Positions 1-64,000 of a stretch of DNA of 64,000 nt are shown here, piece by piece. The stretch spans positions 62,001 through 126,000 of the forward strand of contig JAGXHI010000056.1 in the NCBI GenBank assembly GCA_024636295.1, in the 5' to 3' direction. A model generated the notes under the pieces. It was not told the origin of the DNA. It made no database searches and saw nothing but the letters and a program-made list of their open reading frames with translations. Origin of the DNA: Desulfuromonadales bacterium. GTDB taxonomy: Bacteria; Desulfobacterota; Desulfuromonadia; Desulfuromonadales; JAGXHI01. Both the position numbers and the translations under genes were made by a program. Positions within the stretch are counted from its first letter, which is position 1. Every line of letters begins with the position of its first letter.

Positions 1-12
1 AAAGGAGAGAAC

Positions 13-1455
13 ATGAGAACACAGAGAGCTTTGCCGAGAGTTCTGGTCATGCTCGTCGCCTGCTTCTTTACTGCTTCGGCGGCCACCGTTCTGGCCGGTG
101 GCTATGAAAACCACAAGAAGATGGGCATTCCCGACGGTGTCGATCCCATCCACGAAACCTATCTCCCGGTGATGGTCGAGCAGGACTTCCAGACCATCAT
201 GAAAATGGACATAGAAGCCAGGCCCAAATTCATGGAACGCCAGAAAACGCTGCTGGAACGTCGCTACGATCTCTCCAATCGCCCTTCCAAAGTCAAGATG
301 TCGGGGGGCGGTCAGGCCGTACAGGAGGGGGTCCGGGTGAAACTGCCGGAGGGAGTGACCTGGGAGCAGCTGGCGACGATGCCCCCGGAAAAGATCAAGG
401 GAAAAGATTTTTTCCCCGAGGGGTTCCTGCCATTGCCCCATGTCAAGCACGAGACCGGCGGCCAGGTAGTTCCGAAAAAACATATCGACGAAATTCAGAA
501 ACTGGAACAGCGGAATCTGGACCGTTTCGACGTGGCCTTCGATATCCCCGAACATTTTCTGCCCGAGTTTCCGCCCCCCATCTTCCTGAGTACCCGCCCG
601 GATCTTGGCGACGTCTCCCAGGGCAAGCTGCTCTCGATCAGGAACTACTACGAGATCATGCACGGCATCCTCACCCCGGTCCAGTTGGAAGGGCTGCGCC
701 TGCTCCTCACCCCGTTTCCGCAGCAGCAGTTCAACCAGACCGAAGACCGCAAGGTCAAGGAGGCGACCCTGGGCATCGCCTGCCTGGACTGCCACGCCAA
801 CGGCCACACCAACGCCGCCTTTCACCTGAACCCCGACACCCGCCCGCATATCGCCCGCCTGCGACTCGATACGGTCAGCCTGAGAGGCATGTTCAACCAG
901 CAGATCCACGGCTCGAAACGGTCGCTGCGTTCGATCGAGGACTTCACCCAGTTCGAGCAGCGCACCGCCTATTTCGACGGCGACCAGGTCACTGCCGCCA
1001 AGAAGGGGGTCAATCTCCCCGAGCGCTCAGCCCAGGTCGCCCTCATGGCCCAGATGCAGAACATATTCGACTTCCCACCGGCGCCCAAACTCGACGTTTT
1101 CGGCAAGCTCGATCCGGCCAAGGCGACCCAGCAGGAGCTGATGGGGCAGGAGGTTTTCTTCGGCAAGGGACGCTGCGCCGAATGCCATCCGGCGCCCGTC
1201 TACATGGACAACAAGATGCACGATCTGAAGAGCAGCCGGTTCTTCAATCCGCGGATGAGCAACGGCAAGTGGATCACCGCGGTCGGCCCGATCAAAACTT
1301 TCACCCTGCGCGGAATCAAGGATTCTCCGCCGTATCTGCATGACGGCCGGTTGCTAACCCTCGAGGACACGGTGGAATTCTTCAACCTGGTCACCGGGGT
1401 GAATCTGACCCGGGAGGAAAAGGAAGCTCTGACCGCCTTCATGCTCTGTCTGTAA
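13..1455 (+). CDS. Diheme cytochrome c, MauG / cytochrome c peroxidase-like
   Basis: Predicted periplasmic c-type cytochrome of 480 aa. An N-terminal signal peptide of about 28 residues with a hydrophobic core is followed by a long family-specific region. Two CXXCH haem sites are seen, CLDCH near residue 257 and CAECH near residue 388. The C-terminal part carries a PPYLHDGR-type motif followed by a TLEDTVEFFN stretch, as in the bacterial diheme peroxidase/MauG superfamily. An AAAGGAGAG ribosome site at 1-9 supports the start at 13. The spacing and the large N-terminal part differ from classical CcpA (compare the gene at 31666), so peroxidase activity is not assured; a MauG-like oxidase or an electron-transfer role is equally possible. 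A strong hairpin follows the stop. Confidence 0.8.
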   Translation: MRTQRALPRVLVMLVACFFTASAATVLAGGYENHKKMGIPDGVDPIHETYLPVMVEQDFQTIMKMDIEARPKFMERQKTLLERRYDLSNRPSKVKMSGGGQAVQEGVRVKLPEGVTWEQLATMPPEKIKGKDFFPEGFLPLPHVKHETGGQVVPKKHIDEIQKLEQRNLDRFDVAFDIPEHFLPEFPPPIFLSTRPDLGDVSQGKLLSIRNYYEIMHGILTPVQLEGLRLLLTPFPQQQFNQTEDRKVKEATLGIACLDCHANGHTNAAFHLNPDTRPHIARLRLDTVSLRGMFNQQIHGSKRSLRSIEDFTQFEQRTAYFDGDQVTAAKKGVNLPERSAQVALMAQMQNIFDFPPAPKLDVFGKLDPAKATQQELMGQEVFFGKGRCAECHPAPVYMDNKMHDLKSSRFFNPRMSNGKWITAVGPIKTFTLRGIKDSPPYLHDGRLLTLEDTVEFFNLVTGVNLTREEKEALTAFMLCL

Positions 1456-1469
1456 GGTAAAATTGCTGT

Positions 1470-1508
1470 AGTGCGAAGCCCTCCTCCTGGCCTGGGGGGC
1501 TTCGCACT
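1470..1508 (+). terminator. Hairpin after the diheme cytochrome gene
   Basis: Near-perfect 15-bp stem (AGTGCGAAGCCCTCC against GGGGGGCTTCGCACT) 15 nt after the stop codon. There is no T-run after it, so it is either a weak intrinsic terminator or an RNA-stabilising hairpin. Confidence 0.5.
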
Positions 1509-1593
1509 GGTTGAGATTGCCCTCCGTTTGAATTGGCTACACGGAATAAGGGGTCAGGCACCAAATTTGATTTCGAGGAGTAAGGGATTCTAG

Positions 1594-1731
1594 TCCCGGG
1601 GCAGGACCAACCTAACCAATTGATTCCACAAATGAATCGGTCAAGCAACAACTGAATTCTGAGCTTAAAAGCCTCTCTTCAGCGGTCCAGTCGATGCTAT
1701 GAGATGCAAGGGCAAATCGGTCCTGATGCCA
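1594..1731 (+). repeat. Degenerate direct repeat, left copy
   Basis: About 138 bp that align with 2395-2544. Shared blocks in the same order include CCCGGGG, GGACCAACCTAACC, ATTGAT, GAGCT, TCGATGC, AAATCGGT and CTGATGCCA. The two copies flank the zinc-ribbon gene at 1806-2309. The rest of 1509-1805 holds no convincing gene; it contains a stretch around 1547-1570 resembling intergenic debris. Confidence 0.6.
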
Positions 1732-1805
1732 TCTTTCTCAATAGCTTTGTAAGCGTCTGCCTGTTCCTGATTCTTGGTACACCAACTCGACGGCGCCAGT
1801 TTGTG

Positions 1806-2309
1806 TCAACGCTGCCAGTACACCCGTACAAGATTCGCATCTTCAGTGTATTGTATGTCCAGTTCGCCGTTATAGGCGCTCTCAATCGCCTGTCCGACGC
1901 CCCGCGGAAGGTGGGTATCGGTAAATGTGATAACGGCGCTGCCATCGTCCTGATCTTTGATCTCCATAAGGCGCTTCATCGGATGTTGAGCCTTCTGTCC
2001 CTCGACTTTGTTGTGGAGGAGGGCCAGAATCTCGCTGCGATGTTCTGCGAAAAATTCACCGCTCAAAGTCAAAATTCCTGCCGGAACTTTGTCCTGAATC
2101 CGTTGACAGGCCGGGCAGAGTTCTTCATTGGCACCCTTCGGAGCTCCGGGCTGCCATTGCCAACGATCCTCGGTGAACACAACCCTGCACTGCGGGCAGA
2201 TTGTCGGGTCAGTCGGTTTGCTGCGATTCATGTAAGTGTCATGAATTTTTTCCTCGATCAAACGATCCTGTCGGCCCTTGCCGGTGTTGTATCCCTTGGC
2301 TCGATTCAT
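1806..2309 (-). CDS. Zinc-ribbon protein, BCAM0308-like
   Basis: A 167-aa soluble protein. The N-terminus is basic, then come two CXXC knuckles (CPQC near residue 38 and CPAC near residue 65), consistent with one zinc ribbon, and a C-terminal alpha/beta portion. I recall similar proteins in Geobacter and Burkholderia under the family name BCAM0308, function unknown; the family name is from memory and less certain than the zinc ribbon itself. The gene stands alone between two degenerate direct repeats in an otherwise gene-poor stretch, so it may have been acquired as a unit. Other possible roles are RNA or nucleic-acid binding. Confidence 0.7.
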   Translation of the reverse strand: MNRAKGYNTGKGRQDRLIEEKIHDTYMNRSKPTDPTICPQCRVVFTEDRWQWQPGAPKGANEELCPACQRIQDKVPAGILTLSGEFFAEHRSEILALLHNKVEGQKAQHPMKRLMEIKDQDDGSAVITFTDTHLPRGVGQAIESAYNGELDIQYTEDANLVRVYWQR

Positions 2310-2394
2310 AATGCGCTCCAGTAAAAATCATTGGTTTTTTCACTCAGCCTTTGATTTAAATGCTAGCACACCTTCGCCTATAGTAAACCCCTGA

Positions 2395-2544
2395 TCCCGG
2401 GGGCGGACCAACCTAACCTATTGATCCAAAAAGTGAATTTTCTAAAAAATGACCGCCTTTTGAGCTCAAAGGCCCCTTTTGAGGGGTCAAATCGATGCAA
2501 TAAGGTGCCGGTTCTTCGCGCAGGGTAAATCGGTACTGATGCCA
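2395..2544 (+). repeat. Degenerate direct repeat, right copy
   Basis: About 150 bp aligning in the same orientation with 1594-1731; see that entry for shared blocks. It carries an extra insertion of about 14 bases near 2505-2520 compared with the left copy. Confidence 0.6.
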
Positions 2545-3104
2545 GAAAAAATCTGCCCCCCTTCAGCCATTCCCTTCACATGGCGCAGTTCTGCCAAATA
2601 TGGTGGCCATAGTCTAGCGCCGTCCCCTCCGTGTTTTCCTCCGCTCTCCAGTTTTACCTTTTTCAATCAGTACGTTGCCCTCCTGGTCCCTGCAAGGCCT
2701 CCTCTGGCAAACTCATTGCGCTTACGTACTGGATGTATCGACGGACGACAAAACAAGCACGTTGTCTCTCAAACGGCCCGTTTGCCCGGGTCGGCCCGTT
2801 TGCCCGGGTCGGGACCGTTTGCCCGGGTCGGACCAAGGCAACAAGTTGAATTTAAAAAGAAACACTCGAAAATCGACGCGCAAAACGGGCTTATAGCCCG
2901 ATTTTCAGCATCAAAATGGGCACCTTAGGGGCCCGACCACCTTCCATCACCCCCAAGCGCTACATCGATTCCTTCTTCGAAGCAAATCCAGGAAGAGCAG
3001 ACAACCATGTTGATCTGCTGTCTGAAATGGGACAGATTCCAGGCTATTTCTCACACGAAGCCGCAAAGAACGCGAAAAGATGAGATCCGTTCACCCGCCA
3101 TCAA
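2545..3104. other. Gene-poor stretch with short repeats
   Basis: No open frame here looks like a gene: those present have no ribosome site, no family resemblance and low-complexity translations caused by the repeat at 2775-2834. The stretch lies between the right direct repeat and the toxin promoter and looks like decayed accessory DNA. Confidence 0.5.
2775..2829 (+). repeat. Three tandem 18/19-bp GC-rich repeats
   Basis: Two identical units GGCCCGTTTGCCCGGGTC at 2775-2792 and 2793-2810, and a third variant unit at 2811-2829 with one extra base. Each contains the palindrome CCCGGG. Confidence 0.85.
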
Positions 3105-3133
3105 TTGATTATCTGAGAATGATGTCATATAAT
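3105..3133 (+). promoter_or_regulatory. Promoter of the toxin-antitoxin pair
   Basis: TTGATT at 3105-3110, 17-bp spacer, perfect TATAAT at 3128-3133. A 10-bp palindrome ATATCGATAT at 3140-3149 sits just downstream, where an autorepressing toxin-antitoxin complex could bind (inference). Confidence 0.65.
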
Positions 3134-3174
3134 GCTTTCATATCGATATCATTTTTTGAACATGAGGGGGCTGG

Positions 3175-3567
3175 ATGAAGAAGATTCTTATCGACACCAA
3201 TTTTTACGTCGCCTTCAAGCGACAACGGAAATCGACGGTGGAGTTGCTGCGTCAGGTGGAATACATCGGAATGAACTCCGTGGTTCTCGGCGAGCTCCTG
3301 GCCGGTTTTCGTTGCGGCATGCGGGAGTCGGAAAATCGGCGTGAGCTCGATCGGTTTTTGGATTCGCCGAGGGTCGAGGTTCTGGACATCGATGAGGAGA
3401 CGGCTGATTTCTATGCGGGAGTATTTTGCGCTTTGAAGGAAAAAGGGCGGCCGATACCCACCAACGACCTCTGGATCGCCGCCTCTACCCTGCAGCACGG
3501 ACTCGCCCTTGCCACTCTCGACGAACACTTCGAGCATATCGACGGATTACTGCTTGCCTGCATTTGA
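3175..3567 (+). CDS. PIN-domain toxin, VapC type
   Basis: A 130-aa PIN-domain protein, the usual size for VapC ribonuclease toxins. The expected acidic residues are present: Asp7 in LIDTN, Glu40 in VLGELLAG, Asp98 in TNDLWIA and Asp116 in TLDEHF. Family members cut tRNA or rRNA until neutralised by the partner antitoxin. A GAGGGGG ribosome site precedes the start. The antitoxin gene follows 14 nt downstream, so toxin comes first, the reverse of the commonest vapBC order. Confidence 0.85.
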   Translation: MKKILIDTNFYVAFKRQRKSTVELLRQVEYIGMNSVVLGELLAGFRCGMRESENRRELDRFLDSPRVEVLDIDEETADFYAGVFCALKEKGRPIPTNDLWIAASTLQHGLALATLDEHFEHIDGLLLACI

Positions 3568-3581
3568 GAAAAGAGGACGCC

Positions 3582-3839
3582 ATGACCACAATGACTCTGC
3601 GCGGAATCGACGAAAAAACGGCCGAAGCTCTGAAGGAGAAAGCAAGGCAGGAGGGGACCAGCGTCAATGCGGTAACCCTGCGGCTTCTTCGCGAATCACT
3701 CGGAATCAACAAGAAAAGGCGAACCGCCAATTACAGCGATCTCGATCACCTCGCAGGCACCTGGAGCCCGGAAGAGGCGGCCGAATTCGAGCGCAATACG
3801 GCCGTATTCGAGAAGGTTGACGAGGAAATCTGGAAATAG
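3582..3839 (+). CDS. Antitoxin partner of the PIN toxin, ribbon-helix-helix-like
   Basis: An 85-aa protein. The start at 3582 is chosen because AAGAGGA lies just upstream and because the family-like sequence begins at MTTMTLRGID; the frame is open further upstream, inside the toxin gene. Residues 5-45 (LRGIDEKTAEALKEKA, then SVNAVTLRLLRESLG) fit a ribbon-helix-helix DNA-binding domain, and the acidic C-terminus (WSPEEAAEFERN) fits a toxin-neutralising tail. Probable role: bind the VapC-like toxin and repress the shared promoter. Confidence 0.75.
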   Translation: MTTMTLRGIDEKTAEALKEKARQEGTSVNAVTLRLLRESLGINKKRRTANYSDLDHLAGTWSPEEAAEFERNTAVFEKVDEEIWK

Positions 3840-3923
3840 CCAGGAGGCTGTCCGGCACTCGGGGACAGGTCTCGAATTCCGCGATTATTTTCCATCTTAC
3901 CTTTTTGAAATAGTTTTTTTGCC

Positions 3924-4220
3924 ATGACCACATTTGACGAGTTGAACAGTACACTTCATGCGCACCTGAATGAACTCCGGCATGAGTATGCCGTGTCCGA
4001 GATCGGCGTTTTCGGCTCGTTCGTCCGAGGAGAGCAACAGGAGGGGAGCGATGTGGACATGCTGGTCGAGTTTTCCCGTCCGGTCGGCTTTGTCACCTTT
4101 ATCAAACTCGAAAACCGCCTGCGGGAGATTCTCGGGCGGGATGTGGATCTCGTGACCAGAAAAGCGCTTAATCCTCATATCGGCCGGCATATCCTGAATG
4201 AAGTCCGTTATGTCCACTGA
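3924..4220 (+). CDS. MntA-like nucleotidyltransferase (MNT domain)
   Basis: A 98-aa minimal nucleotidyltransferase. The signature GSFVRG followed by SDVDMLVEF (residues 32-50) gives the GS...DxD catalytic pattern, with a third Asp in GRDVDLV. In type VII toxin-antitoxin systems MntA AMPylates the HEPN toxin HepT to silence it. The HEPN partner gene begins inside the end of this gene (11-nt overlap at 4210) but is broken, so this antitoxin-type enzyme seems orphaned. No good ribosome site is seen; a T-rich tract lies just upstream. Confidence 0.8.
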   Translation: MTTFDELNSTLHAHLNELRHEYAVSEIGVFGSFVRGEQQEGSDVDMLVEFSRPVGFVTFIKLENRLREILGRDVDLVTRKALNPHIGRHILNEVRYVH

Positions 4221-4372
4221 ACGGGAAGGACGGGATTATCTGGACGATATCCTCCAGTCAATCGTCGACATTCGTGATTTCACCGAAAGAATGAATTTCG
4301 ACCAGTTCGCTTCCGAACCGCAAGACCATCCATGCCGTTGTCCGAAGCCTCGAGATTATCGGCGAGGCGTCA
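4210..4372 (+). pseudogene. HEPN-domain (HepT-like) toxin, frameshifted and truncated
   Basis: The reading frame starts at 4210 with MSTEREGRDYLDDILQ and continues through DFTERMNFDQFAS. Near 4316-4320 an extra base shifts the frame; the expected continuation RKTIHAVVRSLEIIGEA is found in another frame up to about 4372. The remaining half of a HEPN protein, including the RX4-6H motif, is absent. The gene is therefore dead both by frameshift and by deletion. Confidence 0.7.
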
Positions 4373-4448
4373 CACACCCGAACGACTACGGCTGCGAAGT
4401 CATCGCACTTTGGCTCGCGGCGATGCTTAACTTTAGGGCGGCATAGAC

Positions 4449-4539
4449 ATGACAACCCTCACCGACGCCATAAAAGAAGCCTACGCCGTCGCCCCTGACA
4501 AACGTGGTCATCCTCCACACCCTGGAGCTGCGCGCATGA
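4449..4539 (+). pseudogene. Remnant of a phage tail-associated gene, DUF1833-like
   Basis: The translation from 4449 reads MTTLTDAIKEAYAVAPD, then after one extra base continues NVVILHTLELR before a stop. This matches, from memory, the start of DUF1833 phage proteins (typically ...EAYA.AP.D.V.LHTLELRHP). Only about 30 codons survive. It suggests an eroded prophage next to the tRNA gene. Confidence 0.4.
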
Positions 4540-4749
4540 TCGTCGACACCGGCACAGGCTTTTGCCATAATTAAATCTCCATTCTTTTTATTGTATTTTT
4601 AATGCCAGTTAAATCACGAATTGAAAAATGCCGCAGGAGTGAAAAGCTTCAAAAGTACCAGTGCCAAAGCAAGCGCCAAATGGTGCCGGATCGCCCGGCG
4701 CTTTACACTGGTAAGCGTCAAGGGTGGACGTCGGTGGACGCATAAAAAA

Positions 4750-4784
4750 CAAAAAAGGGGCTACGGTTTGCACCGCAGCCCCTT
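4750..4784 (-). terminator. Terminator of tRNA-Phe
   Basis: On the minus strand AAGGGGCTGCGG, loop TGCAAA, CCGTAGCCCC, then six T. The stem is 10 bp with one G-T pair; it begins 10 nt after the tRNA 3' end. Confidence 0.85.
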
Positions 4785-4791
4785 GATTTTC

Positions 4792-4867
<76 letters not shown>

Positions 4868-4878
4868 GAAGAACTCAC

Positions 4879-4907
4879 CTTATAGCGAAATCGTGCCGAG
4901 GTGTCAA
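4879..4907 (-). promoter_or_regulatory. Promoter of tRNA-Phe
   Basis: Minus strand TTGACA (4902-4907), 17-bp spacer, TATAAG (4879-4884), followed 11 nt later by the mature tRNA 5' end. A near-consensus sigma70-type promoter. Confidence 0.85.
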
Positions 4908-5062
4908 GAAAAATTGGGCGAAAACATGCGGCGGACAGACGATGCGGGCAGTTAGCCCCAACGCCGAAATCTTGTCTGTTGGTCGAGAGATCAGCCGCTT
5001 TCGCAAGAGGGCGAAACAGCCTCACGTGGAATCGGAGACATGTCCTCCAAGGGGGGGCCGCC

Positions 5063-5091
5063 TTGACAGGCTCTGAGCCTGTTTGTTATGG
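5063..5091 (+). promoter_or_regulatory. Promoter of ablAB with palindromic spacer
   Basis: TTGACA (5063-5068), 17-bp spacer, TTATGG (5086-5091). The -35 end and spacer form the perfect inverted repeat ACAGGCTC-T-GAGCCTGT (5066-5082), a possible operator. A similar palindrome occupies the same position in the atp promoter at 59323-59351. The remaining 4908-5062 holds nothing I recognise. Confidence 0.65.
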
Positions 5092-5173
5092 TTAAGGTTG
5101 GTTTTCGAAAGAATCTAATTTTTTAACCCTTTCACTGGAAAGAGATTGAGCACTTATATCTCTGAGGATAATT

Positions 5174-6487
5174 ATGACTATATACAACCAAAAACAACAA
5201 GATCTGGCTTCTCATATCCATCCTGATGTTGCAATGAGCAAATGGAAGGACTGGAAGTGGCAGCTCAAACAAAGCATTAAGACCATTTCTTCGGTCGAGG
5301 AGATATTGGGAATAACTTTTGATGAGAAAGAGAGAAAAATTCTCGACCAGACCATGGAGAAATTTCCTCTCTCCATCACTCCTTATTATCTTTCTCTTGT
5401 AGACCCTGAAAATTACAAGGAAGACCCTATTTTCAAACAATCTTTCCCGTCTCCTGGAGAGCTGCTGGTCCATAGGGATGATATGAAAGATCCTCTGGCC
5501 GAAGACATGGACAGCCCGACAGACCTGGTGACGCATCGCTATCCTGATCGTGTCCTGCTGCAGATCAGTAATGTCTGTTCGATGTACTGCCGGCACTGCA
5601 CCCGCAAGCGCCGGGTCGGCGATGTCGACTTTATTCCCGGAAAGGAAGCGATTCGCAAGGGGATCGATTACATCCGGCAGAACGAAATGATCCGGGACGT
5701 GCTTCTTTCCGGAGGAGATCCCTTCCTGCTGGATGACAGCTACCTGGACTGGATTCTGACGGAGCTTCGCGCCATTCCCCACGTGGAGGTGATCCGCATC
5801 GGCACCCGGACCCCCGTGGTGCTGCCCTACCGGATCACCGACTCGCTGGTGGAGATGCTCAAGAAGCATCATCCGGTCTGGATCAACACCCATTTCAATC
5901 ATCCCAGGGAAATCACCAGCTCCTCCAAGGAAGCGGTAAGAAAGCTGGCCGATGCGGGAATTCCGCTGGGCAATCAGTCGGTGCTTCTGGCGGGCGTCAA
6001 CGACTGCCCCCGGATTATGAAATCGCTGGTGCATAAGCTGGTGAAAAATCGCATCCGTCCCTACTACCTCTACCAGTGCGACCTCTCTGAAGGACTTTCC
6101 CACTTCCGGACGCCTGTTGGCAAAGGGATCGAGATCATGGAGAGCCTCCTCGGCCATACCAGCGGATTTTCCGTACCCACCTACGTCATCGATGCACCCC
6201 ACGGGGGAGGCAAGATCCCGGTCATGCCCAATTATCTGATTTCCTGGTCGACCAATAAGGTGGTTCTGCGAAATTATGAAGGCGTCATCACCACCTACAA
6301 GGAGCCTGATTCCTACGAGCCGATCTTCTGCGATCGTAATTGCGACGACTGCCGCCTGCAGCTCGACCTGAATGAGAGCGAAGAGGCCAAATCGGTCGGC
6401 ATCGCCCGACTGCTGAACGATTACGATCAGACCGATGCCCTGACTCCGGAAGACCTCGATCGCCTGGAGCGCAGAAATCATGAGTGA
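5174..6487 (+). CDS. ablA: Lysine 2,3-aminomutase
   Basis: A 437-aa radical SAM, PLP-dependent enzyme that converts L-alpha-lysine to L-beta-lysine. The cluster motif [12 protein letters not shown] (near residues 135-146) supplies the CX3CX2C ligands; PLP-lysine context is near [11 protein letters not shown] (about residues 336-346). The C-terminal CDRNCDDC motif is where zinc binds in clostridial homologues. The adjoining acetyltransferase gene, which overlaps by 8 nt, points to N-epsilon-acetyl-beta-lysine, an osmolyte known from methanogens and some bacteria, rather than lysine fermentation. A GAGGATAATT sequence precedes the ATG. Confidence 0.93.
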
Positions 6488-7319
6488 TCTCATTACCAGC
6501 TGGAACAGCACTGTCGTCCATCATGGACCTGCAAACGACCGCGCCTACCTGCTGAAGCTGGGAGAGGAGAATCCTGCGAAAATTGCCGGTCGACTCGTGG
6601 ATCTGGCGTCTGAGCAGGGGTATTCAAAGGTTGTGGCCAAGGTTCCCCGTTCGGCAAGAAACGCTTTCGAATCCGCGGGGTACCGCTCCGAAGCTTCCGT
6701 TCCCGGCTATTTCCAGGGCACGGAGGATATGGATTTCATGACGCGGTATTTTTCCTCCTCACGCAGCCATCCCGAGGATCCTGAAAAAATCGAGGCCGTT
6801 CTGCGGACCTGCGAGGAAAAATGGGGAATGCTTCCGCCTCAGGAGCTCAACGGAGCCTTCACCTGCCGCATTGCAGGACCGGAGGATGCTGACGAAATGG
6901 CCGCCATTTACAAGACCGTTTTCGCCTCCTATCCCTTTCCGATTCACGACCCGGCCTATCTTCGCAAAACGATGGAAGAGAAGTTGGTGGTCTACTTCGG
7001 GATCTGGGAAGGAGCGCGACTGATCGCCCTCTCCTCGGCCGAGCTGGACAAGTCCGCTGCAAGTGCGGAGATGACGGATTTCGCCACCCGTCCCGATTGC
7101 CGGGGCGGCGGTTTTGCGGCTTACCTGCTGCGGAGAATGGAGGAGGAGGTTCCCTCCCTGGGCGTAAAGACTCTCTTCACCATTGCCCGCGCCCTTTCCT
7201 TCCCCATGAACATCACCTTCGCCAAACTCGGCTACCGTTTCGGCGGCACCCTCATTCGGAATACCGATATCGGGGGCAGTCTCGAGAGCATGAACATCTG
7301 GCACAAGAATGCAGCCTGA
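6480..7319 (+). CDS. ablB: Beta-lysine N6-acetyltransferase
   Basis: A 279-aa protein ending in a GNAT domain (about residues 120-275) with the acetyl-CoA loop [14 protein letters not shown]. The family is the AblB type, which acetylates beta-lysine at the epsilon nitrogen. It starts inside the end of ablA (ATGAGTGA overlap), the usual sign of translational coupling. No terminator follows clearly; a 100-nt gap separates it from the next gene on the same strand, so the trehalose genes may be read through. Confidence 0.9.
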
Positions 7320-7419
7320 GCAGACCCTTTCCAGCGCCTCTCCTGGCAAAATCCCGATAATTTGATATAGATTAATGAACGTCCAGAGGATGTCCCGGCG
7401 AAAAACAAGGAGAGGCCGA

Positions 7420-8097
7420 ATGGAAAATGCCACACCGGTAGCCAAAGGTCCCTTCGTCGTCAAGGACTGTGATCTGATAACCCAGGCGACGGGAATCCGG
7501 GCCAGCAATCTCAAGGAGTTCAGGGATGGACTGAGCAGAGCGCCCGTCGAGAGCGTCTATCATCACTTCTGGGGGCGGCTGATGCGCCCCCAATTCGACG
7601 AGCCGGAGTACAACAACGATTTTGCATCCTGGACCATGCGCGGACTGAACGACAAGGTGCTTGCGGAGCGTCTGAGCATGGTGGTGCCGAGCGATTTCGA
7701 AGACCTGGAAGATCTTCGCAGGGAAATCCTGGAGGTTCTAGATCAGCGCTCGAGCGACAGCGATCTGCTCCCCTGGGCGGGAGGCGAACAGAAGTTTTTT
7801 TTTCTGCAGTCGCAGATCGTCATTTTCGACACGGGACTGACATTCGATCATCCACTGGACATGGCGTCCTATCTTCCTTCTTTTTCCACCGGAAGCATTT
7901 TCTTTCACTTCATAGATGCCCGCGGCCGCACGGAGCACCGCAGGGACGATTTCAGCTTGTGGCTGAGAGGATTCGGCGAGGAATTCCGCCCTCTGGCAAG
8001 GATGCTGACAGGGATCGATCCCTATTTTTCCTCACTCAAGGAAATCCGCAAACTGGTGACCCAAACCTTCCAGCACTATTTCGAAGAGAGGCCCTAG
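7420..8097 (+). CDS. DUF5752 family protein
   Basis: A 225-aa soluble protein of unknown function. The start at 7420 is preferred over an in-frame ATG 45 nt upstream because AAGGAGAGG sits 6 nt before it. The N-terminus reads GPFVVKDCDLITQATGIRA and a helical HHFWGRLMRPQFDE segment follows, as I recall for DUF5752 proteins encoded next to trehalose or sucrose glycosyltransferases. Its stop codon overlaps the GTG start of the glycosyltransferase by one base. The tight coupling implies a partner or regulatory role in the synthesis of a sugar osmolyte (inference). Confidence 0.75.
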   Translation: MENATPVAKGPFVVKDCDLITQATGIRASNLKEFRDGLSRAPVESVYHHFWGRLMRPQFDEPEYNNDFASWTMRGLNDKVLAERLSMVVPSDFEDLEDLRREILEVLDQRSSDSDLLPWAGGEQKFFFLQSQIVIFDTGLTFDHPLDMASYLPSFSTGSIFFHFIDARGRTEHRRDDFSLWLRGFGEEFRPLARMLTGIDPYFSSLKEIRKLVTQTFQHYFEERP

Positions 8098-9359
8098 TGG
8101 AGCTGCCGGAAGAATATCTTCGCAACTTTGTGGAGGAGTATGCGGCAGTTACCGGCCGAGGTATCATTCACCACCTGGAGCAGCTCGCCAAACCGCTCAA
8201 AGGCATCAAGGTCGTTCATGTCAATTCCTCCCGGGAAGGCGGCGGCGTGTCAGAAATTCTCCAGAAGCTCGTGCCTTTTCAGCAGGCGCTGGGGCTCGAT
8301 GCCCGTTGGGAGGTGATGACCGGAGATGCTCCCTTTTATCAATGTACGAAGAGCATCCATAATGCGCTGCAGGGAAGCTCCATCGATATTTCCGAGGATC
8401 TTCTCGACGATTACCGGAGGGCAAACCGGGAGAACGCCGAGAGGCTCGGAACCCTTCTGGAAGAGGCCGACTTTGTTTTTATCCACGACCCGCAGCCGGC
8501 TGCGCTCATCGAGCATTTTCCCCTGCGCAGGGGTAAGTGGGTCTGGCGCTGCCATATCGATGTCAGCCATCCCCACAAGCCGGTATGGAAATTTTTACAG
8601 AACTGGGTGGCCCGCTACGATGCGAGCATTTTTTCTCTGCCCGAATTCGCACAGCCCTTGCCGCACCCTCTGTACATCATCCCTCCTGGCATTGACCCGC
8701 TCAGTGAAAAGAACAGGGACCTTCCCGCCGAGGAGGTCGCCGGTATAATTCCCCTCTTCGGATTAGATCCCAACCTGCCCGTGGTGCTGCAGGTTTCACG
8801 TTTCGACCGCTTCAAGGACCCCCTGGGGGTGATCGAGGCGTATCGACTGGCCCGGAAATTGACTCCCCTTCAACTGGTGCTCGCCGGCGGAAGCGCCGGC
8901 GACGATCCGGAAGGCGAAGCTGTCCTGGCCGAAGTGCGTCGCCATGTGGAAGAGGATCCCCATATTCATGTTCTGCTTCTGCCCCCCTCGGCCCACCGGA
9001 CGATCAACGCCCTCCAGCGGGCGGCAGACATCGTGCTTCAGAAATCCCTGCGGGAGGGCTTCGGGTTAACGGTGGCCGAGGCCATGTGGAAAGGAAAGCC
9101 TGTGATCGGAGGGGACACGGGAGGCATTCGCCTGCAGGTGGTGGATCATTACACGGGATTTCTGGTCCGGACTCCCGACGGCGCAGCTCTCAGGATCCGG
9201 TACTTGCTCCACCGGCGGGACCGGCTCAGTGAAATGGGGGAGAGAGCCCGCCGGTTTACCTTGGAAAATTATCTGCTTACCCGCCATCTTCGAGAATATC
9301 TCGCCCTGATGGTGAGCCTGGTGCACGGGAGCAGGGGACGCATCGAGGTGGCGGGATAA
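8097..9359 (+). CDS. GT4 glycosyltransferase, trehalose synthase (TreT)-like
   Basis: A 420-aa GT-B fold glycosyltransferase. GTG at 8097 is chosen as start because it follows the DUF5752 stop directly (TAGTG) and gives the usual family length. Near residue 40 is HVNSSREGGGVSEIL, the donor/acceptor loop seen in TreT enzymes; the C-terminal donor-binding half has VSRFDRFKDPLGVIEAY and EGFGLTVAEAMWKGKPVIGG with the EX7E-type motif. TreT joins NDP-glucose and glucose to trehalose. The acceptor here could differ (for example glycerate or mannosyl compounds), so the product is not certain. Confidence 0.82.
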   Translation: MELPEEYLRNFVEEYAAVTGRGIIHHLEQLAKPLKGIKVVHVNSSREGGGVSEILQKLVPFQQALGLDARWEVMTGDAPFYQCTKSIHNALQGSSIDISEDLLDDYRRANRENAERLGTLLEEADFVFIHDPQPAALIEHFPLRRGKWVWRCHIDVSHPHKPVWKFLQNWVARYDASIFSLPEFAQPLPHPLYIIPPGIDPLSEKNRDLPAEEVAGIIPLFGLDPNLPVVLQVSRFDRFKDPLGVIEAYRLARKLTPLQLVLAGGSAGDDPEGEAVLAEVRRHVEEDPHIHVLLLPPSAHRTINALQRAADIVLQKSLREGFGLTVAEAMWKGKPVIGGDTGGIRLQVVDHYTGFLVRTPDGAALRIRYLLHRRDRLSEMGERARRFTLENYLLTRHLREYLALMVSLVHGSRGRIEVAG

Positions 9360-9400
9360 TCGAATCCGCGAAATTTCATGTCCGGCAAGAGGAGAATGCA

Positions 9401-10834
9401 ATGACGGCAAACGCGAACAAACGACTGATTATCGTTTCGAACCGACTGCCGATCGTGATCACCGAGGAGGAAGGAGAGTGGCAGATATCTCCCGGTTCCG
9501 GCGGACTGGTTACGGCCCTGGCTCCTGTGGTCAAACGGCATTCGGGTCTTTGGATCGGTTGGCCCGGGTGCGGGGAGGAGGCGCCGATTGACGAGCTTCT
9601 CGACCGTTTCGGCCGGGAACAAGGATTTCAGCTGCGTCCCATACCTCTCTCAGAGGATGTGATCGAGGCCTATTACAGTGGATTTTCAAATTCTACTCTC
9701 TGGCCCCTTTTCCATGATTTGCTGGGCCACTGTGTTTTCGACCAGAATACATGGGAGACCTATCGGGAAGTCAATCACCTGTTCGGGGAAAAAATTGCCA
9801 CCGCCGCAGCTCCAGAGGATTTCATCTGGGTCCAGGATTACCAGCTTCTGCTGGCGGGCGAGGCGCTTCGCAGCATAAAAACCGCCCAGACGCTGGCTTT
9901 TTTCCTGCACATTCCCTTTCCCTCCCTCGACCTGTTTCGTCGACTCCCTTGGAAAATAGAGATCATTCGCGCCTTGATGGCTTATGACCTGATCGGGTTT
10001 CAAACCATGCGCGACCGCCGCAATTTCGTCAATGCCGCAAATGCCCTCATCCCCGAGGTGGAGGTAGTGACTCGGCAGCGCCATTATACATTGATGCGCT
10101 ACGGGCAGCGTACGGTGAAGGTGGGACACTTTCCCATCAGCATAGATTTCGGCGATTTCAGTGAAAAGGCAGGGACCCATGAGGTGGCCGATGCAGCTTG
10201 GTATCTGCACGAGAATCTCGGCGGCCGACAGCTGATCCTGGGGGTGGATCGGCTTGATTACACCAAGGGGATACCGGAGCGCTTCCTGGCTTTTGAACGT
10301 GCACTGGAAAAATATCCGGAATTGCAGGAGACGGTTTCGCTGGTCCAGGTGGTCGTCCCCAGCCGGACTCTTGTCCCCGACTACCAGGACCTCAAGGAGA
10401 TGCTGGATCAGATGGCCGGCAGGATCAATTCCCGCTTCGCCGTTCCGTCCTGGACGCCCATCCATTACGTCTACCGCAGTCTCGAGAAGCTTCAGCTCCT
10501 GGCTTATTATCGCACATCGGAAATCGCGCTGATCACTCCCCTTCGCGACGGAATGAATCTGGTCGCCAAGGAATACTGCGCCTGCAGCATCGAGGAGAAA
10601 GGCGTCCTGATCCTCAGCGAATTCGCAGGGGCGGCGGACCAGATGGCGCGGGGCGCTCTCATGGTGAACCCTTACGATATCGAAGGGACGGCGGATGCTA
10701 TTCATCAGGCGTTCACCATGTCGGGGGAGGAGCGGCAGAGGCGTATGAAGCTGCTGCGGGACGATGTCCGACGCAACGATGTACATCACTGGGTCCGGCG
10801 CTTCATCGCCACCATGTATGGAGCTCGGCTCTGA
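9401..10834 (+). CDS. otsA: GT20 alpha,alpha-trehalose-6-phosphate synthase
   Basis: A 477-aa GT20 enzyme that makes trehalose-6-phosphate from UDP- or GDP-glucose and glucose-6-phosphate. Motifs in order: VSNRLPIVI (residues 11-19), [54 protein letters not shown] and [13 protein letters not shown] ribosome site AAGAGGAG lies before the ATG. No trehalose-phosphate phosphatase domain or gene is present in the window. Glucosylglycerol-phosphate synthase is a close relative and cannot be excluded. Its pairing with a TreT-like enzyme suggests two routes to a disaccharide osmolyte. Confidence 0.87.
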
Positions 10835-10965
10835 GCCGGACGGTGATGGGAATTCATTCATCGGCCGCGGCCATTGTCAAGAACCTGGAGGATTTCCCTG
10901 TTGTATTTTCAATCGAATTCTGCTATGAACCGTACATTCCACTCTCAAAAGGTTTCGCCGAAGCG

Positions 10966-11061
10966 ATGAACAAAATAATGTCCGCCTTCTTTTTTGACTT
11001 TTATTTCTGGTACGGCCGTTTTTTTCGGCCCTTTGTCCGGAGTGAAGGTTCGGCGGCATAA
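10966..11061 (+). CDS. Aromatic-rich leader peptide of the DAHP synthase gene
   Basis: A 31-codon frame starting at 10966. Residues 8-23 read FFFDFYFWYGRFFRPF; in total 8 Phe, 2 Tyr and 1 Trp out of 31. It ends 137 nt before the DAHP synthase start and is followed by two hairpins, the second with a T-run. This is the layout of a transcription-attenuation leader of the pheA/trp type: ribosome stalling on scarce aromatic tRNAs would change RNA folding downstream. The ribosome site is weak (AAAAGG about 14 nt upstream), and an alternative in-frame ATG exists at 10978. Confidence 0.75.
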   Translation: MNKIMSAFFFDFYFWYGRFFRPFVRSEGSAA

Positions 11062-11163
11062 ATTGCAGGCGGACCCAAACCGTGGGCGGGCCACTTCCGG
11101 TTCATCCACGGTTTTTCATCAGCGGGGACAATGAAAGGCCGCCGGGGATCCGGGGCCTTTTTT
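11014..11163 (+). promoter_or_regulatory. Attenuator region of DAHP synthase
   Basis: Three stems are visible: GGCCG-T7-CGGCC inside the leader peptide (11014-11030); AAACCGTGG/CCACGGTTT (11077-11114) followed by a short T-run; and a terminator at 11134-11163 (AAAGGCC, bulged G, CCGG, loop GGAT, CCGGGGCC, six T). CCGGAGTG at 11037-11044 can also pair with CACTTCCGG at 11092-11100 with one bulge, which would break the second stem, so mutually exclusive folds are possible. A weak promoter candidate lies at 10901-10929 (TTGTAT, 17 bp, TATGAA). Confidence 0.65.
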
Positions 11164-11197
11164 CAATTCTTTTCCGGGATCCCCAAAGGAGAGGCAG

Positions 11198-12217
11198 ATG
11201 ATCATCGTCATGAAGAAAGGGGCCGACAAGGAGGCTCTGGCCGAGGTTAAAAGGCGCATCCGGGAGCTTGGATACAAGCCTCACGTGATTCACGGAGAGA
11301 CCCGTAATGTGGTCGGAGCGGTGGGTGACGAAAGGGGCAAGACGGTTCTGCAGGCCCTGGAATCTCTGCCGGGCGTGGAAACCGTGCTGCCGATTCTCAA
11401 GCCCTACAAACTTGCCAGTCTCGAAGTCAAGCCGGACCCGAGCCAGGTGGAAATAGCCCCGGGGCTGACCGTCGGCGGCGATCGGCTGGTGGTCATGGCC
11501 GGACCCTGCTCCGTAGAGAGCGAGGAGCAGATTCTGGAGACCGCCAGAAGCGTCAAGGCCGCCGGAGCCCAGATTCTTCGCGGAGGCGCTTTCAAGCCGC
11601 GCACCAGCCCTTATTCTTTTCAGGGGCTGGAAGAAGATGGCCTTCGTCTTCTGGTTCGGGCCAGGGAGGAAACCGGATTGCCGATTGTCACCGAAGTCGT
11701 GAATCCCAGGGACGTGGAGCTGGTGTCGCGGTACGCGGACATCATGCAGGTGGGCGCTCGAAATATTCAGAATTTCGCTCTTCTCAAGATGCTGGGTCAG
11801 CTCGACAAGCCGGTTCTGCTCAAGCGGGGAATGGCCACGACCATACAGGAGTTTCTGATGAGCGCAGAGTATGTCCTCGCCGAAGGAAACAGGAGGGTGA
11901 TGCTTTGTGAACGCGGCATACGTACCTTCGAGACGGCCACCCGCAATACCCTCGATATCTCGGCGGTCCCGGTGCTGAAAGCCCAGACCCACCTTCCGGT
12001 GATCGTCGATCCCTCTCACGCCACGGGACATGCCCCTCTGGTGCCTTCCATGTGCTTTGCCGCAGTGGCTGCCGGCTGTGACGGGCTCATCGTGGAAGTT
12101 CATCCCCATCCGGAAATGGCGGTCAGCGACGGACCCCAGTCCCTGCGGCCCAACGAATTCGAAGCCATGATGAAGAAATTGCGTGAGTATGCCGCCGTGG
12201 CCGGGAAAAAAATATAA
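11198..12217 (+). CDS. aroF: 3-deoxy-7-phosphoheptulonate (DAHP) synthase, type I-beta
   Basis: A 339-aa enzyme for the first step of the shikimate pathway, condensing phosphoenolpyruvate and erythrose-4-phosphate. Residues 1-70 form the small ferredoxin-like regulatory domain found in Thermotoga-type enzymes; the TIM-barrel follows with [49 protein letters not shown] and [13 protein letters not shown]. The gene is preceded by AAAGGAGAGG and by an attenuator-like leader, so control by aromatic amino acid supply is likely both at transcription and, through the N-domain, at the enzyme. Confidence 0.93.
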
Positions 12218-12287
12218 AAAAAGTTCAATATTGAAGGGCCGTTCAAGGTTCAAAGTTGAAAAATCAAAGAAAATCAACTTAAATTTA

Positions 12288-12399
12288 CCTCGAACCTCGA
12301 ACCTCGAACCTCGAACCTTGAACCTTGAACCTTGAACCTTGAACCTTGAACCTTGAACCTTGAACCTTGAACCTTGAACCTTGAACCTTGAACCTTGAA
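12288..12399 (+). repeat. Heptamer tandem repeat, 16 units
   Basis: Four CCTCGAA units (12288-12315) followed by twelve CCTTGAA units (12316-12399), without interruption. An inverted partial copy (GTTCAAGGTTCAAAG) lies at 12241-12255, so the array has partially complementary flanks. The repeat sits between the aroF stop and the ribosome site of the next gene. A short related stretch (CCTCGAACCTCGG) occurs at 21511-21523. Confidence 0.95.
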
Positions 12400-12410
12400 C
12401 CGAGGTTACC

Positions 12411-12686
12411 ATGTTTTTTATCCCCTTGAACCAGATCGAGAGCGTCGAGCTTGTGGTGCATGCCCTTCGGGTTGCAGGCGGAGAGGCGGACTGCTCCTCC
12501 TGCCCGGCAGTCCGGGTGTGCATGAAGCAGTGCCTGGCCATTGCCGGCGTCATTGAGGAAATGATCAGACAGGGCAACCTGCCCAGTCTCGACCCGCCTG
12601 TCGAAAAGGACGGCGAAGGTGTGAAAGACGCAGGCGCCGCAGTCAAATCTTCCAAGCCGGGCGATCATCTCAAAATAATCAAATAA
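12411..12686 (+). CDS. Small conserved Cys-containing protein
   Basis: A 91-aa protein beginning MFFIPLNQIESVELVV, with the cluster CSSCPAVRVCMKQC at about residues 28-41, which could bind a metal or Fe-S centre. The second half is charged and probably disordered. GAGGT at 12403-12407 is a usable ribosome site and lies directly after the heptamer array, so changes in repeat number would alter the 5' leader, not the coding region. I believe close homologues exist in other Geobacter-like genomes, but no function is known to me. Confidence 0.6.
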   Translation: MFFIPLNQIESVELVVHALRVAGGEADCSSCPAVRVCMKQCLAIAGVIEEMIRQGNLPSLDPPVEKDGEGVKDAGAAVKSSKPGDHLKIIK

Positions 12687-12734
12687 ATTCATTTGGAGTC
12701 ATAAGTTCTAACCCCTTTAGAAGGAAACTTTCCA

Positions 12735-14069
12735 TTGACTTTCGAAGACATTGCTCTGCACGTGCCTTCTATTCTCCTGCCCCGGGAGGATATCGATCTG
12801 ACAAAATGGGCGGTCATCGCCTGCGATCAATATACCTCCCTGCCTGAATACTGGGAGCAGGTGGAGGCCCTGACCGCCGGCTCCCCCTCCACGGCGCACC
12901 TGATCTTTCCCGAAGTTTACCTGGAGAGCGGAGACGAGGAAGACCGGATCCGAAAGATCAACCGGAACATGGCCGAGTATCTTGAACAAGGCATTCTGGT
13001 CCCGCAGGCCCCGGGGTTCATGCTTCTGGATCGCAAAACCTGCGCCGTAACCTCGCGCAAAGGGCTGGTGGTCGCTCTGGACCTGGAGCATTATGACTTC
13101 CGGTCGGGCGCCGACACCCTGATCCGCGCCACAGAGGGCACCATTGTCGATCGCCTGCCTCCCCGTATCCGTGTACGCGAAAGCGCCCCCATCGAACTGC
13201 CCCATATCATGGTGCTTATCGACGATCCGGACCGCACGGTTATCGAGCCTCTCTTCGATCTCGAACTGGAATCGGCGTACGATTTTTCACTGATGCTGGA
13301 TGGAGGACATCTGCGCGGATGGAAAGTCACCGACCCGGGGGTGATCGCGAATATCGCCACCGCACTCCGAAGGCTGGCGGACCCTGCGGGATTTCGCAAT
13401 CGCTACGGCGTGGACGGGTCGCCAATGCTTTATGCCATGGGAGACGGCAATCATTCCTTTGCAACCGCCAAGGCCATCTGGGAGAAAGTCAAAGCCGATG
13501 CCGACGATCGATCCGAGGTCATGAACCACCCGGCGCGATATGCTCTTGTCGAACTGGTAAATCTGCACGATGAGGGACTGGAGTTCGAGCCGATTTTCCG
13601 GGTTCTGTTTCAGGTGGACCTCCGGGATCTGAGCCAGGCTATGACCGTTTTCTTTGAGGAATGCGATTTCACCTGGAGGCTGTTCGAGAGCCGGGAGAAG
13701 ATGACCGAGGCCCTTCGGCAAGCCGAATCGCAACAGGGCCATGTCCTTCCCTTTGTCGCCGGAGGCCGCTTCGGGATGGCCGTAGTGAATCGCCCTCGCC
13801 ACAACCTCGCCGTGGGAACCCTGCAGTCATTCCTGGATGTTTATCTCGAGCAGAATCCCAAAACGCGCATCGATTATATCCATGGCGATGATGCGGTGAT
13901 GGAATTCGGCTCGCGAGAAGACGCCATGGGATTTTACCTGCCCTCCATCTCCAAGAACGATTTTTTCCGGACCATCATTCTTGATGGCGCCCTGCCGAGA
14001 AAAACCTTTTCCATGGGTCATGCCGACGAAAAACGCTTCTATGTCGAATGCCGACGGATCATCCCCTGA
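12735..14069 (+). CDS. DUF1015 family protein
   Basis: A 444-aa protein with the DUF1015 hallmarks: DLTKWAVIACDQYTSLPEYW at residues 21-40 and the central AMGDGNHSFATAKAIWE motif. It begins with TTG at 12735, supported by AGAAGGAAA about 7 nt upstream and no competing ATG. The biochemical role is unknown to me. DUF1015 genes often lie beside serA/serC in anaerobes, as here, which hints at a job in serine or phosphoserine metabolism; no serB (phosphoserine phosphatase) is present in the window. Confidence 0.85.
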   Translation: MTFEDIALHVPSILLPREDIDLTKWAVIACDQYTSLPEYWEQVEALTAGSPSTAHLIFPEVYLESGDEEDRIRKINRNMAEYLEQGILVPQAPGFMLLDRKTCAVTSRKGLVVALDLEHYDFRSGADTLIRATEGTIVDRLPPRIRVRESAPIELPHIMVLIDDPDRTVIEPLFDLELESAYDFSLMLDGGHLRGWKVTDPGVIANIATALRRLADPAGFRNRYGVDGSPMLYAMGDGNHSFATAKAIWEKVKADADDRSEVMNHPARYALVELVNLHDEGLEFEPIFRVLFQVDLRDLSQAMTVFFEECDFTWRLFESREKMTEALRQAESQQGHVLPFVAGGRFGMAVVNRPRHNLAVGTLQSFLDVYLEQNPKTRIDYIHGDDAVMEFGSREDAMGFYLPSISKNDFFRTIILDGALPRKTFSMGHADEKRFYVECRRIIP

Positions 14070-14266
14070 GGCGGCGCCTGTAAGCGGTTCTTTGAAGATC
14101 CCGCCAGGCGGCGACGGTGATTGACAACCCAGGGGAAAAGTTGTAAAAACAGCCGGGAATCGGAGTTGCCGGCGAGACCGGACCTGCCTCCGACCTCGTC
14201 ACCCCGACCATCGACTGGACAATCAAAGGGAAGACCCTGGAATTGAAATCCTAAAGAGGAGATGGA

Positions 14267-15436
14267 ATGTTCAAGATCAGGACACACAATAAAATTTCCA
14301 TAAAGGGACTCGAGCGTTTTCCCCGGGAAAAATATGAAATCGCAAGTGAGCTCGGGCGTCCGGATGCCATTCTGCTGAGAAGCTATGTCATGCAGCCCCA
14401 GGATATCGAGTCCACCGTCGAGGCCATCGGCCGGGCCGGTGCCGGAGTCAACAATATCCCCGTGGATTTCTGTACCGGAAAGGGCGTGCCGGTCTTCAAC
14501 GCGCCCGGCGCCAACGCCAATGCAGTCAAGGAGCTCACTCTGGCGGCCATGCTGCTTGTCTCCCGCGACATCATGGGCGGCGTCGACTTCGTCCGAAGAG
14601 AAGGCGGAGGACTTGACAGCGACGCCCTTCACAAGGTCGTGGAGAGCGGCAAAAAACAATTTGGAGGGCGTGAACTTCTCGGCAAAACCCTCGGGGTGGT
14701 CGGTCTCGGGGCAATCGGATCTCTCGTTGCCGAAACGGGACTGATGATGGGGATGAAAGTGCTCGGCTATGATCCTGCACTTTCGGTGCAGGCCGCCTGG
14801 AGGCTCTCCAGGGAGATCCAACCGATGGAAAACATCCAGAGCCTTCTGTCCCGATCCGATTTCGTCACCCTTCATCTGCCGGCTCTGGAAGCTACACGCA
14901 ACCTGGTCAACAAGGACCTTGTGGAGAGTTTCAAGCCCGGTGCGGTGCTGCTTAACTTCTCGCGGGAAAAAGTCGTAGATACGGAAGCGATCGTCGCTGG
15001 CCTGGAGAGTGGCAGAATCGGTCGCTATCTCACCGACTTCCCCGTCCCCGAGCTGGTGGGGCGAGAGGGCGCGGTTCTTATCCCCCATCTTGGAGCCAGC
15101 ACCGAAGAGGCCGAAGAAAACTGTGCAATCATGGTCGCCGACCAGTTGATCGATTTTCTCGAGAACGGCAACATCACGAATTCGGTTAATTTCCCCCGGA
15201 TCTTCATGGAACGGACCGGCGGTTATCGGTTGGCGTTCTCAAACCGCAATGTTCCGAAAATGCTGGGAAAGGTGCTTTCGATTCTGGCCGACAAAAATAT
15301 CAATGTCCTGGACATGATCAACAAGAGCCGTGACGAAATCGCCTACACCCTCATCGATGTTGAGAGTGAAGTCACCGATGAACTCATGGACGAGTTGCGC
15401 CGGATCGAAGGCGTTATTAATGTCCGTAAATTTTAA
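14267..15436 (+). CDS. 3-phosphoglycerate dehydrogenase-like protein, short form with ACT domain
   Basis: A 389-aa D-2-hydroxyacid dehydrogenase. It has the NAD-binding fold motif GVVGLGAIGSLVAE (about residues 144-157), an Arg-containing loop with LLNFSREKVVD in place of the usual NxARG pattern, the conserved PHLGASTEEAEENCA histidine segment, and a C-terminal ACT domain (about residues 315-389) ending in IEGVINVRKF. It lacks the intervening ASB domain of the longer SerA at 16716. AAAGAGGAG precedes the ATG. It is probably a serine-pathway enzyme co-transcribed with serC (23-nt gap), but another hydroxyacid substrate is possible. Confidence 0.8.
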   Translation: MFKIRTHNKISIKGLERFPREKYEIASELGRPDAILLRSYVMQPQDIESTVEAIGRAGAGVNNIPVDFCTGKGVPVFNAPGANANAVKELTLAAMLLVSRDIMGGVDFVRREGGGLDSDALHKVVESGKKQFGGRELLGKTLGVVGLGAIGSLVAETGLMMGMKVLGYDPALSVQAAWRLSREIQPMENIQSLLSRSDFVTLHLPALEATRNLVNKDLVESFKPGAVLLNFSREKVVDTEAIVAGLESGRIGRYLTDFPVPELVGREGAVLIPHLGASTEEAEENCAIMVADQLIDFLENGNITNSVNFPRIFMERTGGYRLAFSNRNVPKMLGKVLSILADKNINVLDMINKSRDEIAYTLIDVESEVTDELMDELRRIEGVINVRKF

Positions 15437-15459
15437 GCCGCCTGTTCAGGAGGAAAGAA

Positions 15460-16551
15460 ATGGGGAAGAAAGTCTATAATTTCGGCGCTGGTCCCGCCAT
15501 GCTGCCGGTTTCGGTCATGGAAAGAATTCGGGACGAATTTCTTGATTTTCAGGGAATGGGGGTTTCGGTCATCGAAATCAGCCACCGTTCGAAGGAATTC
15601 CAGAACATCCTTGTGGAGGCCCAGAATCTCTTTCGTGAGCTCACCGGAGTTCCCGACAATTATAAAATCCTCTTTGTTCATGGCGGAGCGCGAATGCAGT
15701 TTTCCGCGCTTCCTCTGAACCTTGCAGGGCGGGTCCCCTCCAGAAAATGCCTCTATTTCGAGACGGGAAATTTCGCTTCTCTCGCGGTCAAGGATGCAAA
15801 GCCGTTCGGCGATATCCGCGTAGTGGCCAGCAGCGCCGATACCAATTTCGACCGCATTCCGGACTATGATCCCGCGGATATCGAGCAGGATGCCGCCTAC
15901 CTGCACATTACCAGCAACAACACCGTCTTCGGAACCCAGTGGCAGCAGTTCCCCGAATCCGGACAGGTCCCCCTGATCGCGGATCAGACCTCGGAGATCC
16001 TCTCGCGGGTCATCGATTATTCAAAATTCGGCTGCATCTACGCGGGCCTTCAGAAAAATCTCGGCCCTTCGGGAATGGCCATGGTGGTCATTCGCGAGGA
16101 TCTTCTCGGCCACGCCGGAGAGCAAACTCCCCTTCTTCTCAATTACGCCGTCTACGATAAGGACAACTCCCTGACCAACACCACGAATACTTTCGCAATA
16201 TACGTGGTGAAGCTGGTTCTGGACTGGCTCAAAGCTCAGGGCGGAGTTGCCGTTATCGAGAAGCTCAACCGCCAGAAGGCGGCGCGCCTGTACGAGGTTA
16301 TCGACCGGAGCGATTTCTACAAAGGTTTCGTCCAGACCCGGGATCGCTCCATCATGAACGTCACCTTCAACCTTCAAACTCCTGAACTGGAGGCGAAATT
16401 TCTGCAGGAAGCCTCGGCGGAGAACCTGTACGCTCTCAAGGGCCATCGGGCCGTGGGGGGTATCCGCGCCTCCATCTACAATCCCATGCCGATGGAAGGT
16501 GTCGAAGCCCTTGCCTCCTTCATGGAGGAATTCCAGCGTAAAAACGGCTGA
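15460..16551 (+). CDS. serC: Phosphoserine aminotransferase
   Basis: A 363-aa PLP enzyme, fold-type I class V. The start MGKKVYNFGAGPAMLP and the glycine-rich HGGARMQFSA loop match SerC; the PLP lysine lies in GLQKNLGPSG near residue 196. It converts 3-phosphohydroxypyruvate and glutamate to phosphoserine. The gene has a strong ribosome site (AGGAGGAAAG) and is followed by an intrinsic terminator, so it ends the unit that begins with DUF1015 or the short SerA. Confidence 0.93.
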   Translation: MGKKVYNFGAGPAMLPVSVMERIRDEFLDFQGMGVSVIEISHRSKEFQNILVEAQNLFRELTGVPDNYKILFVHGGARMQFSALPLNLAGRVPSRKCLYFETGNFASLAVKDAKPFGDIRVVASSADTNFDRIPDYDPADIEQDAAYLHITSNNTVFGTQWQQFPESGQVPLIADQTSEILSRVIDYSKFGCIYAGLQKNLGPSGMAMVVIREDLLGHAGEQTPLLLNYAVYDKDNSLTNTTNTFAIYVVKLVLDWLKAQGGVAVIEKLNRQKAARLYEVIDRSDFYKGFVQTRDRSIMNVTFNLQTPELEAKFLQEASAENLYALKGHRAVGGIRASIYNPMPMEGVEALASFMEEFQRKNG

Positions 16552-16572
16552 TCCCATTTTTGTGCTCCGAAC

Positions 16573-16611
16573 AACGCTCCCGGCCTTCCGTCCGGGAGCG
16601 TTTCTTTTTTT
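16573..16611 (+). terminator. Terminator after serC
   Basis: AACGCTCCCGG/CCGGGAGCGTT stem of 11 bp with loop CCTTCCGT, followed by TTTCTTTTTTT. Confidence 0.9.
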
Positions 16612-16653
16612 GGTGATGATTCAATCTCCGGGCTCTGCTGTCGTTGCACTGCG

Positions 16654-16682
16654 TTGACAAGGCGTAATGGACCGTCTAATCT
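16654..16682 (+). promoter_or_regulatory. Promoter of serA
   Basis: TTGACA (16654-16659), 17-bp spacer, TAATCT (16677-16682), 34 nt before the start codon. Confidence 0.75.
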
Positions 16683-16715
16683 GCTATTTTACTATTCTTC
16701 ACCGGGAGAGAATTT

Positions 16716-18308
16716 ATGAAGGTAATCGTTACAGATGAAATTTCTGAAAAAGGACTTCAGCCCCTTCTGGAGGACCCACGGATTCGGGTCGATGTGCGCC
16801 TCGGCCTTTCCCGGGAAGAACTGCAGGATACGATCGGAGAATACCAGGCGATCATAACCCGCAGCGGGACGCAGGTGGATCCCGAACTCATCGACCGCGC
16901 CGGGGAGCTGAAAATCATCGCCCGTGCTGGTGTGGGAATCGACAATGTGGATGTGGAATACGCCAGCAAAAAAGGGATAATCGTCGTGAATGCCCCTTTG
17001 GGCAATACAAATTCCGCCGCGGAACATACCCTTGCCATCCTTTTGACCCTGTGCCGCCATGTCACCACCGCCAATTCCACCCTTAAAAAAGGCGAATGGC
17101 AGCGCGCTCCCTTCACGGGAACGGAACTCAAAAACAAGACCCTGGGCATCGTCGGACTGGGAAAAGTTGGCGGAAGAGTCGCATTGCGTGCAAAGGCCTT
17201 CGAAATGGAGGTATTGGCCTACGACCCTTACATCGCCGAGAAGCGCGCCGAAGATCTGGGCGTCAGGCTGGCGCCCCTGGAGGACATCATCCGGTTCTCG
17301 GATGTCATCTCGGTTCATACGCCCCTGAACGAAGAGACGCGGGACATGATCCGGGCGGAACATTTCCAGGGGATGAAAGGTGGCGTGTTGATCGTCAACT
17401 GCGCCCGCGGCGGCATCATCAACGAAGATGCCATGCTGCAGGCTCTTGAGAGCGGCAAGGCGGCCGGAGCCGCTTTCGATGTCTTTACCGAGGAGCCCCC
17501 CCGTTCGGAAATCCTGCGAAAACTGATCGAGCATCCCCGCATGGTGGTCACTCCCCATCTGGGAGCCAACACTTTCGAGGCCCAGAAGAACGTGGCCATC
17601 GATGTCAGCCGGGAGATCGTGAATTATCTGGATGGAAAGCCCCTGGAGAACGCGGTGAACATTCCCAGGTTCGATCCCGATCTGATGGAGCACATGCGGC
17701 CTTTTATGGGTCTGGTGGAAAAAATCGGCGATCTCATCTCCCAGATCGCCCCCCCCAATCCCAGGAAGGTCATTTTCTGCTACAACGGGAATCTGGCCCG
17801 CTACGATTGTGCGCCCCTGACCGTGGCCGGAATGGCTGCCCTGCTCAATCGCCACACGGAGCAGGAAGTCAACATGGTTAATGCGCGGCTCGTCGCCCGC
17901 AACATGGGGATCGTCGTGGAAGAGGTGCGTACGACCGAATCGGAGTCGTTCTCAAACCTGATTACGGTCATCCTCGAGACCCCCGAGGGACGCCGCCTTA
18001 TCGCGGGGACCCTGTTCGAGGGCATCCCCAAGATTGTTAAAATGCGTGATTTCCTGACGGACTTCACTCCAGAGGAGCACATGTTGATCACCACCTACGA
18101 GGACAGGCCCGGTCTGATCGGAAAGATCGGCACCATTCTCGGCGAAGCCGGGATCAACATCGGCTTCATGAACCTGGGCCGGCGATCCAAGGCGGGCGAA
18201 GCGATGGTCGTTCTTTCCCTCGATTCACCCGCCGATGAAGAGACGATCGAAAAAATCGCCTCTTCCATCGGGGCAGACTTCATTCAGGCCGTGCAGATGA
18301 AAGCCTGA
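16716..18308 (+). CDS. serA: D-3-phosphoglycerate dehydrogenase, long form
   Basis: A 530-aa enzyme of the type with substrate, NAD, ASB (allosteric substrate-binding) and ACT domains. Residues 1-310 form the catalytic part, with GIVGLGKVGGRVA, NCARGGIINEDA and TPHLGANTFEAQ. The ASB domain follows at about 320-445 and the ACT domain at about 455-528 (LITTYEDRPGLIGKIG). It oxidises 3-phosphoglycerate in the first step of serine synthesis; the ACT domain normally senses serine. It has its own promoter, separate from the unit with the shorter paralogue. Confidence 0.94.
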   Translation: MKVIVTDEISEKGLQPLLEDPRIRVDVRLGLSREELQDTIGEYQAIITRSGTQVDPELIDRAGELKIIARAGVGIDNVDVEYASKKGIIVVNAPLGNTNSAAEHTLAILLTLCRHVTTANSTLKKGEWQRAPFTGTELKNKTLGIVGLGKVGGRVALRAKAFEMEVLAYDPYIAEKRAEDLGVRLAPLEDIIRFSDVISVHTPLNEETRDMIRAEHFQGMKGGVLIVNCARGGIINEDAMLQALESGKAAGAAFDVFTEEPPRSEILRKLIEHPRMVVTPHLGANTFEAQKNVAIDVSREIVNYLDGKPLENAVNIPRFDPDLMEHMRPFMGLVEKIGDLISQIAPPNPRKVIFCYNGNLARYDCAPLTVAGMAALLNRHTEQEVNMVNARLVARNMGIVVEEVRTTESESFSNLITVILETPEGRRLIAGTLFEGIPKIVKMRDFLTDFTPEEHMLITTYEDRPGLIGKIGTILGEAGINIGFMNLGRRSKAGEAMVVLSLDSPADEETIEKIASSIGADFIQAVQMKA

Positions 18309-18363
18309 GCTGCCGTGGTTCCAGGGGCGGCCAGTCCCAAACTCTCACGCAAGGGAGAAGCGA

Positions 18364-19788
18364 ATGACCCGTGAAAAGCAGCCTTTCTCCACATCCGGAT
18401 CGAAATCGCGATCGACCTCCGGCGGAGCGGCCGGTCTCTGTGACCTGAGCCTGTCCGAAGCCTCGAATCTCATCGATCGAAGAGAGATCTCGCCCGTGGA
18501 ACTTACCCTGGCCTGCCTGGAGAGGATCGAGCGCCTGAATCCCCTTCTGAATGCCTTCATCACCGTGGCGAACGAACAGGCCCTGGAGGCTGCCAAGCGT
18601 GCGGAGAGCGAAATTCACTCGGGAGGTCGGCGCGGTCCCCTGCACGGAATTCCCATCGCGCTCAAGGACAACGTGGATACGGCGGGGCTGCTTACGACCG
18701 CCGGAAGTGCAGTTTTTGCCGACCGGACGCCCGAAGAGGACGCCGAGGTCGTCGTCCGGTTGAAGAAGGCCGGGGCCATTCTGCTCGGCAAGCTCAACCT
18801 GCACGAATTCGCTTTCGGCACCACCTCCCTCATCAGTCACCGGGGCGCGGTGGTCAACCCCTGGAACCGGGAGAGGATTGCGGGAGGCTCTTCCGGCGGC
18901 TCCGCCGCAGCCGTTGCCGCGGGACTGTGCTACGGCGCCATCGGGACGGACACGGCGGGATCGATACGGCTGCCCGCCGCCTGCTGCGGGATCGTCGGGT
19001 TCAAGCCGACCCATGGCCTGGTCAGCATCCGGGGAATTATTCCCCTCTCGGTGAGTTTTGATCATGCGGGGCCGATCTGCCGCACGGTTTCGGATGCTGC
19101 ACTGATGCTCCAGGTGCTCGCCGGATACGATCCCGATGATCCCTGCAGCATCGAGGCCACCATTCCCGATTATTCCTCCGCCTTTCATGCGGACCCTCCG
19201 GTGCGGGTCGGCATCGTTCGAAGATACGTTTCATCGGAAGAGGCGCAGCGGTGCATCGCTTCGGCCCATGAGGCGCTCGGGTCCCGGGGGACGACCTTTT
19301 GTGATGTTCACCTGCCGGAGATTCCAGGAAATTTCTGGAAGGTTTTTGATGCGGAGGTATACGCCTTCCACGAACCGCATCTGAAGCGGTCCGCGGAAAG
19401 CTACGATCCCGCTACCCGGGAAAAAGCCGAGAGATGTCGTGGCGTCACCCGTGATGAGTATGAAGAAGGGCGCGCTCTGGTGGGTCGGCTGCGAAGGGAG
19501 ATTACAGACGTTTTTTCGGACGTCGATCTCCTGCTTACCCCTACAATTCCCGCCGCCGTTCCGAAGGTCGTAGACAGCAGCGATCCCGTGGCCCTTTCTA
19601 CCGCCATGACCAGGCCCTTCAACGTCTTTGGCCTGCCTGCGATAAGTGTTCCCTGTGGATTCTCGGAAGATGAAACGCCGCTGGGCCTCCAGATCGTAGG
19701 GCCCCGCCTAGGCGAGCTTCAGGTTCTGTCCCTTGCCCATCGTTACGAGCAGGCGGCAGGCTGGCACAGCAAGCGGCCGCCTCTCTGA
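18364..19788 (+). CDS. Amidase signature family enzyme
   Basis: A 474-aa amidase with the Ser-cisSer-Lys triad: Lys in GIPIALKDNVDTAG, the glycine/serine-rich GGSSGGSAAAVAAG loop and the nucleophile region GTDTAGSIRLPAACCG. AAGGGAGAAG precedes the ATG. The sequence falls in the GatA/AtzF-like group, but no gatB or gatC is adjacent, so a role in Gln-tRNA formation is unlikely and the substrate is unknown. The first 25 residues are Ser/Arg-rich and look disordered. A bidirectional terminator separates it from the convergent mqn genes. Confidence 0.85.
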   Translation: MTREKQPFSTSGSKSRSTSGGAAGLCDLSLSEASNLIDRREISPVELTLACLERIERLNPLLNAFITVANEQALEAAKRAESEIHSGGRRGPLHGIPIALKDNVDTAGLLTTAGSAVFADRTPEEDAEVVVRLKKAGAILLGKLNLHEFAFGTTSLISHRGAVVNPWNRERIAGGSSGGSAAAVAAGLCYGAIGTDTAGSIRLPAACCGIVGFKPTHGLVSIRGIIPLSVSFDHAGPICRTVSDAALMLQVLAGYDPDDPCSIEATIPDYSSAFHADPPVRVGIVRRYVSSEEAQRCIASAHEALGSRGTTFCDVHLPEIPGNFWKVFDAEVYAFHEPHLKRSAESYDPATREKAERCRGVTRDEYEEGRALVGRLRREITDVFSDVDLLLTPTIPAAVPKVVDSSDPVALSTAMTRPFNVFGLPAISVPCGFSEDETPLGLQIVGPRLGELQVLSLAHRYEQAAGWHSKRPPL

Positions 19789-19822
19789 GCAAAGAGGAAA
19801 CCCTCCACGGCTTCCGTAAAAT

Positions 19823-19861
19823 AAAAAAGCGGGGCATTCTTATGAGAAGCCCCGCTTTTTT
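19823..19861. terminator. Bidirectional terminator between amidase and mqnD
   Basis: A6-GCGGGGC, inner stem TTCT/AGAA, GCCCCGC-T6. It serves both the + strand amidase gene and the - strand mqn genes. Confidence 0.92.
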
Positions 19862-19880
19862 CGAAAAAGGGTGGGAAGAG

Positions 19881-20717
19881 TCAGTCCGCAAAAAGCGGCA
19901 GGTCGCAGGGGGGGATGATTCCCCTTTCTTCGGCCCGGGAGAAGAGTTCCCGCACGGCCTTTTCTCCCTCCTCTCCCAGGTCGAGGGAGAAGTCGTTGAC
20001 ATAAAGGCCTATGTGCTGATCGATGACGTCCTCAGCCATTTCCTGGGCATGAGCCCTGATGTAGTTTTTGGGCTCCGCAGGATGGACGAAGGCATATTCG
20101 AGACTCCGGCGAACGGCATCGTCGACGGCGGAAATCATTTCGGACCCCAGGTCCCGCCGGGCGAGAATGCCCCCCAGTGGAATGGGCAGCCCGCTCTCCT
20201 CTTCCCACCATTCGCCGAGGTCCCGCACCTTTTCCAATCCATACTGCGGATAGGTAAAACGGGACTCGTGGATGATCACCCCGGCCTCGGCCTCTCCACT
20301 TCGCACCGCCTCCATGATCCGGTCGAAGGGCAGAAGAAGCAGATTTTCATAACCCGTCCTGTAAAGTTGAAGCAGAAGGTTGGCCGTGGTCAGCCTGCCC
20401 GGCACGGCAATGCGTCTTCCCCGGAGGGATTCCATAGTCGTCGGTTTCGCGGCCACAACCAGCGGGCCGCAACCGCGACCGAGTGCGCCTCCGCTGTGCA
20501 GAAGCGCATAATCTCCGCGCAAGTGACCGAGGGCATGATAGGAAATTTTCGTCAGGTCCAGAATCCCTTTCAGTGCCAGGCCGTTGAGGGTTTCAACGTC
20601 CTCCAGTTGCTCACGCACCTGGAAACCGGGTGATGGAATGCGGCCGTGGACCAGGGCATAAAAAACAAAGGTGTCGTTGGGACAGGGGGAATATCCAAGG
20701 GTGAGAGAAGGCTTCAT
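19881..20717 (-). CDS. mqnD: 1,4-dihydroxy-6-naphthoate synthase
   Basis: A 278-aa periplasmic-binding-protein-fold enzyme of the futalosine pathway to menaquinone, splitting cyclic dehypoxanthine futalosine. Typical motifs are LGYSPCPNDTFVFYALVHG at the N-terminus, KISYHALGHL, and GVIIHESRFTY with the conserved His. It overlaps mqnB by 4 nt (ATGA) and follows it, so the two are co-translated. Menaquinone is the expected quinone donor for the membrane cytochromes further along the window. Confidence 0.92.
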   Translation of the reverse strand: MKPSLTLGYSPCPNDTFVFYALVHGRIPSPGFQVREQLEDVETLNGLALKGILDLTKISYHALGHLRGDYALLHSGGALGRGCGPLVVAAKPTTMESLRGRRIAVPGRLTTANLLLQLYRTGYENLLLLPFDRIMEAVRSGEAEAGVIIHESRFTYPQYGLEKVRDLGEWWEEESGLPIPLGGILARRDLGSEMISAVDDAVRRSLEYAFVHPAEPKNYIRAHAQEMAEDVIDQHIGLYVNDFSLDLGEEGEKAVRELFSRAEERGIIPPCDLPLFAD

Positions 20718-21460
20718 GCGCGATCCTGAAAGTCATTCCGGTACGCGAGAAAATCCATAACGGCTCGCTGTGCTATTCGGGCGGCGCCGACAAGATCCCA
20801 ATGGCGGAGGTCGCGATCTTCCACAAGATTGGAGATGCCGCGGATTTCGAGGAAGGGAACGTTGTACAAAAGACAGATCTGAGCAACCGCGGCGCCTTCC
20901 ATGTTTTCGCAGATACCTCCGGTGCGTAGGGCCATTTCCCGTCCCGATCTGTCGGTCCCGGAGCAGGAGGAGACCGTCACGAACGATCCGATGTTCAATG
21001 TGCGTCCGGTTTCCGCGGCGGTCTGTCGCAATGAATCGGCTGCCTGATCAAGGAGTCTTGAATCGACGGGAAAACGGTTGAAATAACTATTGTTCCGGAC
21101 CTGGACAAGGGGAAATCCGATTTCCTCCATGTCCCGGAACCCTGCTGGGGTGATAACACCCTCGTCGCCGTAGATCTCCTCATTCGCCAGGGCCAGATCC
21201 CCTGTAGCCAACCCGCTTTCTGGATAAGAGCCTCCGCACCCGGCCACCAGGACCAGCGAGGGACGAAAGCGCTCGAGCAGTGAGGTGGCCGCAGCGGCGG
21301 CATTCGCTTTGCCTACCCCCCCGTGGAGAAGAAGAATTTCGCCCCCGGAAAGATTTCCTCTGAAAAGATCCCTGTGGCCACAGGACTGAACGGCGCAGGG
21401 CGAGAGCCTGCAGCGGAGCAGATCGGTTTCAAGGGGAACGGCTGAGATAATGGCAATCAT
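20714..21460 (-). CDS. mqnB: Futalosine hydrolase
   Basis: A 248-aa nucleoside-phosphorylase-fold protein. It starts MIAIISAVPLETDLL and has the GGVGKANAAAA and ENMEGAAVAQI motifs that bind the nucleoside ribose and purine. It removes hypoxanthine from futalosine. It precedes mqnD in the same operon; mqnA and mqnC/E are not in the window. Confidence 0.9.
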   Translation of the reverse strand: MIAIISAVPLETDLLRCRLSPCAVQSCGHRDLFRGNLSGGEILLLHGGVGKANAAAAATSLLERFRPSLVLVAGCGGSYPESGLATGDLALANEEIYGDEGVITPAGFRDMEEIGFPLVQVRNNSYFNRFPVDSRLLDQAADSLRQTAAETGRTLNIGSFVTVSSCSGTDRSGREMALRTGGICENMEGAAVAQICLLYNVPFLEIRGISNLVEDRDLRHWDLVGAARIAQRAVMDFLAYRNDFQDRA

Positions 21461-21628
21461 ATTTTTTGCGGAAAAGAAAAAGGTTCGAGGAAAGCAAGAA
21501 AGTACTTTAACCTCGAACCTCGGACCGCGCCAGGGGCCGCTGAAAACATCCCGTTTGCGGCGCTGCCCTCGTTGCTTTCAATGCATTTTCCGGAGATTCC
21601 GGCGTCTTCCAATCTTCCCTATGCTCTG

Positions 21629-21674
21629 CCCTGAAAAAAGATGTCGTAACATCGCCGTGCGGACTTTTTGCGAC
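21629..21674 (-). repeat. Dispersed repeat GTCGCAAAAAGTCCGC..., copy 1
   Basis: On the minus strand begins GTCGCAAAAAGTCCGC and ends CTTTTTTCAGG, matching 42310-42352 on the plus strand at both ends. It lies just past the 3' end of the unknown gene at 21680. Confidence 0.7.
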
Positions 21675-21679
21675 ACAAT

Positions 21680-22762
21680 TCAAGGTTTGAACCAGCCCTG
21701 TCGGATCAGATCCCGCCTGAGACAGACGCCCTGGTTGCGGATCACGCCCCGGTACCAGAAACGCTCCTCCCTCTCCGATATCTTGCCGGGCATATCGAGT
21801 CGCTTTCGATGGTCAACCAGGATCTGGCGAAAGCGACCATCGGCTTCTCGAACTATATCGAGGAGCTTGGCGGAAAGGTGTTCGGGAACATTTTCGATCA
21901 CATACTGGATCATGTCCCGGAGTTGAAGGCCGAGCCGGTATTCCCAGAGATCTCCCTCGAAAGCCGCTTCGCATTCATTGACAAAATCATTCCAGTCCAG
22001 AAGCAGACTTCCGAAGTCATCCTCCAGGAATTCATGGAATTCCAGATTCTGCCGAAGAAGGTCCTCTATGAGATCCTGTTCCCTTTTGGAGAGAAAAAAA
22101 GACAGATTTTCTTCTATGGGATACATATCCAGGTGCTCGATCAGTTCGTTGCAGAACTGGACATAGTCGAGCTCCATTTCGCTCATTGAGGCGAAGGGCT
22201 CAGGCAGGGCGTTTCGATGGTGACACTGCAGGGAAAAATGATCGTGGTGCATGTCGGTGGGAAGAAGCAGCCGGGGCCGGTACGGAACTCCATTTTCAGC
22301 CAGAAAATTCATCACCCGCAGATGATTTCCGGTAAAGAAGGTGAGCACCTTTTCTTCCGAGTAGAAGACTTCCAGGCCCTCTCGGTTATTGGCCAGCCCA
22401 AAGCCGACGAATCCGTCATGAATCAGCCTCGGCAAATAGCTCTCTATAATTTCTAGAATTTCGGTGGTCTGCAGATAGGGCGAATAACAGACCGTCGGGA
22501 CCAGGCCGTCGCCCACGTTCTTCTCCCCCGCATCTTCCTCCTGGTAGAACTCAAGAATAAAGAAGGTCTCCTCCGGGAGATGTCTGGCGAAGGAGCAAAA
22601 GAGTTCGGCGACTTTGGCAACGCCGGCCACCACCGAGATTCGAAAGGAGTCGGAGGAATTTTCCAGCGGGGAATAGTTGTAACCTTCCTTGAGCCGCAGT
22701 TTCCTGGCGGGGAATGTCTGCGGCCGCAGGCGCAGGCCCAGCGGACAATCAAATTCTTTCAT
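21680..22762 (-). CDS. Conserved protein of unknown function, 360 aa
   Basis: A soluble 360-aa protein with no motif I recognise. There is no signal peptide or membrane segment. The N-terminal half is mixed alpha/beta (FRISVVAGVAKVAELFCSFA, EETFFILEFYQ); the C-terminal half is largely helical and acidic, with aromatic-rich segments such as LLDWNDFVNECEAAFEGDLW. It may be the first gene of the mqnB-mqnD unit, although 219 nt holding a dispersed repeat separate them. Start at 22762 is the first ATG; the ribosome site is weak. Confidence 0.65.
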   Translation of the reverse strand: MKEFDCPLGLRLRPQTFPARKLRLKEGYNYSPLENSSDSFRISVVAGVAKVAELFCSFARHLPEETFFILEFYQEEDAGEKNVGDGLVPTVCYSPYLQTTEILEIIESYLPRLIHDGFVGFGLANNREGLEVFYSEEKVLTFFTGNHLRVMNFLAENGVPYRPRLLLPTDMHHDHFSLQCHHRNALPEPFASMSEMELDYVQFCNELIEHLDMYPIEENLSFFLSKREQDLIEDLLRQNLEFHEFLEDDFGSLLLDWNDFVNECEAAFEGDLWEYRLGLQLRDMIQYVIENVPEHLSAKLLDIVREADGRFRQILVDHRKRLDMPGKISEREERFWYRGVIRNQGVCLRRDLIRQGWFKP

Positions 22763-23081
22763 GAAAAAACAATCTTTCTAAAGAACCGGCAGAAAGGAAC
22801 GCAGCCGTTGCCGGCCAGAGAGGGAATCAGGTAGTAAACTAGAGGAAGCGGCTGAAAAAGTCAATACAGGACTCCACTGAAGTGCCTTGAAGATATCGAG
22901 TTTTTTTGATGGTCTTTCCGAGGCGGTTTCCGGCGGATTGTCGCCAGTCGTTAAATTTAAATAAAAAATTTTTATCTGCAGTAAAACTTCAGGTTGACAA
23001 GTTAAGGGGATTTGGATATATCAGCTGGAATAAAACTTTTTTTCATTTTTTGCTCGTTGAGGAATTTGGATTTAAAAACGC
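22763..23081. other. Divergent intergenic region
   Basis: 319 nt between the unknown gene (-) and the XRE-cupin regulator (+). It contains a promoter at 22994-23022 (TTGACA, 17 bp, TATATC) reading toward the regulator and an AT-rich stretch at 22953-22976. No gene seen. Confidence 0.6.
22994..23022 (+). promoter_or_regulatory. Promoter of XRE-cupin regulator
   Basis: TTGACA at 22994-22999, 17-bp spacer, TATATC at 23017-23022; 59 nt before the start codon. Confidence 0.6.
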
Positions 23082-23642
23082 ATGGATTACAATATCGGGG
23101 CGAAGATAAAGATTCTGCGCAAATCCCGCAAGCTGACGCTTCAGGATGTGGCGAGGGAAACGGGGTTTTCTCCGGCGCTGATTTCACAGATCGAAAACAA
23201 CAACGTTTCACCTCCGATCGCCACGCTCTCGAAAATTGCCCGTTTTTTCAATGTCAAAATGGGCCACTTTTTCGAAGAGGAAGAAGAGGAGCGAAAATAT
23301 GAAGTGGTGCGCAGGACCGAGAGGCGGGTGATCAGTCAGGTGATCTCCAAAATCGGCACGGGGCATGGCTATACGTATGAAGCCCTCTCTTTTCGCAAGC
23401 GAAACAAGAAAATGGAGCCCTTTCTTCTGACGGTTTCGGAAAGAGCCGCGGAGGAGACCCTGTACAATCACGAGGGGGAAGAATTTCTGATCATTCTGAA
23501 AGGCAGGGCGGAGATTATTCTCGACCAGGAACGTCTGATTCTGGAGGAAGGAGATGCCGTCTATTTCGACTCATCGTTGAAGCACCGGCTTCTTTCCGGG
23601 GGAGATTCGGAAGTCCAGGTTCTTGCCGTCGTCACCCGATGA
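23082..23642 (+). CDS. XRE-family regulator with cupin domain
   Basis: A 186-aa regulator. The Cro/C1-type HTH (residues 5-60) contains [21 protein letters not shown]; a cupin-2 domain (about 110-183) follows, with [18 protein letters not shown] and [16 protein letters not shown]. Such proteins sense a small ligand through the cupin. The gene starts 50 nt before the carboxylase beta subunit, so it probably controls the propionyl-CoA/methylmalonyl-CoA genes downstream (inference). The ribosome site is poor. Confidence 0.85.
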
Positions 23643-23691
23643 GGTGATTGTTCGGCTCTCAAACAGAAAAAGAAATGAGGAGTCAGGTCGA

Positions 23692-25242
23692 ATGACCATC
23701 GAGGAAAAGCTTCAGGAGCTCAAAAGGCGCAATGCGGAGGCCGAGCAGGGGGGCGGAGCGACACGCATTGAAAAGCAGCACGAGTCCGGAAAACTGACCG
23801 CTCGCGAGCGTATCGACGTTCTGCTGGACGAAGGATCTTTTCAGGAGATCGACAAATTCGTTGTGCACCGCTGCACCAACTTCGGTCTGGAGAAGCAGCA
23901 GATCCTCGGAGACGGTGTGGTCACGGGCTACGGCGCCATAGACGGTCGTCTCGTCTATGTTTTTGCCCAGGATTTCACGGTATTTGGCGGCTCCCTCTCC
24001 AAGGCCTACGCGGAGAAGATCTGCAAAATCATGGACATGGCTTTAAAAATGGGTGCTCCGGTGATCGGCCTGAACGATTCGGGCGGTGCACGCATCCAGG
24101 ACGGGGTTCAGTCTCTGGCCGGATACGCGGACATTTTCCTTCGCAACGTCATGGCTTCGGGCGTGGTGCCCCAGATATCGGCCATCATGGGTCCCTGTGC
24201 CGGAGGCGCCGTTTATTCCCCGGCGATTACCGATTTCATCTTCATGGTCCGCGAAACCTCCTACATGTTCATTACCGGTCCGGAGGTGATCAAGACCGTC
24301 AGCGGCGAAGAGATCACCAAAGACGAACTCGGCGGCGCCATGACCCACAATGAAACCTCAGGGGTGGCACACTGGGCGGCGGGCGATGATGAGGAATGCC
24401 TGCTGCTGATTCGGGAACTTTTCTCTTTCCTGCCACTCAACAATCAGGAAGATCCACCGATCCGGACCTGCACCGACGATCCCAACCGCTGCGATTCTTC
24501 ACTGAAGACCCTGGTGCCGGATAAACCCAACGTTCCTTACGACATGAAGGAGCTCATTCAGGCCGTGGTGGACGACAATTATTTCCTGGAGGTTCACGAA
24601 CACTACGCCAGGAACATCCTCGTCGGTTTCGCCCGCCTGAACGGACGATCTGTTGGCCTGGTCGCCAATCAGCCCAGTTTTCTGGCCGGAGCCCTGGATG
24701 TGGATTCCTCACTCAAAGGGGCCCGCTTCGTTCGGTTCTGCGACGCCTTCAACATCCCGCTGATCGTATTCGAGGACGTGCCCGGTTTCATGCCGGGCGT
24801 GCAGCAGGAGCTCACGGGCATTATCAAGCATGGCGCCAAACTGCTATATGCCATGGCGGAAGCCACCGTGCCCAAAATTACGGTGATCACCCGAAAGGCG
24901 TACGGTGGGGCCTACTGCGTTATGAACTCCAAGCACATCCGCAGCGACTACAATCTGGCCTTTCCCACCGCCGAAATTGCGGTCATGGGCCCGGAAGGGG
25001 CTGTCAATATCATTCACCGCAGTGAAATGGCCGAGGCCGAAAATCCGGAGGAAACCCGCAGAAAACTGGTGGAGGATTACCGCAGGAAATTCGCCAATCC
25101 TTATGATGCGGCGCAGCTCGGCTATATCGATGAGGTGATCGATCCGGTGGAAACCCGGCCCAAGCTCATTCGCGCCCTGGAGATGACCCGGAACAAGCGG
25201 GATAGCAACCCACCGAAGAAACATGGCAATATTCCGCTATAA
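23692..25242 (+). CDS. Acyl-CoA carboxylase carboxyltransferase (propionyl-CoA carboxylase beta)
   Basis: A 516-aa carboxyltransferase of the PccB/MmdA family. ATG at 23692 is used because it starts the family-typical [17 protein letters not shown]; an upstream in-frame extension overlaps the regulator gene. Both crotonase-like halves are present, with [15 protein letters not shown] in the first and [13 protein letters not shown] plus [13 protein letters not shown] in the second. With the two following biotin genes it forms a carboxylase interconverting propionyl-CoA and methylmalonyl-CoA. A membrane decarboxylase role (MmdA) is less likely, because a biotin carboxylase gene follows. Confidence 0.9.
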
Positions 25243-25311
25243 AAAGGCTTCTGCCCTGCAGAAATACGGTCCCGGAGTCCGCGGCTGTGCGTGGCAAGCA
25301 AGGAGATTCAG

Positions 25312-26826
25312 ATGTTCAAGAAAATACTGATTGCCAACCGCGGCGAAATCGCCGTGCGGGTGATCCGGGCTTGCCGCGAACTCGGCATCGGCACCGTCGC
25401 TGTATATTCCGAAGCGGACCGCTCGGCCCTTCATGTCCGGGTTGCCGATGAGGCCTGGTGCATCGGGCCCCCGCCTGCCGGTGAGTCCTACCTGCGGATG
25501 GACAAAATACTTGAGGTCGCCCGGAAAACAGAGGCCGAGGGTATTCACCCAGGCTACGGTTTTCTGGCCGAAAATGCCGAATTCGCCGAACGCTGCGCCC
25601 AGGAAGGCATCACCTTCATCGGTCCCAATCCCCGCGCCATTCGGCTCATGGGCAACAAGACGACCTCCCGTGCGGCGGTCGCGGAAATGGACGTTCCCCT
25701 CGTGCCGGGAATGAAGGAGAACCTGATCGACGAGGAACATGCCCAAAAATGGGCGGAAGAGATCGGTTTTCCCCTTATGCTCAAGGCTGCCGCCGGCGGC
25801 GGCGGAAAGGGGATGCGCAAGATTGACGATCCCCGAGAGTTGCTGAACGCTTTTCGTGCGGCCAGGAGCGAGGCGCTCAAATCCTTCGGCGATGACGCCG
25901 TGTATATGGAGAGATATATCGAAAACCCCCGGCACGTGGAAATCCAGGTGCTCGGGGACCGGCACGGAAACATCATCCACGTCGGAGAGCGGGAGTGCTC
26001 CATTCAGCGCCGACATCAGAAAGTTCTCGAGGAATCTCCCAGTCCCATAGTGGACGAGGAGATGCGCCGCCGCATGGGCGAAGCGGCGATTGCCGCAGCC
26101 AGATCGGTGGATTACGACAGCGCCGGAACCGTCGAATTCATCGTTTCCGGAAAGACGCGGGACTTCTTCTTTCTGGAGATGAATACGCGCCTTCAGGTGG
26201 AGCACCCGGTTACGGAGATGGTCACGGGCATCGACCTCTGCCAGGAGATGATCCGGATCGCCGCCGGGGAGAGGCTCTCCATTGAGCAGAAAGATGTGGT
26301 GATCCGAGGCCACGCCATTGAATGCCGGGTCTATGCGGAGGATCCCGACAATAATTTCCTTCCCACACCGGGCCGCATCGTGGGTCTGCGGATTCCCGGC
26401 GGGCCGGGTGTCCGGGACGAATCGGGAATGTACGAGGGTTTCGAGGTGCCCATCCATTATGATCCCATGATTTCCAAACTGGTCGTGTGGGGAAAGGATA
26501 GGGAAAGCGCTATCCAGCGCTGCCGGCGCGCCCTTTCCGAATACATCGTCAAGGGCATCAAAACGACCATCCCCTTCCATGCCAGGGTCATGCTCAATGA
26601 GCATTTCATCCGCGGGGAATTCGATACCACCTTCATCGATACCGAATTCCGGGTGGAAGATGCGGCCCGGGAGAAGCCCTTCGAAAAAATCGCTGTTGTA
26701 GCGGCCGCGATCAATGCTTTTCGTATCGATCAGCAGAAGGCAAAGGCCGCAATGGCCGGCGGAGAGACGAGGGCAATGAACCCCTGGAAGATGTCAGGTC
26801 GCACTCGCGCCCTGAATAACCAGTAG
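25312..26826 (+). CDS. Biotin carboxylase subunit of acyl-CoA carboxylase
   Basis: A 504-aa biotin carboxylase. The start at 25312 (MFKKILIANRGEIAVRVIRA) has AAGGAGATT upstream. ATP-grasp motifs are clear: AAAGGGGKGMR, ERYIENPRHVEIQ, FLEMNTRLQVEHPVTE. It is longer than AccC of acetyl-CoA carboxylase (about 450 aa), and its C-terminal 50 residues do not look like a biotinyl domain; the biotin carrier is encoded separately 9 nt downstream. It carboxylates biotin with ATP and bicarbonate. Confidence 0.92.
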   Translation: MFKKILIANRGEIAVRVIRACRELGIGTVAVYSEADRSALHVRVADEAWCIGPPPAGESYLRMDKILEVARKTEAEGIHPGYGFLAENAEFAERCAQEGITFIGPNPRAIRLMGNKTTSRAAVAEMDVPLVPGMKENLIDEEHAQKWAEEIGFPLMLKAAAGGGGKGMRKIDDPRELLNAFRAARSEALKSFGDDAVYMERYIENPRHVEIQVLGDRHGNIIHVGERECSIQRRHQKVLEESPSPIVDEEMRRRMGEAAIAAARSVDYDSAGTVEFIVSGKTRDFFFLEMNTRLQVEHPVTEMVTGIDLCQEMIRIAAGERLSIEQKDVVIRGHAIECRVYAEDPDNNFLPTPGRIVGLRIPGGPGVRDESGMYEGFEVPIHYDPMISKLVVWGKDRESAIQRCRRALSEYIVKGIKTTIPFHARVMLNEHFIRGEFDTTFIDTEFRVEDAAREKPFEKIAVVAAAINAFRIDQQKAKAAMAGGETRAMNPWKMSGRTRALNNQ

Positions 26827-26835
26827 GAGAAACCG

Positions 26836-27360
26836 ATGGCCTATATCGCCACATATCAGGGAAAGGAACACCGGGTTGCTATCGAGGAGACGGAAGCCGG
26901 CAACTACAAGGTGCGGATCGGGGAAGAACTCATTGAGGTCGACCTTATCAAAGCCCGGGAAAACATTTTCTCCCTCCTGATCGAAAACCAGTCCTATGAG
27001 GTGGACGTGGACGGAATCGGAAGGAATCTTTTCTCCATTCTGATCCGCGGGGACCACTTCGACGTGGAGGTCGAGGATGAAAAAGTCAAGAAGCTGGCCG
27101 CCAAACTGGGCGCCGGAGCCACCGGACGGCAGGATATCAAGAGTCCGATGGCTGGAAACGTCTGGAAAGTCATGAAAAAAGAAGGTGACCGCGTGGAGGC
27201 CGGTGATGTTTTGATCATTCTCGAAGCCATGAAAATGGAAAATGAGATCAAATCCCCCATCGCGGGAATTGTCACCGGCATGAGCGCGGTGGAGGCGACA
27301 GGAGTGGGCGCGGGGGATCCGCTTTGCGTGATTGAGCCTCTCGAGGACACGGCCCGGTAA
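26836..27360 (+). CDS. Biotin carboxyl carrier protein of acyl-CoA carboxylase
   Basis: A 174-aa protein. Residues 1-90 form a beta-rich N-domain as in propionyl-CoA carboxylase carriers; residues 100-172 form the biotinyl domain with EAMKMENEI, where Lys133 would be biotinylated. It links the biotin carboxylase and carboxyltransferase encoded just upstream. Confidence 0.92.
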   Translation: MAYIATYQGKEHRVAIEETEAGNYKVRIGEELIEVDLIKARENIFSLLIENQSYEVDVDGIGRNLFSILIRGDHFDVEVEDEKVKKLAAKLGAGATGRQDIKSPMAGNVWKVMKKEGDRVEAGDVLIILEAMKMENEIKSPIAGIVTGMSAVEATGVGAGDPLCVIEPLEDTAR

Positions 27361-27515
27361 AAGGCAATTCCGCGCCGGAGCATTGCGGAGGACCGGCCTG
27401 AAGGAGCCGCTCCTCCTTCTTTTTTGAGGATGGAACCTCCGGCCTGGATTTGCGAAGGCGCCGTAACGCCGGAGGCGGTAAACTGTTCTCCAAAATCTTC
27501 AGCCAAGGAGCAACG

Positions 27516-29171
27516 ATGAGTATACAGGACGAGAAAAAACGCTGGGAATCCGAAACCCTCGGCAGGATTCTCGAAAAATCTCCGGAGAGACGGGAATCGT
27601 TCCGGACAACCTCGGGCATCGAAATGGAGAGGATTTTCACTCCCTCCGGAACCGATCCGGATTATGGCGAGAAACTGGGGTTCCCCGGTGAGTACCCCTT
27701 CACCCGCGGCGTACAGCCGACCATGTATCGAGGGCGCTTCTGGACCATGCGGCAGTACGCCGGTTTCGGCAGCGCCCGGGAATCGAACGAGCGTTACCGT
27801 TACCTGCTCGACCAGGGACAGACAGGGCTTTCGGTCGCTTTCGACCTGCCCACCCAGATGGGGTACGACTCCGACCATGCCATGGCCGAAGGGGAGGTGG
27901 GAAAGGTCGGGGTGGCCATCGATTCGCTGGAGGATATGGAACTTCTTTTCGGAGGAATTCCCCTGGAGAAGGTCTCCACCTCCATGACCATCAACGCCAC
28001 GGCCGCCATTCTGCTGGCCATGTACATCGTGGTGGCGGAAAAGCAGGGAATCGGTGCGGAAAGGATCCAGGGCACCATCCAGAACGACATTCTCAAGGAA
28101 TATATGGCCCGCGGCACCTATATTTATCCTCCCGCGGAGTCGATGCGTATTGTCACCGATATTTTCGCATTCTGCCGGGACCATGTGCCCAAATGGAATA
28201 CCATTTCCATCTCCGGTTATCATATCCGCGAGGCGGGCTCGTCGGCGGTGCAGGAGGTGGCCTTCACTCTGGCGGATGGCATCGCCTATGTCGAGGCGGC
28301 GATCCGGGCGGGTCTCGACGTGGATGAGTTCGCTCCCCGGCTGGCATTTTTCTTCAATGCCCACAACAATCTGCTGGAGGAAGTGGCGAAATACCGCGCG
28401 GCGCGAAGGCTCTGGGCAAAGATCATGAAGGAGCGATTCGGGGCGAAGGACCCCCGCAGCTGGATGCTTCGTTTCCACACCCAGACCGCGGGATGCACCC
28501 TTACCGCTCAACAGCCCGACAACAACATCATGCGCGTCACGATTCAGGCCCTCGCCGCGGTACTGGGCGGCACGCAGTCTCTGCACACCAACAGTCGCGA
28601 CGAAGCCCTGGCGCTGCCTTCGGAGGATTCGGTACGCATCGCGCTACGCACCCAGCAGGTGATCGCCCATGAATCCGGCGTGGCGGACAGCGCCGACCCG
28701 CTGGGGGGCTCCTACCTGGTGGAGAGCTTGACCGACGAAATTGAACAAAAGGCGGTGGAATACATCCGGAAAATCGACGATGTGGGCGGCGCTGCGGAGG
28801 CGATCAGCCGGGGCTTCCAGCAGAAGGAGATCCAGGACAGCGCCTATGCCTACCAGAAAGCCGTGGAGAGTGAGGAACAGGTCATCGTGGGGATGAACCG
28901 CTTCAAAATAAAGGAGGGTCCTCCCACCGGTCTGCTCAGAGTTCGGCCCGAGGTGGAAAGCGCACAGAGAAAATCTCTGGCCGATCTGAAGAGCAGGCGT
29001 GACCGGGGGGCCGTGGAGAAAAAACTGGCCGGCCTCAAAGGCGCCGCGCTCGGGAGCGAAAATCTCATGCCGCATATCATCGAGGCGGTACGGGAGTACG
29101 CAACCCTCGGTGAAATTTCAGACGTTCTGCGCGATGTTTTCGGAGAGCACCAGGAAACAGTCGTTCTTTAA
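27516..29171 (+). CDS. Methylmalonyl-CoA mutase, large (catalytic) chain without B12 domain
   Basis: A 551-aa protein covering only the TIM-barrel catalytic domain. ATG 27516 ([15 protein letters not shown]) has CAAGGAGCAA upstream and is preferred to an upstream non-ATG extension. Substrate-site motifs include [38 protein letters not shown], and the [17 protein letters not shown] and [15 protein letters not shown] segments. The cobalamin-binding domain is absent and no gene for it follows, so a separate B12-binding subunit encoded elsewhere is needed. It interconverts methylmalonyl-CoA and succinyl-CoA. Confidence 0.9.
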
Positions 29172-29203
29172 ACAGCCACTCTTCTCCTGATGGGGAGTTC
29201 AAG

Positions 29204-29611
29204 ATGACCGGAAAAATCGATCACATCGGTATAGCAGTAACAAACCTGGAGGCGGCCCTGCCTCTTTATAGGGATGTTCTGGGGATGCAATTCCAGGGAG
29301 TGGAGGAGGTGGAGGATCAGAAGTTGCGCGTAGCCTTTTTGAAGGTCGGCGAGAGCAAAATAGAGCTGCTGGAGCCAACTTCGCCGGAATCGCCGGTATC
29401 CCGGTTCCTGGAGAAAGGCGGAGAAGGAATTCATCACATCGCCTATCGGGTGGAAAACCTTGCCGAGGCTCTCGATGAATTGAAGGAGAAGGGGATCCGC
29501 CTCATCGACCAAACACCCCGAAAGGGCGCTCACGGAACCTCTATCGCCTTTCTTCATCCCCGGGCCACCGGGGGTGTTCTGACCGAGCTCTGCCAGGCGA
29601 ATGTCGCCTGA
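29204..29611 (+). CDS. mce: Methylmalonyl-CoA epimerase
   Basis: A 135-aa glyoxalase/VOC-fold enzyme. It begins MTGKIDHIGIAVTNLEAAL and has the second metal segment GEGIHHIAYRVENL and the final GGVLTELCQ, giving the His, His/Gln and Glu ligands of the family. It converts the 2S and 2R forms of methylmalonyl-CoA, completing the propionyl-CoA to succinyl-CoA route. It follows the mutase by 32 nt with GATGGGGAG upstream. Confidence 0.92.
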   Translation: MTGKIDHIGIAVTNLEAALPLYRDVLGMQFQGVEEVEDQKLRVAFLKVGESKIELLEPTSPESPVSRFLEKGGEGIHHIAYRVENLAEALDELKEKGIRLIDQTPRKGAHGTSIAFLHPRATGGVLTELCQANVA

Positions 29612-29810
29612 GGTTTTCTTTCCGCTCCCCCCTCTACCATGCCCCCTGGGAAAAAGCGCCCCCCTTGGTTCGGGGGGTTGACTCCCATCGACAAAATGAC
29701 TTCTAATAGAACTCTGTTTGTAATCATTGACTTGGATGTCCGCCTTGATAAGCTTTTCTTAAAGGCGTGCAGATGAAACAGTCTGGCGACTCGTACTTCC
29801 GGAGGATATG

Positions 29811-30305
29811 ATGATCACGAAAAAGCTCTCCATATTCGGTTTGGCTATTTTTTCCCTTTTTATTTTATCCCCCGCTCAGGCTCTCGAGACCGGGACAACC
29901 GCTCCCGATTTTGAACTGACAGATCTGCAGGGTGAAAAGGTCCGCCTCTCCGATTTCAAGGGGAATCCCATTATTCTCAAGCTGGCAACCACCTGGTGCG
30001 GCACCTGCAAACAGCAGACGGAGGAACTTGAGGATGCGGGAGAATATCTGGCTAAAAATAACGTACGGGTGGTGGAAGTTTTCGTCCAGGATTCGCAGGA
30101 GATGGTCAAGGAGCACCTTGCGGATATCAATTTCGTCATGCCCCATACAGTGCTGCTCGATGACGGAAACAAGGTTCTGAAGGCCTATAACGTCTTTTGG
30201 ATTCCCCGGGTGCTGGTCATCGATGAGAATTTCAAAATCCGGCGGGACGGCAGCCTGCTCACTTCTCATCAACTGAGACGGGAGATCTCGAGGCTCAAGG
30301 AGTAG
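29811..30305 (+). CDS. TlpA/ResA-like thioredoxin-fold protein, exported
   Basis: A 164-aa protein with a signal peptide (about residues 1-24, ending in SPAQA) and a thioredoxin fold holding the redox motif WCGTC near residue 62 and the cis-Pro segment FWIPRVLVID. Two ATG codons are adjacent (29808 and 29811); the second lies 5 nt after GGAGG and is preferred. Likely role: periplasmic disulfide reduction, for example keeping haem-binding CXXCH cysteines reduced for cytochrome c maturation, which fits the many cytochromes nearby (inference). Confidence 0.82.
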   Translation: MITKKLSIFGLAIFSLFILSPAQALETGTTAPDFELTDLQGEKVRLSDFKGNPIILKLATTWCGTCKQQTEELEDAGEYLAKNNVRVVEVFVQDSQEMVKEHLADINFVMPHTVLLDDGNKVLKAYNVFWIPRVLVIDENFKIRRDGSLLTSHQLRREISRLKE

Positions 30306-30350
30306 TAGCGCGAAGGACGGGGGTTTTCTCTCGGCATCTCGAACACCGGG

Positions 30351-30378
30351 AAGGGGCGGTCATTGGCCGTCCCTTTTG
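30351..30378 (+). terminator. Terminator after the thioredoxin-like gene
   Basis: AAGGGGCGG/CCGTCCCTT, 9 bp with one G-T pair, loop TCATTGG, then TTTTG. Confidence 0.7.
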
Positions 30379-30443
30379 TCGTGTTCTCCTCTCCTGCAGG
30401 GCAGGGATGGTTTTGATTTGAACAGCATCCGGGACGTGAGGCA

Positions 30444-31169
30444 ATGACGGATAGAATCGAACTTCTGATGACCTGTGAACACGGCGGAAACCATGTGCCG
30501 ATCAGATACCGGCGGCTGTTCCAGGGCAAACAGGATCTGTTGAGGACGCACAGGGGATACGATATCGGCGCGCTGGATTTTGCCGAGAGTCTGTCGCACG
30601 CACTGGGGGCGCCTCTGCTCACCGGAACGGTTACACGTCTGCTTGTGGACCTCAACCGATCCGTGAACAGCCGGACGCTGTTTTCGGAGATCAGCGGAAA
30701 TCTCCAGATGGAAGAAAAGAAGGAGATCCTCCGGAAATTCTATTTTCCCTATCGCCGGGCTGCCGAAGGGCATGTGGAATCGGTGCTCTCCCGTGGGCGA
30801 AGTCTACTTCACCTGTCCATCCATTCCTTCACTCCCATCCTGCACGGACAGGAAAGAAATTGCGACCTTGGTTTGCTCTACGATCCGGGCCGTCCTCTGG
30901 AGAAGAAATTTTCGTTGATCTGGCAGAAGGTGCTTCGGGAGGAAGCTTCCGATATACGGGTGCGGCGGAATTACCCCTATTGCGGAGTTTCAGACTGTCT
31001 GGTACGCGGATTTCGCCGCCGATATTCTCCCGACCGTTATCTCGGGCTCGAACTTGAGATCAATCAGAATCTCCCTCTTCTCCACCCTGAACGGTGGCAA
31101 AAAGTTCGCCAAATTCTGGGCGATACGCTGCCGCGGGCGTTTTCGGGCTGTGTGCCGGGGGGGCGGTGA
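30444..31169 (+). CDS. N-formylglutamate amidohydrolase family protein
   Basis: A 241-aa protein starting MTDRIELLMTCEHGGNHVP, the first metal-binding stretch of the FGase family. THRGYDIGALDFAESL, the LLVDLNRSVNS loop and LLHLSIHSFTPI follow. These are zinc-dependent hydrolases related to N-formylglutamate deformylase. No histidine-degradation genes are near, and the orphan FGase branch has no settled substrate. Confidence 0.8.
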   Translation: MTDRIELLMTCEHGGNHVPIRYRRLFQGKQDLLRTHRGYDIGALDFAESLSHALGAPLLTGTVTRLLVDLNRSVNSRTLFSEISGNLQMEEKKEILRKFYFPYRRAAEGHVESVLSRGRSLLHLSIHSFTPILHGQERNCDLGLLYDPGRPLEKKFSLIWQKVLREEASDIRVRRNYPYCGVSDCLVRGFRRRYSPDRYLGLELEINQNLPLLHPERWQKVRQILGDTLPRAFSGCVPGGR

Positions 31170-31176
31170 TTAAACC

Positions 31177-31596
31177 TCAGACGCCGATAACTGTTTGGTT
31201 TCCATGAATTTCGGCAAGATATTCCTCGAGCTGCCGGACCCGGTGCGCCGCGGTGTGTTCCCGCAACACTCTGGCGCGGGCATTTATGCCGATCTCCCGC
31301 CTCTTCTGCTCATCCAATTTCTGTAAAAAATCGAGGCTTTCTTCGGCCGATCGGGAAATGAGTATCTCCTTTTCGGGTTCAAAAAACTCCTCCAGATCGG
31401 GCCAGCAGGCGCTGATGATCGGGATGACGCGGGCGGCAGCTTCGAACAGGCGGACGCTGGGCGACCATCCAGCCTCGACCATGTCGCTGCGCCTGACGTT
31501 CAGGGTGAAGCCCTGAGCATTGTAGAAGGCGCGGTGTTCTGCCGGGGGGATATAATTGAGAACCCGGCCTTCTCTGCTAGAATCTAATACTGTGGC
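31177..31596 (-). pseudogene. CgeB-type glycosyltransferase, C-terminal fragment
   Basis: The frame is open from 31596 to 31177 with no start in the upstream part. The readable protein runs VLNYIPPAEHRAFYNAQGF, then MVEAGWSPSVRLFEAAARVI and PIISACWPDLEEFF, the C-terminal third of CgeB-like glycosyltransferases. The N-terminal two thirds are missing: a stop codon occurs at 31597-31599 and the cytochrome peroxidase gene begins just beyond. An ATG at 31482 could start a 101-aa product but would lack the donor-binding site. Confidence 0.7.
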
Positions 31597-31665
31597 TTAT
31601 TGGACGGGCTGGTCCGTCTTGCAATCTGCCAGCCCACGGAACGGAGCATTTCTCAGGAGACCGAC

Positions 31666-32727
31666 ATGCATAAGATTGCGATTCTGGTTCCCTTTTTCTT
31701 CCTTTTCGCAGGCATTGCACAGGGAGAGGAAGGCCTTCTTTCCCGGGCAAAATCCCAGTTCGAGCCGATCCCGAAAACCCCGCCCAAGATTGAAGGCAAC
31801 CCGGCGGATCCGGCCAGGCTTGAGCTCGGCCGAAAGCTCTATTTCGATCCCCGGCTGTCGGCATCCCACCTGATCAGCTGCAATACCTGTCACAATGTGG
31901 GTCTTGCCGGCGCCGACCTGCAGGAGACTTCGATTGGCCATGGCTGGCAGAAAGGTCCCCGGAATGCGCCGACTGTCTACAATTCGGTATTCAATTTCGC
32001 TCAGTTCTGGGACGGTCGCGCCAAGGATCTGGCCGAGCAGGCCAAAGGTCCGGTCCAGGCCTCCGTGGAAATGAACAGCACCCCGGAGCTCGTAATAAAG
32101 ACCCTGAACAGCCTGCCGGAATATAAGGAATTTTTCAGCAAAGCGTTTCCAGACTCCGAAAATCCCCTGACGTTCAATAATGTGGCCAGGGCCATCGAAG
32201 TTTATGAAGCGACCCTTGTCACGCCCGGTGCGCCATTCGATCTTTATCTCCAGGGGAATGAAACGGCTCTGGGGGAGGAAGAGAAGAGAGGACTTGAGTT
32301 TTTCATGGACAAGGGATGTTCCGCCTGTCACGGAGGAATCAACATGGGCGGATCGGGGTATTATCCTTTCGGCGTGATTGAAGCTCCGGATGCCGAGATC
32401 CGGCCTCCTGAGGATCTGGGAAGATTCAAGGTTACCAATACCTCAGGAGACAGATATGTTTTCAAGTCGCCCTCGCTGCGCAATATCGAACTGACTCCTC
32501 CATACTTTCATTCCGGCACGGTATGGAGTCTGAAAGACGCCGTCGCCGTCATGGGTTCGGCACAACTGGGGATTCAGCTCAATTCGGATGAAACACAAAC
32601 AATTACAGCCTTTCTCCGGACCCTGACCGGCGAACAGCCAAGGGAGGAATATCCGGTTCTTCCTCCGAACACGCCGGAAACGCCTCGGCCTAAATTATTC
32701 TCACCGGAAACAGGTGGAAAAAAATAA
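31666..32727 (+). CDS. Diheme cytochrome c peroxidase
   Basis: A 353-aa periplasmic peroxidase of the CcpA type, reducing hydrogen peroxide with electrons from c-type cytochromes. The start at 31666 has CAGGAGAC upstream and gives a clean signal peptide ending near residue 20 (AQG/EEG). The haem sites are CNTCH (residues 72-76) and CSACH (near residue 217). ELTPPYFHSGTV is the peroxidase-family motif near the C-terminus. Its upstream region abuts the truncated glycosyltransferase. Confidence 0.92.
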   Translation: MHKIAILVPFFFLFAGIAQGEEGLLSRAKSQFEPIPKTPPKIEGNPADPARLELGRKLYFDPRLSASHLISCNTCHNVGLAGADLQETSIGHGWQKGPRNAPTVYNSVFNFAQFWDGRAKDLAEQAKGPVQASVEMNSTPELVIKTLNSLPEYKEFFSKAFPDSENPLTFNNVARAIEVYEATLVTPGAPFDLYLQGNETALGEEEKRGLEFFMDKGCSACHGGINMGGSGYYPFGVIEAPDAEIRPPEDLGRFKVTNTSGDRYVFKSPSLRNIELTPPYFHSGTVWSLKDAVAVMGSAQLGIQLNSDETQTITAFLRTLTGEQPREEYPVLPPNTPETPRPKLFSPETGGKK

Positions 32728-32782
32728 TAATTGATTTTTGCCTTTCCCGGGGGTTTTTGCCCCCATCAACCGAAAACTCAGA

Positions 32783-34990
32783 ATGAACCCAGTTTCGACA
32801 AAAGATTCCGGCCGAGGATCGGAGAGCGATTCCGTTCTGCAGCCGGGGCGCAATTGCTGGCGTGTGACGCATAGCGAACGTGCGGCTTTTCTGATCGACG
32901 GCGACGCATATTTTTCCGCCTTTGCCGCAACGGTCAGCCGCGCCAGACGACAGGTGATCATCCTCGGATGGGATGTGGCCAGTCGGATTGTCCTTCACCG
33001 TGGAGAGAAAAGCGGCGAGGAGCCCCAGGAACTCGGCAGCTTTCTCGATTCTCTTCTGCGCCGGAATAAAAACCTGAAGATATATATTCTGGACTGGGAT
33101 TTCGCCATGCTCTACGCGTTCGAGCGCGAGACCCTCCCACTTTTCCGCTTCGGCTGGGGCACCCACCGCAGACTCCGTTTCCGCCTGGACGATCGGCATC
33201 CGGTGGGCGCTTCCCATCACCAGAAGATAGTGGTCGTGGACGACCGGGTCGCCTTTGCCGGAGGAATGGATCTGGCGCTGGAGCGATGGGACACCTCGGA
33301 ACATCTTCCCGACGATCCGCGTCGCATCGAAAACGGCAAGCCCTACACTCCTTTTCATGACGTACAGATGATGATCGATAGCGAGGGGGCCTCGGCGCTG
33401 GGAGAACTGGCTCGACGTCGATGGGAACTTGCCACGGGAGAGCGTATCGCTTCAGTTTACGACAAGGTCGAGGAAGATCCCTGGCCTTCCGATATCCATC
33501 CCCATGCAAAGGATGTCCGCATCGGCATTCTTCGCACTGAACCTGCCTACGACGGTCTGCCCGAAGTCCGGGAAGTGGAAAATTTCTACTTGGACGCGAT
33601 CGCATCGGCCCAAAAAACCATCTATATCGAAAATCAATACCTGACTTCGGTTTCGGTAGGGACGGCTCTGTCCGAACGACTGAGGGAGAAAAATGCTCCC
33701 GAAGTGGTCATGGTCTTGCCGCGGGAGTGTTCGGGATGGCTAGAGGAGGGGACAATGGGGGTTCTCCGGGCCAGGCTTTTCAAGCAACTCAAAGAGGCGG
33801 ATCAGCATGGCCGCCTCAAGTTTTTTTTCCCCGCAGTGAGGGATGAGAGGGTCGATCTGGATATAAACGTGCATGCCAAAATCCTGATCGTGGATGATCG
33901 ACTGGTGCGGGTGGGTTCCTCGAACCTGAGCAACCGATCCATGGGCCTGGACACTGAATGTGACCTGGCTTTTGAGGCAGGAGAACGATCCGATCTCACG
34001 GAGGCGATCCTGAAGTTTCGGCACACTCTTCTTGCAGAGCACCTGGGAAGCACACCAGAGGGAGTCGCCCGGGAATTCGCGCTTCACGGATCACTCCTCG
34101 AGGCCATTCGACAACTCAACGGCAAGGGGCCGCGCCGCCTTGAAGTTCTGGAAGAGAAGGTGGAGAAATGGATCGATGCGCTGATTCCCGAGGGTTCAAT
34201 CATCGATCCTGAGAAGCCCGTCCGCTTTGAAGATTTCATGCAACAGATCATCGGGGAAGAAATCAGTGAGCAGAAAGGTAGAGGTAGGGGAAGAAAGTGG
34301 GCATTTCCGCTGCTCCTGATTGCAATGCTTGCCCTTGCGGGGCTATGGCGCTGGACACCGTTGGGGGAGGTCCTGAATCTGCAGACCCTGCAGGCCTGGG
34401 GCAACGTCTTCCGGGACAGTGCGGCGGCGCCGTTGATCGTGGGCGGAGCCTTTGTGCTGGGAGGCTTGATCATGCTGCCGGTAACCCTGTTGATTCTGGC
34501 CACCGCTCTTCTCTTCAATCCGCTTCTCGGTTTTGGCTACGCCCTTCTCGGAAGTGTCCTGAGTGCCGTATCCACCTATGGGATCGGGCGATTCATGGGG
34601 CGCGATACCGTTCGCAGAATTGCAGGGGCCAAGTTGAATGACATCAGCAAAAAAATGGCCCGTCGAGGACTCATTGCGGTGGTCCTGGTCCGGTTCCTGC
34701 CTGTGGCGCCCTTCACGGTGGTAAACCTTGTAGCCGGAGCAAGTCATATCGGTTTTCGGGATTTTCTTCTGGGGACCCTGATCGGGATGTCCCCCGGCAT
34801 ATTAATGATCTCCGCCTTCGAAGGGAGCCTCCAAAGAGCCATTCGCAATCCGGAATTGAACAATATCCTGATTCTTGCAGGCGTCTTGCTGGCGGCGGGA
34901 TTGGGAATCTGGTTTATCCGAAAATGGCTGAGAAAGAAAGAGATTCCCGCCGGAAAAGAAATTCGGCAAGGACAGGGGCGGAATGAATGA
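32783..34990 (+). CDS. Phospholipase D-like protein fused to a VTT (DedA-like) membrane domain
   Basis: A 735-aa protein. Two HKD motifs are present: HHQKIVVVDDRVAFAGG near residue 150 and HAKILIVDDRLVRVGSSN near residue 365. After a linker, the C-terminal 210 residues form a membrane domain of the SNARE-associated/VTT type with about six hydrophobic segments and VRFLPVAPFTVVNLVAGAS. Likely a phospholipid hydrolase or transferase, for example cardiolipin-related. The ATG at 32783 is used; a TTG lies 45 nt upstream in frame and neither has a strong ribosome site. It overlaps the next gene by 8 nt. Confidence 0.85.
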   Translation: MNPVSTKDSGRGSESDSVLQPGRNCWRVTHSERAAFLIDGDAYFSAFAATVSRARRQVIILGWDVASRIVLHRGEKSGEEPQELGSFLDSLLRRNKNLKIYILDWDFAMLYAFERETLPLFRFGWGTHRRLRFRLDDRHPVGASHHQKIVVVDDRVAFAGGMDLALERWDTSEHLPDDPRRIENGKPYTPFHDVQMMIDSEGASALGELARRRWELATGERIASVYDKVEEDPWPSDIHPHAKDVRIGILRTEPAYDGLPEVREVENFYLDAIASAQKTIYIENQYLTSVSVGTALSERLREKNAPEVVMVLPRECSGWLEEGTMGVLRARLFKQLKEADQHGRLKFFFPAVRDERVDLDINVHAKILIVDDRLVRVGSSNLSNRSMGLDTECDLAFEAGERSDLTEAILKFRHTLLAEHLGSTPEGVAREFALHGSLLEAIRQLNGKGPRRLEVLEEKVEKWIDALIPEGSIIDPEKPVRFEDFMQQIIGEEISEQKGRGRGRKWAFPLLLIAMLALAGLWRWTPLGEVLNLQTLQAWGNVFRDSAAAPLIVGGAFVLGGLIMLPVTLLILATALLFNPLLGFGYALLGSVLSAVSTYGIGRFMGRDTVRRIAGAKLNDISKKMARRGLIAVVLVRFLPVAPFTVVNLVAGASHIGFRDFLLGTLIGMSPGILMISAFEGSLQRAIRNPELNNILILAGVLLAAGLGIWFIRKWLRKKEIPAGKEIRQGQGRNE

Positions 34991-35717
34991 CAATGACCGG
35001 GCGGAGGCCTGCGCACCCGACAGCATCTGCCGCATCGTTTCCTACAATATCCACCAGTGCGTGGGGCTTGACGGTCGGCGGGATCCCGCCCGGATCGTTT
35101 CCGTTATCCGGGAAATGAAACCGGATATCGTAGGTCTTCAGGAAGTCAGTGCTCTTTATGGTAATGACCGCGCCTCCATGCAGCTCGACTACCTTGCCGA
35201 GGCCACTGGTATGCGTGCGATTGGCGGACCGACCATCCAGCGACATGATGGGTATTACGGCAATGCCCTTCTTACGCGCTGCCGGATCATGGAAGTGCGC
35301 CGTTTCGACCTGACCTATCGCAGGAGAGAATCTCGGGGGGTGCTCGATGTGGAGCTGGACGTTCGCGGAAAACTGATCCGGGTGCTGGTCACACATCTCG
35401 GGTTGCGACCCGCCGAGCGACGTTTTCAGGTGGAAAAACTCCTTCAGATTCTCGCGGAGGTGCCAATCCGTCCGGTCATTCTTCTCGGAGATTTCAATGA
35501 ATGGTTTCTCTGGGGACGACCCGCACGATGGATGCATCGCTATTTCGGACGATCTCCGGCGCCGAAAACCTTTCCGGCCTTTCTGCCTGTTTTTTCACTG
35601 GACCGGATTCTGGTACGCCCCCGGGAAGCATTGATAGATGCAAGTATTTTCAAAAACCCTGCGTCCCGTCTTGCCTCGGATCATCTTCCTCTGCAGGCTC
35701 GGGTGCGATTGTTCTGA
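34983..35717 (+). CDS. Endonuclease/exonuclease/phosphatase family protein
   Basis: A 244-aa EEP-fold metal-dependent hydrolase. Motifs: SYNIHQCVGLDG, VGLQEVS (catalytic Glu), LLGDFNEW (Asp/Asn pair) and SDHLPLQARV (catalytic His). The start overlaps the PLD-VTT gene (ATGAATGA), a pairing seen in other proteobacteria, suggesting a phosphodiester or phospholipid head-group substrate instead of DNA (inference). Confidence 0.87.
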   Translation: MNDNDRAEACAPDSICRIVSYNIHQCVGLDGRRDPARIVSVIREMKPDIVGLQEVSALYGNDRASMQLDYLAEATGMRAIGGPTIQRHDGYYGNALLTRCRIMEVRRFDLTYRRRESRGVLDVELDVRGKLIRVLVTHLGLRPAERRFQVEKLLQILAEVPIRPVILLGDFNEWFLWGRPARWMHRYFGRSPAPKTFPAFLPVFSLDRILVRPREALIDASIFKNPASRLASDHLPLQARVRLF

Positions 35718-35859
35718 TATGGCGACAGGGGTCTCGACCATGACCTGCGGACGGATGACACCGCTTTTAACAATTTTCGCCTGAAACTTTTACCTCCCCC
35801 GCACACGACATCCTGCTATATTGCCGAAAAAACCAGATTCATCCCATCAGGGGGACTCC

Positions 35860-38265
35860 ATGACACGTCTGTATATTGCTTTTTTAATGACTGCTTCTCT
35901 GGTGTTGCCGGCGTTTGGAGCGTCCGAAAAGTCTCCGGAAGATTTTCCAGGAGTTTCCGCAGTGGTCCCTCGGGCCGCCGAAGTTGTTGAATCGGCGGGT
36001 CCCGTGCAGGCGGATATCGCGGCTCTTACCGAAAGCTCCCTGCTCCGGGAGGAGATGAAAGCCGCCCGGAATAGCCAGGAAGCACTGGAGGCCCGGACAA
36101 GGGCGCTGGGCGATCCCACAACATGGAATGTCGACCGCCTTCTTGAGATGCGTGGGCGGGCCTCGGAGCAGCGGAATTATCTGAAGCGGCTGATGGACGA
36201 TCTCTCCGAACGACTTTCCAGAATGGAGGCGGTTCGCCGCGCCTGGGAGGAACGAAGGAGCTTCTGGCGCAATTGGGAGCAGGCTCTTGGAAAATCACTT
36301 CCCAGCATTCCCGAAGAGGCCTTTCAGCGGGCCAGAGAAGCGGTCGACGGGGTCCTGGAACTTGTGGAGGCGGGTTTCGGACCGATGTTGGACCTGCAGA
36401 ACGAAATCACGGATTTGCAGGTGCGAAATCTCGAAAGGCTCAACCAGGTGGAAGCGATCCTCAATTCACTGCGGGGAAATACCTTCAGCAGAACAGCCTA
36501 TCCCCTGGCAAGCCTGAAATATATCTCCCAGTTCGGTCCCGGGCTCTGGGAATCCGTAGAGAGCGGGGTGGCGGCGGTTCAGCTGATAAGGAAGGATTTC
36601 CTGCGGGACAGCGGCTGGATTATAACTCTCCAGGTTGTCCTGGCACTGGTCACAGGAATCATTTTCTCCAGGCAGCGGAAAAACCCGAATATCACCAGGG
36701 AATGGCTGTTTCTATTGGCTCATCCCTGGGCGACCGGCATTTTTGTCTCCGTCTCCACTCTGAGCTTCCTCTATCCGATTCCCCCCGCCCTCTGGAGACT
36801 TCTTCTCTGGGCCCTGGCGGCCGGATCGGCTTCCATTCTCATTTCGGGGCTTTTGAAAAATCCCCGCAAAAAGTTCATGGTCTGTCTTCTGGCGGGTCTT
36901 TTTATCCTTTCTCTGTCGCTACAGATCATCTCCCTGCCGCAACCTCTCTATCGGCTCTACCTGACGGTGCTCTGCCTTCTGGGAATTCCCCTCTTTCTGG
37001 TCATCTCATCCCGCAACATCCGACAGCGGGGAAGTTCGGACGGATTCTCCCTTGCGCTTCGCATCGGCGCGGCGGTTCTCTTTGCCTCCTTCGCCGCCCA
37101 GTTCGCAGGCTACGCCAATCTGGCTTCCCGTCTCATTGAATCTTCTGTGGAAACAGTTTTCCTGGGACTTTTCGCGACGATGGTCATCCGCCTGGGGCGC
37201 GGCGCCATCGAATTCGTGCTCACCAGAAAAATTCTGCAGGAGAAGGATTTTTTCCGCCGATACGGCTCTCAACTCGAAAGTCGTCTGGAGCGGATTTTCG
37301 AGATTTTCACAATGGGGTACGCGGCCCTTTATCTGCTGGTGGTCTGGCGTATTTTCGATTCGGTTGCCGAAGCATGGAAATTTCTTCTTGAGAGTGGATT
37401 TCCCTGGGGGGAGACTCAGGTATCACTGCACATGGTGCTGATGATCATTCTGGTTCTGTATGCATCCATTCAGATTTCCTGGGGCATCCGGGCGTTGCTG
37501 GAATCGGAATTTTTCGCCCGGCAAGACCTGGATCGCGGGGTGAGGGATTCCGTCAAAAAACTTCTGCATTATGCCCTGATTCTAGTCGGTTTCCTCCTGG
37601 CGTTAAGTATGGCGGGACTGAGGCTCGAGAACTTCGCCGTCCTGGCCGGTGCGCTGGGGATTGGAATCGGCTTCGGCCTGCAGAATATCATCAACAATTT
37701 CGTCAGCGGACTCATTCTTCTATTCGAGAGACCCATAAAGATCGGGGACCTCATCGTCATGGATGAAGAATGGGGGACGGTCAAAAAACTTGGATTGCGA
37801 TCCACCATTGTCGAGACTCTGGATCGGGCGGAAATCATCGTTCCCAATTCAGATCTTATCTCGGAAAAGGTCACCAACTGGACTCTTTCGACGAAAATTG
37901 CCCGGGTCGTGGTAAAAGTGGGCGTAGCCTACGGAAGTGATGTGAAGAAGGTGCTCGAAATTCTGCAGGAGGCGGCCCAAAGCAACAAAGACGTGCTGGA
38001 ATCGCCTGCTCCTTCGGCACTTTTTATGGAGTTCGGCGAAAGTTCACTCGATTTTGAATTGCGGGCCTGGATTGCGGAGGTGGACAGGCGGCTGATCGTC
38101 AGGAGCGACCTGGGCCAGTTCATCGATGCACGGTTTCGCAAAGAAGGGGTGGAGATTCCCTTTCCGCAGCGCGACCTCCACTTTCGCACCATCGAGAAGA
38201 ACCTGCTGCAGGCCCTGTCCGGCAGGAAGGAAGAAGGCCCGGGGGAGAGAAGCCGAGGGACCTGA
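35860..38265 (+). CDS. MscS-family mechanosensitive channel, large MscK/YbiO-like form
   Basis: An 801-aa protein. Residues 1-20 are a signal peptide (chosen start ATG 35860 with GGGGGAC upstream; an upstream TTG is less likely). A periplasmic coiled-coil region (about 60-220) is followed by around ten membrane segments. The pore helix and MscS beta domain lie near residues 590-700 (AGALGIGIGFGLQNIINNF, LFERPIKIGDLIVMDEEWG), then an alpha/beta C-terminal domain with FPQRDLHFR at the end. It would release osmolytes on down-shock, matching the osmolyte synthesis genes earlier in the window. Confidence 0.92.
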   Translation: MTRLYIAFLMTASLVLPAFGASEKSPEDFPGVSAVVPRAAEVVESAGPVQADIAALTESSLLREEMKAARNSQEALEARTRALGDPTTWNVDRLLEMRGRASEQRNYLKRLMDDLSERLSRMEAVRRAWEERRSFWRNWEQALGKSLPSIPEEAFQRAREAVDGVLELVEAGFGPMLDLQNEITDLQVRNLERLNQVEAILNSLRGNTFSRTAYPLASLKYISQFGPGLWESVESGVAAVQLIRKDFLRDSGWIITLQVVLALVTGIIFSRQRKNPNITREWLFLLAHPWATGIFVSVSTLSFLYPIPPALWRLLLWALAAGSASILISGLLKNPRKKFMVCLLAGLFILSLSLQIISLPQPLYRLYLTVLCLLGIPLFLVISSRNIRQRGSSDGFSLALRIGAAVLFASFAAQFAGYANLASRLIESSVETVFLGLFATMVIRLGRGAIEFVLTRKILQEKDFFRRYGSQLESRLERIFEIFTMGYAALYLLVVWRIFDSVAEAWKFLLESGFPWGETQVSLHMVLMIILVLYASIQISWGIRALLESEFFARQDLDRGVRDSVKKLLHYALILVGFLLALSMAGLRLENFAVLAGALGIGIGFGLQNIINNFVSGLILLFERPIKIGDLIVMDEEWGTVKKLGLRSTIVETLDRAEIIVPNSDLISEKVTNWTLSTKIARVVVKVGVAYGSDVKKVLEILQEAAQSNKDVLESPAPSALFMEFGESSLDFELRAWIAEVDRRLIVRSDLGQFIDARFRKEGVEIPFPQRDLHFRTIEKNLLQALSGRKEEGPGERSRGT

Positions 38266-38313
38266 AAAAAGTCCAGAGAAGATACGCCTTCCACCGAGGG
38301 TGGCCCTCTCAGC

Positions 38314-38661
38314 TCAACGGATGATTTTGAGAAGTTTTTGCTTCTGTTTGTCCAGGTTCTTTTCACTCCTTTCGATAGCTTCCACCAGGTATTTTTTCCA
38401 GTCTTCCGTTGCTTCGCTGCCCTTCCCCATAAGGTCCGAAGTCCATTCGGTCAGATCTTCGACCGACTCGTTAATGCCTTCGGTTATCTCTCGAAGCATT
38501 GTTCCGGCTTCATTTTTGGTTCTGTCGGCGTAGCGCATCAGTTGTCGGCGGGTTTTCTTTCCGGTCTGCGGAGCATAAAGAAGAGCCATTCCCACGCCGA
38601 TGAGGCCTCCGGCCATCAGGATCAGGGCGCCAGCCGCGGTGGATTTTCCGTTTCCCTTCAT
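38314..38661 (-). CDS. YtxH domain protein
   Basis: A 115-aa protein with one N-terminal membrane helix (AGALILMAGGLIGVGMALLY) followed by the YtxH-type APQTGKKTRRQL motif and a long amphipathic helical tail with acidic and basic heptads. ATG 38661 is preceded by AAGGAGG at the right distance and is preferred to an upstream extension. YtxH-like proteins are often stress-induced; the function is unclear. Confidence 0.85.
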   Translation of the reverse strand: MKGNGKSTAAGALILMAGGLIGVGMALLYAPQTGKKTRRQLMRYADRTKNEAGTMLREITEGINESVEDLTEWTSDLMGKGSEATEDWKKYLVEAIERSEKNLDKQKQKLLKIIR

Positions 38662-38984
38662 TAAGTCCTCCTTCATGTGGGGGTTTTTAATTAGTTTTCG
38701 TCCAGAAACGGCCCTTTTCCGCAATCTCCGCGTCAATCCGCGGATTTGATTGTGCGGCGTAAAGTACTACGCCTCCGCTCAAAATCCTTGATTTCCTTGA
38801 TCTTGCGAAAAATTACTCGTTTCCAGATCGAAAGCTGCATTTGTGCTTCCCGGGTTTCCGGACGGTTACTAATTATTAAATCACAGTTTGGGGCTCTTGC
38901 AAGCGGGGGGGCGACGCTTGTGACATGGTGATTCTTCGTGGTATAAGAAGAAGAATTTTTAGTGAAATGAAAGAGGAGTATGAA
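38662..38984. other. Divergent intergenic region between YtxH gene and fabH
   Basis: 323 nt with a promoter candidate for fabH at 38918-38947 (TTGTGA, 18 bp, TATAAG). No gene is supported here. Confidence 0.5.
38918..38947 (+). promoter_or_regulatory. Promoter of fabH
   Basis: TTGTGA (38918-38923), 18-bp spacer, TATAAG (38942-38947). Its position rules out the upstream in-frame start at 38925 and favours GTG 38985. Confidence 0.5.
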
Positions 38985-39971
38985 GTGTCGAATCCAAAAA
39001 CGATGATTCTGGGAACCGGTCATGCCGTTCCCGATAAAATTCTCAGCAATGCCGACCTGGAAAAGATGGTGGATACGTCCGGCCGCTGGATTCAGGAGCG
39101 GACCGGAATCCTGGAGCGCCGGGTGGTTGAGCCGGGTACGCCTCTTTCGGAACTGGCCGTCCTGGCGGGCCGTCGCGCGCTGGAGGATGCAGGAGTCGAT
39201 CCTGCCGATGTGGATTTGATCATCGTGGGGACGGTGACGGGGGATATGAAGTTTCCGGCTACCGCCTGCTTCGTCCAAGCCGCTCTGGGTGCGAGCAATG
39301 CCGCCGCCTTCGACGTTTCCGCTGCCTGTTCGGGGTTCATCTACGGTCTTCAGATCGCCGATGCCCTGATGCAGAACGCCTCCTATCGCAGAGCACTTGT
39401 GATCGGCGGAGATATTCTGACCAGCATGGTCGACTGGGAAGACCGGGACACCTGCATTCTTTTCGGTGATGGCGCTGGCGCTGCCGTTCTTGGGCCAGCG
39501 AAGGAAGGCCGGGGAATTCTTAGTACCTCATTGCGGAGCGACGGCTCTCTTGCGCATCTTCTCTACAACCCCGGTTGCGGAAGTCTTAACCCGCCCACGG
39601 AAGAAAATGTCCGGAAAAAAATTCATACCATCCGCATGGAGGGGCGAGAGGTTTTCCGTCATGCGGTAAAGAATATGACGGAAATTCTGCGTCAGGTGCT
39701 ACGGCAATCGGATCTGGAAATCACGGATCTCGATATGCTGATCCCCCACCAGGCCAACCTGCGGATCATCGAGGCGGTCTCCAAAAAATTTGGTCTGGGA
39801 AGTGATAAAGTATACATCAATGTTGAGCGATTTGGAAACACCTCGGCTGCGTCCATCCCCATCGCGCTGGATGAAGCCAGCAAAAGCGGACGTCTCGGTG
39901 CTGGTGATCATGTCGGTGTGGTTGCATTCGGCGCGGGATTTGCCTGGGCGGCAGGAATCATTCGGCTGTAG
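38985..39971 (+). CDS. fabH: Beta-ketoacyl-ACP synthase III
   Basis: A 328-aa condensing enzyme starting fatty acid synthesis from acetyl-CoA and malonyl-ACP. The Cys-His-Asn triad is seen in FDVSAACSGFIYG, LIPHQANLRI and ERFGNTSAASIP. The start is GTG at 38985: AGAGGAG lies 7 nt upstream and the protein then has the standard FabH length, with the normal VSNPKTMILGTGHAVP opening. It stands alone, not in a fab cluster, so a secondary KAS III role (for example branched-chain primers) is possible. Confidence 0.88.
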   Translation: MSNPKTMILGTGHAVPDKILSNADLEKMVDTSGRWIQERTGILERRVVEPGTPLSELAVLAGRRALEDAGVDPADVDLIIVGTVTGDMKFPATACFVQAALGASNAAAFDVSAACSGFIYGLQIADALMQNASYRRALVIGGDILTSMVDWEDRDTCILFGDGAGAAVLGPAKEGRGILSTSLRSDGSLAHLLYNPGCGSLNPPTEENVRKKIHTIRMEGREVFRHAVKNMTEILRQVLRQSDLEITDLDMLIPHQANLRIIEAVSKKFGLGSDKVYINVERFGNTSAASIPIALDEASKSGRLGAGDHVGVVAFGAGFAWAAGIIRL

Positions 39972-40160
39972 GATCAGCGCAAAAATAGCGGAGGCGTTTG
40001 CATTTTGATCTTACGGAGATAAAATGAAATCAACCACTAGGGAAAGGAGGTCAGGTAATCGAAATCCAGGAAAATTCATCAACTAAACCGGCCTCCTTGC
40101 GAGGCAGATATCGCGCTGGTCGCAGCGTGACCAAGCCGGTGATCTGAAGCCGGCGAAAAA
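39972..40160 (+). other. Structured spacer with a 20-codon micro-frame
   Basis: ATG at 40024 preceded by CGGAGATAAA opens a 20-codon frame beginning MKSTTRERRSG and ending at 40086. AAGGAGGTC inside it can pair with GGCCTCCTT at 40090-40098, and GCCTC-CTTGC-GAGGC is an overlapping alternative hairpin. I cannot say whether this is a leader peptide, a small RNA or chance. Confidence 0.25.
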
Positions 40161-40194
40161 GAAAGTCCCCTCACCTGCCGGTGAAGGGACTTTC
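40161..40194. terminator. Hairpin between fabH and the 6-heme cytochrome gene
   Basis: GAAAGTCCCCTCACC against GGTGAAGGGACTTTC, a 15-bp stem with one mismatch and loop TGCC. It lies between convergent genes and probably ends transcription from both sides, though T-runs are short. Confidence 0.65.
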
Positions 40195-40226
40195 AGCATG
40201 ATCTGCAACCCGCCTGTTTTGTTCTT

Positions 40227-41663
40227 CTATTCTCCCCGTAATACATCCAGTATTTCTGGATTTTTTTCTTCTTCGGCAAGAACCAGATGGCAGGTGTCGC
40301 AATCGGACGATATCACTTCGCCGGTTTCCGATTCATGCATGCCGTCATGACACCTGAAGCAGCCGATGTCGAAATCTTCTCCATGGCCGATATGATTAAC
40401 ATAGGTATCCCACTCGATATCCATCTCCGGGAAAACATTTTTCGCATAGGCGCCCTGGATTCCCTGAATCGCGGTCGCAAGCAGAGACGGGTTTTCCCTG
40501 ATCAGATCAGGATACTTCTGCTGATACCATTCCTGCAGAGTGGATTCGATCTGGGCAAGGGCCTCTTCCTGGGAATCATATTCCCGGGTGACGACCTCCA
40601 TGGCCATTTTCTTGATGAACGGCAGTTCCGCCGGAATTTCACCGGCAAAGATATTTTCGTTTATGGCATCATTCGCCGGCTGATAAATATGGGTCGGCCG
40701 ATTATGGCAATCGATGCAGTCCATCTCCCGGGGTTCGAAACCCTCCTCCACCTCGCCACTCCGGAAAACCGTAGTGCTGCCGTCTGCCTTGGTCAGGGTG
40801 ACGACAGGTATGGTCAATCTTTCGCGGTCGGCCGTGAAGGTGATCTTGTTCTCCGGGGCAACGTGCCAGTGGATGCCGTGAGGGCTTTGGACACGACTGC
40901 CTGCGGAGCCGATCTTCATCAGCAGGACGGTCTTCACCTCTGTGTTTTCCTCGTCCGTCAGGTATTTGTTCCGAACCGAGAGTTTTTCTCCGTGAAATTT
41001 CTCCGGCCGATGGCACTGTTCACATGTTTCTCTGGCGGGACGAAGGTCATGTACGGGAGTTTCAATCGGTTTGGAGTAGGTGTCCAGAACAACAGCGAAG
41101 AGCTGCCGGGTACCTGAAAGTTTCGATTTGGCGAACCATGTGGCGCCGGATCCGATGTGGCATTCAATGCACTTGACCCGGGAGTGGGGAGAATTCTGAT
41201 AAGCCGTATATTCCGGATGCATGACCGAGTGACAGAATTTTCCACAGAAAGCATTCGATTCCATGTAATGGTAGCCACTATAGCTGAGCAGGCCCAGAAT
41301 CAGAAAATTGACGATGGTGAGGAAAACCCCGAAGAAAATAAGCCGGCGCACCCGGACGAAGCGGGACGCATCGGTGAAGTGTTCCCTGAGATAATCCAGC
41401 GTGAAAAGGCGGACCTCCTCTTTTCCTTTCAAGAAAAAGAGGCCGATGAAAACCATGACAAGTCCGACCATGAAAGCCGGACCGAGCAGCATGTAGATGA
41501 CAGCACCGAAATAAGGATTGTCGATGTGAAACCAGATGTCTACAATGATCAGTGAAAGTAGAAATGGAAATGTAACCGTGGTGATCATTGCGCCAAGCAA
41601 AGATACCCGGCTGCGGGCGATTCCCTTGAAAAAAGCATCGATGATGTTGGTAATCCTGGCCAT
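40227..41663 (-). CDS. Membrane-anchored hexaheme cytochrome c, NapC/NirT-like
   Basis: A 478-aa protein with three N-terminal membrane segments (about residues 21-43, 52-78, 107-130) and a periplasmic part with six haem sites: CGKFCH (a CX3CH site), CIECH, CEQCH, CIDCH, CFRCH and CDTCH. The segment ESNAFCGKFCHSVMHPEYTAY matches the first haem of quinol-oxidising NapC/NrfH-type proteins, with Met as possible ligand. ATG 41663 (MARITNIIDAFFKG) is used instead of a TTG 24 nt upstream. Likely role: menaquinol oxidation and electron delivery to periplasmic cytochromes. Confidence 0.85.
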   Translation of the reverse strand: MARITNIIDAFFKGIARSRVSLLGAMITTVTFPFLLSLIIVDIWFHIDNPYFGAVIYMLLGPAFMVGLVMVFIGLFFLKGKEEVRLFTLDYLREHFTDASRFVRVRRLIFFGVFLTIVNFLILGLLSYSGYHYMESNAFCGKFCHSVMHPEYTAYQNSPHSRVKCIECHIGSGATWFAKSKLSGTRQLFAVVLDTYSKPIETPVHDLRPARETCEQCHRPEKFHGEKLSVRNKYLTDEENTEVKTVLLMKIGSAGSRVQSPHGIHWHVAPENKITFTADRERLTIPVVTLTKADGSTTVFRSGEVEEGFEPREMDCIDCHNRPTHIYQPANDAINENIFAGEIPAELPFIKKMAMEVVTREYDSQEEALAQIESTLQEWYQQKYPDLIRENPSLLATAIQGIQGAYAKNVFPEMDIEWDTYVNHIGHGEDFDIGCFRCHDGMHESETGEVISSDCDTCHLVLAEEEKNPEILDVLRGE

Positions 41664-41780
41664 CCCGAGAGTTCCCTTTCCCTTCAAAGAAAATTTAATC
41701 TTTAGCAGATCTCAAGATATTCTTCATTATTTCATCAAAATGTCCAGCATTTTTCCATCAAATGGTATCATTTGCTCAAA

Positions 41781-41810
41781 CAAAAGGCTGCATTTCGACT
41801 GCAGCCCTTT
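41781..41810 (-). terminator. Terminator of the 74-aa membrane protein gene
   Basis: On the minus strand AAAGGGCTGCA, loop GTCGAAA, TGCAGCC then TTTTGTTTG. Stem of 7 perfect base pairs extended by a G-T and A-T pairs. It separates the small gene from the hexaheme cytochrome gene. Confidence 0.7.
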
Positions 41811-41848
41811 GTTTACAAATGCTTATCATTGCGCTGGACGGGAGGGAA

Positions 41849-42073
41849 TCACGCTCCGCCGATGGCAGTGAACCAGCCCCTTACCATCTCGAACGGCCCG
41901 CCGGAAGAAATCGCACCTCCTGCCAGGGCGGCGATCGCCCAGAGTCCGATCATAAAGGTGATCAACAGGGTCAATACCAGAGAAGCTCTGAATGTGATCT
42001 GGAGCAGGTTGACCCCGATCTGAGATATTTCCTGCTCATTCCCTCGTGTTGTTGCCGTGGCCATGTCTTTCAT
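41849..42073 (-). CDS. Small single-helix membrane protein, 74 aa, related to the 53-aa proteins at 51545 and 51938
   Basis: ATG 42073 has GGGAGG 7 nt upstream; the frame continues further upstream without support. After a polar N-terminus (MKDMATATTRGNEQEIS) comes TFRASLVLTLLITFMIGLWAIAALAGGAIS in two overlapping parts, a membrane helix. The pattern T[FY][RK]A...[LA]W.[LI]..L.G is shared with the 53-aa proteins further along. A C-terminal extension ends VRGWFTAIGGA. Function unknown; always seen here beside cytochrome genes, so a structural subunit of a cytochrome complex is the simplest guess. Confidence 0.65.
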   Translation of the reverse strand: MKDMATATTRGNEQEISQIGVNLLQITFRASLVLTLLITFMIGLWAIAALAGGAISSGGPFEMVRGWFTAIGGA

Positions 42074-42144
42074 GCGTAACCTCCCTTTTTCGAGCTGGAA
42101 GAAAAAGCCAGCCGTTATTGTTGGAATCCTGCCCTCTTGCATAA

Positions 42145-42173
42145 ACACTAACAACCCATGCGCCAGATGTCAA
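42145..42173 (-). promoter_or_regulatory. Promoter candidate of the 74-aa membrane protein gene
   Basis: TTGACA (42168-42173), 17-bp spacer, TAGTGT (42145-42150, only 3 of 6 consensus). 72 nt before the start codon. Confidence 0.45.
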
Positions 42174-42309
42174 GAAAAAATACAATAAAATCAATTACTT
42201 AGCTTACAATGGAAATGTTGCAAATAGTGGACGAGTAAAAATACCGCAAACCTGAAACTTCAAATTGTCAACTGGTTTTGTGGCGGAAGTAAGGGCAGGA
42301 TTTAAAGGC

Positions 42310-42352
42310 GTCGCAAAAAGTCCGCCCTGCGGCGCTACGGCGTTTTTTCAGG
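42310..42352 (+). repeat. Dispersed repeat GTCGCAAAAAGTCCGC..., copy 2
   Basis: Begins with the same 16 bases as copy 1 (21629-21674, opposite strand) and ends GTTTTTTCAGG. The middle differs but keeps GGCG and TACG blocks. Confidence 0.7.
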
Positions 42353-42409
42353 ACCTCGACATACCTGATGTATGCCTTCGCCCCTGAAAAACCACCAGGC
42401 CTTTGTAGT

Positions 42410-42506
42410 GACGAAATTTTTGCTTAGCCATCCTATGAGTTTTTGCGAAGGCATCATGCCTTGAGACGGAATTTTTTTCTCGGCCATCCTGTGGATTTTG
42501 CGAGGA
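42410..42506 (+). repeat. Two imperfect direct repeats of about 42 bp
   Basis: Units 42410-42451 and 42465-42506 share GACG-AATTTTT, GCCATCCT, TG-G and TTTTGCGA blocks in the same order. They continue the dispersed repeat just upstream. Confidence 0.6.
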
Positions 42507-42559
42507 TCGGGGATTGGAAGAAATCGGTGTGCATTGGAACTTTCAATCCTGTGCAGGAG

Positions 42560-43003
42560 TCAGGCTCTCTCCTGAAGCAGAGCCTGCTCCGCGGCGGCCT
42601 TATCCTTTGCCTCTTTCATTGCCTTGACGAAAACTTCGCAGTTCTGGCAATGGTTTTTGTCTTTGGCGCACGAGGTATTGACTCTCTCCCAGCAGGGGAG
42701 GGTTTTGTCAATGTAGGCCGAGCAGTTCTCCCTCACCTCGGGTGAGCAGCCTTTTATTTCCCAACAGGGGCTGAGTTCCAGAAGTTTCTTTATTCCGGGG
42801 ATGCTGATGCCCTCATCGTGGATCAAGTACCGCAGACATTGAACCCAATCAATATCGTCATTGGAGAAGTAGCGCTTCTGTCCCTGTCTGGCGGGTTTGA
42901 TCAGTCCTTCTTCCTCATAGATCCGAATAGTCCTCGGGTGGACGCCCAGGAGTTTGGCGGCGACACTGATTGGATAGATGGGATCGCTATTGGATACGGC
43001 CAT
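42560..43003 (-). CDS. MerR-family regulator with Cys-rich two-CW tail
   Basis: A 147-aa protein. Residues 10-80 form a MerR-type winged helix (YPISVAAKLLGVHPRTIRIY, YFSNDDIDWVQCLRYLIHDEG), close to the HspR branch. The tail (residues 84-125) has seven cysteines with two PCWE motifs (PCWEIKGC and PCWERV) and CQNC, resembling the two-CW domain seen in Desulfuromonadota signalling proteins; it could hold an Fe-S cluster or zinc and sense redox state. It lies divergent to the small membrane genes at 43495. A perfect TGCAGG-TC-CCTGCA inverted repeat lies 20 nt before its start. Confidence 0.85.
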   Translation of the reverse strand: MAVSNSDPIYPISVAAKLLGVHPRTIRIYEEEGLIKPARQGQKRYFSNDDIDWVQCLRYLIHDEGISIPGIKKLLELSPCWEIKGCSPEVRENCSAYIDKTLPCWERVNTSCAKDKNHCQNCEVFVKAMKEAKDKAAAEQALLQERA

Positions 43004-43022
43004 TTATTTTCCTCCCCAATGG

Positions 43023-43036
43023 TGCAGGTCCCTGCA
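43023..43036. promoter_or_regulatory. Inverted repeat in the merR-like leader
   Basis: TGCAGG-TC-CCTGCA, perfect, between the promoter candidate at 43074-43101 and the start codon at 43003. Possibly an autoregulatory operator. Confidence 0.4.
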
Positions 43037-43392
43037 GTCTCCGGGGTTCGGAGCGCGCGGGTTTGGAAGATTTTTTATAATCAGAAAGTACCTTATCTTA
43101 ACATATTTTGAATACAAAAGGGTAGCAAATTAACCTCCGGAAAGAACAATGTTCTGAATCTCAACGGAACCTGCGTGTCGAAGCCGAATGAAAACAAATA
43201 GATGAATTTGCGTCAATCTGGCCGCACCGTGCCCTTTGGACCTTTCTTGTCCCTGCGGATTGTCCTCGCCAAACCCAGCCCGGGCAAAATACCGTCTCCA
43301 AATTGAATGCGGATCTACCAGGCCCATTCCCGTAAACCTTAACATCAGAATTGTAAATAAAATGAAATAATTTGTTGCGCTGCAAACTTTTA

Positions 43393-43420
43393 TGTGGTAA
43401 TTGTTTGTTGCAAGTGCAAC
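43393..43420 (+). promoter_or_regulatory. Shared bipartite motif, site A
   Basis: TGTGGT (43393-43398), 8 bp, GTTGCA-AG-TGCAAC (43407-43420), a perfect inverted repeat. It is 75 nt upstream of the 47-aa gene at 43495. The same arrangement occurs at 45381-45408 and 50377-50403. Confidence 0.6.
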
Positions 43421-43494
43421 GGAAGCGGGTAGGTTTAGGGGCGGAACAGAGGTTGGAATAACAAACTTTTCGGCAGGAAAGAAGGAGGTGCAGC

Positions 43495-43638
43495 ATGAGA
43501 CAGGAGCAGGCCATAACGAATTATCTTGTAAAAACCTACCTGATTGCCCTTTTTGCGGTCCTCGGCGTCGGATCGGCAATCACCGCGGTGCTCGTTCTGT
43601 GGCAACCTCTTGCGTGGTTGGCCGCGAATTTCTTCTGA
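43495..43638 (+). CDS. Small membrane protein, 47 aa (family A)
   Basis: Short gene with an excellent GAAGGAGG ribosome site. The protein begins MRQEQAITNYLVKTYL and has one membrane helix (about residues 16-37) ending LAWLAANFF. It has exactly the same length as the proteins at 51366 and 51748 and shares the pattern M[KR].E, a central Tyr-Leu or Gln-Leu, an LG or MG pair, V.W..L..L and a final aromatic/aliphatic pair. Function unknown. Confidence 0.65.
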   Translation: MRQEQAITNYLVKTYLIALFAVLGVGSAITAVLVLWQPLAWLAANFF

Positions 43639-43690
43639 GGCATGAACTCAAATGACGCGAATCAAACGGAAAACCGGGAGAGAGGGAAAA

Positions 43691-43885
43691 ATGGGAATGG
43701 AGACCCTGTGCAAGTTCGGCCGTTTTCTGGCGCTGGTTATTTCAATCTCGCTGATCACTGCTTTTCTGCTCCTGGCCACCGTGCCTGATATCGGAAGGGC
43801 GGCCGGGGTGAGCGCTTCGGTGATTGCCGCCCTGCTGGTCGCAATGTATGATTTCGGTTTATTCGACCAGGAACTGCGGATTTGA
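43691..43885 (+). CDS. Small membrane protein, 64 aa
   Basis: ATG 43691 follows GAGAGAGGGAAAA and is preferred to an in-frame ATG at 43652, which has no ribosome site. Two hydrophobic segments are predicted, FLALVISISLITAFLLLATV and GVSASVIAALLVAMYDFGLF, ending in a short polar tail. It sits 52 nt after the 47-aa gene and just before a strong terminator, so the two form a small transcription unit. No family recognised. Confidence 0.6.
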   Translation: MGMETLCKFGRFLALVISISLITAFLLLATVPDIGRAAGVSASVIAALLVAMYDFGLFDQELRI

Positions 43886-43934
43886 ACAACACCGGGAACC
43901 GTCTCTGCCTTGGGGGAATCCCCGGGCATGAAAC

Positions 43935-43962
43935 AAAAAACGGCGCAAAAGCGCCGTTTTTT
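43935..43962. terminator. Bidirectional terminator
   Basis: A6-CGGCGC-AAAA-GCGCCG-T6, a perfect stem between the small membrane genes (+) and the octaheme cytochrome gene (-). Confidence 0.93.
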
Positions 43963-43987
43963 CGTCGGGGGTTCCAGGCAAGCAGTA

Positions 43988-45151
43988 TTACCAGGTATGT
44001 TTCAGATCATTGAGGATCCTGTTGAAGTCCGCCTCGACCGTCTCGAGAATATCCTGTACGTAGAATCGGTTGTGTACCCCATCCGTTCCGTCACTCTTCA
44101 CGAATTTCAAATTGGCCAGAGCGGTTCTGTAAATCTCCCAGCCATTTTTTGTATCCCGCCGTACCTCATCCGCCTTTTTCAGGGCGTTTTCTGTTTCGGC
44201 CCGAAGAGCATGCATCCTCTCAAGTTGATTCCGAGTCTCGCTGCCCCATTCCTGATAAATTTCCCTGTAGGCTGCCTCATGACAATCGGTGCAGTTTGAC
44301 GCACTTGGGCGGTAGACGCCGCTCGCGACGCCGGTGTGGCACATCTCGCAGGAGATATCGGCTCCATACATAAGACTCGTCTCGCCGGCAACTCCTTGGG
44401 CGCCCTGGCCGATATTCATATCGAGTTGAACCTGGTGACATACGGTGCAGTCAGCGATCTGTGGCGCGGAAGTTTCGGCAAAATTGGAGTGGCAGGTGAT
44501 GCACTGGTTCATCCGCTCCGTCTTGCTTTTCGGTTGGTGAACGACACCAAAATGACAGTCACGACAGGTCAGGTCAAAAGATTCCATGTGGAAAGCATGG
44601 TCAAAATGTGTGCCGCCGACCTGAGTTTCGCTGAGGATATCCGGAAGACCCTTGCGCTGGCGAAAGTCAGGGTTTTCCACGTGATCCAGCAAGCGCATTT
44701 CAACGATTTCCAGCGGGCCCCTGTGGTTTTCTCTGTATTTCTGATTTTCCGAATCCGAGTGGCAGAACAGGCACTGCTCCATGGGAACAAGATCGGCATC
44801 GGGGTTCGAAAGAATCGCCATTTTTTCTTCCTTGGAGATGGTGAACTGCATGTAGAGGTCCTTAAGCCCTCCCATCTTGGCTTTGGCATACCCAAGGGGG
44901 CCCGGACGACCGTGGCAGTCCAGGCAGGAGACACCGGCTGCCGCATGCCCGGAATGCTCCCAGGAGTCCACTTCCGCCAGTGGGCCGAAACCATGACCGG
45001 GATGGCACATGGCGCAGAACTCCGGTTCGGACGTCATGTGGAGAATTTCGATATTTACAAGAGCCATAACGCTCAGGCTGAGTACGGCGAGTACCGTTAC
45101 GAGCAGCACGTGTTGCGTGCACCAAATCCAGAATCTCTTTACAAGAGCCAT
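43988..45151 (-). CDS. Membrane-anchored octaheme cytochrome c
   Basis: A 387-aa protein with a single N-terminal membrane helix (about residues 15-34) and eight CXXCH sites: CAMCH, CLDCH, CLFCH, CRDCH, CITCH, CTVCH, CEMCH and CTDCH. The first haem region (MTSEPEFCAMCHPGHGFGP) follows a NapC/NrfH-like anchor. The C-terminal 90 residues lack haems and are helical. It is divergent from the NrfD-like gene and probably belongs to the same electron-transfer system. The ribosome site is weak (AAAGG 11 nt upstream). Confidence 0.85.
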   Translation of the reverse strand: MALVKRFWIWCTQHVLLVTVLAVLSLSVMALVNIEILHMTSEPEFCAMCHPGHGFGPLAEVDSWEHSGHAAAGVSCLDCHGRPGPLGYAKAKMGGLKDLYMQFTISKEEKMAILSNPDADLVPMEQCLFCHSDSENQKYRENHRGPLEIVEMRLLDHVENPDFRQRKGLPDILSETQVGGTHFDHAFHMESFDLTCRDCHFGVVHQPKSKTERMNQCITCHSNFAETSAPQIADCTVCHQVQLDMNIGQGAQGVAGETSLMYGADISCEMCHTGVASGVYRPSASNCTDCHEAAYREIYQEWGSETRNQLERMHALRAETENALKKADEVRRDTKNGWEIYRTALANLKFVKSDGTDGVHNRFYVQDILETVEADFNRILNDLKHTW

Positions 45152-45579
45152 GAAAGCACCAGCCTTTAGCTAATCGGGTTTTTTATGCGGGTAAATTCCA
45201 GGGGGGAAAAGCAAAACGCCGCAAAAATATCAAGGTAGGTTTTGAAATGCAACATGGATGTTTTAATTGCAACATCAAGAGACCTGTTGGTGGGAAAATA
45301 GCGCCATGGCCGATATGCCGGATACCTTACAGTTGGAATTGTAAAAAAGTTGAAAAATAATGTTGCACGTCGATATTTCCTGTGGTAAATGTATGCTGCA
45401 CTTGCAACAAGGGATGACGGTTTTCCTCCGGTGATGCCGAAGCCGCTTAGAAACGCCCCGCTTCCGGGCGGATGGCAGCGCTGGAAAAGGAAAGGAAAAG
45501 GAGGGAGTCTTCGCGCCGATGACCGGTGCAAGGGCCCGATCCGGAGTCAGGATAAAACCGCATAGAGGAAGGTGACATT
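45152..45579. other. Divergent control region between octaheme and NrfD-like genes
   Basis: 428 nt with no gene seen. Two direct TGCAACAT copies 20 bp apart (45248-45255, 45268-45275), a TTGCA half-site near 45364 and motif site B (45381-45408) lie here. An AGGAAGGTG ribosome site ends the region. Confidence 0.55.
45381..45408 (+). promoter_or_regulatory. Shared bipartite motif, site B
   Basis: TGTGGT (45381-45386), 8 bp, GCTGCA-CT-TGCAAC (45395-45408), one mismatch from a perfect inverted repeat. The whole 28-bp window is closely similar to site A, including the TAA after TGTGG. Confidence 0.6.
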
Positions 45580-46794
45580 ATGGACGCAACAAGAAAGCTG
45601 ACCCTCAACGACATCGAAAGCGAAATTACCGGACGGCTGCTTTCGGCGGGAAAAGGTTATTATCTGGCCGTGCTTCTATCCGCGCTGATGGTGGTGGCAG
45701 CGGTGGCGGCAGGGCTGCACGCGATGGTGGTGGGACACGACCACACCTATAATCTGACACGGGAGATCCCCTGGGGTATCCTGATCGCAACGTATGTTTT
45801 CTTTGTGGTCACCTCCACGGGTTTGTGCCTGGTGTCCTCCATCGGGCATGTGTTCGGAATCGAATCGATGATGCCGATTGCCAAGAGATCGGTTTTTCTT
45901 TCCATCGCTACCATTCTGGCCGGCTTTTTCGTCATCGCCTTTGAAATCAAGATGCCCTGGCGGATGGCCGTCTACAACATCATTTCCCCCAATATCACGT
46001 CCAATATCTGGTGGATGGGGACTTTGTACGGTCTCTACCTTGTACTTATGATGTTCGAGTTTCTCTTTCTAAATCTGAACAAGCACCGCCTGGCGGTGGG
46101 CTGCGGATTCAGCGGCGCCATTGCGGGAATCGCAGCGCACAGCAACCTGGGAGCGGTTTTCGGATTGTTGATGGGTCGCGAATTCTGGCACGGCCCCTAC
46201 ATGTCCATCTATTTCATCGCTTCAGCCATGATGACCGGCACGGCGGTGATCTTCCTCTTCCACTACCTTGCATACAAGATCAATGACGAGCCCATGGAAT
46301 CCAGGATGGTGGAATCTCTGAACGTCACGCGCAAACTGGGGATTATGCTGATCTGCGTCATAATGTTCTTTACCGTATGGAAGATGACGGCCGGCATCGC
46401 CGGTCAGCCTGGGGGGAAATATGAAGCAGTCATGGCGCTGGTCAAAGGCCCCTATGCCGTGAACTTCTGGCTATTCGAAGTCGGCTTCGGTCTGGTTTTT
46501 CCCCTGGTGCTTTTTTATCTCTCCAAAGGGAAAAACATGTTCATGATGTTCGCCGGCTCCGCCATGATGATCATCGGGATTTTCATCATGCGCTATGATC
46601 TGGTGCTGCTGGGGCAGGTCGTTCCCGTGTTTCACGAATACGGCGTCAACGAATACAAGCATCTGCTCAGCTATTTTCCCTCGTTCCACGAAATTATCAT
46701 CACGCTTGGCGGATTCGGGGTGGCGTCCTTCCTGTTTCTGATAGGAGAGAAGCTTTTCGGTGGGCACAAGGTCGAACCGGGCCACCATCATTAA
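45580..46794 (+). CDS. NrfD-like integral membrane subunit
   Basis: A 404-aa polytopic protein with about nine to ten membrane helices, of the NrfD/PsrC superfamily that exchanges electrons between menaquinone and an Fe-S partner. TREIPWGILIATYVFFVVTS in the second helix and FEIKMPWRMAVYN are typical. The protein ends in a His-rich tail (GHHH). It begins an operon with the Fe-S protein (36 nt), the hexaheme cytochrome and the sigma54 activator. The layout (NrfD-like, NrfC-like, multiheme c) is reminiscent of Geobacter Cbc-type quinone:cytochrome complexes. Confidence 0.88.
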   Translation: MDATRKLTLNDIESEITGRLLSAGKGYYLAVLLSALMVVAAVAAGLHAMVVGHDHTYNLTREIPWGILIATYVFFVVTSTGLCLVSSIGHVFGIESMMPIAKRSVFLSIATILAGFFVIAFEIKMPWRMAVYNIISPNITSNIWWMGTLYGLYLVLMMFEFLFLNLNKHRLAVGCGFSGAIAGIAAHSNLGAVFGLLMGREFWHGPYMSIYFIASAMMTGTAVIFLFHYLAYKINDEPMESRMVESLNVTRKLGIMLICVIMFFTVWKMTAGIAGQPGGKYEAVMALVKGPYAVNFWLFEVGFGLVFPLVLFYLSKGKNMFMMFAGSAMMIIGIFIMRYDLVLLGQVVPVFHEYGVNEYKHLLSYFPSFHEIIITLGGFGVASFLFLIGEKLFGGHKVEPGHHH

Positions 46795-46830
46795 TCCGCG
46801 CTGGTCTCGAGAATCGAAGGAGAACGGAAG

Positions 46831-47586
46831 ATGAAAAGGAATAAGCCGTCCTTTAAGGAAATGAAGAACGAAGGGGTGGAAAACGTCCCAGCGGAAGAGC
46901 GCCGCGACTTTCTCAAGATGGGGCTTACGCTGACCGGAGTCTTTGCGGGAGGAACTTTGTTCTCGGCGGTCTCTTCGGTCCGGAAGGTTTACGCATCCTC
47001 CGGCGAGTTCGTCAAAAAATATCCCTACAAGCCCCATTACAGCATGATGATTCACCTCGACCGGTGTATTGACTGCGAGCGCTGTCTGTCGGCATGCAAA
47101 AGCACCAATCATGTGCCGGATTACGGATTTCGGACTGCCGTTCTGGAGAGGGAGAGACCCGATGCCGTGGGGCAGAAAAGGGAGTTCATGCCCGTTCTGT
47201 GCAATCACTGCAACGTTTCCCAGTGTACCCGGGTCTGTCCGACCCGCGCGACCTACAAGGACAAAACCAACGGCATCGTTATGATGGACAGCAGAAAATG
47301 CATCGGCTGCCTGACCTGTCAGGAGGGCTGTCCCTATAACGCCCGATACTTCAATGAAGAAAAACATGCCGTAGACAAATGCAACTTCTGCTTTGATACC
47401 CGGCTTTCAAAGGGGGAAGAACTGACGGCCTGCGCCTCGGCGTGTCCCGCCGGCGTTCGAATCTTCGGCGATCTTTCCGATCCGGATAACCGTGTCTATC
47501 GGGAAGTCCACCAGATCGAGCGAGCGGTCTGGGTGCTGCGCCCGGAAGCCGGAACCCGGCCGAACGTCTTCTACACGCGCGGCTGA
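46831..47586 (+). CDS. NrfC-like 4Fe-4S ferredoxin subunit with Tat-type signal
   Basis: A 251-aa protein. EERRDFLKMGLTLTGVFAG (about residues 23-41) is a twin-arginine signal. Four cysteine clusters follow: CIDCERCLSAC, CNHCNVSQCTRVCP, CIGCLTCQEGCP and CNFC...CASACP, giving the four-cluster pattern of NrfC/PsrB electron-transfer subunits. It should dock on the NrfD-like protein at the periplasmic face and pass electrons to the cytochrome encoded next. Confidence 0.9.
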   Translation: MKRNKPSFKEMKNEGVENVPAEERRDFLKMGLTLTGVFAGGTLFSAVSSVRKVYASSGEFVKKYPYKPHYSMMIHLDRCIDCERCLSACKSTNHVPDYGFRTAVLERERPDAVGQKREFMPVLCNHCNVSQCTRVCPTRATYKDKTNGIVMMDSRKCIGCLTCQEGCPYNARYFNEEKHAVDKCNFCFDTRLSKGEELTACASACPAGVRIFGDLSDPDNRVYREVHQIERAVWVLRPEAGTRPNVFYTRG

Positions 47587-47646
47587 ATCAAAACGGAAAC
47601 GACAAGAGGCTCCAATCGATTCACATGACTACTGGAGATGCGACCC

Positions 47647-48282
47647 ATGAAAAAGATAGTCACCCTTTCTGTTTCGATACTCACGGCGACCCTGATCTTC
47701 CAGGTGTCTGCCGCTTTAACGGACGATCAGTTCGGCGGAGGCGAGATCGCCTACAGCGCTCCGGCCAAGGGCGTTTACTTCAGCCACGAGGTTCATGTGG
47801 AATTGGGCTTCGAATGCGACAGCTGCCATGAAGGGCTGTTCGAAATGGAGACCGGCGCTGCCGTCAAAAATGGAAACTTCACCATGAACGCCATGGGGGA
47901 AGGGAGTTATTGCGGCGCCTGCCATGACGGCTCCACGGCTTTTTCTCTCGAATCAAGCTGTTCCGCCTGTCACGTGGAGGACGGAGGCGCCATACATTTC
48001 ACTGCACCCGTGGAGTCGGTCCGGTTCGGGCACCAGGAGCACGTAGAGATGGGGTTCGACTGCAGCGACTGCCACAACGGCATGTTTGAGATGAGTGCTC
48101 TGGAGGCGCAAAAGGGAGACTTCACAATGGAGGCGCTCTACCGAGGGGAATATTGCGGCGCCTGCCATGACGGATCTACCGCCTTTGCCTCGGACACACG
48201 CTGCGCCACCTGCCACATCGGAGTCAAAGGATACGATCGAGCAAAAAAACCGGCAGAGAAAAAAGCAGCGAAGCAACATTAA
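47647..48282 (+). CDS. Periplasmic hexaheme cytochrome c, two c7-type triheme repeats
   Basis: A 211-aa protein with a signal peptide (MKKIVTLSVSILTATLIFQV) and six haem sites in two similar halves: CDSCH, CGACH, CSACH and then CSDCH, CGACH, CATCH. Each half repeats the order [FG]H.[EV]HVE.GF.C, FTM..M or FTMEAL, then YCGACHDGSTAF. ATG 47647 is used, because the earlier ATG at 47638 directly abuts GGAG. It is the probable soluble electron acceptor of the NrfD/NrfC-like module. Confidence 0.87.
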   Translation: MKKIVTLSVSILTATLIFQVSAALTDDQFGGGEIAYSAPAKGVYFSHEVHVELGFECDSCHEGLFEMETGAAVKNGNFTMNAMGEGSYCGACHDGSTAFSLESSCSACHVEDGGAIHFTAPVESVRFGHQEHVEMGFDCSDCHNGMFEMSALEAQKGDFTMEALYRGEYCGACHDGSTAFASDTRCATCHIGVKGYDRAKKPAEKKAAKQH

Positions 48283-48371
48283 TCAATGGGGCTCGATTCT
48301 GTCGGAGATAACCCAAAAGACAGTCATCGCCAGAAACGGGATCGGGCCCGGGAAGTTGGGGTACAGTCGTT

Positions 48372-49760
48372 ATGCTCAAGTCCAGCAACCCTCTGAATGG
48401 TCCTTACAAGTCCGAAATGAAACATCTCGTCCCCTTTTCCCGGGACAGCCAGGACGCAATGGGAACCATTCTGAACAGTGTCGCTGACGGAGTCTTCACG
48501 GTCGATGAAAGTATGAGGATCACCTCATACAACCGTGCCGCCGAGGAGATTACGGGATTCACTTACGAAGAAGCCATAGGCCGCCCCTGTTATGACATCT
48601 TTCGCACGAACATCTGTTTTTCGGCATGCCCGGTCAAAGAAGCTCTCGAATCAGGGGGGCCGGTTATCAATCGCGAGGTGGATATCGTCTCCAAAGACAA
48701 CCGAAAAGTACCCATTTCCGTAAGCGCTTCGGTTCTTCGCAACTCCGAAGGGACTCCCATCGGCGGGGTGGAAACGTTTCGAGATCATTCCCTGATTCAC
48801 GCGCTGAAAAAGGAAATCGAAAAGAAATATACCTTCAAGGACCTTGTGAGCCGCAATCCTGCCATGAGACGCCTGTTTGATGTGATGCCGGATATTGCCG
48901 CCAGTGAGGCGACCGTTCTGCTGCGCGGCGAAAGTGGAACAGGAAAAGAGCTTTTCGCCCGGGCGATTCATGCCCTGAGTCCTCGCCGAGACGGTCCCCT
49001 TGTGGTGGTCAACTGCGGCGCCCTGCCCGAGCCACTTCTGGAGGCGGAAATTTTCGGAGCCCGGCGCGGAGCCTATACAGGGTCGGTGGAAAATCGACCG
49101 GGTCGTCTGGAGATGGCCTCGGGGGGAACCCTTTTTCTCGATGAAATCGGCGATCTGCCGCTTCCCCTGCAGGTAAAACTTTTGCGGGTTCTCGAAAATC
49201 TGGAGTATCAGGCTCTGGGGGCCCGAGATTCCCAGAAGGCGGACGTGCGTTTTCTCGCTGCTACCAATTGCGATCTGGAAGCGAAAGTCGAGGAGGGATC
49301 CTTCAGGCGTGACCTGTTCTTCCGCATCAATGTAGTGGCCCTTCAGATTCCGCCCCTTCGGGAACGGCGGGAAGACATTCCTCTGCTGATCGACATTTTT
49401 CTCGACCGATTGAACCGGACTTATGGAAAGAAGATCCGGGGAGTTTCAGCCGAGGCGCTCCAGGTTCTTCTGAGCTATGATTTCCCGGGAAATGTCCGGG
49501 AGCTGCTGAACCTTATGGAGCAGACCATCATCCTGTGCAAGGGAGGCGAAATCACACTTGAGCACCTGCCGACGGATTTTCTCGGCACGCAGAAGATTCA
49601 GGCCAAGGTCGCCTCTTCAAATAAAGAGGCGATCACAAAAAGATTCATCACTGAACTTCTGGAGCGCCATGACGGCAACCGCACAAAAGTCGCCAGGGAG
49701 CTGGGCGTGGACAGGACGACCCTGTGGCGCTGGATGAAGAAATTCGATCTCCTGTCCTGA
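48372..49760 (+). CDS. Sigma54-dependent activator with Cys-bearing PAS domain
   Basis: A 462-aa enhancer-binding protein. A PAS domain (about residues 30-140) has Cys73, Cys82 and Cys86 (GRPCYDIF, NICFSACP). The AAA+ domain follows with GESGTGKE (186-193), a GAYTGS loop (233-238) in place of GAFTGA, and GGTLFLDEIG. A Fis-type HTH ends it (TKVARELGVDRTTLWRWM). No receiver domain is present, so signal input is likely direct, by redox state or a bound ligand. It is the last gene of the NrfD-like operon and a paralogue of the protein at 56061. Confidence 0.88.
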   Translation: MLKSSNPLNGPYKSEMKHLVPFSRDSQDAMGTILNSVADGVFTVDESMRITSYNRAAEEITGFTYEEAIGRPCYDIFRTNICFSACPVKEALESGGPVINREVDIVSKDNRKVPISVSASVLRNSEGTPIGGVETFRDHSLIHALKKEIEKKYTFKDLVSRNPAMRRLFDVMPDIAASEATVLLRGESGTGKELFARAIHALSPRRDGPLVVVNCGALPEPLLEAEIFGARRGAYTGSVENRPGRLEMASGGTLFLDEIGDLPLPLQVKLLRVLENLEYQALGARDSQKADVRFLAATNCDLEAKVEEGSFRRDLFFRINVVALQIPPLRERREDIPLLIDIFLDRLNRTYGKKIRGVSAEALQVLLSYDFPGNVRELLNLMEQTIILCKGGEITLEHLPTDFLGTQKIQAKVASSNKEAITKRFITELLERHDGNRTKVARELGVDRTTLWRWMKKFDLLS

Positions 49761-50376
49761 ATCCCGTTTTTGCCGTTCTCTTTCCTCCAGACCCACTCTT
49801 TTCTTCTAAGAAAAAGATCTTCAGCCAATCTGGTCCTTTCCTGCATTCATTCTCAAAGCTCCAAAGCTCGCCTGTTCCGTCGGGATTCAGTATGCCTCCG
49901 GTACGGCTCTCCCCTTCACGCTGAATAAATTTCAGGCGAAATGGTGCTGCGACTCGATAAACACGGCGAGCCGTCCATGATTTTTTCGCCAGGCCGAAAA
50001 TTCCTCTCCTTTCCCGCAAAATAAATCGAGGGCTCTCTCCTTCCTTTTTAAAACGTTGTAATCGCAATGATCCCATCAATCTGTAAGTAACTCAATCGCA
50101 AGGACTAATCCCCCTCTCCACTGAAGACGGGAGATGATGACCGGTTTGAAAATCGCCTCTTCCCCTGAGCTTTCCTCCTAGCGTGGGAGAGGTGATGTTT
50201 CATACCCCGAGCTAATACATAACGTATTTTTAAAAAAGGTTGCATGTGCTGCAGTCCATTTGACCTGTTGCATATGTTGCATTAGTTGCATCCGCGCCAA
50301 CTGTTGCAGGGTCTATTGCAACAGTTGTAAGTACCTAAATTTTAAAGATAAAAAGCAGCTCTGCAGCATTGTTTCG

Positions 50377-50403
50377 TGTGGTGTCGATGGTTGCATTTGC
50401 AAC
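50377..50403 (+). promoter_or_regulatory. Shared bipartite motif, site C
   Basis: TGTGGT (50377-50382), 7 bp, GTTGCA-TT-TGCAAC (50390-50403), a perfect inverted repeat. It lies about 100 bp upstream of the sigma54-like element at 50502, a usual distance for enhancer-binding sites. Confidence 0.6.
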
Positions 50404-50501
50404 ATTTCAGGGGTGCATCTGTTGGCACGCGTCGGCAGTCTTTTATTGTAAGAGCTTGTATTCAAGGGCAAATATCCGGTTTCTACTGCAGCATTACGGG
50501 A

Positions 50502-50517
50502 TGGCACGAGTCTTGGA
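50502..50517 (+). promoter_or_regulatory. Sigma54-like promoter candidate
   Basis: TGGCACGAGTCTTGGA: a perfect -24 half (TGGCACG) with the correct 10-bp spacing to GG at 50515-50516, where the consensus has GC. 39 nt before the start at 50556. Confidence 0.45.
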
Positions 50518-50555
50518 ATAAAGGAAATTACAATTTGCAAGAAAAGGAGAAATGA

Positions 50556-50897
50556 ATGGGCGCGAAAACCGCACTCCCTGAAAAGATCAAAGTGGCCGTC
50601 CCGTTTTACGGATGCCTGTTCCGCCCCGGAAAGGGTATGGAGAAGATTTACTTTGTGGTGGAGGTGGAGCGGAACTCAGGGTCCTATGGGAAGGTGTCTC
50701 TTCAGATCTGGAATTCCGGGGAAGAAGGGGGTCTCGTTCATTGGTTGAGCAGGCAAAAAATTCAGGGTCTTGTGTGCAGTGATCGGCATAAGGGTTTTGA
50801 AACCGCTTTGCTCCGAAATGGTATCCGGGTCTGCTGGGGATCCGAGGGGGAGTTGGAAGAAATGATCGCCTTCTGGAATCGGGCGCAGGCGGCTTGA
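50556..50897 (+). CDS. NifX/DiNase-like protein, divergent
   Basis: A 113-aa soluble protein. KIKVAVPFYGCLFRPGKGME at the N-terminus and the later LSRQKIQGLVCSDRHKGFETAL, ending EEMIAFWNRA, follow the fold pattern of the dinitrogenase iron-molybdenum cofactor (NifX/NifB C-terminal) family, more weakly than the next gene. AAGGAGA lies 7 nt before the ATG. First gene of a tightly packed run of nine. The metal-cluster ligands of true NifX are not obvious. It might carry an Fe-S or other metal cluster for the cytochrome complex (inference). Confidence 0.55.
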   Translation: MGAKTALPEKIKVAVPFYGCLFRPGKGMEKIYFVVEVERNSGSYGKVSLQIWNSGEEGGLVHWLSRQKIQGLVCSDRHKGFETALLRNGIRVCWGSEGELEEMIAFWNRAQAA

Positions 50898-50918
50898 GTC
50901 GACTACAAAGGAGACATC

Positions 50919-51350
50919 ATGAGAGTGGCTGTCACCGCACGAGGGATGGATCCGGAGGAAGAAATCGACCAAAGATTCGGACGGGCCTACTGGATCCTGA
51001 TCAACGATGAAAAAAAGAATACATGGGAGGCCCTGGACAATGCCATCTATCGAAACAGCAGGGAAAGTGCCGGTGTCAAATGTGCGAGACGGCTGGTTGA
51101 AAGAGATGTGAAAATCCTCCTGACTGGAGAAATCGGACCCAAGGCCCTGAGGATCCTCCGGGAAGGGGGGATTCGGGTCTTCATAGGAGGCGAGGGAAGC
51201 ATAGAGGAAGTGATTGAAGCATGGCGACGGGATCTGCTGAAGGAGGCTGCAGGTGCGAACTGCACGGGAAGCCCTGATTGCCTGGTGGGAAAATTCAGAC
51301 TACGGGCGGAGGAAAGCCTTGGCTATCCCCGATTGGAAAAAACCTACTGA
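50919..51350 (+). CDS. NifX-like (dinitrogenase FeMo-cofactor family) protein
   Basis: A 143-aa protein. Residues 1-110 match the family well: MRVAVTARGMDPEEEIDQRF, then FGRAYWILI, KCARRLVERDVKILLTGEIG and LREGGIRVFIG. The last 30 residues add CTGSPDC. Such proteins bind metal-sulfur clusters. No nif genes are in the window, so the role is unlikely to be nitrogen fixation. GCAAAGGAGACATC before the ATG is a clear ribosome site; the gene follows its neighbour by 21 nt. Confidence 0.8.
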   Translation: MRVAVTARGMDPEEEIDQRFGRAYWILINDEKKNTWEALDNAIYRNSRESAGVKCARRLVERDVKILLTGEIGPKALRILREGGIRVFIGGEGSIEEVIEAWRRDLLKEAAGANCTGSPDCLVGKFRLRAEESLGYPRLEKTY

Positions 51351-51365
51351 GAAAGGATAGACGAC

Positions 51366-51509
51366 ATGAGAGCCGAAAACATCAGGACAAACCCGAATGG
51401 AAGAAAACAGTTGAACGTGATCCTGCTGGCGATGGGGGTCATGGCGGCTTCTGCAAGCGCCTGGGTCGCGTGGCCCGCTCTCATCCATCTGAGTGAAAAA
51501 TTCATTTGA
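51366..51509 (+). CDS. Small membrane protein, 47 aa (family A, copy 1)
   Basis: Begins MRAENIRTNPNGRKQLNVIL and has one membrane helix followed by WVAWPALIHLSEKFI. GAGAAAGGATAG lies upstream. Same length as the proteins at 51748 and 43495; the copy at 51748 shares MKxEN[IL], LN.IL, WVAWP.L.HL.EK and the terminal I. Function unknown. Confidence 0.7.
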   Translation: MRAENIRTNPNGRKQLNVILLAMGVMAASASAWVAWPALIHLSEKFI

Positions 51510-51544
51510 ATGGGGGACAGAACACCTATTTACGGGAGGAGATC

Positions 51545-51706
51545 ATGAAAGCGGAAAATCTGACCAGTCAACCGATGAAGGCAACCTATAAGGCAGGAGT
51601 GTACGGAACCCTCGGCTTAATTGCCATGTTCCTGGCCTTTTTCATCGCGTGGTCTTTGGCATGTCTGGGTGGCGCCTTTCTGGACCTGGTCAGTCCGTTT
51701 TTCTGA
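51545..51706 (+). CDS. Small membrane protein, 53 aa (family B, copy 1)
   Basis: ATG 51545 has GGGAGGAGATC upstream. Begins MKAENLTSQPMKATYKAG, with one long helix and the signature AWSLACLGGAFLDLVSPFF at the C-terminus. It resembles the 53-aa protein at 51938 throughout and the 74-aa protein at 41849 in the helix. Function unknown. Confidence 0.7.
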   Translation: MKAENLTSQPMKATYKAGVYGTLGLIAMFLAFFIAWSLACLGGAFLDLVSPFF

Positions 51707-51747
51707 TCCGGAAAATCCGGGTTGCCCCTTGAGACGGAAGGTGGCCC

Positions 51748-51891
51748 ATGAAACAGGAAAATCTGGTTTCAGGGAAAAGGGAGAGCAGATATCTGAATGC
51801 GATTCTCGCAATATTGGGTGCGGCAGCCGTTCTGATAGGTACCTGGGTAGCTTGGCCGGTGCTGCTGCACCTTGGAGAGAAAATCATCTAA
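51748..51891 (+). CDS. Small membrane protein, 47 aa (family A, copy 2)
   Basis: Begins MKQENLVSGKRESRYLNAIL, then a helix and WVAWPVLLHLGEKII. GACGGAAGG lies upstream. With the next gene it repeats the A-B order of 51366 and 51545, so the pair arose by tandem duplication. Confidence 0.7.
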   Translation: MKQENLVSGKRESRYLNAILAILGAAAVLIGTWVAWPVLLHLGEKII

Positions 51892-51937
51892 GAACCCTCA
51901 TTCACGGGTATACCCGCGGCAGAAAGAAAGGCACCCC

Positions 51938-52099
51938 ATGAAAACGGAAAATATACATTCAGATCCATTCATAAGGGCTTACAGAGCCGGAGCATTTACC
52001 GCTATCGGAATCATCGGGTTCTCAACCTTCTCCTTTGCCCTCTGGTCGTTGACCTGTCTGGGGAGCGCCTGTCTGAATGCAATTTTAGGCTTTATCTGA
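51938..52099 (+). CDS. Small membrane protein, 53 aa (family B, copy 2)
   Basis: Begins MKTENIHSDPFIRAYRAG, followed by a helix and LWSLTCLGSACLNAILGFI. AGAAAGG lies upstream. Same length as copy 1 at 51545, and the same N-terminal MK.EN[LI] motif as the family A proteins, which suggests a common ancestor or a common binding partner for that motif. Confidence 0.7.
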   Translation: MKTENIHSDPFIRAYRAGAFTAIGIIGFSTFSFALWSLTCLGSACLNAILGFI

Positions 52100-52232
52100 A
52101 AAAAACCTACAAACCAACGGAAGAAGGTATGAACTCAAGAAAATTGGTGAAAAAAGGAAGAAGATAAGAAGGATTTTTTTTGTCCTCGTCTCCAAACAGT
52201 CCATGAAATCGGACTTTTGGAAAGGAAGAGAA

Positions 52233-53018
52233 ATGGCTGAAGGTGAAGGGCGGCAGGTCGGAAAAATCGGAAAAGAGGATATTTTCTGCCCCTTCTGCGG
52301 AAATTCCAGAATTTATCTTTTAGGGGATGGAAGGCGCAGTTGTGGCGCATGTCGGAAGAAATTCACCCCGGGGCCGAGAAAACAACGCCTGCCCGAAGAC
52401 CTCCATCAGGATATCATTCGCGAATTCTGGCAAATGTCTACCGCTGAGCATGGGGCGAATATTCTCGGGCTGAACCGCAAAACGATGCAGAGGCATTACT
52501 CGGCTCTGCGTTCACTGATGGCGGAGGAAAACAGAAGAGCTCTGGAAAAATGGCTGAAAGAAATGAGTCAAAGGGAGGCCGGGGAGCCAATCCCGCCGGA
52601 ACGAGGTTTCTGCCCTTGCATTCCAGATAACCTGAAGGTTTTCTGCATGGTTGCGGATCGGCAGAGAATATTCGTTCTTTTCCCAAATGAGGTCCGCCTG
52701 ATGGAACGTTGCTCCATTCCCGGCCATCTGCCCTGCGCTTCGATTTATGCCGGGAGCCCGGCAAGTCGAAGGGGACTTGTCCTCGATGATTTTCATCAGC
52801 AGATACCCAGATCCGGTTCTCTTGTGAACAAAGAGGGGCCCGGGATGCTGGGGCACTTCTGGATCTTTTCCAAATACAGGCTTAAGAGGTATCGGGGAGG
52901 GGTAAAGAGAAATTTCGAGCTGTTTATACGAGAGATGGAGTTCAGATTCAACTGCCAGACGGAGGGAAAAGGATGCGAATGGCTGGTCGAACTGCATCAA
53001 GGCGGAACCATTACATGA
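52233..53018 (+). CDS. IS1595-like transposase homologue without catalytic acids (probable domesticated DNA-binding protein)
   Basis: A 261-aa protein. ATG 52233 has AAGGAAGAG upstream; an ATG 30 nt earlier lacks one. An N-terminal zinc ribbon (CPFC at 19-22, CGAC at 37-40) is followed by an HTH (LGLNRKTMQRHYSAL) as in IS1595 transposases. The C-terminal part aligns with the IS1595 DDE domain end: GHFWIFSKYRLKRYRGGVKR and FELFIREMEFRFNC. The expected acidic positions are lost: the DES motif region reads PPERGFC, YSDG reads YAGS, and the NGIE..FW Glu is Gly in GMLGHFW. It sits inside an operon with no terminal repeats seen, so it is probably a regulator or scaffold, not a mobile element. Confidence 0.7.
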   Translation: MAEGEGRQVGKIGKEDIFCPFCGNSRIYLLGDGRRSCGACRKKFTPGPRKQRLPEDLHQDIIREFWQMSTAEHGANILGLNRKTMQRHYSALRSLMAEENRRALEKWLKEMSQREAGEPIPPERGFCPCIPDNLKVFCMVADRQRIFVLFPNEVRLMERCSIPGHLPCASIYAGSPASRRGLVLDDFHQQIPRSGSLVNKEGPGMLGHFWIFSKYRLKRYRGGVKRNFELFIREMEFRFNCQTEGKGCEWLVELHQGGTIT

Positions 53019-53037
53019 AACCGAAGAGGAGTGGGAG

Positions 53038-55032
53038 ATGAAAATCTGGCGTCTTTTACCTGTTGTGCTGCTGTTGTGGGTTGGCGTGTCGGCGGCCGAG
53101 GCCCGAACCGGCCTGGTTCCCGACCCGGGCACCTGCCTGGAGTGCCATGAGGGCGTCGTCGACGCGGATGGATTCGCGGAATCCGTCCACGCGCGCAATG
53201 GCTGCACGAGCTGCCACGTCGAAATCACCGATCTCGACCGCCACATGGAGGGCGAAATCGCGATTGGGGAGGTTAACTGCGCTCGCTGTCACGACACCGA
53301 AGCGGTGGAGCATTTCGCCGGTATCCATGGTGAGATGGGCATGGGCTGCACGGAATGTCATACCGATATTCACGTCCGGCAACTCTGGGATGGAAAAAAG
53401 GAAACCGCAGTAGCCACCTGCATGCAGTGCCATGAAGCGGATGATTATCAGAATTCCGTTCACGCGCAGTCTTTGTTTGCGGGAAACGAAGATGCGCCGG
53501 CCTGTCACGACTGTCATGGACTTCACACGGCACGGGCGACCGTCGGACGAACGGACCGGGAAGCGGGTGCCTTTCGGTCCGAGGCATGCATCCAGTGCCA
53601 CCAGAATGAGGAACTCATGGCCGAAAACGGCGTGTATCCCCATGCGGTGGAAACGTACCTGGAGAGCTATCACGGAAAAAGCTACGTTCTCGGTTTTCCG
53701 GAAAGGGCGGCGGGATGCGCGGACTGCCACGGGGCGCATGGCGTGCTGCCGGAAGAAGATCCGGCGTCCACCCTCCATGGTGAAAATCGCGTCGAAACCT
53801 GCGGGTCCTGCCATCCTGGGGCAACCCTGCAATTTACGAAATTCTTCGCCCATGGCGATCATTCGGACAGTGAGCATTATCCCATTCTCTACTGGACCTT
53901 TCTGGGAATGACCGGGCTCCTGATAGGGACCTTCGGAATCTTCTGGCTGCATACTCTTTTCTGGATGTTCCGCGGATTCGTTGAAAATCGTCAGAAAATC
54001 AAATTCCGGATGCAAGAGCCGGAAACCGAAGAAATTGTCATGGAAGCGGCTTTTGCGGGATCGGATGAAGGGACCGGAGCGAGACCGATGATCATGCAGT
54101 CGGTCGCAGTGCAGGACAGCCCCGGAATGGTGGCCGCCGGGCCGACAATGACGGCGGGTGCGCATGCCGTCGTGGACAATCCGCACAAGCTGTACAGGCG
54201 GTTCGAAATGAGACACATTCTGCTGCACCTGACGGTCATCATCAGCTTTCTCGGTCTGTCCCTGACCGGCCTGCCCCTGAAGTTCAGCGCTGAACCCTGG
54301 GCCAAAGCAATGATGTCCTTCTACGGCGGCGTCTACTACGCAGGTTTGATTCATCGAGCATGTGCCATCCTGACCTTCTACTACTTCCTCGGGGCACTGA
54401 TCATGAGCGTTGATTTTCTGTTTGTCCGCAAGGACGTGAGAACCATCGGAGGCCACCGCGCGCACTGGTTGCAGCGGCTCTTCGGCCCCGACTCCCTCAT
54501 GCCGAATTTCAAGGATCTGCGCGATATCCAGGGAATGATCCGGTGGTTTTTCTTCCGGGGGCCCAAGCCGACCTTTGAAAGATGGACCTATTGGGAGAAA
54601 TTCGACTTCCTGGCGGTCTTCTGGGGGATGTTTGCCATCGGCGGCTCGGGGCTGCTCCTCTGGTTTCCCGAATTATTCGGAAGCTTTCTCCCCGGCTGGA
54701 TGTTCAATGTGGCCACCATTGTCCATTCGGATGAGGCCCTTCTGGCCACCGGCTTTATTTTCACGGTCCACTTTTTCAATACCCATGGACGCCCGGAAAA
54801 GTTCCCCATGGATTTCGTCATTTTCAATGGTGAAATGAGCAAGGAGGAATTCATCGAGGAACGGGGCGATCAGTGGAAGCGGTACGAGCAGCTGGGGATG
54901 ACCGAAGATTTCGAGGTGACAAGGCCGAGCGGAGTTCTCTACGACTTCCTTTTTAAGGGGTTTGGATTCCTGGCGCTGTTCACCGGTCTGGGACTTGCTT
55001 TCCTGATGTTCCTGGCTTTTGTAAGAGGATAG
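53038..55032 (+). CDS. cbcL: Nonaheme cytochrome c fused to a b-type cytochrome membrane domain, CbcL-like
   Basis: A 664-aa protein with a signal peptide (1-22), nine CXXCH sites between residues 33 and 259 (CLECH, CTSCH, CARCH, CTECH, CMQCH, CHDCH, CIQCH, CADCH, CGSCH) and a C-terminal membrane part. The latter has a helix near 283-310 and, from about 392 on, further helices with conserved His of a HydB/formate-dehydrogenase-gamma type cytochrome b561 domain. Geobacter CbcL has the same nine-haem plus b-type make-up and oxidises menaquinol during low-potential metal or electrode respiration. A loop of about 80 residues (310-390) between the parts is polar. The gene follows the transposase homologue by 19 nt. 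Confidence 0.87.
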   Translation: MKIWRLLPVVLLLWVGVSAAEARTGLVPDPGTCLECHEGVVDADGFAESVHARNGCTSCHVEITDLDRHMEGEIAIGEVNCARCHDTEAVEHFAGIHGEMGMGCTECHTDIHVRQLWDGKKETAVATCMQCHEADDYQNSVHAQSLFAGNEDAPACHDCHGLHTARATVGRTDREAGAFRSEACIQCHQNEELMAENGVYPHAVETYLESYHGKSYVLGFPERAAGCADCHGAHGVLPEEDPASTLHGENRVETCGSCHPGATLQFTKFFAHGDHSDSEHYPILYWTFLGMTGLLIGTFGIFWLHTLFWMFRGFVENRQKIKFRMQEPETEEIVMEAAFAGSDEGTGARPMIMQSVAVQDSPGMVAAGPTMTAGAHAVVDNPHKLYRRFEMRHILLHLTVIISFLGLSLTGLPLKFSAEPWAKAMMSFYGGVYYAGLIHRACAILTFYYFLGALIMSVDFLFVRKDVRTIGGHRAHWLQRLFGPDSLMPNFKDLRDIQGMIRWFFFRGPKPTFERWTYWEKFDFLAVFWGMFAIGGSGLLLWFPELFGSFLPGWMFNVATIVHSDEALLATGFIFTVHFFNTHGRPEKFPMDFVIFNGEMSKEEFIEERGDQWKRYEQLGMTEDFEVTRPSGVLYDFLFKGFGFLALFTGLGLAFLMFLAFVRG

Positions 55033-55046
55033 AAGGAAATATGCTG

Positions 55047-55070
55047 AAGGGGGCCTGAGCGCCCCCTTCT
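55047..55070 (+). terminator. Hairpin between the CbcL-like gene and the next small gene
   Basis: AAGGGGGC, loop CTGAGC, GCCCCCTT, then CTTCTTC. It may reduce read-through or protect the upstream mRNA; the T-run is poor. Confidence 0.5.
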
Positions 55071-55091
55071 TCACCTGAAAGGAGAGAAGCA

Positions 55092-55313
55092 ATGCGCGAA
55101 TGGATTCTGGGTGGAACGGCACTGACAGTATATATCGTGGGCGGAATAGGGACTTTCGGAGGGCTCGCTCTTATCGGGTTCGCCCGTGGAAGTGACTTCT
55201 GGGGATGGGGAGAGGGTCACACGCTCGGCTACCTGTGCCTGGCGGTGGGATTGTGCCTTTCAATCATGGGGGTTCTGCTGATGCGCCTCTTCCGGAACAG
55301 GGAATTGAGCTGA
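55092..55313 (+). CDS. Small membrane protein, 73 aa, two helices
   Basis: GAAAGGAGAGAAGC is a strong ribosome site. The protein has two membrane helices (about residues 5-30 and 44-66) linked by GSDFWGWGEGHTLG and ends with a basic MRLFRNREL tail. It lies 59 nt after the CbcL-like gene and is probably a small subunit of that complex. Its 3' end overlaps the convergent TPR gene by 54 nt. Confidence 0.65.
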   Translation: MREWILGGTALTVYIVGGIGTFGGLALIGFARGSDFWGWGEGHTLGYLCLAVGLCLSIMGVLLMRLFRNRELS

Positions 55314-55979
55314 GACCGGAAATCGGTATCTGTAATAAAGCCTTTTGAAGAACGGAAGAACTTTCTTGCGCACCCATATCAGCAGCCAACCCAGGGGCGT
55401 TCCCCTTAGGCGCATTTCCTCAAGAAGATTTTTTCTCTCGGCGCGGGCATGTTCGTCTTTGGAATCGGCGGCGAGGGCGCATTCGAGATATTCCAGAGCC
55501 TCCTTTTCTCTCCCCAGCCTCGACAGGATCACTCCCTTGTTTCGAAGGGCGTGGACATTGGATCGGTCGAGGAGAAGCACCCGGTCAAAACAGGCCAGGG
55601 CGTCATGGTCGCGGCAGAGTTTAGCGAGAGAAACCCCCTTCTGACCGAGAGCCAGGATGCTGTCGTCATTCTGCTCAAGAGCACGGTCGAGATAATATAA
55701 TGCTTCTCCGGTCCGGCCCAGCCGGGACAGGAGAATTCCAAAGTCCGTAAGAATGAAATCCATTGCAGGCAGGCGGCTTGCGGCTTCCCGCATCAGCTTT
55801 TCACCCTTTCGGAGCCGTCCTTCCAGGCAGGCGGCCTCCCCCTCGAAGAAGAGGGCGAATCCATCATGGCCCGCCCCTCTGGCTTGCTCCGCAATACCCC
55901 GAGCCTTCAGAGCGGCACTGGTTTCATCCAGATCATTCAGCGCAAGGAAACTTTTTTCGTATTCGCCGAGATGAGACAT
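55260..55979 (-). CDS. TPR-repeat protein
   Basis: A 239-aa protein with about five tetratricopeptide repeats between residues 20 and 185 (for example ALYYLDRALEQNDDSILALG, ALACFDRVLLLDRSNVHALR, ALEYLECALAADSKDEHARA). A basic, hydrophobic C-terminal stretch (GWLLIWVRKKVLPFFKRLYY) could attach to the membrane. It has no signal peptide. It lies between the CbcL-like operon and the second sigma54 activator and overlaps the 3' end of the small membrane gene on the other strand. Specific role unknown. Confidence 0.82.
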   Translation of the reverse strand: MSHLGEYEKSFLALNDLDETSAALKARGIAEQARGAGHDGFALFFEGEAACLEGRLRKGEKLMREAASRLPAMDFILTDFGILLSRLGRTGEALYYLDRALEQNDDSILALGQKGVSLAKLCRDHDALACFDRVLLLDRSNVHALRNKGVILSRLGREKEALEYLECALAADSKDEHARAERKNLLEEMRLRGTPLGWLLIWVRKKVLPFFKRLYYRYRFPVSAQFPVPEEAHQQNPHD

Positions 55980-56060
55980 GCCCGGATTGTACCATTCAGG
56001 CAGGAAAAAGCGAAATAAAAAGAAGCAGTCGGGGACTTTCAGAGGTGACGTGAAGAGGGA

Positions 56061-57416
56061 TTATTGCGGATGAATCTCCATCTGCTTGAGCCACCGCCAG
56101 ACTGTTGTGCGATCCACATTAAGTTCCTGGGCGACCTGGCAGACTTTCCCCTCATGACGGTTCATGATCCGGTTTAAAGCGTCAATCGAGGGTCGTTTGC
56201 TGCGGTGGGAGACATCATTTGCCGATACGGCATGAGCTTTGACCAACTCCGGTGGAAGGTGTTCCACTTCAATTTCGTCCCCTCGGCAGAGAATCATGGA
56301 CCGTTCGATCACATTGTACAATTCCCGTACATTTCCCGGAAAATCATGACTCTGGATAATGCGGCAGGCTTCCGGGTGGATCCCTTCGATATTTTTTTTG
56401 AGGACCTTGTTGAAATGTGTACGGAAAAGATTCCCGAGAAGGGGGATGTCCTCCCGGCGCTGGCGAAGAGGTGGAATGTCAAGCGAAACGACCTTGATGC
56501 GGAAATAAAGATCTCGGCGAAATGAGCCGTTCGCAACCATCGATTCGAGGTTGCAGTTGGTAGCTGCGAGAAACCTTACATCGGCTTTTCTGGGATTTTT
56601 GGCGCCCAGAGGCTGGTATTCGTGATTTTCCAGAACCCTCAGCAGCTTTACCTGCAGTGGCAGGGGGAGATCTCCGATTTCATCCAGAAGAAGAGTCCCG
56701 CCTTCGGCCATTTCCAGACGTCCCGGGCGATTTTCCGTCGCATCGGTGTACGCCCCTTTTCGAACGCCGAAGATTTCCGCCTCCAGCAAAGGCTCGGGAA
56801 AAGCGCCGCAATTGACCACCACGAGAGGTCCGTCCCGACGGGAGCTCAACTGATGAAGGGCCCTGGCGAAGAGTTCCTTGCCGGCTCCGCTTTCACCCTG
56901 GATGAGAACGGTTGCTTCGCTGTCCGCGATGTCCGGAAGAATTTCGAAAAGACGTCGCATGCCGGGATTGCGGCTTACTATGCCGCAAAAGGCATATTTT
57001 TCCGAAATCCGTACATCGGGAGAAGAGCTCCGTGAGAGATTTCGAAAAGTCTGGACGGCACCCAGCATTTTTCCGGTACCGGAAAAAAGGGGTGCTGCAC
57101 TGACGGATACGGGGACTTTTCTGTTTTGACTGTTTTGGATATCGTATTCAGAGACTACGGGATGGCCTGAATCCATCGCCTCCTGGATTGGGCAGTCGCC
57201 ATCGCAGTTGAAAGAGCGAAACGCTTCAAAGCAGAATTTTCCGACAAGCTGCTCCATCGGAAACCCGGTGAGGTCTTCGGCGGCATGATTCGCGTAAGTA
57301 ATTCGGCGACTCCGGTCCACCGACAGGACCGCATCGGCGGCACATTCAAAAATAAGCTTCAGATCTTCTAATGGTTCGAATCGTTCCGGCATGGTGGAGG
57401 AGTTCCTCCTTTTCAT
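56061..57416 (-). CDS. Sigma54-dependent activator with Cys-bearing PAS domain and GAYTDA loop
   Basis: A 451-aa paralogue of the activator at 48372. PAS (about residues 15-125) with Cys62, Cys71 and Cys75 at identical spacing (KFCFEAF, FNCDGDCP); AAA+ domain with GESGAGKE (174-181), loop GAYTDA (221-226) and GGTLLLDEIG; C-terminal HTH (CQVAQELNVDRTTVWRWL). The Asp at the fifth position of the GAFTGA loop, which touches sigma54, is unusual. The two HTH recognition regions are nearly the same (DRTT[LV]WRW), so both may bind the same sites. It has its own sigma70-type promoter at 57452-57480. Confidence 0.88.
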   Translation of the reverse strand: MKRRNSSTMPERFEPLEDLKLIFECAADAVLSVDRSRRITYANHAAEDLTGFPMEQLVGKFCFEAFRSFNCDGDCPIQEAMDSGHPVVSEYDIQNSQNRKVPVSVSAAPLFSGTGKMLGAVQTFRNLSRSSSPDVRISEKYAFCGIVSRNPGMRRLFEILPDIADSEATVLIQGESGAGKELFARALHQLSSRRDGPLVVVNCGAFPEPLLEAEIFGVRKGAYTDATENRPGRLEMAEGGTLLLDEIGDLPLPLQVKLLRVLENHEYQPLGAKNPRKADVRFLAATNCNLESMVANGSFRRDLYFRIKVVSLDIPPLRQRREDIPLLGNLFRTHFNKVLKKNIEGIHPEACRIIQSHDFPGNVRELYNVIERSMILCRGDEIEVEHLPPELVKAHAVSANDVSHRSKRPSIDALNRIMNRHEGKVCQVAQELNVDRTTVWRWLKQMEIHPQ

Positions 57417-57451
57417 TGAAGAGGTGCTTGGAAAGGATTTATTTCAAGTAC

Positions 57452-57480
57452 AGTATATGAAAAGGAATTTTAAATGTCAA
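57452..57480 (-). promoter_or_regulatory. Promoter of the second sigma54 activator gene
   Basis: Minus strand TTGACA (57475-57480), 17-bp spacer, TATACT (57452-57457), 36 nt before the start codon. Confidence 0.8.
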
Positions 57481-57505
57481 CTAAATGGGAAATTATAATT
57501 TATAG

Positions 57506-57529
57506 GTAACGGCGTAACGGCGTAACGGC
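57506..57529 (+). repeat. Three tandem copies of GTAACGGC
   Basis: Exact 8-bp units at 57506-57513, 57514-57521 and 57522-57529, located upstream of the promoter at 57452-57480. Confidence 0.9.
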
Positions 57530-57545
57530 GTTCTGGGATTTCCAC

Positions 57546-57585
57546 AAAAAAAGGGGGTGGTTCCCTCGGGAACCACCCCCTTTTT
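57546..57585 (-). terminator. Terminator of the atp Fo operon
   Basis: GGGGGTGGTTCCC/GGGAACCACCCCC, a 13-bp perfect stem with a TC apex, flanked by A7 and T5 so that it works on either strand. It follows atpE by about 20 nt. Confidence 0.93.
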
Positions 57586-57605
57586 CCGATAGCAAAAGAC
57601 GAAAA

Positions 57606-57878
57606 TCAGCTAACGCCGAGCAGGCGCAGCACGTCTTCTTTGAAGGGATTGGCATAAAGAATGATCATGGCCACGACGAAGACGTAGATGGCGAGGGACT
57701 CGATCATGGCAAGGCCGATCATCATGGTGGTCAGGATTTTGCCGCTTGCGCCAGGATTGCGGGCGACACCTTCCACGGCTTTCTGAATGGCCAGACCCTG
57801 ACCGATACCGGTTCCGATAGAACCGATGCCCATGCCGATGCCGGCAGCTATTACGCACCAACCAAAGAAAAACTCCAT
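57606..57878 (-). CDS. atpE: ATP synthase Fo subunit c
   Basis: A 90-aa hairpin protein forming the rotor ring. Two hydrophobic helices flank the polar loop ARNPGASGK. The ion-binding carboxylate is Glu60 in MIESLAIY. Gln27, Glu60, Ser61 and Tyr65 match the positions that bind sodium in Ilyobacter, but the position of the sodium-site Thr is Leu62, so ion specificity cannot be read with certainty. It is the last gene of the atpZ-atpI-atpB-atpE order. Confidence 0.95.
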   Translation of the reverse strand: MEFFFGWCVIAAGIGMGIGSIGTGIGQGLAIQKAVEGVARNPGASGKILTTMMIGLAMIESLAIYVFVVAMIILYANPFKEDVLRLLGVS

Positions 57879-57960
57879 GTGACAACTCCTTTTACTGCGG
57901 GTTTGTTTTTTTTCCTAAATAATATAGGACTGGATTCGCGGAGTGCGAATGGATATGCGA

Positions 57961-58653
57961 TCAGTGAACTTCTTCCAGCGCCCCGGCGATGTAGATCATG
58001 GCCAGGAGGGTAAAAACGAAAGCCTGAATGAAGGCGATCAGCACCCCCATGAGCATCATGGGAACCGGAAGCAGGAAAGGAACCAGGGCGAAAAAAATCA
58101 TCAGCACGATTTCATGTCCGTACATGTTGCCGAAAAGACGAAGAGAAAGCGAGAGGGGGCGTGCCAGATGACCGATAAATTCTATGATGAACATCAGCGG
58201 GGCCAGAACCAGCATGGGGCCCATGAAATGCTTCAGGTAAGCAATGCCATGTTCCTTGACCCCCACGATGTGAGTCATGGCGAACACGGTGAGAGCCAGA
58301 GCCGCGTTTGTGTTCAGGTTGGCTGTGGGAGGATAAAAACCCGGGATCAGCGCGATCAGGTTGGAAACCAGAATAAACAGCGCGAAGGTCGCGATCAGGG
58401 GAAAATAAGGTTTTCCCTTCGGACCCATGGTTTCTTCAATGAGGTTTTCGATGCCGGAAACCACCGCCTCCATGAAGTTCTGAATACCCGAGGGAACCAT
58501 TTTAATGGAACGGGAAGCAAAAAAAGCAAGCACGATCAGGATCAGCATCACCAGCCAGGTGTAGGTGACATGCTCGCCCAGGAGAAAATCGAACCTGAAT
58601 TGTTCTTTGAGCCACTGTTCGAGCCATTGAAGAATCAAGAATGGATGAGTCAT
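57961..58653 (-). CDS. atpB: ATP synthase Fo subunit a
   Basis: A 230-aa membrane protein with five to six helices. The essential stator Arg lies in [18 protein letters not shown], and the final helix region has [16 protein letters not shown]. It forms the ion half-channels next to the c-ring. F1 genes and subunit b are not in this window, so the ATP synthase genes are split. Confidence 0.94.
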
Positions 58654-58657
58654 GGGG

Positions 58658-59038
58658 TTACTGTCTCCTCGAAAAAAGCGACCGTTGCAGAGTGGCCCAG
58701 AAGATGTTGATTACTACTACCGAAAGTCCAACTATCAGGCCCAAGGGATGGACTTTCAAAATCCTGATGGCCACGAAAAGCGCTACTGCCAGTGCGCCCA
58801 ACCGTATGAAGTAGGAGAACCGGAAGCTTTTAGCGGAAGATTGAGACGGCTCCTGGAGCAGGTTGCGCAAGGAGCGGTGAAGCCACCAATAACCGATGAT
58901 CGCCAGAATCCCCCCCGTTGCCACCCCGAGAGTGATCGAGAGGGATTGCCACGGAAGGCTCAGTAAGATCAGTCCGGCCAGGACGATCCAGTTGCGCCGT
59001 GCGATCTGCTCCGGCAGTTGCTCATCCGGATCCTTCAA
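58658..59038 (-). CDS. atpI: ATP synthase subunit I (AtpI-like)
   Basis: A 126-aa membrane protein with four predicted helices, positioned just before atpB (4-nt gap). AtpI-type proteins help assemble the c-ring. The start at 59038 lies inside the end of the upstream small gene (17-nt overlap). Confidence 0.8.
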
Positions 59039-59279
59039 TATCGTCCTGATTATTCTTCTGCTGACGGTCCAGTTCCCGCTTCGTCAGAATGAAAATATTA
59101 CGAAAACCCGAAACGATGCCGAGAAGCAGAAAGATAAGGGTCAGCCAGGGGGAGGTTCCCAGCCATTTGTCCAGGTAGTAGCCCATGGCCAGGCCGATGA
59201 GGGTCGCGGCCACCATGGATATGCCTACGCTGGATAAAAAGCCCAGCGATCTGATCAGTCTGCGGCGATCTTCACCCAC
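59022..59279 (-). CDS. AtpZ/AtpI-family small membrane protein
   Basis: An 85-aa protein with two membrane helices (LSSVGISMVAATLIGLAMGY and SPWLTLIFLLLGIVSGFRNI), the F0F1-ATPase subunit family often called AtpZ or AtpQ, which precedes atpI. In other bacteria such proteins form a small Mg2+/Ca2+-linked partner of the synthase. First gene of the operon, 43 nt after the -10 element. Confidence 0.8.
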   Translation of the reverse strand: MGEDRRRLIRSLGFLSSVGISMVAATLIGLAMGYYLDKWLGTSPWLTLIFLLLGIVSGFRNIFILTKRELDRQQKNNQDDIEGSG

Positions 59280-59322
59280 AAGGTCCTTTCGTGCGGTATG
59301 CGGCGGGTAAATAAACCCGAGT

Positions 59323-59351
59323 TAGATATCACAGGCCCGGAGGCCTGTCAA
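59323..59351 (-). promoter_or_regulatory. Promoter of the atp Fo operon with palindromic spacer
   Basis: Minus strand TTGACA (59346-59351), 17-bp spacer, TATCTA (59323-59328). ACAGGCC-TCCG-GGCCTGT, a perfect inverted repeat (59331-59348), fills the -35 end and spacer. The leader also has a CGGGT-TTATTT-ACCCG hairpin (59305-59320). Confidence 0.75.
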
Positions 59352-59368
59352 CCGCTTTCTCCCCGGGT

Positions 59369-60124
59369 TTAACCCTCCCCGCGGCGCCTTCCCCGCCAGT
59401 CGCGAATGCTCCAGGCCAGCTGATCCCAGATGCCCCGAAGGAGATTCGCCTCTTCTCTGTCAAGACAAGCCCGGTGGTGAATCCTGCGTAGTGCGTTCAT
59501 GACCGCTTCGGGCCGCGCGGGATTGAGGCAGGCGGTGCGTGAAAGAACCTCCTCCATCCGAGTGAAAACAGGCTGAAGTTCCCCCTGCGTGGCGGGCTCT
59601 CGCTCCTCAGAACAGTCGGTCGTCGAAAAGACCTCGAGGTGCTTCGAGAATTCATACAGAAAAACGAGAACCGCCTGGGCGAGATTCAAAGAGCCCGACC
59701 TCTCCGGGGTGGAGATTTTGGCAACGGCGTTGCAGAGAGCGATCTCCTCATTTGTCAGACCGGCATCTTCCCTGCCGAAAACCAGGCCGACCGATGCGCT
59801 TGCGGGAAGAGTATCGAGAAGTTTCGGGGCCTCAGAAACTTCGAGTGGGTCACCTCGCATTTTTCCGGTCCTTCGAGTTGCTGCCACCGTCAGGTGTAGA
59901 TCCGCAGTCGCTTCGGAGAGGTCGGAATAGACGCGGGCCCGGCCCAGCAGGTCCGCCGCGAAAACCGCGAATTTGTGCGCCTCCGGGTGCAGATGAGCAC
60001 AAGGGTTGACCAGCCGCAGGTCGGTGAAACCGAAATTGGCCATCGCCCGGCAGGTCATTCCGATATTTCCGGGGGCGCGTGGCTCGACCAGAATGATGCT
60101 GATGCGGTCCCTGTTTCCAGGCAT
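59369..60124 (-). CDS. TrmJ-like tRNA 2'-O-methyltransferase (TrmH family, group 1)
   Basis: A 251-aa SPOUT methyltransferase. Motifs: ISIILVEPRAPGNIGMTCRA (residues 8-27), GLVFGREDAGLTNEEI (motif 2) and SGSLNLAQAVLVFLYE (motif 3, SAM knot). The start at 60124 is preferred: GAAGGA lies 8 nt upstream; an earlier ATG at 60145 overlaps the upstream stop. TrmJ methylates position 32 in the anticodon loop of tRNAs. It follows the ABC-F gene closely. Confidence 0.87.
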   Translation of the reverse strand: MPGNRDRISIILVEPRAPGNIGMTCRAMANFGFTDLRLVNPCAHLHPEAHKFAVFAADLLGRARVYSDLSEATADLHLTVAATRRTGKMRGDPLEVSEAPKLLDTLPASASVGLVFGREDAGLTNEEIALCNAVAKISTPERSGSLNLAQAVLVFLYEFSKHLEVFSTTDCSEEREPATQGELQPVFTRMEEVLSRTACLNPARPEAVMNALRRIHHRACLDREEANLLRGIWDQLAWSIRDWRGRRRGEG

Positions 60125-60137
60125 TTGAAAGGTTCCT

Positions 60138-62021
60138 TCACTCATCCGCAAGGGTTTCCAATTCTTCCCATCGGGCGTAAGCCGCCTCCAGGTCCTTCTC
60201 CAGGACCTCCAGTCTCTGCCGGGCGGCGGAAATTTCCTCTCCGGCGGTTCGGTAAAAATCAGGATTCCCCATTCGCTCGTGCAGGCGGATCTGCTCCGAC
60301 TCAAGGTCCTCGATTCTCCCTGGAAGTTCCGAAAGTTCCTGCCGCTCCCGGAAGGTCAACTTGCGAGGGCGTTTTTTGTCCTCCGAGGGTCTGGAAGATT
60401 TGGGAGATGAAGGCGATCCTACGGGCTCCGGGCGCTGCCGAAGCCAGTCGTCATATCCCCCCACATATTCCGCAACGCGGCCTTCCCCCTCGAAAACGAA
60501 TGTGCCGGTGACGGTTCGGTTCAGAAAATCCCTGTCATGGCTGACCAGGAAAATGGTGCCTTGAAAATCCGCAAGAACCTCCTCGAGAAGGTCGAGAGTT
60601 TCGAGGTCAAGATCGTTCGTCGGCTCGTCAAGGACCAGAACGTTCGCTTCACGGGTGAAGAGCCGGGCCAGGAGAAGTCGGCTTTTCTCGCCGCCGGAAA
60701 GGAAACGGACCGGCGTGCGGGCACGGTCGGGGGTAAAGAGAAAATCCTGGAGATATCCGTAGACATGGCGGGGATTTCCTCCCACCATCACCGTGTCCTG
60801 ATCTCCGGAGAGATTCTGCTGCACGGATAGATCGGGATCGAGCCGCTCCCGGAGCTGGTCGAAATAGAGCACGTGGAGATTGGTTCCCAAACGTACCGTT
60901 CCGGTCCGGGGGATGAGTTCGCCGAGAAGAAGCCGCAGCAGAGTTGTTTTCCCGGCTCCATTGGGACCGATGATTCCCACTCGATCGCCACGAATCACCG
61001 TCGTGGAAAAATCCCGCACCACCATGGATTCGCCGTAGGAGAAAGAAATCTTCTCCGCCTTCACGACCAGGCGGCCACTTTTTTCACCATCAAAGAGATT
61101 GAGCCGGGCTTTTCCTGACCTCTCACGGCGCTGGAGTTTTTCTTCCCGCATGGCCTTGAGAGAACGCACTCGGCCTTCATTTCGGGTGCGCCGCGCCTTT
61201 ATGCCCTGCCGTATCCATGTCTCCTCCTGGGCCAGTTTTCGGTCGAACCGGGCACGCTCCAGTTCCTCGGCGTGAAGCATTTCCTCTCTTCTAAGGAGAA
61301 AATGGTCGTAATTGCCCGGGACATCGAGGAGACGTCCCCGGTCGAGTTCGACGATGCGGGTTGCCAGAGAACGCAGAAAGGCTCGATCGTGGGTGACGAA
61401 AACCAGAGTGACGCGGCTGCGCAGCAGAAAATCCTCCAGCCATGCGATCGATTCGATATCCAGATGATTGGTCGGCTCGTCCAGGAGCAGGATGTCCGGA
61501 TCGGAGACGAGCGCCCGGGCAAGCAGGACCCGCCTCTGAACCCCTCCGGAGAATTCCTGCACGAAAGCATCGCTTGGAAGTTTGAGGCGAGAGAGAATCT
61601 CATCCACCCGTCGTCGAAGAATCCAACCCCCGGCCTCCTCCAGAGCGTGCTGGGCTTCCAGGAGCTTTCGCACGGCGATTTCATCGCCTGTATCGGAAGC
61701 CCGTCTGGCGAGGGAATGATATCGGCAGAGGTCCTCCCCTGCGGAGCCGAGTCCTCCGGCGACCACTTCGAAGACCGTCCCCAGGAGATTCCGGGGAACT
61801 TCCTGGGGCAGGATGGAAGTTTGAAGGCCTTGTTGTCGATCGTAAGTTCCCCCGTCTGCGTTCACTTCACCGGCTATAAGGCGAAGCAGGGTGGATTTGC
61901 CCTCGCCGTTGCGGCCGAGCAGACAGATCCGCTCCCCCTTTTCCACCTGCAGGTTGATGGCATCCAGCAGGGGAGGACCTCCATAGGCGAGGGTGATGTC
62001 GCGCAGGCTGATAAAAGCCAT
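60138..62021 (-). CDS. uup: ABC-F family ATPase, Uup type
   Basis: A 627-aa soluble protein with two ABC domains. Domain 1: GRNGEGKSTLLRLIAG, FSGGVQRRVLLARAL, DILLLDEPTNHLD; domain 2: GPNGAGKTTLLRLLLG, FLSGGEKSRLLLARLF, LVLDEPTNDLDLETL. Between them lies the P-site tRNA-interaction motif linker (RTRNEGRVRSLKAMREEK), and the C-terminal 100 residues form the charged coiled coil typical of Uup. It acts on the ribosome or on branched DNA. The first Walker A has Glu-Gly instead of the common Ala-Gly. Confidence 0.9.
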   Translation of the reverse strand: MAFISLRDITLAYGGPPLLDAINLQVEKGERICLLGRNGEGKSTLLRLIAGEVNADGGTYDRQQGLQTSILPQEVPRNLLGTVFEVVAGGLGSAGEDLCRYHSLARRASDTGDEIAVRKLLEAQHALEEAGGWILRRRVDEILSRLKLPSDAFVQEFSGGVQRRVLLARALVSDPDILLLDEPTNHLDIESIAWLEDFLLRSRVTLVFVTHDRAFLRSLATRIVELDRGRLLDVPGNYDHFLLRREEMLHAEELERARFDRKLAQEETWIRQGIKARRTRNEGRVRSLKAMREEKLQRRERSGKARLNLFDGEKSGRLVVKAEKISFSYGESMVVRDFSTTVIRGDRVGIIGPNGAGKTTLLRLLLGELIPRTGTVRLGTNLHVLYFDQLRERLDPDLSVQQNLSGDQDTVMVGGNPRHVYGYLQDFLFTPDRARTPVRFLSGGEKSRLLLARLFTREANVLVLDEPTNDLDLETLDLLEEVLADFQGTIFLVSHDRDFLNRTVTGTFVFEGEGRVAEYVGGYDDWLRQRPEPVGSPSSPKSSRPSEDKKRPRKLTFRERQELSELPGRIEDLESEQIRLHERMGNPDFYRTAGEEISAARQRLEVLEKDLEAAYARWEELETLADE

Positions 62022-62076
62022 GATAATTCCGGATTTGGTCTGCTCTGATCAGGGGCGGATGAAAGAATGAATGAAA

Positions 62077-62673
62077 TCAGCTCGGAGCCCGTTGGTAATT
62101 CTCGAGTATCGGGCGGCGGCGAAAACAGTCGATGAGGTGATCATTGACCATGCCCACCGCCTGCATATGAGCGTAGCAGATGGTCGGGCCGACGAATTTG
62201 AAGCCCCGGCCGCGGAGATCACGGCTCAGTGCCTCGGCTTCAGGCGAGGTCACGGGACAGTCTTCGAGAGAGCGCGGAGCGTTGACGATGGGCTCTCCTT
62301 CGACAAAGCGCCAGATGTAGGAATCAAAGCCGTTGAACTTTTCCTGCACATCCAGAAAGCACAGGGCGTTGTTGACAGCCGCCTCCATTTTGGCACGGTT
62401 GCGGATCAGCCCGCGATTGCTCAGAAGATCTTCAATTTTCGGCGAATCGTAGCGCGCAATTTTTTCCGGATCGAATCCATCCAGGGCGACCCGGTAGTTT
62501 TCTCTTTTTCGCAGCACCGTATACCAGCTCAGACCCGCCTGGGCGCCTTCCAGGATGAGAAATTCGAACATCCTCCGGTCGTCGTGAACTGGGACTCCCC
62601 ATTCCTCGTCGTGGTAGGCGATGTAGAGGGGTTTGGTGGGATCGGCCCAGGGGCAGCGGCAGAGTTTTTCCAT
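62077..62673 (-). CDS. tag: DNA-3-methyladenine glycosylase I
   Basis: A 198-aa base-excision glycosylase. CRCPWADPTKPLYIAYHDEEW (in parts: CRCPWA, YHDEEWG) supplies the zinc-binding Cys and the family signature; FEFLILEGAQAGLSW and the C-terminal FVGPTICYAHMQAVG with His are the base pocket. It removes 3-methyladenine from DNA. It lies 8 nt after the S1-domain gene. Confidence 0.93.
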   Translation of the reverse strand: MEKLCRCPWADPTKPLYIAYHDEEWGVPVHDDRRMFEFLILEGAQAGLSWYTVLRKRENYRVALDGFDPEKIARYDSPKIEDLLSNRGLIRNRAKMEAAVNNALCFLDVQEKFNGFDSYIWRFVEGEPIVNAPRSLEDCPVTSPEAEALSRDLRGRGFKFVGPTICYAHMQAVGMVNDHLIDCFRRRPILENYQRAPS

Positions 62674-62681
62674 CGATTCGG

Positions 62682-63881
62682 CTATTTCCGCTTCTTCTTT
62701 TCCATCTTTGCTTTCAGAATATCGCCCAGCGTACCCATCCCCCCGGCCGCAGAAGGCTTTTCCTGATAGGAACTCGGCGCTTCGGCTTCTTCGCCGCCCG
62801 AGGCGGGCACAAGGGAAATGCGTCGGGCGTCCCGCTCAATCTTCTCAATGGTCACCGGCAGGACCTGGCCCGCCTTGAGTACATCCTGGGGATGTCGGAT
62901 TCGGCGCCCTTCTCCGAGGCGGGAGATATGGATCAGCCCATCGATTCCCTCCTCGAGGGTGACAAATGCGCCGAAGGGGGCCAGGCGGGAGACTGTGCCG
63001 GTCAGGGTCATTCCTTCCCGGTAGGTCGAGCCGACTTTCGTCCAGGGATCGGCCAGAGTATCCCGCAGGCTGAAGGAAAACCGGTCATTTTCCCAATCGA
63101 TGCTTTTCACGGCTACTTCCAGTGCCTGCCCGACCGACAAGGTCTCGCCTGGATTTTCTACCCGGCCATAGCTGATCTCTGAGACCGGGATCAGCCCTTC
63201 CACGCCGCCGATGTCGATGAACGCCCCGAAATCCCGGACACTGGTCACCGTTCCCTTGACCACGTCCCCTTCCTTCAGGGTCGTTTTAAGGCCATCCCGC
63301 TGCTTATGGCGCTCTTCTTCCAGAATTTCCCGATGAGACACGACAATGTTGCGTCCCTGTTCATCAAAGCGGTTGATTTTGAAAGGAAAAGTCTGGCCGA
63401 TCGCCTCGTCCGGGGATTCCGGTCGCCGCAGCCCGATCTGTGAAAAAGGGCAGAAGGCTCGTATCCCGCCCGGGAGCCGGATTTCATAGCCGCCCTTGAT
63501 CTCCTTTTCGACACGGCCTTCCACGGGAATTCCGCTTCGCCAGGCTTCCTCCAACCCCGATGCGCCCGCAGACCCTCCGCCGATACGGGTGGTGAATCTC
63601 AGCTCTCCTTCGGAACGCGAAAGAAAATAGGCGCCGAGAGTCTCCCCTGGGGCAATTTTTGGGTTTCCTTCGTCATCCAGAATTTCCCTCACGTCAAGGA
63701 CGCCCTCGCCCTTCTGGCCGACATCGAGAAAAACCCATTCAGAACCGACCTGAAGTACTTTGGCCTCCACTTTCTGCCCAGGCCTCAGGTCCGTATGAGT
63801 GACGAGACTTTTCTCCAGGAGTTCGGCAAAATTCTCATCGTCCCCGTTCTGGTTCTCTTCGTTTTCCAGCTCTTCGTCCAT
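62682..63881 (-). CDS. S1 RNA-binding domain protein, four S1 repeats
   Basis: A 399-aa protein related to ribosomal protein S1. Four S1 domains are seen at about residues 36-105, 112-185, 200-270 and 285-350, the third and fourth being the best (VKGTVTSVRDFGAFIDIGG, LTGTVSRLAPFGAFVTLEEG). An acidic N-terminus (MDEELENEENQNGDDEN) and a Lys-rich C-terminus (KAKMEKKKRK) flank them. True S1 in this group usually has six domains, so this is more likely an S1-like accessory protein. Upstream 63882-64000 shows no further gene. Confidence 0.85.
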   Translation of the reverse strand: MDEELENEENQNGDDENFAELLEKSLVTHTDLRPGQKVEAKVLQVGSEWVFLDVGQKGEGVLDVREILDDEGNPKIAPGETLGAYFLSRSEGELRFTTRIGGGSAGASGLEEAWRSGIPVEGRVEKEIKGGYEIRLPGGIRAFCPFSQIGLRRPESPDEAIGQTFPFKINRFDEQGRNIVVSHREILEEERHKQRDGLKTTLKEGDVVKGTVTSVRDFGAFIDIGGVEGLIPVSEISYGRVENPGETLSVGQALEVAVKSIDWENDRFSFSLRDTLADPWTKVGSTYREGMTLTGTVSRLAPFGAFVTLEEGIDGLIHISRLGEGRRIRHPQDVLKAGQVLPVTIEKIERDARRISLVPASGGEEAEAPSSYQEKPSAAGGMGTLGDILKAKMEKKKRK

Positions 63882-64000
63882 ATGCCGTGTCCTTCCTGAG
63901 ATGTCGCAAGTCTGGCAGAGAATCGGAGGAGATCGATCAACGATCAGATGGAGGACTCCAGTCGCCCGTTATTCCCGTTATTCGGATGTCTGTTTCGCAA

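Follow-up and report, generated by a model that had tools for sequence, protein, structure and literature searches.

The window, i.e., the whole stretch of 64,000 nucleotides of Desulfuromonadales DNA that was analyzed, carries a gene designated dTnp, which codes for an IS1595-type transposase that has almost certainly lost catalysis and been domesticated; the gene and the features surrounding it are listed in Table 1. The frame 52233–53018 is intact, in agreement with the preliminary description of this DNA, which had also correctly placed the gene 19 nt from the CbcL-like gene. Its start at 52233 has a good Shine–Dalgarno sequence (GGAAGAG); a longer ORF starting at 52203 has none and begins within the candidate operator. 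The protein encoded downstream contains nine CXXCH motifs and a weak match to the formate dehydrogenase gamma-type b-domain, and it thereby shows the fusion of a multiheme c-type part with a b-type membrane part by which CbcL is recognized. CbcL homologues were found in 91 of the 136 genomes of the order.

Table 1. Genes, protein segments and putative regulatory elements at the dTnp locus (positions in the window).
Feature	Position	Strand	Remark
PAS + sigma54-interaction + Fis-type HTH enhancer-binding protein	48372..49760	+	co-occurs with dTnp
GTTGCA/TGCAAC repeats with palindrome GTTGCATTTGCAAC (50390–50403)	50239..50410	.	likely enhancer sites for the sigma54 activator
sigma54 promoter of the module, TGGCACG-N4-TTGGA	50502..50517	+	
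NifX-like (dinitrogenase FeMo-co domain) protein 1	50556..50897	+	first gene past the sigma54 promoter
NifX-like protein 2	50919..51350	+	
Four single-TM peptides (47–53 aa), two alternating types	51366..52099	+	conserved in sister operons
T-run TTTTTTTTGT	52174..52181	+	ends 16 nt before the candidate operator
Candidate operator AGTCC-ATGAAATC-GGACT (AGTCC-N8-GGACT)	52198..52215	+	inner left IS end remnant; CC-N8-GGAC geometry of the L035/L041 TIRs
dTnp gene (domesticated, catalytically dead IS1595-type transposase, almost certainly)	52233..53018	+	261 aa
dTnp zinc-ribbon core CPFC...CGAC	52287..52352	+	
dTnp helix-turn-helix	52395..52511	+	residues 65–103 of the 271-aa frame
dTnp degenerate DDE/RNase H remnant	52575..52853	+	D1 strand missing from model, D2 changed to YAG, E lost
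dTnp conserved C-terminal block FWIFSKYRLKRYRGG...FELFIREMEFRFN	52857..52952	+	
CbcL-like fused nonaheme c/b-type inner-membrane cytochrome	53038..55032	+	invariant downstream partner

NifX/NafY-like proteins with a FeMo-co domain head the cytochrome operon here, with two copies, and in nearly all sister operons, with one or two. The single-transmembrane peptides belong to the types ...VAWPxLxHLxEKxI and ...WSLxCLGGAxxxLxS..., both of which are kept in loci L021, L024, and L036–L040, and they may represent small subunits in the CbcL-type complex. Enhancer repeats followed by a sigma54 promoter are the classical layout for an activator of the kind encoded upstream of them; most of the orthologous operons show it ahead of their first gene and have a related PAS/sigma54 activator close by. 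In L026, the repeats read TGTTTCACCTGAAACA instead, which would fit co-evolution of the activator with its site. GTTGCA-N2-TGCAAC palindromes occur in the window at 50390 and 43407 (43407–43420), and a second PAS/sigma54 activator (56061–57416, minus strand) matched the same sister-locus orthologues as that at 48372–49760. The region 50239–50520, which had been put forward as DNA bound by dTnp, is probably not a target of this protein: judging from its sequence, it is better explained as an enhancer and a sigma54 promoter, which fit the neighboring activator and leave no need for dTnp, and 52198–52215 appears to be the better candidate operator.

The closest active relatives found were L035 (MAG JAHEOG) and L041 (MAG JAKQCT), both containing EVDESYFGG, VYSD, and HINGIENFW, and the tree placed the window protein beside them. 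The resemblance of the zinc ribbon, HTH, and C-terminal ending to IS1595 transposases, reported earlier, was confirmed against these relatives: the identity between the window protein and L035 was 50% in the zinc ribbon and HTH and 75% in the C-terminal block, but 23% in the DDE core. The corresponding values for its orthologues (group A) were 37–51%, mostly 47–75%, and 8–23%, whereas in distant active IS1595 transposases it was the DDE core that was well kept (49–51%), the reverse of this pattern. Among Pfam families, Zn_ribbon_IS1595 (PF12760) alone was matched, with 19.9 bits against a cut-off of 25.4, and DDE_Tnp_IS1595 was not matched; despite the sub-cut-off score, all zinc-ribbon cysteines are kept, as is the fold. 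Comparison by hhalign of the genuine IS1595 transposase L032 with a profile of eight orthologues gave a probability of 99.4% over 193 columns. Searches of solved structures with dTnp, by sequence and by fold, returned unrelated zinc ribbons only; no relatives were found in viral contigs, and a viral fold search returned one uncharacterized 225-aa protein. It should be noted that the IS1595-type element of L035 (4809–5690) looks active: each of its ends has inner direct repeats of GGACC, and there is a TTAATCT-like target duplication. A second copy of it is present in L046 of the same MAG.

The IS1595 family has the DDE signature E-DESYFG ... VYTD ... HINGIENFW (PMC12561309). The replacement of all three acidic catalytic positions in dTnp, as claimed in the preliminary description, was evident in the alignment with L035 and L041, in which D1 (EVDES) corresponds to a deleted or replaced stretch, YSD is changed to YAG at D2, and NGIENF is changed to GMLGHF with loss of E. 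In the group A orthologues, the D1 region is likewise deleted or replaced, D2 occurs only sporadically (YAD in L020 and L023), and E is found in one divergent member, by chance. Structure prediction, suggested earlier as a check of this loss, gave a consistent picture: in the AlphaFold models of the window protein and the active relative (mean pLDDT of 82 and 77), the relative has a canonical first strand with D1 (residues 121–129), whereas the window protein retains the zinc ribbon and HTH but has a long helix (92–124) across the D1 region and no D1 strand, its first core strand being formed by residues 145–152. Set against the features of the IS1595 family (PMC8101967, PMC12561309), dTnp shows the family homology and the N-terminal zinc ribbon present in most groups, but the DDE residues are missing, as they are in the orthologues save for scattered single residues, and so are terminal inverted repeats on both sides. 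No 8-bp target duplication was found around the gene, there being no element ends to flank. Thus, dTnp clearly derives from an IS1595 insertion sequence yet is not a member of this group of mobile elements, since it has neither the DDE residues nor a pair of ends nor a target duplication.

Orthologues in the same operon context, for which a search had been recommended, were found in 19 Desulfuromonadia genomes at 20 loci, each time directly 5′ of a CbcL-like gene, with a gap of −14 to +53 nt and an identity of about 30%; the hosts are bacteria of the metal-reducing type, and those with names include Desulfuromonas, Geobacter, and other Geobacteraceae MAGs. In the CbcL tree, dTnp was present in 16 of 16 copies that grouped together and absent from all 20 others, which fell into other clades. 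Twelve CbcL loci without dTnp (11 loci and the second CbcL copy of the window's genome) contained no NifX-like gene, no related sigma54 activator, and no GTTGCA/sigma54 promoter region, and several of them follow ATP synthase genes instead. The dN/dS ratio, drawn from few close pairs, was 0.16 overall for the closest pair, L038/L039; the zinc ribbon and HTH (0.07) and the C-terminal part (0.06) had lower values than the middle (0.32), as would be expected if selection maintained binding to DNA and the fold of the C-terminal part while the catalytic core drifted. The domestication proposed in the preliminary description is strongly supported: 19 genomes share the operon position, the gene is under purifying selection, and it is linked to one CbcL lineage. 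The loss of catalysis, purifying selection, and a fixed locus across species that define a domesticated transposase are all found here, and catalytic death followed by domestication can be regarded as close to certain.

The active L035 element is bounded by AGGGATCGGACCATCAGgtaGGACC and AGGGATCGGACCATCAGtccGGACC, and the ends of L041 have an identical CC-N8-GGACC spacing; active ends read GGACC-N8-GGACC or CGTCC-N8-GGACC. A bipartite site, WCC-N8-GGACY, was found just 5′ of the dTnp coding sequence in 23 of 29 loci versus 0.33 expected from the same loci, or in 14 of 17 clusters (45% protein identity) versus 0.18 expected. Columns outside the search pattern (C before GGAC and A after WCC) were informative as well, whereas most flanking columns were not. 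Each of ten scanned operons contained exactly one coding-strand site of the CC-N8-GGAC type, directly before dTnp, and none was present in 11.8 kb of sequence preceding CbcL genes without dTnp; the site was degenerate or absent in L188, L190, L197, L022, L199, and L043. The earlier statement that there are no terminal inverted repeats therefore holds in part: neither a right-end remnant near dTnp nor a flanking inverted-repeat pair around it was found, but the core of the left end is retained at 52198–52215. The simplest explanation for the retention of this piece would be that dTnp still binds it. A genome-wide search with the site pattern in the window's own genome and eight relatives revealed no enrichment over the reversed control; since no regulon was visible, only local action of dTnp can be argued.

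The site also has a regular position relative to transcription signals. In group A, it starts about 14–19 nt past a T-run, most often 15–17 nt, the run usually being TTTTTGTGC. At most of these loci (L024, L026, L037–L040, L187–L190, and L198), the T-run follows a hairpin with an energy well below that of shuffled sequences, and the stems differ in sequence among loci. In L021, L036, and the window, this hairpin is weak or missing; the structure predicted before the site in the window is not a convincing terminator (MFE of −3.8 versus −2.8 for shuffled sequences), and therefore no terminator is claimed there. In group B, a second set of dead homologues (L027–L031 and L199–L201), the site lies 33–36 nt downstream of a TATAnnnTA motif in seven of eight loci. 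In both contexts, the constant distance between the site and a transcription signal suggests transcriptional autoregulation.

Group B genes, which represent a sister group, are located among genes for tungsten-type aldehyde ferredoxin oxidoreductase (AOR), ThiF, MoaA, and MOSC proteins and are often divergent from a small conserved protein. All dead homologues formed one clade (85/97) apart from active IS1595 transposases, and the monophyly of group A relative to group B was not settled by the protein tree. The divergently encoded protein (121–148 aa, no Pfam match) was identified at L027:8347–8793, L030:8492–8935, L031:9157–9522, and L200:1534–1899, and the motif GTATACGRTAA is conserved in the intergenic region that it shares with the group B dTnp gene. 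In Geotalea sp. SG265 (L043:7950–13794), a dead IS1595-type protein is encoded between HipBA and an operon of rve/Mu-C (TnsB-like), TniB, and TniQ, i.e., in the context of a Tn7-like element, and the CC-N8-GGAC site is absent. A degenerate homologue from another class of the phylum (L245:6044–6769), in which D1 is apparently kept and D2 and E are lost, has a third gene context.

According to the reading preferred here, with a probability of about 0.68, dTnp is a domesticated DNA-binding protein that acts as a local autoregulator at the candidate site 52198–52215; its role as a DNA-binding regulator is supported indirectly by the conserved zinc ribbon and HTH together with the TIR-derived site upstream. 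An ancestral IS of the L035/L041 type would have lost its DDE chemistry and right end while keeping the zinc ribbon, HTH, C-terminal block, and left-end core. The protein would most likely bind the left-end site WCC-N8-GGACY just 5′ of its own start and, when bound, would set the output of the tightly coupled dTnp–cbcL pair in cis, presumably through a change in transcription, inside a module switched on by the sigma54 activator. Because the site lies at a near-constant distance after a T-run, usually that of a predicted terminator, the most natural mechanism would be a roadblock or a modulation of termination acting on polymerase arriving from upstream; this is speculative and is offered tentatively, and its effect could be of either sign. 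A wider proposal, possible but doubtful at present, is that members of this dead IS1595 family were recruited into two or more unrelated redox operons (for CbcL-type respiration and for AOR/molybdopterin) as autoregulators with the left IS end as operator; in CbcL operons, where the operator would lie at a set distance past a terminator, the bound protein would tune terminator read-through as a roadblock or an anti-terminator switch. It counts against autoregulation by dTnp that the activator already controls the module, so that a second regulator is not strictly needed. The loci with a degenerate or absent site, the weak hairpin in the window, and the lack of a visible regulon count against it as well.

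Several other explanations were weighed against autoregulation. A functionless relic of a recently inactivated IS copy would agree with the missing right end, and an intact frame can persist briefly after catalytic loss; however, same-position orthologues with about 30% identity in so many genomes, a low dN/dS that is lowest in the zinc ribbon/HTH and C-terminal parts, and an upstream site retained amid diverged flanks leave this explanation virtually no weight, and conserved synteny with purifying selection refutes it in practice. A dominant-negative repressor, blocking transposition of related active ISs by occupying their TIRs, is in keeping with the conserved DNA-binding part and the TIR-type site, by which an IS end is probably still recognized. 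This role in IS defense was nevertheless rejected as very improbable: a DDE_Tnp_IS1595 search of the window's genome (assembly 87% complete) gave no match, no active relative of the L035 type was found in the class search, and neither the linkage to one CbcL lineage nor a site before the protein's own gene would be explained.

A functional protein without a role in transcription, namely, a cytoplasmic accessory for the synthesis, insertion, or maturation of the CbcL-like protein or for the TM-peptide/NifX-like module, would account for the nearly fused position before cbcL and for a C-terminal block constrained as much as the DNA-binding part, and strict co-inheritance with one CbcL lineage fits a partner protein too. 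This is unlikely, although worth keeping in view, since it leaves the TIR-type upstream site and the conserved zinc ribbon and HTH unexplained, and the same family with the same site occurs in the unrelated AOR/molybdopterin context. It could also be argued from the location of the CC-N8-GGAC site within the dTnp leader, near the T-run or terminator, that it is the target of another protein or an mRNA leader element, with dTnp regulating something else. This seems quite improbable, as the site has the geometry found in the TIRs of the most closely related active transposases, accompanies dTnp in operons of two unrelated types, and is missing where there is no dTnp.

The cytochrome concerned is an inner-membrane protein of a type that serves low-potential electron acceptors outside the cell, and the proposal about its control is directly testable, involving one protein and one 18-bp site. 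It also provides a recipe for finding further cases, which is to look in conserved operons for dead transposases preceded by a conserved half-TIR. In the literature searched, which covered few subscription journals, neither a bacterial IS1595 domestication nor a classic DDE transposase of a bacterial IS that regulates an operon and uses its own IS end as the operator was found. Transposase-derived regulators are well known in eukaryotes. Among bacteria, the TldR proteins are RNA-guided transcription factors derived from TnpB; they are comparable to dTnp, for which regulation is a proposal, in that a transposon-encoded nuclease has turned into a regulator, and they differ in belonging to another protein family and in being guided by RNA, whereas dTnp is proposed to act as a protein through a zinc ribbon/HTH and a TIR-derived site (PMC13418256). 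Protist proteins with the Merlin/IS1595 domain have lost the DDE motif, and their domestication was suggested by the authors; these proteins are eukaryotic and have no known operator, whereas dTnp lies in a bacterial operon and has kept an IS-end site (PMC8101967). The downstream partner of dTnp resembles CbcL of Geobacter sulfurreducens (GSU0274; PMC5585712) in being an inner-membrane cytochrome of the fused c/b type, but it belongs to a separate lineage located in a sigma54/activator module together with dTnp. The active IS1595 family itself (PF12760 and PF12762; ISXO2-like; L035 and L041 in public MAG contigs) shares with dTnp the zinc ribbon, HTH, C-terminal EMEFRFN block, and IS-end core CC-N8-GGAC upstream of the gene. 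Unlike these active elements, dTnp has no DDE residues, D1 strand, right end, or target duplication, and it is present as one copy with a fixed operon position in different genera.
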